From: Bacteroidales bacterium
GTDB taxonomy: Bacteria; Bacteroidota; Bacteroidia; Bacteroidales; PWNQ01
NCBI GenBank assembly: GCA_021740245.1
Contig: JAIPAE010000006.1
Coordinates: 1 to 42,988 of the forward strand
Direction: 5' to 3'
Length of the DNA stretch: 42,988 nt
In this document: in pieces, positions 1 to 42,988 of the stretch
How positions within the stretch are numbered: the stretch's first letter is position 1
How the letters are laid out: the number at the start of each line of letters is the position of its first letter
Position numbers and translations under genes: made by a program
Notes under the pieces: model-generated
What the model was told of the DNA's origin: nothing
Databases searched by the model: none
The model's input: the letters and a program-made list of their open reading frames with translations, nothing else

Positions 1-233
1 GTTTTATCTTACGCATATTTCAATAGTTTTGATAATAATGCAAAAATAAGATTATCTTTTGTTTTATGATATCCTGTATCATCAGATAACTTTCTGAATG
101 ATTATTTCAATATATCATTCAGTTGAAATTATATAAAAGGCAATAGGTTAGGAGAACAATTCCCTGTATAAATCCTTAACAAAAAAACACATGAATTCAG
201 CAAAGATTGCTACAAAAATAATAATAAGGTTGT

Positions 234-995
234 TCACTCTTTTTCGATTCCAACTTTATTAAATCCGGCTTTCAGGAATTCGCGATTCAGACGTGCAATA
301 TGTGCCAGGCTTATACCTTTGGGGCATTCCGCCTCGCAAGCACCGGTATTTGTGCAGGAGCCAAAGCCCAATTCATCCATTTCGGTTACCATATTCCAGG
401 CTCTGGTTAACCCACCTGGACGGCCTTGTGGCAACAAAGCATATTGAGAAACCTTAGCTGCGACGAACAACATTGCAGAAGAGTTTTTACAGGCTGCAAC
501 GCACGCTCCGCATCCAATACATTCAGCAGCATCAAAAGCTTCTTCAGCAATTTTTTTCTCAACCGGATATATATTAGCCTCAGGTATTGCTCCCACATCA
601 ACATCCACAAAACCTCCGGCTTCCATAATTTTTTCAAAAGCACTTCGATCTACCACCAGGTCTTTAATAATAGGAAAAGACTGGACTCGCCAGGGTTCTA
701 CAGTTATTGTATCTTCATCTTTAAAAGCTTTCATATTAAGCTGGCAGGTAGTAATTTCCTGTCCCGGCCCATGTGGTCGCCCGTTGATCATCATAGCACA
801 ACTTCCACATATACCTTCCCGGCAATCATGTTCAAATGCTATTGTATCTTTATCTTCATCAATTAACTTCTCATTCAAAGCATCAAGCATCTCCAGAAAA
901 GTCATATCCTGAGATGCATCATCCAGATGATAAGTCTCAAATTCGCCCTGATCTTTCGGGGATTTCTGCCGCCATATTTTCAAGGTAAGTTTCAT
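234..995 (-). CDS. sdhB: Succinate dehydrogenase/fumarate reductase iron-sulfur subunit
   Basis: This is the electron-transfer subunit that passes electrons between the flavoprotein and the membrane quinone site, in succinate oxidation or fumarate reduction. The 253-aa protein has an N-terminal [2Fe-2S] domain with Cys58, Cys63, Cys66 and Cys84 (motif CREGICGSC). The C-terminal half holds the CIGCGACVAAC motif (Cys159, 162, 165, 169) for [4Fe-4S] and Cys214, Cys220 and Cys224 (CTNTGACEAEC) for [3Fe-4S]. The residue after Cys169 is Lys, where E. coli-type proteins have Pro; this belongs to the b558-family enzymes. It is the last gene of sdhCAB, 57 bp after sdhA. Direction of catalysis cannot be told from sequence, so frdB is an equally fair name. 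Confidence 0.95.
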   Translation of the reverse strand: MKLTLKIWRQKSPKDQGEFETYHLDDASQDMTFLEMLDALNEKLIDEDKDTIAFEHDCREGICGSCAMMINGRPHGPGQEITTCQLNMKAFKDEDTITVEPWRVQSFPIIKDLVVDRSAFEKIMEAGGFVDVDVGAIPEANIYPVEKKIAEEAFDAAECIGCGACVAACKNSSAMLFVAAKVSQYALLPQGRPGGLTRAWNMVTEMDELGFGSCTNTGACEAECPKGISLAHIARLNREFLKAGFNKVGIEKE

Positions 996-1052
996 AGTTA
1001 GGCTTTTATGATTATACCGATCTTTGTGATCTGTTTTATGATTATTAATCTG

Positions 1053-2972
1053 CTATTTATAACTTCTTTGTGTCACTTTAACATGCTCATACTTTAATTC
1101 CTCTTTATGCAATTCAGGTTCTTCATTATCACCTTTATACTCCCATGCTGCAACATACTTAAACTCATCATCATTACGAAGAGCTTCTCCATCTTCAGTT
1201 TGATATTCACTTCTGAAATGTGCTCCGCAGGATTCTTTCCTGTTTAAAGCATCCCTTAGCATAAGACGGGAAATTTCAAAAGAAGCTGCCAAACGTAAAG
1301 CTTTTTCCAATGGTTGATTCATGCTCTGCGTATCGCCGGTCAGTTTCAAATCTTTATAAAATTGTTCCTCAAGTTCTGTAACTTTCTTTAAGCCTTCTTT
1401 GAGTCCTTTTTCATTTCTTTCCATGCCCCCGTAATTCCACATTATTTTACCTAATTTTTTATGGAACGCAAGCGGAGAAGTATTGCCATTGATATTCATT
1501 AACCAGCTTATCCTTTTCTTTGCCTCTTTTTCAGCTTCATCAAACTCCTGTGAATCTATCGGAAACTCAGATGTTTTAATTTCATCTGCCAGATAATCTC
1601 CTATTGTATAGGGCAGAATAAAATAACCATCACCACTTCCCTGCATTAACGAGCTCGCGCCCAGTCGGTTTGCACCGTGATCAGAAAAATTGGCCTCACC
1701 AATAGCATAAAGTCCCGGGATAGTTGTCATAAGATTATAATCCACCCATAAACCGCCCATTGTATAATGGCCTGCAGGATATATCTTCATAGGCTGCTCA
1801 TAGGGGTCTTCCCCTGTAATCTTCTGATAAAGATCAAATAAGCTACCATATTTAGCATAAATTGTCTTTCTTCCTTGTTCCTTAATAGCATCTTTAAAAT
1901 CCAGATAAACAGCATATCCCGTTTCTCCAACACCAAACCCTGCGTCACATCGTTCCTTAGCTGCACGGGCCCCGATATCACGAGGGACAAGATTACCAAA
2001 GGCAGGATATCTACGCTCCAGATAGTAATCACGATCACCTTCAGGTATCTCAGTAGGTTTCCTTTTCTCATCTTTTGATTTGGGAACCCAAACACGACCA
2101 TCATTTCGTAATGATTCTGACATCAAGGTTAATTTGGATTGGTATTCGTTAAGTTGCGGTATACAGGAAGGATGTATCTGAATAAAGCTTGGATTGGCAA
2201 AAAATGCTCCTTTTTTATAGGCTGCATAAGCAGCAGCACCACTTGAGTTAACGGCGAGTGTTGAAAGGAAATAAATTGTTCCATATCCTCCTGTAGCCAA
2301 GACCACTGCATGAGCAGAATATCTTTCCATTTCTCCTGTTACCAGATTACGGCAAACAATCCCACGGGCCTTACCATCTTTCAATACAAGTTCCAGCATT
2401 TGCCTTCGCTCATACATTTTGACATTACCTTTGGCGATTTGTCGTTTTAAAGCAGAATAAGAGCCCAGCAAAACCTGCTGACCTGTCTGCCCTGATGCAT
2501 AGAAAGTTCGGGATACCTGAACGCCTCCGAAAGAACGTGTAGCCATAGTGCCGCCATATTCCCGTGCAAAAGGAACACCTTGAGCAGTTAGCTGGTCTAT
2601 GATATTATTACTTACTTCTGCTGCACGGTAAACATTTGCTTCACGTGCACGGAAATCGCCGCCTTTTATCATATCATAAAAAAGACGGTAATCGGAATCG
2701 TTATCATTGCGATAGTTTTTAGTCGCATTGATACCTCCCTGGGCAGCCACGCTGTGTGCTCTTCTGGGAGAATCCTGATAGCAGAATACTTTGACATTAT
2801 ACCCCATTTGTCCAAGGCTCGCAGCAGCAGCAGCCCCTGCAACTCCTGTTCCTACCATTATGATATCCAGCTTTTTTTTATTAGCGGGACTCACCAGCTT
2901 TAGGGAATTTTTATGGTTACTCCATTTGTCAGCTAAGGGTCCTTCAGGAATTTTAGAATCTAATACAGCCAT
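1053..2972 (-). CDS. sdhA: Succinate dehydrogenase/fumarate reductase flavoprotein subunit
   Basis: This is the FAD-bearing catalytic subunit that interconverts succinate and fumarate on the cytoplasmic face of the inner membrane. The 639-aa protein has the dinucleotide-binding loop [14 protein letters not shown] at residues 41-54. His73, in [11 protein letters not shown], is the expected site of covalent FAD attachment. It also carries HPSC, HYTMGG and [12 protein letters not shown] active-site and FAD-contact motifs typical of the family. Length is in the usual range. It starts 17 bp after the sdhC stop and is followed by sdhB, so the three genes are almost certainly one transcript from the promoter at 3778-3808. 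Confidence 0.96.
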
Positions 2973-2989
2973 ATCCAGTACTTTATAAA

Positions 2990-3697
2990 TTACACCATTG
3001 ATTTAATCATAACAAACAAGGGGATGAAAGCAAATCCACCTGCAAATAGAATGGAAATTACAATCCCGATTATGTTCCAGTTGTGGCGCCATCTCCGGTT
3101 ACTCCATCCCAGTGTTTGGAATGAAGACCAAACCCCATGATGCAAATGAAGCCCCAGTGCTACAGCCCCGATTACATATATCCCTACTAACCATTTCCAT
3201 TCTATGAATTTCGTAGTCACCAATGCATAGGCATTTTCAACATCTGATCCTAAGTTGGTGGATTGTTCAAGCAAAGGATCGCCGGTAAACTTCATCTTCC
3301 AGAAAAAATTGATCAAATGAATAACCAGGAATGTTAATATTACAGCTCCCAGTATATACATGTTTCGTGAAGTCCATGCACTCCCTTCCGAAGCTTTACG
3401 ACTTTTATAACGTCCAAATGATGAATAATTGATATCCCGCTTCACTTGATTATTATATGTGATAATTGAAGCAAATATAAAATGCAGTATTAGTCCTATT
3501 GCCAATACCGGTTCAATTATCCCTATAACCGGATCAGTAGCCATAAAGTGAGCAGCCCGGTTAAATAATTCTCCGCTGGAATCAAATACGATCATGGAAT
3601 TTACAGTGAGATGGACAATTAAAAAAAGTATCAGAAAGAGCCCTGTAATACTCATTATAAATTTTTGCCCGATGGAAGTTGTAAAAAAACTACTCAT
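2990..3697 (-). CDS. sdhC: Succinate dehydrogenase/fumarate reductase cytochrome b558-type subunit
   Basis: This is the membrane anchor and quinone-reactive subunit carrying haem b. The 235-aa protein shows five hydrophobic segments, at about residues 12-36, 56-81, 112-132, 169-190 and 207-231. Histidines inside or at the edges of helices (IVHLT, ILHFIF, LVIHLI, LHLHHG) are candidate haem ligands. One large anchor, rather than separate SdhC and SdhD, is the arrangement known from Bacillus and Bacteroidota enzymes (b558 family), and no second anchor gene is present here. It is the first gene of the operon and is preceded by a consensus Bacteroidota promoter. Confidence 0.93.
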
Positions 3698-3777
3698 ATT
3701 ACCTGGAATTAAATATTTAACTAAAACATACCCTGCTGCGCGGCCATTTGCATTCTCTCAAATAATTTATCTTTTCA

Positions 3778-3808
3778 CAAATTTATAAAATCTTTCTTAA
3801 TAAGCAAA
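3778..3808 (-). promoter_or_regulatory. Promoter of sdhCAB
   Basis: Read on the minus strand, this is TTTG (3808-3805), 19 nt, then TAAATTTG (3785-3778). It matches the Bacteroidota primary sigma factor consensus TTTG-N19-TAnnTTTG exactly. The -7 element lies about 80 nt before the sdhC start codon, leaving a moderate leader. Confidence 0.75.
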
Positions 3809-3887
3809 AAAATAATAATTTACTGTTTGCCAAATTTCTTATAACAACACAAATATAAAAACTAATTTCATGTGGTTTAAGAAAAAA

Positions 3888-5729
3888 TTACCGCAGTAAC
3901 AAAAAAGCACCTTTCTTTGATTTAACCTGGTATGGTTTATTCATAGTTGTGTATTTTATCAGATAAAAATAATTGCCCTGTGGAGCCATTTTATTTTTGA
4001 ACTTTCCATTCCAACCTTTAGTCATGTCCTTTGAATGATAAATTTTCTGTCCCCAGCGATTATAGATCAATATTTCATAATCTAAAATACCATTCCCTTT
4101 AGCTAGAAACAGATCATTTAACCCATTACCATCGGGCGTAAATGTATTAGGGACATACAACCTGCTTAGTTCATTCTCGCAAGGTGTTAAAACAATAGTA
4201 TCCGTATTCATGCATCCGTTATCGGTTACTTCCACCCAATATTCACCCGGAAAAGATGCAATATATTTTTGGCCAGAAAAACCATCCTGCCATGTATATT
4301 GATCAAAACCTGAACCAGCATCCAGGGTCAAAGGATCAGAAGAACATACCATTGTATCCTCTCCAAGCCAGACATCAGGCAAAGATAAAATCATAACTTT
4401 TTGAGAAACAGTATCACTTTGTCCTCCCAGATATGAGATCAGTTTAACATTAAACATACCGCTATCAGAAAATACATGTGTCGCTGAATAACCGTATGCT
4501 GTATTTGAACTTCCTGATGCCGGATCACCAAAGTTCCAATGCACTGAATCCAGATACAAACTGTCTTTTACATAAAATTCTGTTTTGTCACCATAGCATG
4601 TTTTAGCATATTGAAAAGGTGAAGTATAAAACCAGGAAGCCATAAAAAGCGGTAAACCAGAATATACATGTTGCCCTCCCAGATATACTCCTTTATAAAC
4701 ACAATCACAGGCATTCCCCTTATTATTCGGCTGATTTATAACTCCCAAGTGATCATTAAAAAATGCCGTCCAGTATATTTTTCCGTCCGGAGCAAGCTGA
4801 AGTGCTCCTGTTGTGGCCATAAATAAAGGGCCAACTCCACCGATTTTAGTATAGGAATTGGCAATATCTGTCATATTGCCTGCTGTAAGATCAAACTGTA
4901 CAACAATGGTGTCCATCGAAACATACAATCGTTTACCAGAAGGCGAGAACTCAATTCCATAAGCATCAGTCCAGCTCCCTGGAATTACCTTTGGATCAAA
5001 CACTTTTCCTGTAGCCGGATTAAAATCAAATAACTCAATTATCCCATCATGGTAAATTGTCAGTGCCAGTTTGCTTCCATCCGGTGAAAATTTCATATAG
5101 CCAATCCCATTTCCTGTATTTGATGAAAAGTGGACACTTCCAACATCAGAAATAACAGCAGAGTTAGCAACTCCGGAAGAAGTTATTTTCCATGCCATAA
5201 AACGATTATTGTCAACGCCATGAGCCAAAACCCAAATACCCTGATTATTAATATGCCTTATCGCTGCCAGCTTTTCAGTGACCGGGGTATGAAGCATTAT
5301 ATTCTTTTGCGTGACTGCACCCAGGCCTCCCTGCAAGGTCATATCTACAACAGAATAGCAGAGACCTTTTGATCCAAAAAAGGCATCCGTAGTAAATATA
5401 TAATATAGATCCGATGACCCAGGAGAAGGTATGATAAGAGCAGAATTTGTTGATGAGTTATGGCCGTTTAAACCATTACCATTACTCATAACTACATGAT
5501 TCTTATTCCACACTTTGATACCATTTGTATAAAATAACAAGTTCCCGGCAGAATCAGAGATTACTGATGTCCCTTCTTCCATATCCATATTGCTGTTTAA
5601 TAATACTGCCGGACTTACATTACTGAAATCCAGGCCGCATCGTTCTCCAAAATACCAGTGATCTGTTTGATTCTGACTGGTTGAAACCTGAAGAATACTC
5701 ATTAGTATTATTAACAGCCCTATTCTCAT
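3888..5729 (-). CDS. Secreted protein with gliding-motility-type C-terminal sorting domain
   Basis: The 613-aa protein begins with a signal peptide (about residues 1-18, cleaved near VSTSQ). The middle, about residues 20-370, resembles a beta-propeller in style, with repeated phrases such as KFSPDGSKLAL, IEFSPSGKRLYVS and LQLAPDGKIYW. A PKD-like stretch (WNFGDPASGSSNTAYGYSATH) follows at about 395-445. The end, from about residue 530, has VPNTFTPDGNGLNDLF and YNRWGQKIYHS, the hallmark of the gliding-motility-associated C-terminal domain (TIGR04131 type) that sends proteins out through T9SS. It is therefore probably displayed on or released from the cell surface. The binding target cannot be told. 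It is a single gene on the minus strand. Confidence 0.85.
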   Translation of the reverse strand: MRIGLLIILMSILQVSTSQNQTDHWYFGERCGLDFSNVSPAVLLNSNMDMEEGTSVISDSAGNLLFYTNGIKVWNKNHVVMSNGNGLNGHNSSTNSALIIPSPGSSDLYYIFTTDAFFGSKGLCYSVVDMTLQGGLGAVTQKNIMLHTPVTEKLAAIRHINNQGIWVLAHGVDNNRFMAWKITSSGVANSAVISDVGSVHFSSNTGNGIGYMKFSPDGSKLALTIYHDGIIELFDFNPATGKVFDPKVIPGSWTDAYGIEFSPSGKRLYVSMDTIVVQFDLTAGNMTDIANSYTKIGGVGPLFMATTGALQLAPDGKIYWTAFFNDHLGVINQPNNKGNACDCVYKGVYLGGQHVYSGLPLFMASWFYTSPFQYAKTCYGDKTEFYVKDSLYLDSVHWNFGDPASGSSNTAYGYSATHVFSDSGMFNVKLISYLGGQSDTVSQKVMILSLPDVWLGEDTMVCSSDPLTLDAGSGFDQYTWQDGFSGQKYIASFPGEYWVEVTDNGCMNTDTIVLTPCENELSRLYVPNTFTPDGNGLNDLFLAKGNGILDYEILIYNRWGQKIYHSKDMTKGWNGKFKNKMAPQGNYFYLIKYTTMNKPYQVKSKKGAFLLLR

Positions 5730-5754
5730 AACAAAAACAGAAAAATTTTATTTG

Positions 5755-5787
5755 CAAAAAATACTAAGATAATTCTTAATTTCCAAA
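5755..5787 (-). promoter_or_regulatory. Probable promoter of the gliding-CTD protein gene
   Basis: On the minus strand TTTG (5787-5784) is followed after 20 nt by TATTTTTTG (5763-5755). That is one base longer than the TAnnTTTG consensus. It lies 26 nt before the start codon at 5729. The near-match makes this less certain than the sdhC promoter. Confidence 0.45.
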
Positions 5788-5871
5788 CTCTTTTGTCAAA
5801 ATGCTGAACTTTATTTTTTTCTGAATCATCATTTATAGTTTTCAAAAAATCTCTGGTCAAAAACATTTCAT

Positions 5872-5879
5872 TACATTTG
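5872..5879 (+). promoter_or_regulatory. -7 element upstream of Xaa-Pro aminopeptidase
   Basis: TACATTTG matches the Bacteroidota TAnnTTTG -7 box, 26 nt before the ATG at 5906. No convincing TTTG -33 element was found at the right distance. Confidence 0.5.
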
Positions 5880-5905
5880 TAGCAGAGCAATAAAATATAG
5901 AACAT

Positions 5906-7309
5906 ATGTTTACAAAAGAAGTTTATACACAACGCAGAGAAATTTTAAGGAAAAAACTAAACAGCGGAATAGTATTAATCCCTGGCAACCCTGATTCCCC
6001 CATGAATGCACCAGCCAACACATTTCATTTCCGTCAGGATAGCTCATTCCTTTATTATTTCGGACTTGACTTTCCAAACATGATAGGGATACTAGATATC
6101 GACAATCAAAAAGATTATCTTTTTGCCGATGATGTCGACCTGGATGATATTATCTGGATGGGGCCACAAGAATCAATAAAAGAAACGGGGGCTAAAGTTG
6201 GAGTTGATGATACGGCTCCGTTTAATAATGCAGCAGAATTTTTGGCAGGAGCTATTGAGAAAGGGCATAAAATTCATTTTCTTCCTCAATATCGAGCAGA
6301 AAATATCATTTTACTTGAAAAGTTACTGGGTATTCATCCATCAAAAACTGCAGAATATGTTTCAGAAGCATTAATCAAAGCAGTTGTAGCGCAACGTTCC
6401 ATCAAAGACCATCATGAAATTGAAGAGCTGGACCGGGCAGCAAACATTGGATATCAGATGCACACAACAGCTATGCGTATGGCAAAACCCGGCGTTTATG
6501 AACGTGAAATAGCCGGTAAAATTGAAGGTATTGCTATTTCCTATGGCGGTTTACTTTCATTTCCTGTTATTCTAACCATAAATGGCCAGACTCTCCATAA
6601 CCATTATCATGGTAACCAAATGAAAGAGGGAGACTTAATGTTAACAGACGCAGGAGCTGAGACTGATACACATTATGCATCTGACTTTACGCGTACTGTG
6701 CCTGTTGGAGGCAAGTATACACCTGAACAAAAAGATGTATATGAAATTGTAATGCATGCCAATAATCGGGCTTTCAAAAACATCAAACCCGGAGTTACCT
6801 ATAAGGATATCCATTTACTGGCTGTAAAGACAATTGCTGAGGGGTTAAAAGGCCTTGGCATTATGAAAGGAAATGTTGAAGATGCTGTACAGCAAGGCGC
6901 TCATGCAATGTTCATGCCGCATGGATTAGGGCACATGATGGGGCTTGACGTTCATGACATGGAAGCCTTAGGCGAAGACTTTGTAGGCTATGATGAAGAA
7001 ATCAAACGTTCTGATATCTTTGGCCTTGCAGGTCTACGATTAGGCAGAAAACTACAGCCCAACTTTGTTATTACCAACGAACCCGGGATATATTTTATCC
7101 CTGAACTGATTGATCGTTGGAAAGCAGACAAAAAATTTACAGAATTTATCAATTATGATAAACTGGATGGATACAGAGATTTTGGAGGTATCCGTCTGGA
7201 AGATGACATCTTAATCACAAATGATGGTTGCCGTTTATTAGGTGATAAACGACTTCCTATTACACCTGAAGATGTTGAAAATGAAATGAAAAAAGATATT
7301 GAGTTTTAA
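5906..7309 (+). CDS. pepP: Xaa-Pro aminopeptidase (M24B, aminopeptidase P family)
   Basis: This is a metallopeptidase that removes an N-terminal residue preceding proline. The 467-aa protein has an N-terminal AMP_N-type domain (about residues 1-150) followed by the pita-bread catalytic domain. All five expected dinuclear-metal ligands are present: Asp248 and Asp260 (TDAGAE...SDFTRT), His343 (HGLGHMMG), Glu392 (NEPGIYF) and Glu432 (IRLEDD). No signal peptide is seen, so the enzyme should be cytoplasmic. It is transcribed alone, with a -7 element upstream and a strong intrinsic terminator 22 bp after the stop codon. Confidence 0.95.
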   Translation: MFTKEVYTQRREILRKKLNSGIVLIPGNPDSPMNAPANTFHFRQDSSFLYYFGLDFPNMIGILDIDNQKDYLFADDVDLDDIIWMGPQESIKETGAKVGVDDTAPFNNAAEFLAGAIEKGHKIHFLPQYRAENIILLEKLLGIHPSKTAEYVSEALIKAVVAQRSIKDHHEIEELDRAANIGYQMHTTAMRMAKPGVYEREIAGKIEGIAISYGGLLSFPVILTINGQTLHNHYHGNQMKEGDLMLTDAGAETDTHYASDFTRTVPVGGKYTPEQKDVYEIVMHANNRAFKNIKPGVTYKDIHLLAVKTIAEGLKGLGIMKGNVEDAVQQGAHAMFMPHGLGHMMGLDVHDMEALGEDFVGYDEEIKRSDIFGLAGLRLGRKLQPNFVITNEPGIYFIPELIDRWKADKKFTEFINYDKLDGYRDFGGIRLEDDILITNDGCRLLGDKRLPITPEDVENEMKKDIEF

Positions 7310-7331
7310 AGTTTTGAAAAGATAATCTTTT

Positions 7332-7361
7332 AAAAGCCATCCTGATTCGGGTGGCTTTTTT
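7332..7361 (+). terminator. Rho-independent terminator after pepP
   Basis: An 11-bp stem (AAAAGCCATCC / GGGTGGCTTTT, one G-U pair) encloses a 6-nt loop and runs into a T tract. It separates pepP from ricT. The A-rich 5' arm could also let it act in the other direction. Confidence 0.85.
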
Positions 7362-7384
7362 AATGTTTTATTACTTAAAATTGT

Positions 7385-7392
7385 TAACTTTG
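7385..7392 (+). promoter_or_regulatory. -7 element upstream of ricT-gldH-PBP1A
   Basis: TAACTTTG matches TAnnTTTG. It lies just past the pepP terminator and 50 nt before the ricT start codon. No clear -33 box was found. Confidence 0.5.
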
Positions 7393-7441
7393 CTAACTCA
7401 ATATTCTCTTAACACGAACGTTAAGAAAGAAATGGAACACT

Positions 7442-8674
7442 ATGGATTATAATGATGGAAGCAATGGTCTTCATGCGCGTGGCTGTTTGAACGTTCCGGA
7501 AGCATATAAAAAGGTAGATTTAAAAGAAATACATAGCACATCCAAGCTGGATATATATAACTGGCTGGGAGAAATGCACCTGCCATTTAGTAAAAAGGCT
7601 TTCAATATCGTTGAAGTACGTTTTAAAAACAGCCGAAAAGGCTTTTACATAAAGCCCGATGAAATGATGCTGGATATTGGCGAACTTGTAGCTGTAGAAG
7701 CCAATCCAGGACACGATATAGGGATGGTAAGTCTTACCGGTGATCTTGTCAAGATACAAATGAAAAAAAGTGGTATCAAAGAAAATTCCGAAGAGATTCA
7801 ACAGATTTACCGTCGAGCCAGAAGTACTGATATTGATAAATGGAAAAATGCGATAGATAAAGAAAGATCAACTTTAATTAGAGCAAGAACAATAGTTGAT
7901 CAGCTTCAACTGGGTATGAAGATAAACGATGTGGAATACCAGGGCGATAGTACCAAAGCTATATTCTACTACACTGCGGACGGAAGAGTCGACTTTCGGC
8001 AACTGATCAAAGACCTGGCTCGCGAATTCAGCATACGTATTGAAATGAAGCAAATCGGAGCGCGACAGGAATCTGCACGTATCGGAGGCATAGGTTCCTG
8101 CGGAAGAGAATTATGCTGTGCTACATGGCTACAGAATTTTAGCTCTGTCTCTACAAATGTAGCCCGGGAGCAACAGCTTTCACTTAACCCTCAGAAACTG
8201 GCCGGACAGTGTGGCAAATTAAAATGTTGCCTGAATTATGAGTATGACGTGTATGTTGATGCTTTAAAAAAATTCCCCTCTTCCGAAACTACTATCGATA
8301 CCGAAAAAGGGATAGCTTTACATCAAAAAACCGACATTTTTAAAGAAGTAATGTGGTTTACTTATCAGAATAATACTTCTGTTATGATACCCGTACTTCT
8401 GGAAAATGTAAAAAAAATGATCAGCCTTAACCAAAAAGGAGGGAAACCCTCTTCTTTGGAAGAATTCACTCAGCCAAAAGAAATTAAAGAAAAAGAAGGG
8501 TTTACAAATGTTGTAGGGCAAGATGACCTTAAACGTTTCGACAAAAAGCAGGAAAAAAAGAAAGATAACAATAAATACAATTTTAAAAACGGCACTAACA
8601 ATAACCGCAATAATAATAGCCAAACCCAGAAAAAATATCCTCAAAACAATAAACCCAGAAAAAACAAAAAATGA
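7442..8674 (+). CDS. ricT: PSP1/RicT family protein
   Basis: This is a homologue of RicT (YaaT), which in Bacillus is part of an Fe-S-containing complex affecting RNA processing. Its role in Bacteroidota is not settled. The 410-aa protein has the PSP1 C-terminal-type core over about residues 45-260. Cysteine clusters GSCGRELCCATW (about 219-230) and GQCGKLKCC (about 257-265) are the family's likely metal or Fe-S ligands. The last 60 or so residues are a Lys/Asn/Gln-rich low-complexity tail, probably disordered and perhaps RNA-binding. Its stop overlaps the gldH start (ATGA), which implies translational coupling. Confidence 0.88.
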   Translation: MDYNDGSNGLHARGCLNVPEAYKKVDLKEIHSTSKLDIYNWLGEMHLPFSKKAFNIVEVRFKNSRKGFYIKPDEMMLDIGELVAVEANPGHDIGMVSLTGDLVKIQMKKSGIKENSEEIQQIYRRARSTDIDKWKNAIDKERSTLIRARTIVDQLQLGMKINDVEYQGDSTKAIFYYTADGRVDFRQLIKDLAREFSIRIEMKQIGARQESARIGGIGSCGRELCCATWLQNFSSVSTNVAREQQLSLNPQKLAGQCGKLKCCLNYEYDVYVDALKKFPSSETTIDTEKGIALHQKTDIFKEVMWFTYQNNTSVMIPVLLENVKKMISLNQKGGKPSSLEEFTQPKEIKEKEGFTNVVGQDDLKRFDKKQEKKKDNNKYNFKNGTNNNRNNNSQTQKKYPQNNKPRKNKK

Positions 8675-9147
8675 AACTAAAATTATTGCTGCTTCTTGGT
8701 TTTTTAGCCTCTATAACAGGTGGATGTGATAAAGATTATTTTTATGCAAAAAGTGAAACCATTGATAACCAAAATTGGCCAAAAAACGAAATCAAAGGTT
8801 TTACTTTTTCTGTTGAAGACACTATAAGCACATATCATTTCATAATAAACATACGGAACACAACGGAGTACGAATTTCAGAACCTGTATCTGTTCATGAA
8901 TACTATATATCCTGACAAAAGCAGTAGTAGAGATACTCTGGAGTTAATTCTGGCGGCACCTTCAGGTAAATGGCTTGGAAAAGGAAAAGGATTTTTCAGA
9001 GATAATCTTTTTATGTTTAAACACAATGTATCATTGCCTCAAAAAGGAAACTACCGTATTGAATTTCTTCAGGCTATGAGAAAAGATACACTTACAGGTA
9101 TTGATGAAATTGGATTACGCATTCAAAAAAACCAAAATCGATCATAA
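8671..9147 (+). CDS. gldH: Gliding motility lipoprotein GldH
   Basis: This 158-aa protein has a lipoprotein signal (MKLKLLLLLGF...GGC), with lipidation expected at the Cys of TGGCDKD. The rest matches the known GldH style: a beta-rich domain with phrases such as NIRNTTEYEFQNLYLF and LPQKGNYRIEFLQAMR. GldH is required for gliding in Flavobacterium johnsoniae and is found beside ricT and a class A PBP in many Bacteroidota, including non-gliders. Its presence alone does not prove gliding here. It overlaps ricT by 4 bp and ends 9 bp before the PBP gene. Confidence 0.87.
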   Translation: MKLKLLLLLGFLASITGGCDKDYFYAKSETIDNQNWPKNEIKGFTFSVEDTISTYHFIINIRNTTEYEFQNLYLFMNTIYPDKSSSRDTLELILAAPSGKWLGKGKGFFRDNLFMFKHNVSLPQKGNYRIEFLQAMRKDTLTGIDEIGLRIQKNQNRS

Positions 9148-9156
9148 ACCAAAATC

Positions 9157-11424
9157 ATGGCAAGAAAATCAAAAAATCAGAAAAAGCAAGGAAAATCCAC
9201 TTTCAAACGCCTTATTCGTAGCTTATGGCTACTTTTCTTTGCTGGCATTGTTGTCATTTTTCTGATCTTTTTTATGATCTCCAAAGGATGGCTTGGTTTT
9301 ATGCCTTCTTTTGAAGAACTGGAAAATCCCAAAAGCAATTTGGCTTCGGAAGTTTATAGTACAGATGGTAAAGTTTTAGGAAAGTATTATTATGAAAATC
9401 GTTCCAGAATTAAATATAAAGATTTACCGGAAAATATTATTCATGCATTAATAGCAACAGAAGATATCCGTTTTTATAAACATTCAGGCATTGATTTAAA
9501 AGGAACCTTAGCAGGTGTTCTTTCAACAATCCGGGGAAAACAGCGTGGAGCAAGCACTATTACACAGCAACTTGCCAAAAACCTGTTTCCACGTGACCGG
9601 GATTTATCCACATTCGAAATTATCATGACCAAGCTTAAGGAATGGGTTGTAGCTGTCAGACTTGAACGTAATTACAGCAAAAAGGAAATTATAGCAATGT
9701 ACTTAAATACCGTTCCATTTGGTGCGAATTCATTCGGATTAAAATCAGCAGCAAAAACCTATTTTGATAAATCCCCCCAAGAGCTAACTCAGGAAGAATC
9801 GGCAATGTTGGTAGGTATGTTGAGAGCCCCAACATTTTACAGCCCGGTACGAAATCCTGAACGAGCCAGGCATCGTCGAGAAGTAGTTTTGCACCAGATG
9901 GAAAAATACGACTTCATTGAAGAGCAAACATATGATTCATTACGACAGCTACCGCTGGATATGTTAAAATATAAAGTAACTGATCATAACAAAGGACTTG
10001 CCACTTATTTCAGAGAACAATTACGCCTTCAATTACATGATTGGTGTAAAAAGCATAAAAAACCCAACGGAAAACCGTATGATCTATACAAAGATGGTCT
10101 TAAGATATTTACAACCATCGATTCAGAAATCCAGAAAAAGGCTGAAGAAGCTGTAATCAAACATATAAGCGAAAACTTACAACCCAAGTTCTTTGAATTA
10201 CAGGAAAATCGAAAGCATGCTCCTTTTGTTGGTATTAGCTCCGCCAAAATCGAAAAGATCATGGAACGTGCGATGAAACGTTCCGACCGCTATTTCTACC
10301 TGAACCAAAGTGGAATTTCCCAGGACAGCATCAGAAAGATATTCAACACACCAGTTGATATGAAGGTTTTTAGTTACCGTGGAGAGATCGATACAGTAAT
10401 GTCACCAATGGATTCCATCAGGTATTACAAACATTTTTTGCAGGCAGGCCTAATGTCTGTTGAACCTCAAACAGGTTATGTGAAAGCCTATGTCGGAGGA
10501 ATTAATTATCAGCATTTTAAATTTGACCATGTATTGCAAAGCAGAAGACAGGTAGGCTCCACATTCAAACCTTTTGTTTATGCCGTTGCATTTCAGGAGC
10601 TTGGTTATCACCCATGCACACAAGTTCCCAATGTTCCGGTTACTTTTGAAATGCCAAACGGAAATAAATGGACACCAAAAAATGCAGGAGATAATAAAGA
10701 AGGGGAAATGGTTACTCTGAAATATGCCCTGGCAAACTCAATTAACACAATTTCCGCATACCTCATGAAAAGGATGTCACCAGAAAGAGTTATTAATCTG
10801 ACCAGAAAAATGGGCATCAAATCACCCATTGATCCTGTTCCTGCTATTGCTTTAGGAACACCTGACCTGTCTGTCTATGAAATGGTTGGTGCACTTTCAA
10901 CATTTGTTAATAAAGGCGTGTATATTAAACCCATGTTTATTACACGCATTGAAGATAAAAATGGCAATGTGATTGAATCTTTTATTCCAAAGCAAAATGA
11001 AGCCATGGACAAAGAATCAGCCTACCTGATGATTGAATTATTAAAAGGGGTGGTTGACCACGGAACCGGACGTCGTTTAAGATTTACTTACAATTTCCGT
11101 CATCCGATTGCAGGCAAAACCGGAACCACAGACAATAATTCTGATGGATGGTTTATGGGATTGACCCCTGACCTTGTAACCGGTGTCTGGGTAGGTGGTG
11201 AAGACCGAAGTGTCCATTTCAGAAGAACTTATTACGGACAGGGTGCTAATACCAGCCTACCCATCTGGGCAATATTCATGAAAGCTCTTTATGATAGTCC
11301 AACTGTCAACATCTCAAAAGGTGATTTTGAAAAACCCAAAGGAATGAATATTGAATTTGATTGTGAAAAGTACAACAAAAAACATAACAACAATCAGCAA
11401 ATATCTAATCCCGTTAGCTTCTGA
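9157..11424 (+). CDS. mrcA: Bifunctional penicillin-binding protein 1A (glycosyltransferase/transpeptidase)
   Basis: This enzyme polymerises lipid II and cross-links peptidoglycan in the periplasm. The 755-aa protein has a short basic cytoplasmic N-terminus and one membrane helix (about residues 24-46). The GT51 glycosyltransferase domain has catalytic Glu102 in IATEDIRFYKHSG and the RGASTITQQLAKN motif. The transpeptidase domain has the SxxK motif with nucleophile Ser468 (GSTFK), SxN at Ser528 (SIN) and KTG at Lys654 (GKTGT). All catalytic motifs are intact, so it should be active. It is the last gene of the ricT-gldH-PBP1A set. Confidence 0.95.
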   Translation: MARKSKNQKKQGKSTFKRLIRSLWLLFFAGIVVIFLIFFMISKGWLGFMPSFEELENPKSNLASEVYSTDGKVLGKYYYENRSRIKYKDLPENIIHALIATEDIRFYKHSGIDLKGTLAGVLSTIRGKQRGASTITQQLAKNLFPRDRDLSTFEIIMTKLKEWVVAVRLERNYSKKEIIAMYLNTVPFGANSFGLKSAAKTYFDKSPQELTQEESAMLVGMLRAPTFYSPVRNPERARHRREVVLHQMEKYDFIEEQTYDSLRQLPLDMLKYKVTDHNKGLATYFREQLRLQLHDWCKKHKKPNGKPYDLYKDGLKIFTTIDSEIQKKAEEAVIKHISENLQPKFFELQENRKHAPFVGISSAKIEKIMERAMKRSDRYFYLNQSGISQDSIRKIFNTPVDMKVFSYRGEIDTVMSPMDSIRYYKHFLQAGLMSVEPQTGYVKAYVGGINYQHFKFDHVLQSRRQVGSTFKPFVYAVAFQELGYHPCTQVPNVPVTFEMPNGNKWTPKNAGDNKEGEMVTLKYALANSINTISAYLMKRMSPERVINLTRKMGIKSPIDPVPAIALGTPDLSVYEMVGALSTFVNKGVYIKPMFITRIEDKNGNVIESFIPKQNEAMDKESAYLMIELLKGVVDHGTGRRLRFTYNFRHPIAGKTGTTDNNSDGWFMGLTPDLVTGVWVGGEDRSVHFRRTYYGQGANTSLPIWAIFMKALYDSPTVNISKGDFEKPKGMNIEFDCEKYNKKHNNNQQISNPVSF

Positions 11425-11464
11425 TTATTCAGAATCAATTCAAATAATTGAATTTAGAATCCCC

Positions 11465-11513
11465 GTGATTTCTTTTCACACAATTTTATTTTAGCTTTGT
11501 GAAATCTTTCACA
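11465..11513 (+). promoter_or_regulatory. Promoter with a CRP/FNR-like palindromic operator
   Basis: TAGCTTTG (11492-11499) is a Bacteroidota -7 box. Overlapping its end is TGTGAAATCTTTCACA (11498-11513), a perfect two-fold palindrome that also fits the E. coli CRP consensus TGTGA-N6-TCACA exactly. A weaker relative, GTGA-N7-TCAC, sits upstream at 11465-11479, its centre about 33 bp away. The perfect site would cover the transcription start, a position usually linked with repression. The regulator is unknown; a Crp/Fnr-family protein is the natural candidate. Confidence 0.5.
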
Positions 11514-11563
11514 GAGAATTATTGCGCAATAAAAAATATTGTTTACTTTAATAGTTATAATAT

Positions 11564-14500
11564 ATGTATAAGATAGTTGAACATCCAATATTAGAAGTTC
11601 CTGAAGCAAAAAAAATATATTTTAAGTTCAACGGAAAAACAATCACCGGAGAAAAAGGATATACGGTAGCAGCAGCTTTGCATCAGGCCGGATATCCGGT
11701 ACATAGTCACAGCCTGCAAAACAGGAACCGTAGCCTGGAATGTGGAATTGGCAAATGTGGAGCCTGCGAAATGCTGGTAGACGGGGAAGTGAAACGAATA
11801 TGTATAACAAAAGTAGACGATGTTACAGAAGTTTCAGAAATCGCAGAAGATTACAAACCGCAAGCAAAGGATATAAACCGTAATATACCTTATAATATAT
11901 ATAAAACAAAAGTGGCCATAATAGGAGCCGGCCCTGCCGGGTTAGCTGCTCGTGAAGAACTCAACAAGCATAACATTGATAATATTGTCATAGATAACAA
12001 TGAACAGATAGGTGGTCAGTTTATTATGCAAACTCACCAGTTTTTCTTTTTTGAAAAAGAAAGAAAATTTGGTGGCATGCGTGGTTTTGATATTGCTAAA
12101 ACACTGGCAGGTGATTCTCATGAGGGTATTTTTTTAAATTCTACTGTTTGGGATATTTTAGAAGGGAAAAGGCTTGCAGTGAAAAATCTGACAACTGATA
12201 AGATTTATTATATAGAATCGGATCATTTGATCATAGCCACAGGAGCCATTCCATTTATGCCAGCTTTTGAAAATGATGATATCCCCGGGGTATATACAGC
12301 TGCAGTTGTCCAAAAAATGATGAATAACGAATTTACATTATTAGGCAAAAACGTTTTGACTGTAGGAGCAGGAAATATCGGCTACTTAACGTCTTATCAA
12401 CTTATGCAAGCGGGGGCTACTGTAAAAGCCATAGTTGAAGCCATGCCCCGTGAAGGAGGTTTTCCGGTACAAGCAAACCGGGTACGAAGACTCGGTATTC
12501 CGGTTATGCTAAATCACATGCTTATAAAAGCAATCCCCAATGAAAATTATGATGGTATCATTGGTGCTGTTATTGCTGAATCTGAAAACTTCAGGATTAT
12601 TCCGGGAACGGAAAAAGAAATAGGTGGCATAGATGCCATTAACATTTGTACCGGACTCGTTCCTGATGATCAGTTATTAACAAAAGGAAAGGAAATATTC
12701 GGACGGAATGTTCATGGTGCAGGCGACTCCATTCGCATCGGCGAAGGGACAAGCGCAGTTTTAAGAGGCAAACAAGTTGCTTTTGAAATTATGGAAGAAA
12801 TGCAAAAACGATACGATTATCATGAATATCTGAAAGTTTCCAAGGAATATCTTGATTCACAACAGGAACCGGAAAAAGTCCTTGATAAACCACTCTTTCC
12901 AACTAAAGAACGGATGAACTCCAACCCATTTGTACTGATTGATTGTCTCCATGGTTTTGCGTGCAATCCCTGTGCTTTTGCCTGTCCCTATGGCGCAATC
13001 ACTAAAACTTCAACTAGTACAGCTCCTTCTATTGACTTTGCAAAATGTATAGGGTGCATGAAGTGCATCTATCAATGTCCCGGCCTGGCTATTTTTGGAT
13101 ACGATATTCGCAAAGACAAACTATTTCTTCCTATTGAATATTTTGAAGAAGAAGGCCAGGAAGTTTTTCTTGTTGATAACAACGGAGATATTCTTGGAGA
13201 AGGAATTATAGAGAAGATACTGACAAAACCCAATAAAACCAATGTCGCAAGGGTAAAGTCCGGCAATCTCCATGGCAAATCATTAATGAACGTGCGTGGA
13301 TTTGTTGCGAAAAAAAAATACCCTTCACCACTTGATATCAAGCAAACAGAAAAGAAAACAGAAACACCTCAGTATATTTGTCATTGTGATGATGTTACAT
13401 TGGATGAGATTATAAACACTATCGGAGATCGCAGGTTTATTTCTGTTGACGAAATAAAACATACTACACGACTAGGAATGGGAGCTTGTAGGGGCAAAAG
13501 ATGTATCAAACGTTTAAAAACAGCAATCGGAACATCAGGAATAAGCATTGTCGGAGAAGCTACTCCCCGGGGGCCGATGTCCAATCAGATAAGTATGGGT
13601 GAACTCTATCCGAAAAATGTTCACGAAAAGATACATCCCCCATATTCAAAAAAACCCGCCCGGAAAGTAAAAGTAAGCGCACTTGTTGCCGGAGGAGGAA
13701 TCGGAGGAAGCGCACTTTTTCGCTACCTTGCCGAGGCCGGCATAGAGCCTGTTATGATCAATTATGGCCATGGTTCATCATGGAGAAATATCGCCGGGGG
13801 AAGGCCAAATTTCAGTTTACCGGAACTTAGTGATATTGCCAATCATAACCTGGAAATATTTAAAGAATTACAGAACATCAGTAACATTGACTACAGACCG
13901 ATAAGGTATGTTACAATGGCGCATGATGAAGCTACTTACAAAGCCCTCGAACAGTCAATACAATGGTCTGATGCAAAAATGATAGAGCCCGGGGACTTCA
14001 GGAATTACATTTCACCATATATGAGTCCTCAACTAGACAAATATAAGGCAGCGCTTGTAACAGAAAAATGCTGGCAATCCACACCCGGTAAGGTTCTGGA
14101 TTTAATCCGTAAAATCGGGATAGAAAATGGTGGCTCGGTTAAAGAGGATAGCAGACTCCTGGATGTGCAAAAACAAGGTAAAGAATACATTGCATTAATC
14201 AAAGATCATAACGGTGATTACATAGAATATCAAACAGAGCATTTTATTAATGCACTTGGGCCAGCCGGACATAAATTCACGAAAAGCCTGGGTTTTGAAA
14301 CAGGATTGTTCTCTGTCAAACATCAAGCTTTTATTACCAGAAGATTACCCTGGATGGGGGTAAATAACAATCCATTACCTATGATTATTGACCGGCGGCA
14401 ATATAAAGGATTTGTTGCTGTTTACGGACAACAACTGGCTGATACAGGACAGATTATCGGATGTGCTTCTCCACAGGTAGAACCTAATGAGACCGGGGGA

Positions 14501-14797
14501 AACCTGAAAATAAATTCTTTGGATTTTTTGAATATTGTTTCAGAAATTTTTATTGACTGGCTGCCGGAGCTTTCTTCTGTGGGATTCCAGGCAATTTGGT
14601 CAGGTTATTATGTTGAGCCTCGAATGATCATTGATCCTGATCAAGGTCTTTTCCTCGGATTACGAGGGCAGGGATACATGCTTGGTCAATATTTAGCAAA
14701 ACTCTATGTTGATAAACTTACAGGCAGGGAATATCCTGAATATTTTAACCGGTTAACCATCAATGGTGACGGACTTTTGGAGAAAGCATTTAAATAA
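11564..14797 (+). CDS. Fused multi-cofactor FAD/Fe-S dehydrogenase (HcnABC/opine-oxidase-like)
   Basis: One 1077-aa chain combines parts that are usually separate subunits in HcnABC, opine oxidase, proline or hydroxyproline dehydrogenase and sarcosine oxidase relatives. In order: a [2Fe-2S] domain (Cys60, 65, 68, 80; ECGIGKCGAC); an FAD domain starting at GAGPAG (121-126) with a second nucleotide loop, VGAGNIG (about 265-271); a ferredoxin-like region with CNPCAFACP and CIGCMKCIYQCPG (about 470-510); a BFD-like [2Fe-2S] region (CHCDD...GACRGKRC, about 606-648); and a D-amino-acid-oxidase-type FAD domain starting at AGGGIGG (about 707-713). No signal peptide is visible, so it is probably cytoplasmic. 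The substrate is likely an imino or secondary amino acid, but nothing local identifies it. It is a single gene behind a possible CRP/FNR-like site. Confidence 0.8.
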   Translation: MYKIVEHPILEVPEAKKIYFKFNGKTITGEKGYTVAAALHQAGYPVHSHSLQNRNRSLECGIGKCGACEMLVDGEVKRICITKVDDVTEVSEIAEDYKPQAKDINRNIPYNIYKTKVAIIGAGPAGLAAREELNKHNIDNIVIDNNEQIGGQFIMQTHQFFFFEKERKFGGMRGFDIAKTLAGDSHEGIFLNSTVWDILEGKRLAVKNLTTDKIYYIESDHLIIATGAIPFMPAFENDDIPGVYTAAVVQKMMNNEFTLLGKNVLTVGAGNIGYLTSYQLMQAGATVKAIVEAMPREGGFPVQANRVRRLGIPVMLNHMLIKAIPNENYDGIIGAVIAESENFRIIPGTEKEIGGIDAINICTGLVPDDQLLTKGKEIFGRNVHGAGDSIRIGEGTSAVLRGKQVAFEIMEEMQKRYDYHEYLKVSKEYLDSQQEPEKVLDKPLFPTKERMNSNPFVLIDCLHGFACNPCAFACPYGAITKTSTSTAPSIDFAKCIGCMKCIYQCPGLAIFGYDIRKDKLFLPIEYFEEEGQEVFLVDNNGDILGEGIIEKILTKPNKTNVARVKSGNLHGKSLMNVRGFVAKKKYPSPLDIKQTEKKTETPQYICHCDDVTLDEIINTIGDRRFISVDEIKHTTRLGMGACRGKRCIKRLKTAIGTSGISIVGEATPRGPMSNQISMGELYPKNVHEKIHPPYSKKPARKVKVSALVAGGGIGGSALFRYLAEAGIEPVMINYGHGSSWRNIAGGRPNFSLPELSDIANHNLEIFKELQNISNIDYRPIRYVTMAHDEATYKALEQSIQWSDAKMIEPGDFRNYISPYMSPQLDKYKAALVTEKCWQSTPGKVLDLIRKIGIENGGSVKEDSRLLDVQKQGKEYIALIKDHNGDYIEYQTEHFINALGPAGHKFTKSLGFETGLFSVKHQAFITRRLPWMGVNNNPLPMIIDRRQYKGFVAVYGQQLADTGQIIGCASPQVEPNETGGNLKINSLDFLNIVSEIFIDWLPELSSVGFQAIWSGYYVEPRMIIDPDQGLFLGLRGQGYMLGQYLAKLYVDKLTGREYPEYFNRLTINGDGLLEKAFK

Positions 14798-15017
14798 TGA
14801 GGACTCTTTAAACGAGCGCTATACAGCCAGCGGACTTTATATGCAAACTCTAATTAATCTGAAACATTTCGTTAAAGAATTTTTGTTATTTTTTTTTGCT
14901 TAATTGTGAAATCCAAAACAAGCATAAACAGAAAGAAATATCAACTCATCAGAGAATAATTATTTAGATTCTTTAAAATATTTTCTGAGGGTTTAAGCTA
15001 TAGGTGATTGTTTGAAT

Positions 15018-15025
15018 TATATTTG
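15018..15025 (+). promoter_or_regulatory. -7 element upstream of acyl-CoA synthetase
   Basis: TATATTTG matches TAnnTTTG only 9 nt before the preferred ATG at 15035. If used, the mRNA would be nearly leaderless. No good -33 box was found. Confidence 0.35.
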
Positions 15026-15034
15026 CAACAATTT

Positions 15035-16690
15035 ATGACAAACAACAACGAGAATATTTATTATACCTTACCTGCGGTTATAAGAGAAACCGCTCGAAAC
15101 AAGGGTAACAACAAAGCACTTTCAAGCCTGGAAACAGGTTCAACGCTTACCTATACTGATGCCATCAATTATATTGATGCGCTCATTTATTTCCTGGAGC
15201 AACATGATATTGGACAGGGAGACAAGATAGCCATACTAAGTAATAATATGCCAAACTGGGGTTTAGCTTATTTTGCTATAACCTCAATGGGTGCTGTTGT
15301 AGTCCCGCTGTTACCAGAATTTTCATCAAAAGAAATTGAAAATACGCTGCAGCATTCGGAATCAAAAGCTGTTTTTGTTAGTTCAAATTTGCGCAGGCAT
15401 TTTAACAACATTCACACACCGCATCTGAATTATCAATTTGCTATTGAAGATTTTTCTGAAATAAATAATAATCAAAAGGTTAACTTTAATCTTTCTGCCA
15501 AACCCAAGAAGAGTTATTTGGTAGAAGAAGAAGATTTAGCAGCAATCATATATACTTCAGGCACAACAGGGTCCTCAAAAGGAGTAATGTTAACACATAA
15601 AAACATAGTTTTCAATGCCAGGCAATCAGGGTATGTTCAGTCAATTAATGAAAACGACAGGTTCCTTTCCATCCTTCCGTTATCGCATACATATGAAAAC
15701 ACAATAGGTTTTATATTGCCTGTAATTCATGGTGCCCATATTTACTATATATCGAAACCGCCAACTCCTTCCATACTTTTACCGGCATTAAAGAAAGTTA
15801 AGCCAACAATTATATTGACCGTTCCTTTAATAATTGAAAAAATATATAACTCAAAAATAAAGCCGACATTCACAAAAAACAGGGCTACCAAATACTTATA
15901 TGCTGTCCGCCCCATAAGGCAGGCAATAAATATATTAATCGGAAAACGTTTAAAAAGGACATTTGGCGGAGAACTTCGCTTTTTCGGAATCGGCGGAGCA
16001 AAACTTGATAGTATAGTGGAGAAATTTTTACTGGAAGCTAAATTTCCCTATGCCATTGGATATGGCTTAACAGAAACATCCCCATTAGCTGCTGGAGTAA
16101 ATCCTCAAACCACACGTTGGCAATCTACTGGCCCGTCTATCCGGGATGGACAATTAAAAATTCATGACCCTGACCCTAAAACAGGTGAAGGGGAGATATG
16201 GATCAAAGGGCCCCATGTTATGAAAGGTTATTATAAAAATCCGGAGAAAACAAATGAGGTAATTACATCCGATGGTTGGTTTAAATCCGGTGATCTTGGT
16301 AAATTCAGTAAAGATGGCTACCTTTATATAAAAGGCAGGCTCAAGAACATTATCATTGGTTCCAGCGGAGAGAACATTTATCCAGAAGAAATAGAATCTA
16401 TTATAAATAATTTTAACCATGTGTTGGAATCTATAGTAGTTGAACAAAAAGGGAAGCTGATAGCCAAAGTACATTTTAACCAGCAGGAACTGGAGGAGAA
16501 ATACACCGATTTTAAAGAAGAAGTAGCTGATTATATCGAACATAAAAAAATTGAATTGCGGAATGAACTGTTAAATTACGTAAACAACCGGGTTAACCGT
16601 TTTTCCAAATTACAGATGATCCAAGTATACAGTGAACCATTTCAAAAAACTGCCACATATAAAATTAAAAGATTTTTGTATACCCATTAG
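15035..16690 (+). CDS. fadD: Long-chain fatty acid-CoA ligase / AMP-binding enzyme
   Basis: This enzyme activates a carboxylic acid, probably a fatty acid, to its acyl-CoA through an acyl-AMP intermediate. From the chosen ATG the protein is 551 aa. The ATP-binding P-loop-like motif YTSGTTGSSKGVM is at about residue 172, GYGLTETSP follows in the middle, and SGDLGKFSKDGYLYIKGR with GENIYPEEIE marks the hinge and C-terminal domain. A TTG at 15008 could extend the frame by 9 residues, but the -7 box lies inside that extension, so the ATG is preferred. The enzyme is monocistronic, between the fused dehydrogenase and the fatty-acid initiation operon. Chain-length specificity cannot be read. Confidence 0.88.
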   Translation: MTNNNENIYYTLPAVIRETARNKGNNKALSSLETGSTLTYTDAINYIDALIYFLEQHDIGQGDKIAILSNNMPNWGLAYFAITSMGAVVVPLLPEFSSKEIENTLQHSESKAVFVSSNLRRHFNNIHTPHLNYQFAIEDFSEINNNQKVNFNLSAKPKKSYLVEEEDLAAIIYTSGTTGSSKGVMLTHKNIVFNARQSGYVQSINENDRFLSILPLSHTYENTIGFILPVIHGAHIYYISKPPTPSILLPALKKVKPTIILTVPLIIEKIYNSKIKPTFTKNRATKYLYAVRPIRQAINILIGKRLKRTFGGELRFFGIGGAKLDSIVEKFLLEAKFPYAIGYGLTETSPLAAGVNPQTTRWQSTGPSIRDGQLKIHDPDPKTGEGEIWIKGPHVMKGYYKNPEKTNEVITSDGWFKSGDLGKFSKDGYLYIKGRLKNIIIGSSGENIYPEEIESIINNFNHVLESIVVEQKGKLIAKVHFNQQELEEKYTDFKEEVADYIEHKKIELRNELLNYVNNRVNRFSKLQMIQVYSEPFQKTATYKIKRFLYTH

Positions 16691-16803
16691 ACGGTTTACC
16701 CAAAATAACTCCATATACTGATTTGGCTTATAAAATTGGGCACACCCATTTTCGCAACTATTCCTAACATCGCTAAAAAGTTTCATTACAATTTGTTGAA
16801 AAC

Positions 16804-16834
16804 TTGTGATTGAAATTATATTTATTTACTTTTG
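16804..16834 (+). promoter_or_regulatory. Promoter of yceD-rpmF-plsX-fabH
   Basis: TTG (16804-16806), then 20 nt, then TACTTTTG (16827-16834) fits the Bacteroidota consensus. A clear AGGAGG ribosome-binding site follows just before the ATG at 16861. This excludes the longer GTG frame from 16806, which would start inside the promoter. Confidence 0.65.
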
Positions 16835-16860
16835 CACGCTCAAATCATCAGGAGGATTTA

Positions 16861-17396
16861 TGAAAGGCTATTGGAAACAATTTATGATTCCTTTCAAAGG
16901 CTTAAAAGAAGGGAAACATGAATTTCGTTTCAAGATTGATGAAATGTTCTTTGAAGCACTTGATTATTCCACACTTGAAAATGGCAATGTACAAGTGTTA
17001 TTGGAAATGGATAAAAAAACCAATATGTTGGTTTTTAATTTCAACATTGGGGGAACAATCAGGCTTAAGTGCGATCGATGTCTGGAAGAATACGACCAGC
17101 CAGTCGAAGGTCAATACATGCTCATAGTCAAATTTTCAGAACGGGAAAACAATGATCTTTCTGAAGATATTGTGATTTTGCCTGATGATGCTCATGAGTT
17201 TGACGTAGGACATTATATTTATGAATATATTTCACTATTGTTACCTATTAAGCATGTACATGAGCATGAAAGCGATTGTAATCAGGACATGATTACAAAA
17301 TTAAATATTGAAAGTAATGAAAACCTCTCCTCGGAAAAAATAGATGAACGCTGGAAAGCACTTGAGGAGATTAGAAATAAAATGAATAACAATTAA
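16861..17396 (+). CDS. yceD: DUF177 (YceD) family protein
   Basis: This 178-aa protein belongs to the YceD/DUF177 family, which is almost always encoded just upstream of ribosomal protein L32 and is linked to 23S rRNA accumulation. The core motif is LKCDRCLEEYDQPVEG, with a Cys pair (CDRC) that could bind metal. The ATG at 16861 is chosen because AGGAGG lies 4 nt upstream; the frame is open to a GTG at 16806, but that lies within the promoter. It ends 11 bp before rpmF. Confidence 0.88.
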
Positions 17397-17407
17397 ATTA
17401 AACTGTC

Positions 17408-17596
17408 ATGGCACATCCGAAGCGAAAAACATCGAAGACAAGAAGGGATAAGAGAAGAACCCATTACAAGGCAACCAAACCAACCTTTATGACATGCTCA
17501 AATTGTAGTTCTCCGGTTCTCTTTCACCGTGTCTGTAGTGAATGTGGACATTACAAAGGTGTGAAGGTGATCGAAACAGAAGAAGATATAATTTAG
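17408..17596 (+). CDS. rpmF: 50S ribosomal protein L32
   Basis: This is a large-subunit ribosomal protein. The 62-aa sequence has the usual start MAHPKRKTSKTRRDKRR and a zinc ribbon with all four Cys (Cys30, 33, 43, 46; CSNC, CSEC). It therefore belongs to the zinc-binding C+ type, not a zinc-independent paralogue. The position between yceD and plsX is the widely conserved arrangement. Confidence 0.97.
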   Translation: MAHPKRKTSKTRRDKRRTHYKATKPTFMTCSNCSSPVLFHRVCSECGHYKGVKVIETEEDII

Positions 17597-17616
17597 TATT
17601 TAAAGTTGAATTTCAT

Positions 17617-18570
17617 ATGAGATTCGGTATCGATGCAATGGGAGGTGATAATGCGCCATGGGCAGTAATAGAAGGTGCTATAGAAGCTCAGAAAACGTTA
17701 CAGACTGAAGATACTATCGTATTAATCGGGGATGAAGAGCAAATATCAAACCTGCTCAATCAAAACAATCACTCAGGAAAAGGTATAGAAGTTGTACATG
17801 CATCCCAGATAATTGAAATGAACGACCAGCCTACCCGTGCTTTCTCATCAAAAAAAGATTCCAGTATTAATACAGGTTTCCGCATGCTTAAAGAAGGCCT
17901 GCTGGACAGTTTTGCTAGTGCCGGTAATACTGGAGCTATGCTGGTCGGGTCTTTTTATGAAATCGGAGTAATTCAGGGAATACTAAGGCCAACAACTACA
18001 GCGCTTGTCCCGAAAAAAAACGGTAAAAATTCCATACTGCTTGACGTCGGAACAAATCCAGATGTCAAACCTGATGTGCTTAATCAATTTGCCGTTTTAG
18101 GAGCATTATATGCTGAATTCTTTATAGGTATTAAAGAACCAAAAGTCGGATTACTAAATATCGGTGCTGAAGAGAAAAAAGGTAATATCCTGGTTCAGTC
18201 AACCTTTCCCTTATTAAAGGATAATAAAGGGATTAACTTTATTGGGAACATCGAAGGACGGGATATTTTTGGAGATAAAGCAGATGTGATTGTTTGTGAT
18301 GGTTTTACAGGTAATATTGTTTTAAAACAACTGGAAGCATTCCATGAAATTATGGCCAGAAATTATGCTGATGATCCTTTCACAAAACGTATGGATTTTG
18401 AAAATTTCGGTGCTACACCGGTAATCGGCATTAACAAACCTGTACTTATAGCACATGGGGTTTCAGGTGCAAAGGCATTTAAAAACATGATTATCAACTC
18501 TAAAAAATTGATAAATGCCAATTTAAAAGAAAAAATTCGGCAAAAATTAGCGAAAAGTGTCGTTCTGTAA
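17617..18570 (+). CDS. plsX: Phosphate acyltransferase PlsX
   Basis: PlsX makes acyl-phosphate from acyl-ACP, the first step of bacterial phospholipid synthesis by the PlsX/PlsY route, as a peripheral membrane enzyme. The natural start is the ATG at 17617, which gives the family's MRFGIDAMGGDNAP N-terminus and 317 aa. An in-frame upstream start at 17542 lies within rpmF and adds unrelated residues. Family motifs seen include GNTGAML, LLDVGTNPD, NIGAEEKKGN and DGFTGNIVLK. It lies 20 bp after rpmF and 40 bp before fabH. Confidence 0.95.
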   Translation: MRFGIDAMGGDNAPWAVIEGAIEAQKTLQTEDTIVLIGDEEQISNLLNQNNHSGKGIEVVHASQIIEMNDQPTRAFSSKKDSSINTGFRMLKEGLLDSFASAGNTGAMLVGSFYEIGVIQGILRPTTTALVPKKNGKNSILLDVGTNPDVKPDVLNQFAVLGALYAEFFIGIKEPKVGLLNIGAEEKKGNILVQSTFPLLKDNKGINFIGNIEGRDIFGDKADVIVCDGFTGNIVLKQLEAFHEIMARNYADDPFTKRMDFENFGATPVIGINKPVLIAHGVSGAKAFKNMIINSKKLINANLKEKIRQKLAKSVVL

Positions 18571-18610
18571 TTTTTTATAATTTTACGCCATTTCAAATGG
18601 AGGATAATAA

Positions 18611-19609
18611 ATGACAAAGATTAGGGCAGCTATCACAGGGGTAGGAGGTTACCTTCCTGATTATGTGCTCACAAACTATGATTTAAGTCAACTGGTGGAT
18701 ACTTCAGATGAATGGATAATGACCCGAATCGGTATCAAAACACGCCATATAGAAAAAACCAAAGGCAAAGGAACATCAGATATCGCCGTTCCTGCAATAA
18801 AAGAATTACTGGAAAAAACAAATACAACACCGGAAGAGATTGATTTTTTATTATGCGCAACAGTGACCCCGGATCATCAATTTCCGGCAACAGCCAATAT
18901 CATAAGTGATAAGATGGGCATAAAAAATGCATTCTCTTATGATCTGAATGCCGGATGCTCCGGATTTTTATATGCTTTGGAAACAGCAAACCGTTTTATA
19001 GAATCCGGTCAATATAAAAAAGTTATTGTAGTAGGAGCTGAAAAGATGTCCTCGATTGTAGATTATACAGACCGTAGCACATGTCCAATTTTTGGAGATG
19101 GTGCCGGGGCTGTATTGCTCGAACCGGTAGAAGAAGAATTAGGAATCATTGACAGTATGTTACAAAGCGATGGCGCCGGGCGTATACATTTGCATCAGAA
19201 AGCAGGTGGTTCCGTTATGCCGGCCTCAGAAGAATCTGTTAAAAACAGGCTTCATTTTATTTACCAGGAAGGACAACCTGTATTTAAAGCTGCTGTTGCT
19301 AATATGGCTGATACTTCCGTAAAAATGATGGAAAAACATAATATCGCTTCAGACGAATTGGACTGGCTTGTGCCTCACCAGGCAAATATGCGGATAATCG
19401 AAGCCACAGCCCGACGAATGGGCATCAAAAGAGAACAGGTCATGATTAATATCCAACGATATGGTAATACTACTGCTGCAACATTACCGCTATGCCTCTG
19501 GGACTATGAAAAACAACTTAAAAAGGGTGATAAGCTTATTCTATCAACATTTGGAGCCGGTTTTACATGGGGCTCTATCTATTTGAAGTGGGCTTATGAC
19601 GGTGCTTAA
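18611..19609 (+). CDS. fabH: 3-oxoacyl-ACP synthase III (FabH)
   Basis: FabH starts fatty acid synthesis by condensing an acyl-CoA primer with malonyl-ACP in the cytoplasm. The 332-aa protein has the full Cys-His-Asn triad: Cys116 (NAGCSGF), His256 (PHQAN) and Asn286 (YGNTTAAT). A purine-rich ribosome-binding site (GGAGG) precedes the ATG. It is the last gene of the yceD-rpmF-plsX-fabH operon, which is closed by the hairpin at 19628. Confidence 0.96.
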   Translation: MTKIRAAITGVGGYLPDYVLTNYDLSQLVDTSDEWIMTRIGIKTRHIEKTKGKGTSDIAVPAIKELLEKTNTTPEEIDFLLCATVTPDHQFPATANIISDKMGIKNAFSYDLNAGCSGFLYALETANRFIESGQYKKVIVVGAEKMSSIVDYTDRSTCPIFGDGAGAVLLEPVEEELGIIDSMLQSDGAGRIHLHQKAGGSVMPASEESVKNRLHFIYQEGQPVFKAAVANMADTSVKMMEKHNIASDELDWLVPHQANMRIIEATARRMGIKREQVMINIQRYGNTTAATLPLCLWDYEKQLKKGDKLILSTFGAGFTWGSIYLKWAYDGA

Positions 19610-19627
19610 TAAAAAAAATCTTAGTGT

Positions 19628-19660
19628 AGGGCATGCATATATTGTATGCCCTTTTTCTTT
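19628..19660 (+). terminator. Rho-independent terminator after fabH
   Basis: A 10-bp stem (AGGGCATGCA / TGTATGCCCT, one G-T mismatch pairing as wobble) with a 5-nt loop is followed by TTTTTC. It lies 19 bp after the fabH stop, so gatE is not part of the lipid operon. Confidence 0.8.
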
Positions 19661-19765
19661 ATAAATAATTCCTTTTCTGTGAATTTTTTTAGTTAGCATC
19701 TAAATAATCAATGAAAAGAGCTAAGCTAAGATGACAAACAATTTTCTTTTCTGAATTTTATTCTC

Positions 19766-19773
19766 TATTTTTG
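19766..19773 (+). promoter_or_regulatory. -7 element upstream of gatE-gatD
   Basis: TATTTTTG matches TAnnTTTG, 34 nt before the gatE ATG. TTTC at 19743-19746, 19 nt upstream, is a near-match to the TTTG -33 box. If real, this archaeal-type gene pair uses an ordinary Bacteroidota promoter. Confidence 0.45.
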
Positions 19774-19807
19774 ATCGAAATTTTTATTCTTAAGACAAAG
19801 AGAGCTT

Positions 19808-21793
19808 ATGTCAAATAAATTAAACCCCAAATCGAACTTCTTAAAATCAAAAGAGAAGATCGGTTATGTAAACCGAAAAGATGCCATACAAAAAGATTAT
19901 GATCGTATTGGATTTATGTCGGGATTAGAAGTTCATCAACAACTATTAACTAAAAGCAAATTGTTTTGCCGTTGTCCTGCAGGAATATATCATGATAATG
20001 ACAACTTTGATGCAGAATTAATCCGTCACATGCGCCCAACATTGAGCGAGTTAGGAGAGTATGACGGTACTGCTCTTATGGAATTTAAGACCCGGAAAGA
20101 GATCGTCTACAGGATCAATAATGAGAATGCCTGTACCTATGAAGTAGATGATACACCTCCATTTCCGATTGATAAAGAAGCTTTGGATATTTCAATTCAG
20201 ATATCGTTGCTTTCCAAACTGAATATTGTTGGTGAAGTGCATGTAACCCGCAAACAATATCTGGATGGTAGTATTCCAACCGGATTTCAAAGAACAGCAA
20301 TTATTGGTGTAGAAGGAGGAATTCCTTTAAAAAACAAGAATGTACGTTTAATTCAATTAAGCCTTGAAGAAGATTCCTGTCGTGAAATTTCCGATATAGG
20401 ACATACACGGGTTTTTAAAACAGACCGGCTTGGAATGCCACTGATCGAAACAGTAACGTACCCGGATATGGTCAATCCTGATGAAGTGAAAGAAGCATGT
20501 GACTATATTCGTTTTCTTAATCGTAGTACCGGAAGAGTCCGAACCGGCATAGGAGCCGGACGGCAGGATGTAAACGTAAGTTGCAAAGGTGGATCACGTG
20601 TGGAAATTAAAGGTGTTGCACATACAAAATGGATACCAGAACTGACACACATTGAAGCATACCGCCAGTATGCTTTATTGCACATTCGGGAAGAACTGAA
20701 AGAGCGAATATCAGACCCGGATAATTACACTATTCAACATAAAGAACTGGATTTCTACTCCTTTGAATTTGATCAGATTTCAGCAATAAAAAACGCAAAA
20801 CTCAACAATCAAAGAATTATTGCTGTCAATTTACCAGGTTTTAAGGGATTATTATCTCATTTTACCCAACCCACACAATGCTTTGCAGATGAATTTTCAG
20901 GTCGTTTAAAAGTCGTTGCTTGTTTAGAACACCCCAATATGACTCACAGTGAGGCACTGGAACCGGAAATAAGGGATGAAGACTGGGAAAAGATAAAAAA
21001 ACAACTTGAAGCAGAAGAACAGGATGCTCAGATCGTTTTCTGGGCTCCGGACGATGATGTAAAAACTGCACTGGAAACTATTGAAGAACGCTGTCAAATG
21101 GCTTTTGATGGTGTACCTGAAGAAACCCGGAAATCATTCATAAATGGATCAACAATATTTGAACGTGTCCTTCCCGGTGCAGATAGAATGTATCCGGATA
21201 CTGATACCGCTCCAATTCCTCTGGAAGACAAGTACATTGAAATTTTACGGAAAAATTTGCCACTGGAAGTTATTGAGCGATATCAACAACTTAAAAAATG
21301 GAATGTACCGGAAGATACTTATCAATATATCTTTTCAAAAAATTTGTACCCTGTAATTGTTGAACTCGTTGAAAAGTCCGGATTAAAACCTTCCTTTGCC
21401 GGAACGCTTATCGGACACCAGCTAAAATTTGTTGAAGGACACTACGAAAAAGGAGAACAGTTTGACTATTTTAAACTGGTGGATTTGTTTCAGTTTTTAT
21501 CCAAAGAAAAACTATCATATAACTTAGCCAAACAGATGCTACCCGTACTATATGAACATCCTAAAATGGATTTTGACTCTATCCTTACCAGTTTAGATTT
21601 CAAACGAATTCCACAAAAAGATATCATCGCCAGGATACCTTTTCTTAGTGAAAAGTTTGAAGAAATCAAGCAAAAAGAAGGAACAGAATACAAGGTCCAT
21701 TGGATAATGGGAGAATTAAGAAAACAAGCAACAGGTAATATGAAATATACTGACTTGCAGAAAGAGATCAAAAAACAAATCGCCACCAGTTAA
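19808..21793 (+). CDS. gatE: Glu-tRNA(Gln) amidotransferase subunit E (archaeal-type)
   Basis: GatE is the kinase/amidotransferase subunit of GatDE, which converts Glu-tRNA(Gln) to Gln-tRNA(Gln). The 661-aa protein is near archaeal GatE length and far longer than bacterial GatB (about 480 aa). The GatB-like cradle begins with GLEVHQQLLTKSKLFCRCP at about 39-57 and includes YLDGSIPTGFQRT, STGRVRTGIGAGRQDVNVS and GSRVEIKGVAH. An AspRS-like insertion of the sort found only in GatE lies at about 310-455 (AVNLPGFKGLLSH), closing with PGADRMYPDTDTAPI near 456-470. A YqeY-like tail fills about 530-661. gatD follows after 21 bp. GatE is classically archaeal, so its presence in a bacterium is the striking point. 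GatB is unlikely given the insertion and partner. Confidence 0.9.
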   Translation: MSNKLNPKSNFLKSKEKIGYVNRKDAIQKDYDRIGFMSGLEVHQQLLTKSKLFCRCPAGIYHDNDNFDAELIRHMRPTLSELGEYDGTALMEFKTRKEIVYRINNENACTYEVDDTPPFPIDKEALDISIQISLLSKLNIVGEVHVTRKQYLDGSIPTGFQRTAIIGVEGGIPLKNKNVRLIQLSLEEDSCREISDIGHTRVFKTDRLGMPLIETVTYPDMVNPDEVKEACDYIRFLNRSTGRVRTGIGAGRQDVNVSCKGGSRVEIKGVAHTKWIPELTHIEAYRQYALLHIREELKERISDPDNYTIQHKELDFYSFEFDQISAIKNAKLNNQRIIAVNLPGFKGLLSHFTQPTQCFADEFSGRLKVVACLEHPNMTHSEALEPEIRDEDWEKIKKQLEAEEQDAQIVFWAPDDDVKTALETIEERCQMAFDGVPEETRKSFINGSTIFERVLPGADRMYPDTDTAPIPLEDKYIEILRKNLPLEVIERYQQLKKWNVPEDTYQYIFSKNLYPVIVELVEKSGLKPSFAGTLIGHQLKFVEGHYEKGEQFDYFKLVDLFQFLSKEKLSYNLAKQMLPVLYEHPKMDFDSILTSLDFKRIPQKDIIARIPFLSEKFEEIKQKEGTEYKVHWIMGELRKQATGNMKYTDLQKEIKKQIATS

Positions 21794-21814
21794 GAATTCA
21801 GAAAACAAAAAATC

Positions 21815-23200
21815 ATGACTAACGATATTTTTCAGGGATATAAAGGACGAGCACTGGAAGTTTTAAAAAATTACAACGTTCGGGTATGGGGCAAGGCCAA
21901 AGTAGAAACAACCCGTGGAAATTTTGAGGGCACGGTTTTACCACGATCCGAGAATGATGATGACAAACATATTGTCATGAAAATCGCCACAGGCTATAAC
22001 ATTGGTATTGATACAGATACAATAAACAATATGACAGAGGAAGGTTATAAAAAAGCCAATTATGCCATCCCTGAGAAAGAATTTCCCTACAGCGATAAAA
22101 ACCCAAATGTTAAGCTATTTGGCACAGGAGGAACAATAGCATCCAGATTGGATTACAGGACAGGCGCCGTAATTCCAGCTTTTTCGCCCGGAGAATTATA
22201 TGGTGCAGTTCCGGAACTTGCAGATATTTGTAATATTGATACGGAGAAAGTTTTTGCTGTTTTCAGTGAGAATATGGGGCCCAAACAATATATTGCTTTA
22301 GCCAAAGCCATAGGAAAAGAGATAGAAAACGGTATTGATGGAATCATGATCGGCCATGGAACAGATACACTTCACCATACCGGAGCTGCCCTTACGTTCA
22401 TGGTTCAGAATTCGCCGGTTCCTATAGTCTTAGTAGGTTCACAGCGCTCTTCCGATCGTCCCAGCTCAGATGCTGCGCTTAACCTGATGCATGCAGCCAG
22501 AACTGCCGGGCATGGAGACATTGCTGAAACTCTTGTCTGTATGTTCGGCCCCACGTCCGATGAGTATGGATTGCTTCATAAAGGGACACGTGTGAGAAAA
22601 ATGCACTCTTCCTACAGGTCCACTTTCCGAACTATTGGCGACATTCCGGTTGCTACGGTAATAAAAGATGCTGTTCATCCTATCCATAAACGATATAACC
22701 CAAGAAGAAAAGACCGAAATGTAATCATCAAACCCTATTTTGATGACCGCGTAACTATGCTTTATTATTATCCGGGAATGAAACCTGATACTATAGATTC
22801 ATTGGTTGATAATGGTTATAAGGGTATTGTTTTTGTAGGTACAGGACTTGGCCATGTGAATAAAGAACTCTATCCGGCTATTGAGCGAGCTCAGGCTAAA
22901 GGTGTTCATATGTACATGACATTGCAAACCCTCTGGGGATATGTTCATATGTTCGTCTATGACACCGGGCGCGACATGATGGCTAAGGGAATTATCCCAG
23001 CCGGAAATATGCTGCCGGAAGTAGCCTTTATTAAACTCGGCTGGGCTCTTGGCCAAACACAAGACCCGGAAGAAGTTAAAAAATTAATGCTTACTCCAAT
23101 TAATGATGAAATAACCGAACGTGAACCTTATAACGGTTACCTGATATATCAGGGAGGAATTCCTGAAGTTGAGGAATTCATTAAAAAAGTGCATAAATAA
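21815..23200 (+). CDS. gatD: Glu-tRNA(Gln) amidotransferase subunit D (archaeal-type glutaminase)
   Basis: GatD is the asparaginase-like subunit that frees ammonia from an amide donor and feeds it to GatE. The 461-aa protein has the short N-terminal SH3-like domain that marks GatD off from plain asparaginase (LPRSENDDDKHIVMKI, TGYNIGID; about 1-90). The type I asparaginase fold follows. The catalytic residues are present: Thr107 (FGTGGTIAS), Thr183-Asp184 (HGTDT) and Lys262 (RVRKMHSS). GSQRSSDRPSSDAALN is also typical of GatD. It is encoded 21 bp after gatE, as expected for an obligate complex. L-asparaginase is a weaker alternative because of the N-terminal domain and partner gene. Confidence 0.92.
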   Translation: MTNDIFQGYKGRALEVLKNYNVRVWGKAKVETTRGNFEGTVLPRSENDDDKHIVMKIATGYNIGIDTDTINNMTEEGYKKANYAIPEKEFPYSDKNPNVKLFGTGGTIASRLDYRTGAVIPAFSPGELYGAVPELADICNIDTEKVFAVFSENMGPKQYIALAKAIGKEIENGIDGIMIGHGTDTLHHTGAALTFMVQNSPVPIVLVGSQRSSDRPSSDAALNLMHAARTAGHGDIAETLVCMFGPTSDEYGLLHKGTRVRKMHSSYRSTFRTIGDIPVATVIKDAVHPIHKRYNPRRKDRNVIIKPYFDDRVTMLYYYPGMKPDTIDSLVDNGYKGIVFVGTGLGHVNKELYPAIERAQAKGVHMYMTLQTLWGYVHMFVYDTGRDMMAKGIIPAGNMLPEVAFIKLGWALGQTQDPEEVKKLMLTPINDEITEREPYNGYLIYQGGIPEVEEFIKKVHK

Positions 23201-23305
23201 TTCTGATATGCACCTGATCTTATTTTTTCTGAATTGAGTGTTTTTCAGTATTTAAAATTCACTATTTTGATAAATAGTTATTCAATATGAACCAGTGATT
23301 TTAAT

Positions 23306-23313
23306 TATTTTTG
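23306..23313 (+). promoter_or_regulatory. -7 element upstream of the MltD-like/SGNH/MBOAT operon
   Basis: TATTTTTG matches TAnnTTTG, 22 nt before the ATG at 23336. No -33 box was recognised. It separates this operon from gatD, 135 bp upstream. Confidence 0.45.
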
Positions 23314-23335
23314 TTCTTTACAAACAACTACGACC

Positions 23336-24859
23336 ATGAAACGCTTAAATATCATTTTAGGTTTTATCATTTTTATTTACGGAACAGCATTTTCTCAGGC
23401 TGATTCTGTACACATGAATTCATCATCCGAAGATTATTTTAAAACTCAGATGGATAGTATGGATAACATGTGGGCCATACAGCAATTGGAAGCTCAAATT
23501 AAACAAAAAGCTGAATTCAAAAATGAAGAAGCAGGCAGAGTTAAAGCAACATTAGAATTTTTAGAAAAAGATATCCCCCTTACTTACAGCTCCTTGATGT
23601 GGGATTTTGTCCGATTCTATGTTTCACAACAACACTCACAAACAGAACGGCTATTAGGTTTATCCGAAAAATTATTGTCTGAAATTGACAGCATATTCAT
23701 TTCTAAAGGCATCCCGGCAGAATTAAAATATCTGGCTCTTGTACAATCAGCAATGAATCCCCATTTTGTATCAGAAAAGGGAGCTTCAGGTCCGTGGCAA
23801 TTCATGTATTCCACCGGAAGCTTATATGAACTGGAAATAGATTCTTACATTGATCAACGCAGAGATTACATAAAATCCACAATTGCTGCAGCAGAAATGC
23901 TTAAAGACCTGAATAAAATTTACAACAACTGGCAGTTGGCAGTTATAGCTTATAATTGCGGGCCAAGCAATTTGAACCGGGCTATTCGAAGAGCTAAAAC
24001 CCACAAAAACATTAATGAAATTTACAAACATCTGCCCACACCTGAAAGGGACTTTTATGCTGCTTTTGTTGCTATGGTTTTCATTACAGAAAATGCTGAG
24101 CACTTAGAGCTCAGACCAGCTCCTGTTAAATGGCCTGTGCAAACCGATACAGTAATTATTGACCAAAAACTTCATCTGGGACAAGTAGCCGCAGTTTTGG
24201 GTTTAAACATTCGACTATTACATGACCTGAATCCGGTTTACAGACGTTCAGTTATTCCTGCTTCTTACCAAAAATTCACACTAAAACTTCCCAGGGGCAA
24301 AAAATCAGCTTTTAAAGAAATGAAAGACAGTATCTATAACCACCGGGATACATTCTTTTTTCAACTTAAACCGGAACCGGAGCTCAATTCCGGGAAAAAA
24401 TATGCCAGTTACAAACCGCGTTCCCCTTCCGAAAATCATACATCCATTTATTACACGATAAAATCTGGTGATAACCTGGGGTATATTTCCGAATGGTTTG
24501 ATGTTAGCATCCGTGACTTAAGATACTGGAATAATATCCGGGGCAATATGATACGATCCGGACAACGCCTTTTGATCTATGTGCCAAAAGACAATGCAGA
24601 CTATTACCGGCAATATGACACCTTAAGCTTTGCAGAAAAAGAAAAACGGGAAGGTAAAAAAGTCGAAACTCCTGACAAAAAGCCAGCTAAACCCCTGAAG
24701 GAAGGAGAATATACCATTTATGTCGTAAAAAGCGGCGATTCAGCCTGGTCTATTGCAAAAAAATATCCCGGTATATCCGATCAGGATATTCTTCGCTGGA
24801 ATAATATCCGTGCCAGTGACCTTCGACGCGGACAAAAACTAAAAATCAAAAAGCAGTAA
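23336..24859 (+). CDS. MltD-like lytic transglycosylase-fold protein with two LysM domains, catalytic Glu replaced
   Basis: The 507-aa exported protein has a signal peptide (about 1-20, TAFSQ), an SLT-type domain (about 125-235) and two C-terminal LysM repeats (about 371-417 and 461-506) that should bind glycan. The SLT domain keeps the fold signatures GASGPWQFM and AVIAYNCGPSNLNRAI. At the catalytic position, where MltD relatives read VESAF, it reads VQSAM: Gln137, codon CAA at 23744-23746. Other positions drift too (GPWQFMYSTG rather than GLWQFMPSTG). Loss of that acid should abolish lytic transglycosylase activity, so it may be a glycan-binding scaffold. It leads the operon, 2 bp before the first SGNH gene. 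A sequencing error at that codon cannot be excluded. Confidence 0.8.
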   Translation: MKRLNIILGFIIFIYGTAFSQADSVHMNSSSEDYFKTQMDSMDNMWAIQQLEAQIKQKAEFKNEEAGRVKATLEFLEKDIPLTYSSLMWDFVRFYVSQQHSQTERLLGLSEKLLSEIDSIFISKGIPAELKYLALVQSAMNPHFVSEKGASGPWQFMYSTGSLYELEIDSYIDQRRDYIKSTIAAAEMLKDLNKIYNNWQLAVIAYNCGPSNLNRAIRRAKTHKNINEIYKHLPTPERDFYAAFVAMVFITENAEHLELRPAPVKWPVQTDTVIIDQKLHLGQVAAVLGLNIRLLHDLNPVYRRSVIPASYQKFTLKLPRGKKSAFKEMKDSIYNHRDTFFFQLKPEPELNSGKKYASYKPRSPSENHTSIYYTIKSGDNLGYISEWFDVSIRDLRYWNNIRGNMIRSGQRLLIYVPKDNADYYRQYDTLSFAEKEKREGKKVETPDKKPAKPLKEGEYTIYVVKSGDSAWSIAKKYPGISDQDILRWNNIRASDLRRGQKLKIKKQ

Positions 24860-24861
24860 AT

Positions 24862-26340
24862 ATGAGAAAACCATTGCATACGCTTGGGTTTCTTATTGCT
24901 GTTATTATCATTTTGGGAATAATTAGTTTAATAATCCCTGAAAGTGGCTGGAAAATTAATGATAAAATATCGATCAATTTTCCCACTTTTGAAAATATCC
25001 TTAATCCTGAAGATGTTGAATATGCTGATATCAGTAAGATTATCGAAAAGCACTCTGACACAGCTTCCATGATTAAACCAGACACCAGCAGTGGAAAACG
25101 TGATACTGTCAGAGCAAATGCAGATTCACTAAGAAAACATATACACAAAATTGAAATGACAAGTGAAGGCCGCGATAAATTAGCCTCTTTGTTTGAAAAA
25201 CTGAAGACTGTTTCTTCCGGAAATCCGGTTAGGATATGGCATTATGGTGACTCCCAAATAGAAAGTGACCGTATTTCCGGCTTTATCCGGGAGAACCTTC
25301 AACGTTCGTTTGGAGGATATGGCACTGGTCTTCTCTCATTAACTCCAGTCACTCAAAAACTCTCCTGGCGAGTCCAGCCTCAGGGAAACTGGGAACGATA
25401 TACTTTGTTCGGCAAGGTGGATTCTACGATACCACACAAACAATTTGGGCCGATGTTATGCATTTCCCGTTTCTCACCCTTCTGGAATGACAGCCTGCCC
25501 AATGATTCTGTTATTTATAAAGCTTCTGTATCCCTTAAAAACTCTTTTATGGGATATAAGCATACACATAGTTTTAGTCATGCTAAACTTTTTTATGGAA
25601 ATATTCATAAGCCTGTAAAAATTACTATAAAAAATGAAGACGGTAAAATATTACACGTAGATTCACTAATGATAAGTGATAAAAAAATCAATACTTATAA
25701 ACTCCCTGTGAAATCGGGTATCAGCGAGTTTTCAATGCATTTTGAAGGTTATGACAGCCCGGATTTTTACGGAATATCACTTGAAAGCAGTAAAGGAGTT
25801 CTGGTTGATAATATTCCTCTGCGCGGTAGCTCTGGTTTAATATTTTCACGTATAGACTATGGCTTTTATTTGAATCTATTAACCCATTTTGATGTGGATA
25901 TGATTATTATGCAATTTGGGATAAATGTTGTATCAGAAGAGAAAGAAAATTTTAAATATTATGAACGCTGGATATATCGTCAATTGCAAACTATAAAGAA
26001 AATGCGCCCTGATATACCGGTTCTGGTCATTGGACCTTCGGACATGGCAACTAAGAAAGGGACAAAATATGTAACCTATGAAAGTGTTCCAAAAATACGA
26101 TCAGCATTAAAAAATGCTACACTTCGATCCGGATATTGTTTTTGGGACCTTTATGAAGCAATGGGCGGAAAAAATTCCATGCCCAGTTGGGTATTTGCAA
26201 AGCCTCCACTGGCAGGTAAAGATTTTACCCACTTTAATCAGATGGGAGCTCAAATAATAAGTAATATGATATATAATGCCTTGATGTTTGAATATCAGAA
26301 TTATCTGAATAAAATTGCTGCTAATAGTGAAGAAGAATAA
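24862..26340 (+). CDS. Membrane-anchored SGNH/GDSL hydrolase-family protein
   Basis: The 492-aa protein has one N-terminal membrane helix (about 7-28), so its catalytic domain should face the periplasm. The SGNH catalytic blocks are intact: Ser131 in HYGDSQIE, Asn355 in QFGIN, and Asp454/His457 in DFTHFNQMG. Between residues 170 and 310 lies a beta-rich insertion, as in AlgX/AlgJ-like or PatB-like acetyltransferases. Such proteins add or remove O-acetyl groups on polysaccharides. It overlaps the next gene and sits in an operon with an MBOAT transporter-acyltransferase, which favours O-acetyl transfer to a wall or exopolysaccharide. Esterase activity is the alternative. Confidence 0.78.
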   Translation: MRKPLHTLGFLIAVIIILGIISLIIPESGWKINDKISINFPTFENILNPEDVEYADISKIIEKHSDTASMIKPDTSSGKRDTVRANADSLRKHIHKIEMTSEGRDKLASLFEKLKTVSSGNPVRIWHYGDSQIESDRISGFIRENLQRSFGGYGTGLLSLTPVTQKLSWRVQPQGNWERYTLFGKVDSTIPHKQFGPMLCISRFSPFWNDSLPNDSVIYKASVSLKNSFMGYKHTHSFSHAKLFYGNIHKPVKITIKNEDGKILHVDSLMISDKKINTYKLPVKSGISEFSMHFEGYDSPDFYGISLESSKGVLVDNIPLRGSSGLIFSRIDYGFYLNLLTHFDVDMIIMQFGINVVSEEKENFKYYERWIYRQLQTIKKMRPDIPVLVIGPSDMATKKGTKYVTYESVPKIRSALKNATLRSGYCFWDLYEAMGGKNSMPSWVFAKPPLAGKDFTHFNQMGAQIISNMIYNALMFEYQNYLNKIAANSEEE

Positions 26341-27604
26341 ATGGATATGGATATCAATTTTCATTTTGATCCCCTGGATATCAAAGGGACAGTTATATGA
26401 TATTTCCTGTGACGAATATACATTTATTAATCCTGATACTAACAATCTTGAAATAAATGAAAGCCCATCCATGAGTCACTTTTTTTCTAAGCTTGACTCA
26501 CTGGTTTTATTTGGAGATCGAAAGTTGAATATTTTTCATATCGGTGATTCCCACATTCAAGCAGATTTCTTTTCACATCGATTGCGTGATAATTTCCAAA
26601 ATATAGCCCGTGGCCAAAACGGCGGACGTGGTTTTATTTTTCCTTACCAAATGGCTGAAACGAATAATCCGTTAAATTACAATGTATCCTGGACAGGAAA
26701 ATGGGACAATTGTAAAATTGTTGACCGTAACACAAAATGCTCAACCGGGTTAGGTGGCATAAGCATTATTACAAAAGATTCTGTTGCCTCCTTTTCTGTA
26801 TTTATGTCATCAGATAATCAACATGATTATTTTTTTAACCAGGTCAGGCTCTTTCATAATTATGACACATCTCAATGGAAAGTTTATCCCTCAGATACTT
26901 CACAACGATATTCCCAAAGGTTTTTTCCTGAATATGGTTACACATTATTCCATTTTACTGAATTAAAAGACAGTATACGTTTCAATATCACGATGAGTGA
27001 CAGCATTTCAGTTGTAGTTCCCTATCAACTGTTGGGACTTTCATTAGACAATTCTGATCCCGGTATAGTTTATCACTCATCGGGTGTTAATGGTGCTAAT
27101 ATTCAGGACTGGCTGAAGAGCCAATATCTTCAAAAACATTTAAGTGCAATCAATCCTGATCTCATTATTATTTCCCTGGGTACCAATGATTCCTATTCCA
27201 GAACTTTTAATCAGCAGGAATTTAAGTATAATTACAGAAGACTCGTAGAAAAAATGAAAAATGCTGCTCCGGATGCTGCTTTCATTCTTACAGCTCCCGG
27301 AGACAATTATTTGTACCGAAGATATTTAAACCGGAATATATCTAAAGCTGTCAACATAATTCGAGAAATAGCGCAAGATCAACAACTGGCTTTTTGGAAC
27401 TTCTACTCGGTTATGGGCAAAATGAACTCAATAAAATACTGGCACAATGCCGGTCTTACTGCGCATGACTTTCTGCATTTTAATCAAAAAGGTTACAGCC
27501 TGCAGGGTAATCTGCTTTTCCATGCAATAATGAAAGCTTATCATGATCACATTCACAAACCGAAACAACCAAAACCAAAAGCAAAAGCTAAAATAAACAA
27601 ATGA
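26327..27604 (+). CDS. Exported SGNH/GDSL hydrolase-family protein
   Basis: This is a second SGNH protein, 425 aa from the chosen GTG. That start gives a clean signal peptide (MKKNKWIWISIFILIPWISKG); a TTG at 26315 would add four residues, and the ATG at 26341 is out of frame. It overlaps the end of the previous gene by 14 bp. Catalytic blocks are present: Ser75 in HIGDSHIQ, GTND in ISLGTNDSY, and Asp381/His384 in HDFLHFNQKG. It resembles its neighbour in layout and probably arose by duplication. One of the pair may transfer acetyl groups and the other hydrolyse them. Its C-terminus is Lys/Pro-rich. The stop overlaps the MBOAT start. Confidence 0.77.
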   Translation: MKKNKWIWISIFILIPWISKGQLYDISCDEYTFINPDTNNLEINESPSMSHFFSKLDSLVLFGDRKLNIFHIGDSHIQADFFSHRLRDNFQNIARGQNGGRGFIFPYQMAETNNPLNYNVSWTGKWDNCKIVDRNTKCSTGLGGISIITKDSVASFSVFMSSDNQHDYFFNQVRLFHNYDTSQWKVYPSDTSQRYSQRFFPEYGYTLFHFTELKDSIRFNITMSDSISVVVPYQLLGLSLDNSDPGIVYHSSGVNGANIQDWLKSQYLQKHLSAINPDLIIISLGTNDSYSRTFNQQEFKYNYRRLVEKMKNAAPDAAFILTAPGDNYLYRRYLNRNISKAVNIIREIAQDQQLAFWNFYSVMGKMNSIKYWHNAGLTAHDFLHFNQKGYSLQGNLLFHAIMKAYHDHIHKPKQPKPKAKAKINK

Positions 27605-29127
27605 TGTCGGAGTGGCTGAGAGAAATTTTTGTCTATAATCCTGAGGAACCTATGTTGTTTACACGGTTCTCGTTCTGGGCATTTTTTGGTGTGCTCCTGC
27701 TACTCTATTCTTTGATTTATAAAAAAAACGCCATCCGCAATGTTTATTTATTTGCGATGAGCCTGTTTTTTTATTACAAAACAGGCGGTTATTTCTTTTC
27801 ATTATTGATCTTTTCCACAATAGTCGATTACACGTTAGGTAATCTGATCTACTCAAACAACCTAAAATGGAAAAAAAAGATTTTTGTGGCATTGAGCGTA
27901 ATAGTTAATCTGGGTTTACTTTCTTATTTCAAATATGCTTATTTCTATACGGATATTATAAACCGGATATTTAACACTGATCTGGAAGTGGTCAACTGGC
28001 TGGCTGTATGGAGCAACAGCCTGACCGGAACCTCATTCGACATCAGTACGATCATATTACCTGTAGGTATTTCCTTTTATACGTTCCAAACTATTAGCTA
28101 CACTGTAGACGTCTATCGCGAAAAGACCAAACCTGTAAAAAACATTCTGGATTTTGGCTTTTATGTTTCGTTTTTTCCGCAATTGGTTGCCGGCCCTATT
28201 GTCCGTGCTTCAGAATTTGTACCTCAATTATATAAAAAATACCAACTCAGCAAACATGAATTTGGGCTTGCTTTATTTCTTATTCTTAACGGTTTGATCA
28301 AAAAAATGTTGATATCCGATTACCTGTCTATAAATTTTGTTGACCGGATATTCGCTGATCCTTCAGCATACAGTGGTTTTGAAAACCTAATGGCTGTTTA
28401 TGGATATTCATTGCAAATTTATTGTGACTTTTCAGGTTATACGGATATCGCTATTGGTGTGGCCTTGCTCCTTGGTTTCCGGTTACCCTGGAACTTTAAT
28501 TCGCCGTATAAAGCAGCCAACATAACAGACTTTTGGCGCCGCTGGCATATATCATTATCTTCCTGGTTGCGCGATTACCTTTATATTCCGCTGGGAGGAA
28601 ACCGTAGAGGCAAAATAAGGACATATATTAACCTGATGATTACCATGCTTCTTGGAGGTCTCTGGCATGGTGCAGCAGTTCGTTTTATCATATGGGGAGG
28701 CTTACACGGTATTGGACTTGCCATTCATAAAGCCTGGATGCAAATTTTTGGCAAAGCGGATCATGGAAAAAAAACATTCTGGGGGCACCTGGTTTCTGTT
28801 TTCTTTACTTTCCATCTTGTCACTTTTGCCTGGATATTTTTCAGAGCCAGAAATATGCAAATAGCCGGGATCATGATCAAGCGAATGTTTAATGACTTTT
28901 CAGGAAAGATGGTTCCTCAAATGATTCAGTCGTATTGGATATTATTTGCTTTAATGCTCGGAGGTTTTATTATTCACTGGCTTCCTAAGTCCTTTAAAGA
29001 TAAATATACAAACTGGTTTATTCATATGCCCGTCTGGATAAAAGTTTTAATCGCCGTATTCATTGTAATATTATTATATCAGGCCAGGTCTGCAGAAATA
29101 CAACCTTTTATTTATTTCCAGTTTTAA
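27601..29127 (+). CDS. MBOAT family O-acyltransferase (AlgI/PatA-like)
   Basis: This polytopic inner-membrane protein is predicted to carry acyl groups, probably acetyl, across the membrane for O-acetylation of an envelope polysaccharide. The 508-aa sequence has about ten hydrophobic segments. The family signature FWRRWHISLSSWLRDYLYIP is followed by the conserved His356 (GGLWHG) and His369 (LHGIG), the MBOAT catalytic and supporting residues. Its ATG overlaps the stop of the preceding SGNH gene (ATGA), so the two are coupled. AlgI works with AlgJ/AlgX and PatA with PatB, and both are MBOAT-SGNH pairs like this one. The acceptor here is not known. Confidence 0.9.
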   Translation: MMSEWLREIFVYNPEEPMLFTRFSFWAFFGVLLLLYSLIYKKNAIRNVYLFAMSLFFYYKTGGYFFSLLIFSTIVDYTLGNLIYSNNLKWKKKIFVALSVIVNLGLLSYFKYAYFYTDIINRIFNTDLEVVNWLAVWSNSLTGTSFDISTIILPVGISFYTFQTISYTVDVYREKTKPVKNILDFGFYVSFFPQLVAGPIVRASEFVPQLYKKYQLSKHEFGLALFLILNGLIKKMLISDYLSINFVDRIFADPSAYSGFENLMAVYGYSLQIYCDFSGYTDIAIGVALLLGFRLPWNFNSPYKAANITDFWRRWHISLSSWLRDYLYIPLGGNRRGKIRTYINLMITMLLGGLWHGAAVRFIIWGGLHGIGLAIHKAWMQIFGKADHGKKTFWGHLVSVFFTFHLVTFAWIFFRARNMQIAGIMIKRMFNDFSGKMVPQMIQSYWILFALMLGGFIIHWLPKSFKDKYTNWFIHMPVWIKVLIAVFIVILLYQARSAEIQPFIYFQF

Positions 29128-29230
29128 TTTGATCTGCAGCAACCTCATACGTTAAATTCATTTTATTGCTTATTCTATATAAATATGTAGCTTAGTTAGG
29201 ACAATTCAAATTGCTACTCTTCATAAGACA

Positions 29231-29284
29231 ACTGTTTCCAATAGTAGAACTGTTTTCCCATTATGGGACTATTTCCATTATAGG
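29231..29284 (+). repeat. Three imperfect tandem repeats of 17-19 bp
   Basis: ACTGTTTCCAATAGTAGA, ACTGTTTTCCCATTATGGG and ACTATTTCCATTATAGG follow each other directly. The second contains the palindrome CCCATTATGGG. They lie between the MBOAT gene and the -7 box of the T9SS cargo gene, so they could be operators or a degenerate minisatellite. Confidence 0.45.
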
Positions 29285-29317
29285 CCTTTATAGATATATC
29301 ACTGATTATCTGTGTCT

Positions 29318-29325
29318 TAATTTTG
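29318..29325 (+). promoter_or_regulatory. -7 element upstream of T9SS cargo gene
   Basis: TAATTTTG matches TAnnTTTG, leaving a leader of about 60 nt before the ATG at 29391. No -33 element was recognised; the tandem repeats lie 30-90 bp upstream. Confidence 0.4.
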
Positions 29326-29390
29326 TTTTCCTGATCTGGCATGCTGTTTGATCCACCCTGTTTAAATAAAAATTTAAAAAAATCAAAGCC

Positions 29391-30464
29391 ATGAAAACTT
29401 TAATTTTACGAATCGCAGCAATAATACTCACAGTTATTCTAAGCGCAACTGTTTTAATAGCAGCAGAATATACGGCAGAAGGTGGACAAACCAGTGATTG
29501 GGATAATGCATCATCCTGGAATACAGGAGATATTCCTGATGGAACTAATGATAACATAACAATAAGAGGGAGTGCCACAATCATTATTCCATCATATTTC
29601 TCAGCAGACCTTGGTGATCTCACTCTTGCCGGGTCAGGTAATCTTATTATAGAAGGAAATGTTACTTTTAATTCAATTACTATAGAAAGCACTTCTTCTT
29701 CAATTACGATTAATGGACAGGTTATCATAACAAATTCCCTGACAAATGCTAATACAATTGAAAATAATGGTAATCTGCTGATGGAACCCGGCTCTTACAT
29801 TGAAAATAACGGAGATATAACAGGTGCAGGAGACATATGCAACACAACTAATACAACTCCTCCGAATTTTACAGTAATGGGTACAATTACGAATACTATC
29901 TGTGGCACGGATGCAGATAATGCATTCCCTGTTGAATTAACCGGTTTTAATGTTAATCAATCAGGAAATTCTGTCAATTTGCATTGGGTCACAGCTTCAG
30001 AACTTAATAATGATTTTTTTACGGTTGAAAGAGCTGTGAATAACAATGAATTCCAGAGCATCGGGGAAATTAACGGAGCAGGAACCTCCAATGAAATCAT
30101 AAATTATCACTTTAAGGATAATGATATCCCGGAAGCAGAAACCGTCTATTATCGCATCAAACAAACCGATTATAACGGAGAAACATCGTATTCCGGGATT
30201 CAGGATGTTAAATTTGCTAAGCCGTTGGAAATAAGCATTTATCCAAACCCTGCCCGGCAAGGTGATAACCTTACATTGAATAGTTCAGAGAAAAATGCAA
30301 TCTTTAAAATATATGATGCTCACGGAACAGAAATTTATTCCGGGAAGATCAATCAGAATACTGAAAATATTCAAACAACCGAGTTAAAACCAGGCATTTA
30401 TTTTATTCGCACTAACAATCAGAATAGCAACAATCCGGTCACAAAAAAATTAATCATTCAATAA
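29391..30464 (+). CDS. T9SS-secreted beta-helix-like protein with type A sorting domain
   Basis: The 357-aa protein begins with a signal peptide (cleavage near VLIAAEY). Residues 25-170 are rich in Asn, Thr, Ile and Ser with a repeating beta pattern (GSGNLIIEGNVTFNSITIE, SSITINGQVIITNSL), consistent with a right-handed beta-helix. FPVELTGFNV introduces a beta-sandwich seen before many T9SS domains. The last 80 residues are a Por-type sorting domain (ISIYPNPARQGDNL, IYDAHGTEIYSG, LKPGIYFIRT). It should be secreted and perhaps anchored to the surface. No enzymatic motif was found. It is a single gene with its own terminator. Confidence 0.82.
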   Translation: MKTLILRIAAIILTVILSATVLIAAEYTAEGGQTSDWDNASSWNTGDIPDGTNDNITIRGSATIIIPSYFSADLGDLTLAGSGNLIIEGNVTFNSITIESTSSSITINGQVIITNSLTNANTIENNGNLLMEPGSYIENNGDITGAGDICNTTNTTPPNFTVMGTITNTICGTDADNAFPVELTGFNVNQSGNSVNLHWVTASELNNDFFTVERAVNNNEFQSIGEINGAGTSNEIINYHFKDNDIPEAETVYYRIKQTDYNGETSYSGIQDVKFAKPLEISIYPNPARQGDNLTLNSSEKNAIFKIYDAHGTEIYSGKINQNTENIQTTELKPGIYFIRTNNQNSNNPVTKKLIIQ

Positions 30465-30502
30465 AGATTTCCCGTGAATTAATTTTCATGGTTTTTAGGG
30501 TT

Positions 30503-30537
30503 AAGTCATGCTATCGTCAGATGGCATGACTTTTTTT
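30503..30537 (+). terminator. Rho-independent terminator after T9SS cargo gene
   Basis: A 13-bp stem (AAGTCATGCTATC / GATGGCATGACTT, one wobble pair) closes a GTCA tetraloop and runs into seven T. It lies 39 bp after the stop codon and is one of the strongest hairpins in the window. Confidence 0.88.
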
Positions 30538-30561
30538 ATTCTCAGGAAAAACAAAATCCTT

Positions 30562-30569
30562 TACTTTTG
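30562..30569 (+). promoter_or_regulatory. -7 element upstream of iron alcohol dehydrogenase
   Basis: TACTTTTG matches TAnnTTTG, 27 nt before the ATG at 30597. The -33 region overlaps the preceding terminator's T tract and has no clear TTTG. Confidence 0.5.
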
Positions 30570-30596
30570 GGTTAGGTAATAAAAACCACGTTACGT

Positions 30597-31739
30597 ATGG
30601 AAAATTTCACTTATTATAATCCAACGAAATTACATTTTGGCCGGCATGTTATAGAAAATTTAGGAAAATCAGCCATAAAATACGGTTCAAGAGCTATACT
30701 CATTTATGGGAAAGGGTCAATTAAAACAAACGGCATTTATGATTTAGTTGTAAAAGAACTAAATTCACATAATATTGAGTACACCGAATATTCAGGCATC
30801 AAATCCAATCCATTGGTTGATGATGTGGATTCGGCAGTTGAGCAAGCCAGGGAATTTGGAGCAGAAATGGTTATTGCCGTTGGTGGAGGAAGTGTTGTAG
30901 ATTCCGGGAAAGGTATTGCGTTAACGGTGCCTTCATCACATAAGGCATGGGACTTCTATTCACGTAAAGAAAAACCTAAAAAGGCATTGCCCCTGCTGTC
31001 AGTTTTAACGCTGGCCGCAACCGGTACCGAAATGAATCCGGTCTCAGTATTGCAAAATCATCAAACAGATCAAAAGATTGGTTATGCTCATCCGCTAATG
31101 TATCCTGCACATTCATTCCTGGACCCGCAAAACACCATTTCTGTCAACAAAGAATATACGGCCTATGGGATCGCAGATTTAACGGCTCATTCGCTTGAAG
31201 CATGGTTTGGAGTTGGAGATGCCTCTCTGTCCGATCGCATTGTAATTAGTATTATACAGGAAGCTATGGAATATGGACCTGCTTTGTTAAACGATTTAAA
31301 AAATTATGACTTACGGGCAAAAATTATGTATGCCGCTACGCTTGCTTTGAATGGATTAACCAACAATGGCCGCATTTCAGGTGATTGGGGCGTGCATGCT
31401 CTCGGACATGAGATGTCTCTATTATACGATGTCCCCCACGGCGCATCATTAACCATTGCTTATCCTGCCTGGTTAAAATTTCACAAGTATAAACTTAACA
31501 AACGGATTCTATCTTTGGGAAAGCACTTGTTTAGCTCTTACTCGACAGATGATACAATTAAAAAACTGGAAGAGTTTTTCCAAAAAATCGGGTCACCAAC
31601 AAAATTAAGCGATATTAATCTTCAAAATGAAGATAAAATATCCAGATTACTGGCGTCTATGAATACAAATAAAGCCCAGGGTATTCATCACAAACTTAAT
31701 GATGATGACCGGTCACAGATTATTGAGTTAATGTTATAG
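30597..31739 (+). CDS. Iron-containing alcohol dehydrogenase (YqhD/BdhA-like)
   Basis: This cytoplasmic oxidoreductase probably reduces aldehydes to alcohols with NAD(P)H. The 380-aa protein has the nucleotide-binding loop GGGSVVDSGKGIAL in the N-terminal domain. The iron-binding set is in the C-terminal domain (DLTAHSLEAWF for Asp and His; WGVHALGHEMS and YDVPHGASL for further His). The start MENFTYYNPTKLHFG is typical of the NADPH-dependent butanol-dehydrogenase or YqhD branch, often linked with detoxifying reactive aldehydes. The exact substrate cannot be read. It is monocistronic and converges with the dCMP deaminase gene. Confidence 0.9.
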   Translation: MENFTYYNPTKLHFGRHVIENLGKSAIKYGSRAILIYGKGSIKTNGIYDLVVKELNSHNIEYTEYSGIKSNPLVDDVDSAVEQAREFGAEMVIAVGGGSVVDSGKGIALTVPSSHKAWDFYSRKEKPKKALPLLSVLTLAATGTEMNPVSVLQNHQTDQKIGYAHPLMYPAHSFLDPQNTISVNKEYTAYGIADLTAHSLEAWFGVGDASLSDRIVISIIQEAMEYGPALLNDLKNYDLRAKIMYAATLALNGLTNNGRISGDWGVHALGHEMSLLYDVPHGASLTIAYPAWLKFHKYKLNKRILSLGKHLFSSYSTDDTIKKLEEFFQKIGSPTKLSDINLQNEDKISRLLASMNTNKAQGIHHKLNDDDRSQIIELML

Positions 31740-31766
31740 TAAATCTGAATACTAATATCCTCTATA

Positions 31767-32258
31767 TTACTGATTTTTATACTTTACTACTTCTTCATTA
31801 AAAAACTCAAGTTTTATTCCGGCCTGCTGAAACATTTCTTCAGACTCAGCGCCGGCATGATATTTTTGTTCGCATACCACGCGTTCAATTCCACAGTTAA
31901 TGATTAACATGGCGCAGGTCCTGCATGGAGTCATCTTGCAATAGAGCGTTGCTCCTTCCAAAGCAATACCCAGACGAGCCGCCTGGCATATTGCATTTTG
32001 CTCGGCATGAACTGTACGTACGCAATGTTGTGTTATGTGTCCGTTATCATGAATCATTTTTTTCATCTGATGTCCAACATCATCGCAATGAGGAAGTCCA
32101 CGTGGCGAACCTACATATCCGGTTACTAATAATTGCCTGTCGCGTGCTATTACACAACCGCTTCTTCCCCTGTCACAGGTAGCTCTTTTAGCTACTGTTT
32201 TTGAAATTTCCATGAAATATTCATCCCAGCTTGGACGAATATATTTTTCTTGTTTCAT
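31767..32258 (-). CDS. Deoxycytidylate (dCMP) deaminase
   Basis: This enzyme deaminates dCMP to dUMP, supplying thymidylate synthesis. The 163-aa cytosolic protein carries the zinc-deaminase motifs: His84-Ala85-Glu86 (TVHAEQNA) and Cys112/Cys115 (PCRTC). A further possible zinc site, as in ComEB-type enzymes, includes Cys28, Cys58 and His74/78. Length and the start MKQEKYIRPSWDEYFMEIS fit the family. It starts 1 bp after the stop of the upstream BNR protein gene, so it probably shares that transcript, although no functional link is evident. Confidence 0.92.
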   Translation of the reverse strand: MKQEKYIRPSWDEYFMEISKTVAKRATCDRGRSGCVIARDRQLLVTGYVGSPRGLPHCDDVGHQMKKMIHDNGHITQHCVRTVHAEQNAICQAARLGIALEGATLYCKMTPCRTCAMLIINCGIERVVCEQKYHAGAESEEMFQQAGIKLEFFNEEVVKYKNQ

Positions 32259-32259
32259 T

Positions 32260-35016
32260 TTATTCTTTTATTATTTTCTTAATAACTCTTTTGTTGCCAT
32301 TCGAAATTTCAAGCAAATAAACTCCGGATGACAAATTTTTAGCACCCGTCTGAATATTTATTTGTGGTTGAGAAACTTTCTGCTCAAATAGCAATCTGCC
32401 TTTCAGACCATAAATCCGAACCTGTAGTTTTTTGTTAAATTGTATTCCGGATAAGTCAATATTTAATTGATCTTTAAATGGATTGGGATAAATATTTACT
32501 ATTGGGGGTTTCTGATCCTCTACTTTCTGTATTTGATCAACACTATTTACATATGCAGAGAAAACACCTTCTCCATGTGTTGCGGCTACAACTAATCCGT
32601 CCGAAGGCCGTGATCTGATAACATCAGTCACAGTGAACCCAATTTTATCCGGTGATTGATGAGTCCATACAGTACCATGATCAATGAGTGTATCCGTTGC
32701 ATAAACGCCGGTGGATGTTGCCAGCCAATAAATCGTTTTTCCGTTATCCAACGGCATAATATCAGCCCAGCGAACAGAAGGTCCTGAATTGTTACTACCT
32801 TCCAGATTACCTCCGATCCATTTCCATGATGATCCCCCGTCATCCGAATAAAAAAGGCTTTGGACGATATAATTTGAAAAAACTACAATAACCTTATCAG
32901 CATCTCTGGGGTCAACAGCAATGCAGCTTACATTTCCATTAATCGGAAAAAATACCGGAGCAATGTCTGTTAATGTTTTATTCATCCCCTGGTGAGCATT
33001 GTCAATACGGTAGACATATTTCCCGGAGGTACCTATATACAGCCTGTTAGCTGGTTGTTTAGAAGTTGCCAAAGCTGTTACCGTTCGTCCTGTAACAGGC
33101 AGTGAATCAAATAATTTATTCCAGTTTAAGGAAATAGAGTCATAATTGTTATTATAAGGAATCTGGGACAGATCATGATTTCGCCAAACGGTTTTGCCTC
33201 CTGCCATATACATAATATCCGCATCATTTTGATCCAGCACAAAAGGATTGATAAATAACGGATCTTTGAGTCCTGCCGGGTCAATCCGTTGAAATTCCAT
33301 TACCTGCCCGCTATTGGTATCCAGTCGCATCTTGCCCGTTTTTCCTCTTTGACGTGAAAAATAAAAAACATCAGTGCCGGGGTTCATTGCACAAAAGGCT
33401 CCGTCACCAAGCGAAGGTTGCACCCAACCGGCCTGACTATTATCGCTGTTGACGTAGAAAGAGCCGTTATCCTGCAGTCCTCCGAATAAAATGCTACTAC
33501 CACCATTGACGGGATCGAAGTTGATTGTATAAAACTGAGTTGTCAAATAACCGTTATTCAAATCAATCCAGTCCACCGAATCTTTTAAAATATCATTGGT
33601 TTGCCAGAGTCCTCCATCAGTAGCAGCAATCAAAGTATCAGCCATTCCGGGCATAAATGCGATCCCATGTTGATCAGGATGCTGATTCGGATAAACATCA
33701 TACTCAGGTAATGTTGTGCCCTGTGCATATCCGCCAATGTGCGTTGTATTGGAGTCGGAGCGGAATGCATCAGTTGACCGGTAAAGGTTTGTTCCTCCGA
33801 TTATTACAATATTTGTATCCTGAGGATGCACCTTCACAAGCAAATTGTAGGATCCTTGTGCATTAAAAACATCAAAGGGATTTCCCTGATGGGGCAATGA
33901 TGCAGAGCGGTTTTCCCAGACGCCTCCTGTACCGGATCCATTTCCGGACTTATACCGGTATTTCCACAAGCTGTTCCATTCTGTTTTTCCAAAAAACACA
34001 TTGGTCATTTGTCCATAGCCCGGAGTATGAGCCAGTAAATAAAGAATATTCTGATCTGAAGTTGCCATCCCGATGACGATTCTTTCATATTCCTGCGGCC
34101 AGTTGGAAGGAGTAATGTTGGTCCAATTATCTCCATCTTCCGAACGCCATATTCCAGCACTTGACCCATCACTGCTCATAGTTGCATAAACCACTCCGGA
34201 ATCTGACACTGCTACATCTGTAAAATAGCTATATGTACTGCCCGAAAGAGATATATCCCAGCTACTCCCTCCATCTTCACTTTTATATATCCTGCCTAAA
34301 GTGGCCACATAAACCACATCATCAACTGTATCACCAGCATCCAATGCGATATTCCAGGTAACATCCCAGTATTCATCAAATTGATGAGGAGTTCCGCTAT
34401 GCGTAGAATTTAACAAATTCCAGCTCTGGCCATTATCCACCGATTTATATACACCATTTCCAAGATAAAAAGCGCCTCCACCACTGGCAGAAGTTCCCAC
34501 ACCTTCACCTGTAGTATAATACCATATATTGGATTTACCGGGACGCTTATCCTGCACTATACTGACAACACCATAACTTTGTTCCGGAGTTGTTACCTTT
34601 GTCCATGTCTGGCCGCCGTCATTTGAATTCCAAACACCACCGGATACAGAGCCAGCGAGGATATGACCATGGTCTGTATGATCTATTGCTACAGCACGTG
34701 AACGTCCTCCAACATTATAAGGCCCCCGGTTATTCCAGTTGATAGATTTACCAAATATTCCAGCAGAAGGCAGCTTTCTTGCAAACGAAAGCTCTCTAGC
34801 TCGCATTCCGGATGGGATTTCCCCTGTTGAAGGATCTTTCAATCGATTTAACTGCCAGGACTCCCGGCCTTCTGATGTCATACCATCATAAACATTAAAC
34901 AACGGCTCATCTATCACTTTATACAATCCTTTTGTGGTCTTATCATTGTTTGTAATCTGCCAAAAAGCAACTCCCCCGATAGACGCTATTATCAATAGTA
35001 TTATTACCTTTTTCAT
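32260..35016 (-). CDS. BNR/sortilin-like beta-propeller protein with T9SS type A sorting domain
   Basis: The 918-aa protein begins with a hydrophobic signal or anchor (about 1-20). The body carries many Asp-box (BNR) repeats, such as SNDGGQTWTKV, SVDNGQSWNLL, SEDGGSSWDIS and SDDGGSSWKWI, the pattern of sialidase, Vps10 and photosystem-assembly-like propellers. Ten or more blades could form two domains. The end, about 840-918, is a Por-type sorting domain (VNIYPNPFKDQLNIDLSG, LSSGVYLLEISNG). It should be exported by T9SS and act at the surface. No sialidase Arg triad or other catalytic set was confirmed, so binding or adhesion is a fair guess. Confidence 0.85.
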   Translation of the reverse strand: MKKVIILLIIASIGGVAFWQITNNDKTTKGLYKVIDEPLFNVYDGMTSEGRESWQLNRLKDPSTGEIPSGMRARELSFARKLPSAGIFGKSINWNNRGPYNVGGRSRAVAIDHTDHGHILAGSVSGGVWNSNDGGQTWTKVTTPEQSYGVVSIVQDKRPGKSNIWYYTTGEGVGTSASGGGAFYLGNGVYKSVDNGQSWNLLNSTHSGTPHQFDEYWDVTWNIALDAGDTVDDVVYVATLGRIYKSEDGGSSWDISLSGSTYSYFTDVAVSDSGVVYATMSSDGSSAGIWRSEDGDNWTNITPSNWPQEYERIVIGMATSDQNILYLLAHTPGYGQMTNVFFGKTEWNSLWKYRYKSGNGSGTGGVWENRSASLPHQGNPFDVFNAQGSYNLLVKVHPQDTNIVIIGGTNLYRSTDAFRSDSNTTHIGGYAQGTTLPEYDVYPNQHPDQHGIAFMPGMADTLIAATDGGLWQTNDILKDSVDWIDLNNGYLTTQFYTINFDPVNGGSSILFGGLQDNGSFYVNSDNSQAGWVQPSLGDGAFCAMNPGTDVFYFSRQRGKTGKMRLDTNSGQVMEFQRIDPAGLKDPLFINPFVLDQNDADIMYMAGGKTVWRNHDLSQIPYNNNYDSISLNWNKLFDSLPVTGRTVTALATSKQPANRLYIGTSGKYVYRIDNAHQGMNKTLTDIAPVFFPINGNVSCIAVDPRDADKVIVVFSNYIVQSLFYSDDGGSSWKWIGGNLEGSNNSGPSVRWADIMPLDNGKTIYWLATSTGVYATDTLIDHGTVWTHQSPDKIGFTVTDVIRSRPSDGLVVAATHGEGVFSAYVNSVDQIQKVEDQKPPIVNIYPNPFKDQLNIDLSGIQFNKKLQVRIYGLKGRLLFEQKVSQPQINIQTGAKNLSSGVYLLEISNGNKRVIKKIIKE

Positions 35017-35626
35017 CTGTTTATAATTTTGTTCGTTGTTCGATTTTTCTCTAAATCGCTTAGTTCGCTCAGTTCGCCCTCTCGCATCATCACATGCCGT
35101 AAAACCAGAAATCTTTGATTTTATAGTTTTACGAGCATCCTCGACCGCAGGTCGGGATCATCACATCATCGCATTACTCATTACGCCATTTAATCATCCG
35201 CGTGTGTGTTCCGCCTTAGGCGGATCATGGCACGGTTCATCCACTTATGTTTTTCCTGAGACTCATCTACAAACTTATAAAAGAATACTACACAATGAAC
35301 AAAAACACAGGTGCTATAATCCGATTATTTATTAACTATAGTTTCGTGTTCTATTATTTTTCTGAAAGTTAATATTTTAAAGGATTTATGATAATCGAGT
35401 TAAAAAAATCAGCGGTAACAGTCAATAATGAAAATGCTATAATGCCAAAGAGCTTGACTATATACGTATATCACTAAAATTGTTTTAACTGGACAGCAGT
35501 GATGAATTTTAGCATCAAAATAAGCACTTAATAATCTAATCTGTCTATGAATCAATATATATTAAGCATTACTAAAATAATCCCGTTAACATGTCTGATA
35601 ATCAAAAAAAACTTTCCCATTCAGGC
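35017..35626. other. Gene-free region with hairpins
   Basis: This 610-bp gap separates the BNR protein gene from the last gene of the YidD/TPR cluster. The first third (35035-35230) is richer in G+C than the surroundings and holds several inverted repeats. From about 35270 on it is AT-rich and I see no gene or clear motif. A 99-codon frame at 35036-35335 on the plus strand crosses the hairpins and has no protein-like character. Confidence 0.6.
35099..35224. repeat. Group of three intergenic hairpins
   Basis: There are three inverted repeats. The first is GTAAAAC/GTTTTAC (35099-35132) with AAATC-TTT-GATTT nested inside. The second is ATCCTCGACC-GCA-GGTCGGGAT (35137-35158), with one bulged T. 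The third is TCCGCC-TTA-GGCGGA (35210-35224). None is followed by a T tract, so these are not ordinary terminators. Their style suggests dispersed REP-like palindromes. Confidence 0.55.
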
Positions 35627-36556
35627 CTAATTAGCAGGTGTTTTCACAGGATATTGATTTTTTAATAAATTTTCAAAATGCATTTTTTGCTTTTTGTTCA
35701 GTTGGGAATTTTCTATAACGCGCATTCTTATTTCTTTCAAATCCGGTGAATAATTCGGATTTATGGCTTTTTTGATTTTATGATAATAAAAATTAAAAAT
35801 AAAATTCCCGGGATAACTGTGATATAACAATTGAGCATATAAAAATGCTTTTTGGGGGTTTTTCTCCAGTTCAAACCATATCTTCATCAGAAAATAGCTG
35901 GCTTCGGTTCTTATAATTTTATCAGGGGAATTTGCAGCTTTATCCAAATAACGTAATCCAGCTTTTGAATTTCCCTTTTTGTAAAACTTAAGAAATGGTC
36001 GTAGCAAAATATATTCATCATATGCATAGCCAAACAGGTAAAAATATAAACCATCAATTAAAAGATAAGGCGCATAAGTAGTGTCATTAAATGTGGGTTC
36101 TAACAGGTGGTAGTAGTTGCGTATTGCCTTGAATGCAGCAAAATATTCCTCTTCATCCATTGTCAGTCTCGTCATATAAGCATAATGCATAATACGCAAA
36201 AAACGAGCTTCTTTTTCATCCAACAGATTATCGCAATAATGCAAATGTTGATTTAAGTTTTCGCGATAATCATTTCTAAATTCATCGTCAGTAGAACCGG
36301 CAAATATTTCCCATAATTGAATATTGGATACTGTAAAATAATACCAGGCATTATTAGTATCATTTTCAATACTACTGCGAACTAATCTATTCGCCTTTTT
36401 AAATTGAAAATTATACATTGCGCTGAAAGCCGACTTTACATTTTTATCCACTTGCTGATTATGGATAGAAAACTGAGCCACAGCACACAATGGTAATCCT
36501 GAAAGCCAAACAATGATCAATACAACAAATAACTTATATGGAATTAAAAGCCTCAT
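35627..36556 (-). CDS. Exported TPR-like helical protein, function unknown
   Basis: The chosen start gives a signal peptide (MRLLIPYKLFVVLIIVWLSG, cleaved near CAVAQ) and 309 aa. A start at 36604 would add 16 residues ahead of it and overlap the upstream gene. The mature part is helical and rich in aromatic residues, with short repeated segments (FSAMYNFQFKKANRLVRSSI, NSKAGLRYLDKAANS, NPQKAFLYAQLLYHSYP) that look like degenerate TPRs. No enzyme motif was found. It is the last of six genes of one operon and probably works with the neighbouring TPR proteins and the YidD-like protein. I do not recognise the family. Confidence 0.65.
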   Translation of the reverse strand: MRLLIPYKLFVVLIIVWLSGLPLCAVAQFSIHNQQVDKNVKSAFSAMYNFQFKKANRLVRSSIENDTNNAWYYFTVSNIQLWEIFAGSTDDEFRNDYRENLNQHLHYCDNLLDEKEARFLRIMHYAYMTRLTMDEEEYFAAFKAIRNYYHLLEPTFNDTTYAPYLLIDGLYFYLFGYAYDEYILLRPFLKFYKKGNSKAGLRYLDKAANSPDKIIRTEASYFLMKIWFELEKNPQKAFLYAQLLYHSYPGNFIFNFYYHKIKKAINPNYSPDLKEIRMRVIENSQLNKKQKMHFENLLKNQYPVKTPAN

Positions 36557-36581
36557 TATTTGTATCTTATCAACTATAATT

Positions 36582-37445
36582 TCATTGGTTTGCAAAATTC
36601 CCATTCTTTTCTTTCATCATTAAAGAAAAAATTTGGATTAAAACTTTATCTCTTTTTTCATTTTGCCTTTCCATAGCAATTTTTTCAGCTCTGTTAAATC
36701 CACCGGTATAATATCTTTGAAACCAAGGACCAATACTGGTAAAAGCATTAAAAAATGTGTGCCGTTTGGCAATATATAAAAAACTAGCGGCCAACCCACT
36801 ATTTAACAAAAAAGAATTAGCGGCATTAAACGCATCTCCGGCATAAAGCTGCCCAAGTCCGGGTATTACGATGCTTAATATTTTTGCGAGTTTGGGAGAT
36901 GGTCTGTTAAATTTCACGGAATTTAAAACCTTTGAAACATCGTCATAATACTCATGTCCCCGGGCAGCATTAAGAAAGTATTCTTTTGCATCATCATATT
37001 TTTTTATCTTTACATGGATAACTCCCATATAGAAGTTATATTTATCCATGAAATAATCAGAAGAATCCTGGTTTCGGGCTGAAAAAACTTTTATCAAAGC
37101 CTTTTGGGGCTCATCTAAAAGAAGATGACAAAAAGCAATTTTATAAAGATGCTCATTATAAGCACTATCGCTATTTGTTGTGTTTAAAGAAACATCGTAA
37201 AAAAACAAACTTTCTTTGTAATTTCCGTTCATTAATTCACTTTTTGCAATTTTGGGATAAACATAAGCCTGAATAGAATCATCTCCAAAAAAAGCAACCC
37301 GTTTATATAGCTTAGCAGCCTCTTCAAAGTTGTCCAGGGCAAACATATTATCACCCAGCTCCACTGTTTCTTTTTGTGTTTGTGCAGAAACGCTGCAAGC
37401 AAAAGCAAAAAGACTAAATGCTATTATAGAAAACGCCTTGTACAC
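36582..37445 (-). CDS. Exported TPR protein with C-terminal PGLGQLYAG membrane region
   Basis: The 287-aa protein has a signal peptide (MYKAFSIIAFSLFAFACSVSA, then Q). TPR-like repeats fill about 25-175 (NMFALDNFEEAAKLYKRVAF, NGNYKESLFFYDVSLNT, IKKYDDAKEYFLNAAR). The C-terminal part begins with KILSIVIPGLGQLYAGD and includes hydrophobic stretches and YYTGGFNRAEKIA. The same layout, with the motif ILSxVxPGxGxxYxG, occurs in the next gene upstream, so the two look like paralogues. It overlaps that gene by 32 bp. The PGxGxxYxG motif resembles that of small membrane families such as DUF5683; role unknown. Confidence 0.68.
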   Translation of the reverse strand: MYKAFSIIAFSLFAFACSVSAQTQKETVELGDNMFALDNFEEAAKLYKRVAFFGDDSIQAYVYPKIAKSELMNGNYKESLFFYDVSLNTTNSDSAYNEHLYKIAFCHLLLDEPQKALIKVFSARNQDSSDYFMDKYNFYMGVIHVKIKKYDDAKEYFLNAARGHEYYDDVSKVLNSVKFNRPSPKLAKILSIVIPGLGQLYAGDAFNAANSFLLNSGLAASFLYIAKRHTFFNAFTSIGPWFQRYYTGGFNRAEKIAMERQNEKRDKVLIQIFSLMMKEKNGNFANQ

Positions 37446-38262
37446 TTTCCCGGATTCTGTTTTTATTATTGAAATTATAGCGATTTGCGGCTTTTACACT
37501 ACCATGAATATTTCCGAAATAAAATCCGACACCAATTGCACCAAATATCCAGCCATATACGCTTTCAGTGCCATATTTTTCAAATCCTTTGTAGGATTGA
37601 TACGCCGAAGAACTAACCATAATCAGTGATATTAATCCATTTTCCCAATTTCCCGTATAAACTTTCCCTGCTCCAGGCAAAACTGTTGATAATATACCAC
37701 TTAATAAAGGACTTTTATATTTTAGGTTCTCGCCTTGCTCTGATAATTTCATTAACGATTTGAATTCAGGTCTATTGAAATCATGGTTATCACTGAGCAA
37801 TTCGCGGGCCCTTTCATATTTATCATTTAGCAGAAGTATTGTTGAGGAAAGCAATATTTTATCGTCTGATCTCAAAACAGGATTTTCAGAAATATCCTTT
37901 ATCCATATTGTATCAGCTTTATCAAGTATTCTAAGTATATAAACTTCTTTAGCAATATCCGGTGACTGTTTATAGGGTTTATCCCACAAATTATCCATAC
38001 GTTCTAAAGCAGATTCGGTTTTCCCTGCTTTTCTGTATGCTTTAACCAAACGAAGTTTTATGTTGTCTTCTTCTGAATACTTAAAAATAAACCGTTCAAA
38101 TTCAGATATTGCCTGTTTATAATCGCCAGATTGATATAAATAGTTAGCATACTTTAATGTATGTGTGCTATCAAATAAATCCTGGCTGTTCACTGTACGG
38201 GCAAAAATTAGAAGAATGCTGAAAATAATGATTAAAATCTTAAAGCTCTTCATACTGCGCAT
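37414..38262 (-). CDS. Exported TPR protein with C-terminal PGAGKVYTG membrane region
   Basis: The 282-aa protein has a signal peptide (MKSFKILIIIFSILLIFART, cleaved near NSQ). Starting at that Met (38253) instead of 38262 is equally plausible. TPR-like helices fill about 30-165 (NYLYQSGDYKQAISEFERFI, KAYRKAGKTESALERMDNLW). The C-terminal region has GILSTVLPGAGKVYTGNWEN, then hydrophobic segments and GNIHGSVKAANRYN, which lines up with YTGGFNRAEKIAMERQN in the downstream neighbour. It overlaps the yidD-like gene by about 20 bp and the next gene by 32 bp, so the three are probably translated together. Function unknown. Confidence 0.68.
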   Translation of the reverse strand: MRSMKSFKILIIIFSILLIFARTVNSQDLFDSTHTLKYANYLYQSGDYKQAISEFERFIFKYSEEDNIKLRLVKAYRKAGKTESALERMDNLWDKPYKQSPDIAKEVYILRILDKADTIWIKDISENPVLRSDDKILLSSTILLLNDKYERARELLSDNHDFNRPEFKSLMKLSEQGENLKYKSPLLSGILSTVLPGAGKVYTGNWENGLISLIMVSSSAYQSYKGFEKYGTESVYGWIFGAIGVGFYFGNIHGSVKAANRYNFNNKNRIRESVQGVFYNSI

Positions 38263-38641
38263 TTCTTACCGGATCAATTAAAAGTCCGTTTTGTTTGTCA
38301 ATTTTATATTCTGCCGGCCTTAAACCATTACAACGTGTAAGGCGATCGAGAGAATCCATGATACCATTTATTAACCCTTGTTTTTTAATTGATTGAATAG
38401 CATATTCCGAACAAGAAGGTGTAAAAACGCATGAATGATAATCCTGGGAAGAAACAAGTATCTTGTATAGTGAAAATAAGTTGCTTAAAACGCCCTGGCT
38501 TTCTTTCAATCTTTTGAAAGGAGAAACATGTTCGGATTGTTTTTCGTGTTGATCTTGCAATAGTTCTAATTCATTAAACGTTTGAGAATAGCCAAAACTT
38601 ATACTACCTAATGCCAGGATTATAATTATACATTTCTTCAT
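38240..38641 (-). CDS. yidD: YidD-like protein with an N-terminal signal peptide
   Basis: The 133-aa protein contains the YidD core (FTPSCSEYAIQSIKKQGLI, SLDRLTRCNGLRP), including the conserved Cys of PSCSEY and of TRCN. Ordinary YidD is 70-85 aa, cytoplasmic, attached to the inner membrane and aids YidC; it has no signal peptide and lies near rpmH-rnpA-yidC. This one has a signal sequence (MKKCIIIILALGSISFGYSQ) and a linker of about 50 residues before the core, and sits among genes for exported proteins. Its role is thus likely periplasmic or outer-envelope. It overlaps the upstream gene end by 38 bp. Confidence 0.78.
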   Translation of the reverse strand: MKKCIIIILALGSISFGYSQTFNELELLQDQHEKQSEHVSPFKRLKESQGVLSNLFSLYKILVSSQDYHSCVFTPSCSEYAIQSIKKQGLINGIMDSLDRLTRCNGLRPAEYKIDKQNGLLIDPVRNAQYEEL

Positions 38642-39299
38642 TGTTGGTGTTATTTATAATGATATCCGATAACTTGACCATTTGGTATATTTTTTTATTC
38701 TCAGAGTACATGATTTGTACTATTTCTGTGGGAACGCTCAAACCTTTAACTGTAGTATACTTTCTAAAAAACTGGCGGCTCATTATTTCATCATCCGGAG
38801 ATTTCATCACTACTCCATAAAGCTTATTATTAATAGTTGATGTCAGAATGTTACCTAATACTCCGACATTCGAAGGAGGAACCCATGTAGTAATAACCAT
38901 ATCTTCCTCTTTTTCGGTGCTTTCAATGCTATAATTGCTTTGACCTAAGCCAAAATCACTGAGACTACCTTCTAAAACCAGGTGGAATACTGTAGACTTG
39001 ACATACGGATTAACGGACATCTGGTGGGAAAACAAATTATCTTTATAAACACGTGTTACCGTATCCTCTGAAACCCAAACTTCGGGTTCGGGGAAACGAA
39101 TATCATAAACTAAAATTCCCGTGTTTTTATCATAGTAAACACGCCCTAATGTTAAACTTCCTTTTTCTTCGTCCTTTGTTTTGGATTTAATAGAAAACTC
39201 AGCTTCGAACCTGAAAAAAAACTGCCCATAGGCTATTGTAGTATTTAAAAAAATAAAAAATAATACAATACCTATGAGCCGTAATTTCTTAATGTTCAT
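38604..39299 (-). CDS. Exported LolA/LolB-like beta-rich protein, function unknown
   Basis: The Met at 39299 gives a normal signal peptide (MNIKKLRLIGIVLFFIFLNT, cleaved near AYGQ) and 231 aa; a start at 39350 would add 17 residues and overlap the gene upstream. The mature part alternates hydrophobic and polar residues in beta-strand style (FFRFEAEFSIKSKTKDEEKG, SLTLGRVYYDKNTGILVYDI, GLSVPTEIVQIMYSENKKIY). This resembles outer-membrane lipoprotein-carrier folds (LolA, or DUF4292-like), which bind acyl chains. That is a fold-style guess, not a firm match. It is the second gene of the cluster. Confidence 0.55.
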   Translation of the reverse strand: MNIKKLRLIGIVLFFIFLNTTIAYGQFFFRFEAEFSIKSKTKDEEKGSLTLGRVYYDKNTGILVYDIRFPEPEVWVSEDTVTRVYKDNLFSHQMSVNPYVKSTVFHLVLEGSLSDFGLGQSNYSIESTEKEEDMVITTWVPPSNVGVLGNILTSTINNKLYGVVMKSPDDEIMSRQFFRKYTTVKGLSVPTEIVQIMYSENKKIYQMVKLSDIIINNTNNEEMYNYNPGIR

Positions 39300-39312
39300 C
39301 TTAATGAAGTAA

Positions 39313-39762
39313 TTATATTGCTGATGCTGAGCTAACGATCCATGAAACATAAGCTACATAAGCTAGTGCATAGACTGCTCCTCCTGCAAGACATCCCCAC
39401 AGCGCTTTTTTGGTTTCATCCGTATCTTCCGTTACAAAGTAAACAACACCAATTCCGGTTGCACTAAGGCAAAATCCCCATACAAAACTTGGAATTCCCA
39501 ATGGTGGTTTACCGCGACGGTAATAATTCATAAGATCAGGTGAGGCTGAAACATTTGCAATTAAACTATTGTCAGTTACTTCCAACATAGAATAAGTACT
39601 GTTTGTCTTAGAAACATGTGTTTCCAACTTGCTCAGCTCGGCAAATTCTTCATTTACTGCTTCTTCATCATACTCGAATAGATCTTTCTTCGAAGATGCA
39701 AATGCATTAAACGTACCCATAATAAATATGGCAGTTAATGCAAGAAGTACGAACTTTTTCAT
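39313..39762 (-). CDS. Small exported protein with two C-terminal membrane segments
   Basis: The 149-aa protein starts with a signal peptide (MKKFVLLALTAIFIMGTFNA, cleaved near FAS). An acidic stretch follows (DLFEYDEEAVNEEFAEL). The C-terminal half has two hydrophobic segments, at about 91-110 (PSFVWGFCLSATGIGVVYFV) and 121-147 (LWGCLAGGAVYALAYVAYVS). I do not recognise the family. It is the first gene of the six-gene cluster, directly behind a -7 element. Confidence 0.6.
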   Translation of the reverse strand: MKKFVLLALTAIFIMGTFNAFASSKKDLFEYDEEAVNEEFAELSKLETHVSKTNSTYSMLEVTDNSLIANVSASPDLMNYYRRGKPPLGIPSFVWGFCLSATGIGVVYFVTEDTDETKKALWGCLAGGAVYALAYVAYVSWIVSSASAI

Positions 39763-39807
39763 GGTAATTTTTTTAATTAGACATTAATGATTTGTTTTCT
39801 GTTATAA

Positions 39808-39815
39808 CAAAAATA
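39808..39815 (-). promoter_or_regulatory. -7 element of the YidD/TPR cluster
   Basis: On the minus strand this is TATTTTTG, matching TAnnTTTG, 46 nt before the start at 39762. The -33 position reads GTGG rather than TTTG, so the upstream element is weak. Confidence 0.45.
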
Positions 39816-40544
39816 CAAAATAATATTAACTAACCACGACTATTTTTTAATAAAAAAAACACAAAAATATTTTAAGTGCATAAAACATATTATAAACCTT
39901 TGCATGCATGTGTTTATACAACATATTTTAGAATAATTATAAATTAGCTTTCTTGATAAGGCATTACAGAGAAGTACAGAAACGGCATGCTGATATATTG
40001 AAGTTATTAGAAACTACATAAATTATTTTTACAATATAATAAAGCAGAAATCTGCTCTAAGCTGCCTTATTCATGGTTACGCAACATGCTTTAAATCTGC
40101 GAGTTGTTTTTCAGGGAATTCAATTCTCTGTTTTTTGAATTTATCCTGTTGCTGTTCCTTGTTAATACAACAGTAGTAAAGTCTGCTGGATTAGAATTGC
40201 GGAAAAATGATGATTTTAATTTGCTATTTACAGCATTAAACATGATGTGTTTTTTTATAAGGAAAGGAGCACTTGTTGAGGGACTGTATTATTCATTCAT
40301 TAAGTTTAGTTCAGAGGCAAGGTGTCGAGAGCTGCAGACATAATGAACTATTTCAAGATTTTCGCTCCACTCCTACTCTTTGTACCATTTAGCTTTACCT
40401 TCGGTGGGGCAGCATATGGACTGAAATTAATACACTCATAAAAATAAACAAAATGAGTACTTTAAGAAGTATTGACTTGCCTGATAATCTATATAATATA
40501 TTTATTTTGTATTTTTATGAATAATCCAGGCAGGCTAAGGTATT
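39816..40544. other. Gene-free region upstream of the YidD/TPR cluster
   Basis: This AT-rich gap between the cluster promoter and the thiL stop contains a repeat copy (40295-40436) and a small palindrome, AGCAGA-AA-TCTGCT (40043-40056). An open frame at 40104-40343 on the plus strand starts with TTG and runs into the repeat; it has no recognisable protein features. I see nothing else. Confidence 0.55.
40295..40436. repeat. Palindromic repeat element, degenerate copy 1
   Basis: This copy matches the element at 41691-41810 in several blocks: ATTAAGTTTAG against ATAAGTTTAGG, GCAAGGTGTCGAGAGC against GCAAGGCGTCGAAAGC, ACTATTTCAA against TCTATTTCAA, and CTGAAATTAATACACTC against CTGAAATTATTGCACTC. 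It is somewhat longer and its inner pairing is weaker, as expected of an older copy. It lies downstream of thiL. Confidence 0.6.
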
Positions 40545-41591
40545 TTATAATCTTTTGTTTAACAATGCATCCCAACCCTGAGCTTTAATAGGATTAACAG
40601 ATTGATCCCTTGCGATGAGGTTGACACCGGCATTACGTTCTTTTATGTAGCCAACAACAGCAAAAGCTGGATTATCTTTAATCTTGTCATAATCGCTTTG
40701 GCTGATCGTAAACAACAATTCATAATCTTCACCCCCATTCATAGCTATAGTTGTGGGGTCCAGTTTCATTTCCTCAGCTATTTTTCCTGTTTGATGATCA
40801 ATGGGTAGCTTTTCTTCAATAATATCAGCCCCTGTGTCAGAGTTCTCACAAATATGCAGTATTTCAGATGCTAATCCATCAGAAATATCTATCATTGCAG
40901 TCGGTTTAACATTTAACTGTTGCAAAGCTTTAATAACATCCAGACGTGGCTCTGGCTTCAACTGTCTTTCAAGTATATACTCATATCCTTGTAGATCAGG
41001 CTGAACACCTTTACTCGCTTTAAACGCCTTTTTTTCACGTTCCAACACCATAAGTCCGGCATACGCAGCTCCCAATGTTCCACTCACACAAATCAAATCA
41101 TTTTCTTTTGCCCCTGACCGATAGACAATATTATCAGCCATAACCTGCCCAATCACTGCTACAGAAATAACCAACCCGTAGCGCGAAGTTGTAGTGTCAC
41201 CACCAACCAAATCAACGCCATAGGTTTCGCATGCCAGTTTTATTCCCTTGTATAATTCGTCCAGTGCTTCAACAGTATATCGACTGGAAATAGCCAGGCT
41301 AATTGTCACTTGTTTGGGCATTCCGTTCATTGCTGCAATATCCGAAAGATTTACTACTACAGCTTTATAGCCAAGATGTTTAAGAGGTGAATACGTAATA
41401 TCAAAATGAACTCCTTCCACAAGCATATCTGTAGAAATCAGTGTTTGATAAATTCCATTATTTATCACTGCTGCATCATCACCCGATCCAAAAATAGTGC
41501 TTTTATCTTTTATTTCCACATCTTTCATCAGATGATCAATCAGCCCGAACTCTCCTAATTCTGTCAGTGGTGTCGTACTGTTATCTCCCAT
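40545..41591 (-). CDS. thiL: Thiamine-monophosphate kinase
   Basis: ThiL phosphorylates thiamine monophosphate to thiamine diphosphate with ATP, the last step of cofactor synthesis. From the Met at 41591 the protein is 348 aa and begins MGDNSTTPLTELGEFGLI, matching the family. A longer frame to 41675 would start upstream of the promoter. Family motifs seen are GSGDDAAV, STDMLVEGVHFD, VVNLSDIAAMNG, GGDTT, DISDGLASE and GGEDYELLF, the metal- and nucleotide-binding acidic sites of the AIR-synthase-like fold. It is a single gene flanked by two copies of a palindromic repeat. Confidence 0.95.
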   Translation of the reverse strand: MGDNSTTPLTELGEFGLIDHLMKDVEIKDKSTIFGSGDDAAVINNGIYQTLISTDMLVEGVHFDITYSPLKHLGYKAVVVNLSDIAAMNGMPKQVTISLAISSRYTVEALDELYKGIKLACETYGVDLVGGDTTTSRYGLVISVAVIGQVMADNIVYRSGAKENDLICVSGTLGAAYAGLMVLEREKKAFKASKGVQPDLQGYEYILERQLKPEPRLDVIKALQQLNVKPTAMIDISDGLASEILHICENSDTGADIIEEKLPIDHQTGKIAEEMKLDPTTIAMNGGEDYELLFTISQSDYDKIKDNPAFAVVGYIKERNAGVNLIARDQSVNPIKAQGWDALLNKRL

Positions 41592-41610
41592 AATAATGCG
41601 TTTTATCAGG

Positions 41611-41618
41611 CAAAGATA
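41611..41618 (-). promoter_or_regulatory. -7 element upstream of thiL
   Basis: On the minus strand this is TATCTTTG, matching TAnnTTTG, 19 nt before the Met at 41591. It rules out the longer upstream start. No TTTG -33 box was found. Confidence 0.5.
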
Positions 41619-41690
41619 ATACATGAAATGGAAAGAACTATTGATACCCGTTATTTCTAAACAAGAGACCAACAAAGCCTGTATTAATCA

Positions 41691-41810
41691 TGCAATAAGT
41701 TTAGGTCAATGCAAGGCGTCGAAAGCCACAGACATTGTGTTCTATTTCAAAGTTTACCCTGTATTTATCGGCGGCTTTCGCAACGCAGCAGATAGCCTGA
41801 AATTATTGCA
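41691..41810. repeat. Palindromic repeat element, copy 2
   Basis: This is a 120-bp imperfect palindrome. The ends TGCAATAAGTTTAGG and CCTGAAATTATTGCA are inverted repeats (13 of 15 pair). Inside, GCGTCGAAAGCC pairs with GGCTTTCGCAACGC except for a 2-nt bulge. About 45 bp separate the inner arms. There is no open frame of interest. It lies between thiL and sufB. The structure suits a MITE/REPIN-like element or a transcribed hairpin. Confidence 0.65.
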
Positions 41811-42028
41811 CTCGTAAAAAATAAATAAAAATATTGTTTTATCTGTATACTCGTGTTATGCATTGATATATAGCTAAATGTAACTTTTTATTTATTTTTT
41901 TATGAATAGTACAGGAAAGAATAATCTTTGGAATATAAATAAAAGTCCTTCTATAAAACCAATAAATGTATGGCAAACTATTTATGCCTACAATTGTTGA
42001 CTTAATGCATTATAGAAAGCAAAGAAAG

Positions 42029-42060
42029 CTTGCAAATGCAGGTTTTCTTTTCTACTTTTG
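42029..42060 (+). promoter_or_regulatory. Promoter of sufB
   Basis: CTTG (42029-42032), then 20 nt, then TACTTTTG (42053-42060) fits the Bacteroidota consensus, 45 nt before the sufB ATG. The rest of 41811-42028 is AT-rich with nothing evident. Confidence 0.6.
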
Positions 42061-42105
42061 TGCACTAATTTTAATTTAATCTAAATAACGCATTTTTTAA
42101 AGCGT

Positions 42106-42988
42106 ATGGAAGAAAAGAATAACAAAAAAGAACATCAGGACAAGGTATTGAATGAGATGACAAATTCAGATTACAAATATGGATTTGTAACTGACATTGA
42201 AACTGATACTATTCCACATGGGTTGAATGAAAATGTGATACATCAGATTTCTAAAAAGAAAGATGAGCCCGAATGGTTATTAGACTACCGTTTGGATGCC
42301 TTTCATAAATTCATGAACATGCCCCAGCCTAACTGGGCACACCTGAAAATTCCACCAATTGATTTTCAGAATATTGTTTATTACTCAGCTCCAAAGACAA
42401 AACCCAAATATGAAAGTCTTGATGAGATAGACCCTGAATTGCTGGATACTTTCAACAAGCTTGGGATTCCATTAGAAGAACAGAAAGCTCTTTCAGGAGT
42501 TGCTGTTGACGCGGTTTTCGACAGTGTTTCTGTTAAAACTACCTTTCAGGATACCCTTGAAGAAAAAGGGATAGTTTTTTGTTCATTCAGCGAAGCTGTT
42601 CAAAAATATCCCAATTTAGTGCGTAAACATCTGGGAAGTGTTGTTCCATCGAACGATAATTATTTCGCAGCATTAAATTCAGCTGTTTTTTCCGATGGCT
42701 CTTTTTGTTATATCCCTAAAGGGGTGAGAAGTCCAGTGGAATTATCCACTTACTTCAGGATCAATGCAGCGAATACCGGTCAGTTTGAACGCACTTTAAT
42801 AGTAGCAGAAGATGATAGTTATGTCAGCTATCTGGAAGGATGCACTGCTCCTCAGCGAGATGAGAACCAGCTTCATGCAGCAATTGTAGAAATTGTTGCC
42901 ATGAAAGGGGCAGAAGTTAAATATTCTACTGTTCAGAACTGGTTCCCGGGAGACAAAGAAGGCAAAGGTGGTATATATAACTTTGTTA
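42106..42988 (+). CDS. sufB: Fe-S cluster assembly protein SufB (partial, 3' end outside window)
   Basis: SufB is the scaffold subunit of the SufBCD complex on which Fe-S clusters are built in the cytoplasm. The first 294 codons are present and the frame is open to the window edge. Residues include [77 protein letters not shown] and [18 protein letters not shown], all standard for SufB. The missing part should hold about 180-200 residues. sufC, sufD and sufS would be expected just beyond the window, supplying the Fe-S enzymes seen here (SdhB and the fused dehydrogenase). Confidence 0.96.

Follow-up and report, generated by a model that had tools for sequence, protein, structure and literature searches.

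GatDE-family amidotransferase genes in Bacteroidales genomes that, as a rule, also encode GlnRS

Results

The gatE and gatD genes and their surroundings

The window analysed here is the whole of a 42,988-nucleotide stretch of Bacteroidales DNA (contig JAIPAE010000006.1, assembly GCA_021740245.1). Two full-length open reading frames lie on one strand of it, 21 bp apart, and their products score above the cut-offs of the curated models for the two subunits of the GatDE amidotransferase, as the initial annotation had proposed. The features considered are the following.

17542..19609, + strand: plsX and fabH, upstream neighbours of gatE within the block that is collinear with congener G346
19766..19773, + strand: TATTTTTG, candidate -7 box of Bacteroidota type ahead of gatE; on its own no better than chance
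19808..21793, + strand: gatE, Glu-tRNA(Gln) amidotransferase subunit E (transamidase), 661 aa; NCBIfam GatE equivalogs, PF02934, PDB entries 2d6f and 1zq1, structure model, residues H43, E187 and E214
21815..23200, + strand: gatD, Glu-tRNA(Gln) amidotransferase subunit D, 461 aa; NCBIfam GatD equivalogs, PF18195, PF00710 and PF17763, PDB matches, residues T107, T183, D184 and K262
40545..42988: AIRS-family gene (- strand) and sufB/D-like gene (+ strand, cut by the contig end), a pair that stands beside glnS in G346

The GC content is even across gatED and like that of the neighbouring genes, in agreement with the base usage described initially. The proposed -7 box is present; however, it is not evidence by itself, because matches to TANNTTTG are about as frequent in the window as expected (60 observed vs 57.5). 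The source MAG is 66.6% complete and fragmented into 107 contigs, as might be the case for an archaeal/bacterial chimera or a contaminated assembly; however, G346 shares with the contig a collinear block of eight consecutive genes that starts with a PBP1A gene, includes plsX and fabH and ends with gatE and gatD, and one contig protein bears a T9SS sorting domain, which fits Bacteroidota. Furthermore, GatE recurs across the order, single-contig genomes included, and forms a bacterial clade (see below), so that a chimeric or contaminating origin can be dismissed with near certainty. The earlier suggestion that the pair is long settled in its bacterium is also borne out.

In nearly all loci with enough flanking sequence, gatE is followed directly by gatD. 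The locus of G392 has a 641-aa open reading frame between the two (L099:7348-9273), an apparent operon insertion. G334 has glnS, gatE and gatD consecutively on one strand, and the distance between glnS and gatE in G014 is 1.4 kb; these two neighbourhoods hint at joint use of GlnRS and GatDE. No other conserved neighbour gene was seen in the gatDE loci read. Elsewhere in the window, positions 35627-39762 form a block of GC 0.33 with six overlapping minus-strand ORFs that include TPR and YidD domains, and this block adjoins the place where the congener has glnS.

Assignment of the products to the GatDE family

In profile searches, the gatE product scored 421 bits against TIGR00134 (cut-off 320) and 480 against NF003107 (456), but at most 130 bits against the GatB models, the cut-offs of which are at least 315. 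The tail is weaker by sequence, with PF02637 below its cut-off. The gatD product scored 492 against TIGR02153 (324) and 493 against NF003217 (310), and the N-terminal domain described initially was recovered as GatD_N (PF18195) above its cut-off; by these family models it is a glutaminase with a type I asparaginase fold and a GatD_N domain. The best PDB matches of both proteins were 2d6f and 1zq1, both of them GatDE structures. The AlphaFold model of GatE (pLDDT 86) had GatE chains as its top matches (TM on target 0.78-0.81), followed by GatB chains (0.54-0.69), and in the model the insertion and the helical tail fold as in 1zq1 and 2d6f.

The catalytic residues are retained in both subunits. 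T107, T183, D184 and K262 of GatD are at the positions first reported and are invariant across the aligned archaeal and bacterial GatD sequences. H43, E187 and E214 of GatE align with H15, E157 and E184 of the Methanothermobacter protein, which we take to be its Mg site, and do not vary among 82 archaeal and 54 bacterial sequences. Judged by profiles and structure model together, the two products almost certainly belong to the GatDE family.

Distribution in the phylum and retention of the genes

GatE was found above cut-off in 22 of the 296 phylum genomes sampled, namely that of the window and 21 from other classes, and within the class only in the window's own order. There, GatE was present in 48 of 119 genomes, nearly all of them from different families, and in 153 (about 39%) of a set of 392 that was filtered at 90% completeness and that includes the window's own, less complete MAG. 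The question raised at the outset, whether related genomes share GatDE, is thus answered in the affirmative. However, on a GlnRS tree that comprised 105 genomes, presence and absence of GatE required 25 changes, compared to a mean of 34.6 with shuffled labels, and GatE is absent from some congeners of genomes that have it (G440 vs G329). This patchiness indicates that many relatives can do without the function, which counts against a second route to Gln-tRNA(Gln).

Such a pattern would also be consistent with a relic without current function that is being lost lineage by lineage. However, the reading frames are intact, the catalytic residues are invariant throughout, and, by the tree, retention of GatDE goes back further than the split of the order's sampled families. 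Furthermore, synonymous sites are saturated between congeners (pS ~0.76), yet the pN values are 0.14 (gatE) and 0.04 (gatD) and the GatD proteins are 93% identical. These data indicate strong purifying selection on both genes, and a relic is very improbable.

Phylogeny of GatE and GatD

A scan of named genomes gave 80 archaeal loci as nearest relatives of the Methanothermobacter GatE. The archaeal and the bacterial proteins in a tree of 91 GatE sequences were separated by a single branch with full support, and among the bacteria a clade of the window's order stood apart from a clade of other classes. When GatB was added as a distant outgroup, the GatE of each domain was still a clade (support 94 and 95), within a sample that lay outside the Asgard and DPANN archaea. 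The 661-aa protein grouped with GatE in trees with and without GatB; a placement with GatB, like a chimeric contig, had been named beforehand as a result that would overturn the assignment. The divergence of GatE was correlated with that of GlnRS (Mantel r 0.42, a value reached in 1 of 2000 permutations). In GatD, the order's bacteria have fixed residues at positions 244, 267, 269, 372 and 398, where archaea are fixed or nearly so for different residues, and the bacterial clade is therefore recognisable on sight.

The simplest reading of these sequences is that GatDE here would be an old bacterial gene pair, with mostly vertical inheritance and many losses. Recent import from a sampled archaeal lineage is not supported by the trees, and an ancient transfer from the Asgard or DPANN archaea, which the trees did not sample, may have taken place. 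The initial description of the pair as archaeal-type is consequently to be corrected in that the genes are not archaeal as such and belong to a separate bacterial clade. One genome of another class, G156 (L023), has a GatE of the type found in the window's order, with 943 bits to the window's GatE compared to 501-557 bits for the remaining genomes from other classes, and this suggests a transfer between classes.

Relation to GlnRS

The co-occurrence of GatE and GlnRS was counted from tables for genomes at least 90% complete. GlnRS was above cut-off in 146 of the 152 GatE-positive genomes of the order (96%; own MAG left out), and genomes without any GlnRS trace made up 5 of 152 with GatE vs 7 of 239 without it. 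The five are G329, G369, G521, G584 and G602, of which G584 and G602 are without GluRS matches as well, and congeners of G369 and G521 carry both GatE and GlnRS. Furthermore, gatE and glnS occur on one contig in the single-contig genomes G494, G574 and, from another class, G294, and the single-contig genomes G132 and G124 encode all three of GatE, GlnRS and a GatB-type protein (the GatCAB search covered GatB). These data indicate that GatDE does not generally stand in for GlnRS and does not track its absence, and the general replacement of GlnRS, one of three roles offered initially, was rejected. The absence of GlnRS that belongs to the archaeal indirect pathway is not the pattern of the order, nor was it seen in the congeners.

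The window's own species could differ, having lost GlnRS, so that, like archaea, it would make Gln-tRNA(Gln) through GluRS and GatDE alone. The initial annotation had called for a search for glnS, GatCAB and the GluRS type; in the own MAG, about 67% complete, neither GlnRS nor GatB, the GatCAB subunit covered, was matched, and the sole enzyme of the GluRS/GlnRS class found was the bacterial GltX. In G346, glnS stands beside the AIRS gene and the SufB/D-type gene; between the equivalent genes of the window, there are about 780 bp of non-coding DNA with neither glnS nor a remnant of it. Moreover, G329, G369 and G521 are relatives at least 90% complete that have GatE without GlnRS. However, the own MAG is a third short of complete, and the congeners G346 and G413 have GatE and GlnRS. 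The glnS of G413 sits at another place, so an empty site in the window was discarded as proof of loss. Given also that congeners of G369 and G521 have both enzymes and that GlnRS is not missing more often with GatE than without it, loss of GlnRS in this species is unlikely.

GluRS, tRNAs and related enzymes

The GluRS is of the bacterial single-copy type (GltX) and is nominally discriminating by its equivalent of Arg358. Accordingly, little Glu-tRNA(Gln) may be made, which counts against a second route. However, the Arg358 equivalent was present in every genome checked, 19 with GatE and 22 without it, as well as in the GluRS of G109, which has GatB and is without GlnRS; since the residue does not differ between genomes with GatE and genomes that lack it, this position was judged uninformative as to GluRS specificity.

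Archaeal GatDE reads the A1-U72 pair and the D-loop of tRNA-Gln (PMC9499178), and U1-A72 is the pair read by bacterial amidotransferases (PMC9976931). In the tRNA genes read, those of the window's own genome included, tRNA-Gln has U1-A72 and tRNA-Glu has G1-C72. That tRNA-Gln carries the pair read by bacterial amidotransferases speaks for a second route, whereas the archaeal A1-U72 is not found in these tRNA-Gln genes, and this counts against it. Two structural types of tRNA-Gln were observed in the order (L145, L148, L162, L164 and L165 vs L156 and L166): the first has an 8-nt D-loop, A22 and base 47, and the second has a 7-nt D-loop and U13.G22 and is without base 47. The CTG tRNA-Gln gene often adjoins glnS; in G343 both types are present, with one tRNA each. 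Among the matches listed, the 8-nt D-loop occurred in 36 of 45 genomes with GatE vs 17 of 49 without it (p 1e-5); as a signature of GatDE, tRNA-Gln type was not upheld over phylogenetically independent pairs (median p 0.22). A tRNA-SeC gene was predicted in the GatE-positive genome G369 (L139, G369:C6:61753-61844).

Glutamine synthetase family proteins were found in 115 of the 119 order genomes, and a missing glutamine synthetase was therefore discarded as the reason for GatDE. A glutamine-synthetase-like protein of about 500 aa, below the GlnA cut-off, occurs at L357:536-2038 (G000:C15) and order-wide, in 43 of 46 genomes with GatE vs 28 of 59 without it (p 2e-7), a link that phylogenetic correction leaves insecure (median p 0.125).

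AsnRS was above cut-off in 114 of the 119 order genomes, the own MAG included, and because it is near-universal, amidation of Asp-tRNA(Asn) is not needed and a role in making Asn-tRNA(Asn) was rejected. With respect to the other amidation offered initially, the Asp-tRNA(Asn) part is thus unlikely. That bacterial GatDE amidates a different aminoacyl-tRNA or a non-tRNA carboxylate would fit the substitutions fixed in bacterial GatD at positions 244, 267, 269, 372 and 398, the nominally discriminating GluRS and the presence of GlnRS, which makes the classical role look redundant. However, the catalytic residues and the tRNA-binding architecture are retained, Asp-tRNA(Asn) is a poor candidate, the loci read have no other conserved neighbour, and glnS is adjacent in two genomes; a different substrate is accordingly improbable.

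Proposed function

The reading that we prefer, with a probability of roughly two in three, is that GatDE would be a working amidotransferase beside GlnRS, converting Glu-tRNA(Gln) to Gln-tRNA(Gln) to provide either a parallel supply or a corrective step; it draws on sequence and on analogy with the archaeal enzyme, and of the three roles offered initially, a backup of GlnRS fits best. By the conserved residues and the archaeal mechanism, GatD would hydrolyse glutamine and the ammonia would pass to GatE, which, with ATP and Mg2+, would activate and amidate the Glu of Glu-tRNA(Gln) to give Gln-tRNA(Gln). The substrate would presumably come from the single GluRS charging tRNA(Gln) with Glu, and GatDE would provide the lineage with a second route or a rescue beside GlnRS. 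A broader proposal, which we put forward tentatively and at slightly less than even odds, is that GatDE is ancient in both bacteria and archaea and that the version of this phylum has become adapted to U1-A72, acting as a parallel or error-correcting route beside GlnRS.

Discussion

The pair resembles archaeal GatDE (Methanothermobacter, 2d6f; Pyrococcus abyssi, 1zq1) in its two subunits, domain order and adjacent genes, in the catalytic residues of both active sites and in the fold of GatE. In contrast to the archaeal enzyme, the bacterial GatE forms a separate clade, with about 32-36% identity to Methanothermobacter GatE, the bacterial GatD has fixed substitutions, and the host is a bacterium that as a rule has GlnRS, a bacterial GluRS and U1-A72 rather than A1-U72. 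With bacterial GatCAB it shares the reaction type, the U1-A72 tRNA and, between GatB and GatE, a common catalytic domain and a YqeY-type tail; however, the GatB models score far below cut-off on the window's GatE, tree and fold group that protein with GatE, and the glutaminase is the asparaginase-type GatD where GatCAB has GatA. Similarly, GatD has the core fold and the Thr/Thr/Asp/Lys active site of type I L-asparaginases, but differs from them in its GatD_N domain, its GatE partner and its higher scores with the GatD equivalogs.

In Thermus and Deinococcus, GatCAB is used for Asn. The situation there is similar in that an enzyme of the indirect route is retained beside direct synthetases (PMC4206432, PMC3927822); however, that enzyme is GatCAB, and here it is GatDE, with AsnRS present.

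The GatDE family itself is known, and the NCBI models would name both proteins, so that database annotation may already show bacterial GatDE. In the open-access literature, no paper was found that reports it. A 2014 survey of bacterial routes to Gln-tRNA lists most Bacteroidetes as GlnRS users, with GatDE unmentioned (PMC3927822), and a 2022 review, which regards GatDE as nowadays exclusive to archaea, names its co-evolution with its tRNA as a reason for archaea never having acquired GlnRS (PMC9499178). A bacterial GatDE clade that about 39% of the order's sampled genomes carry, as a rule together with GlnRS, contradicts the archaea-only statement. It also renders the co-evolution argument testable, because GatDE and GlnRS live here with the same U1-A72 tRNA-Gln, and it bears on the re-dating of the origin of GatDE. 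Altogether, these lineages offer a natural setting in which to ask whether amidotransferases correct mischarged Glu-tRNA(Gln).
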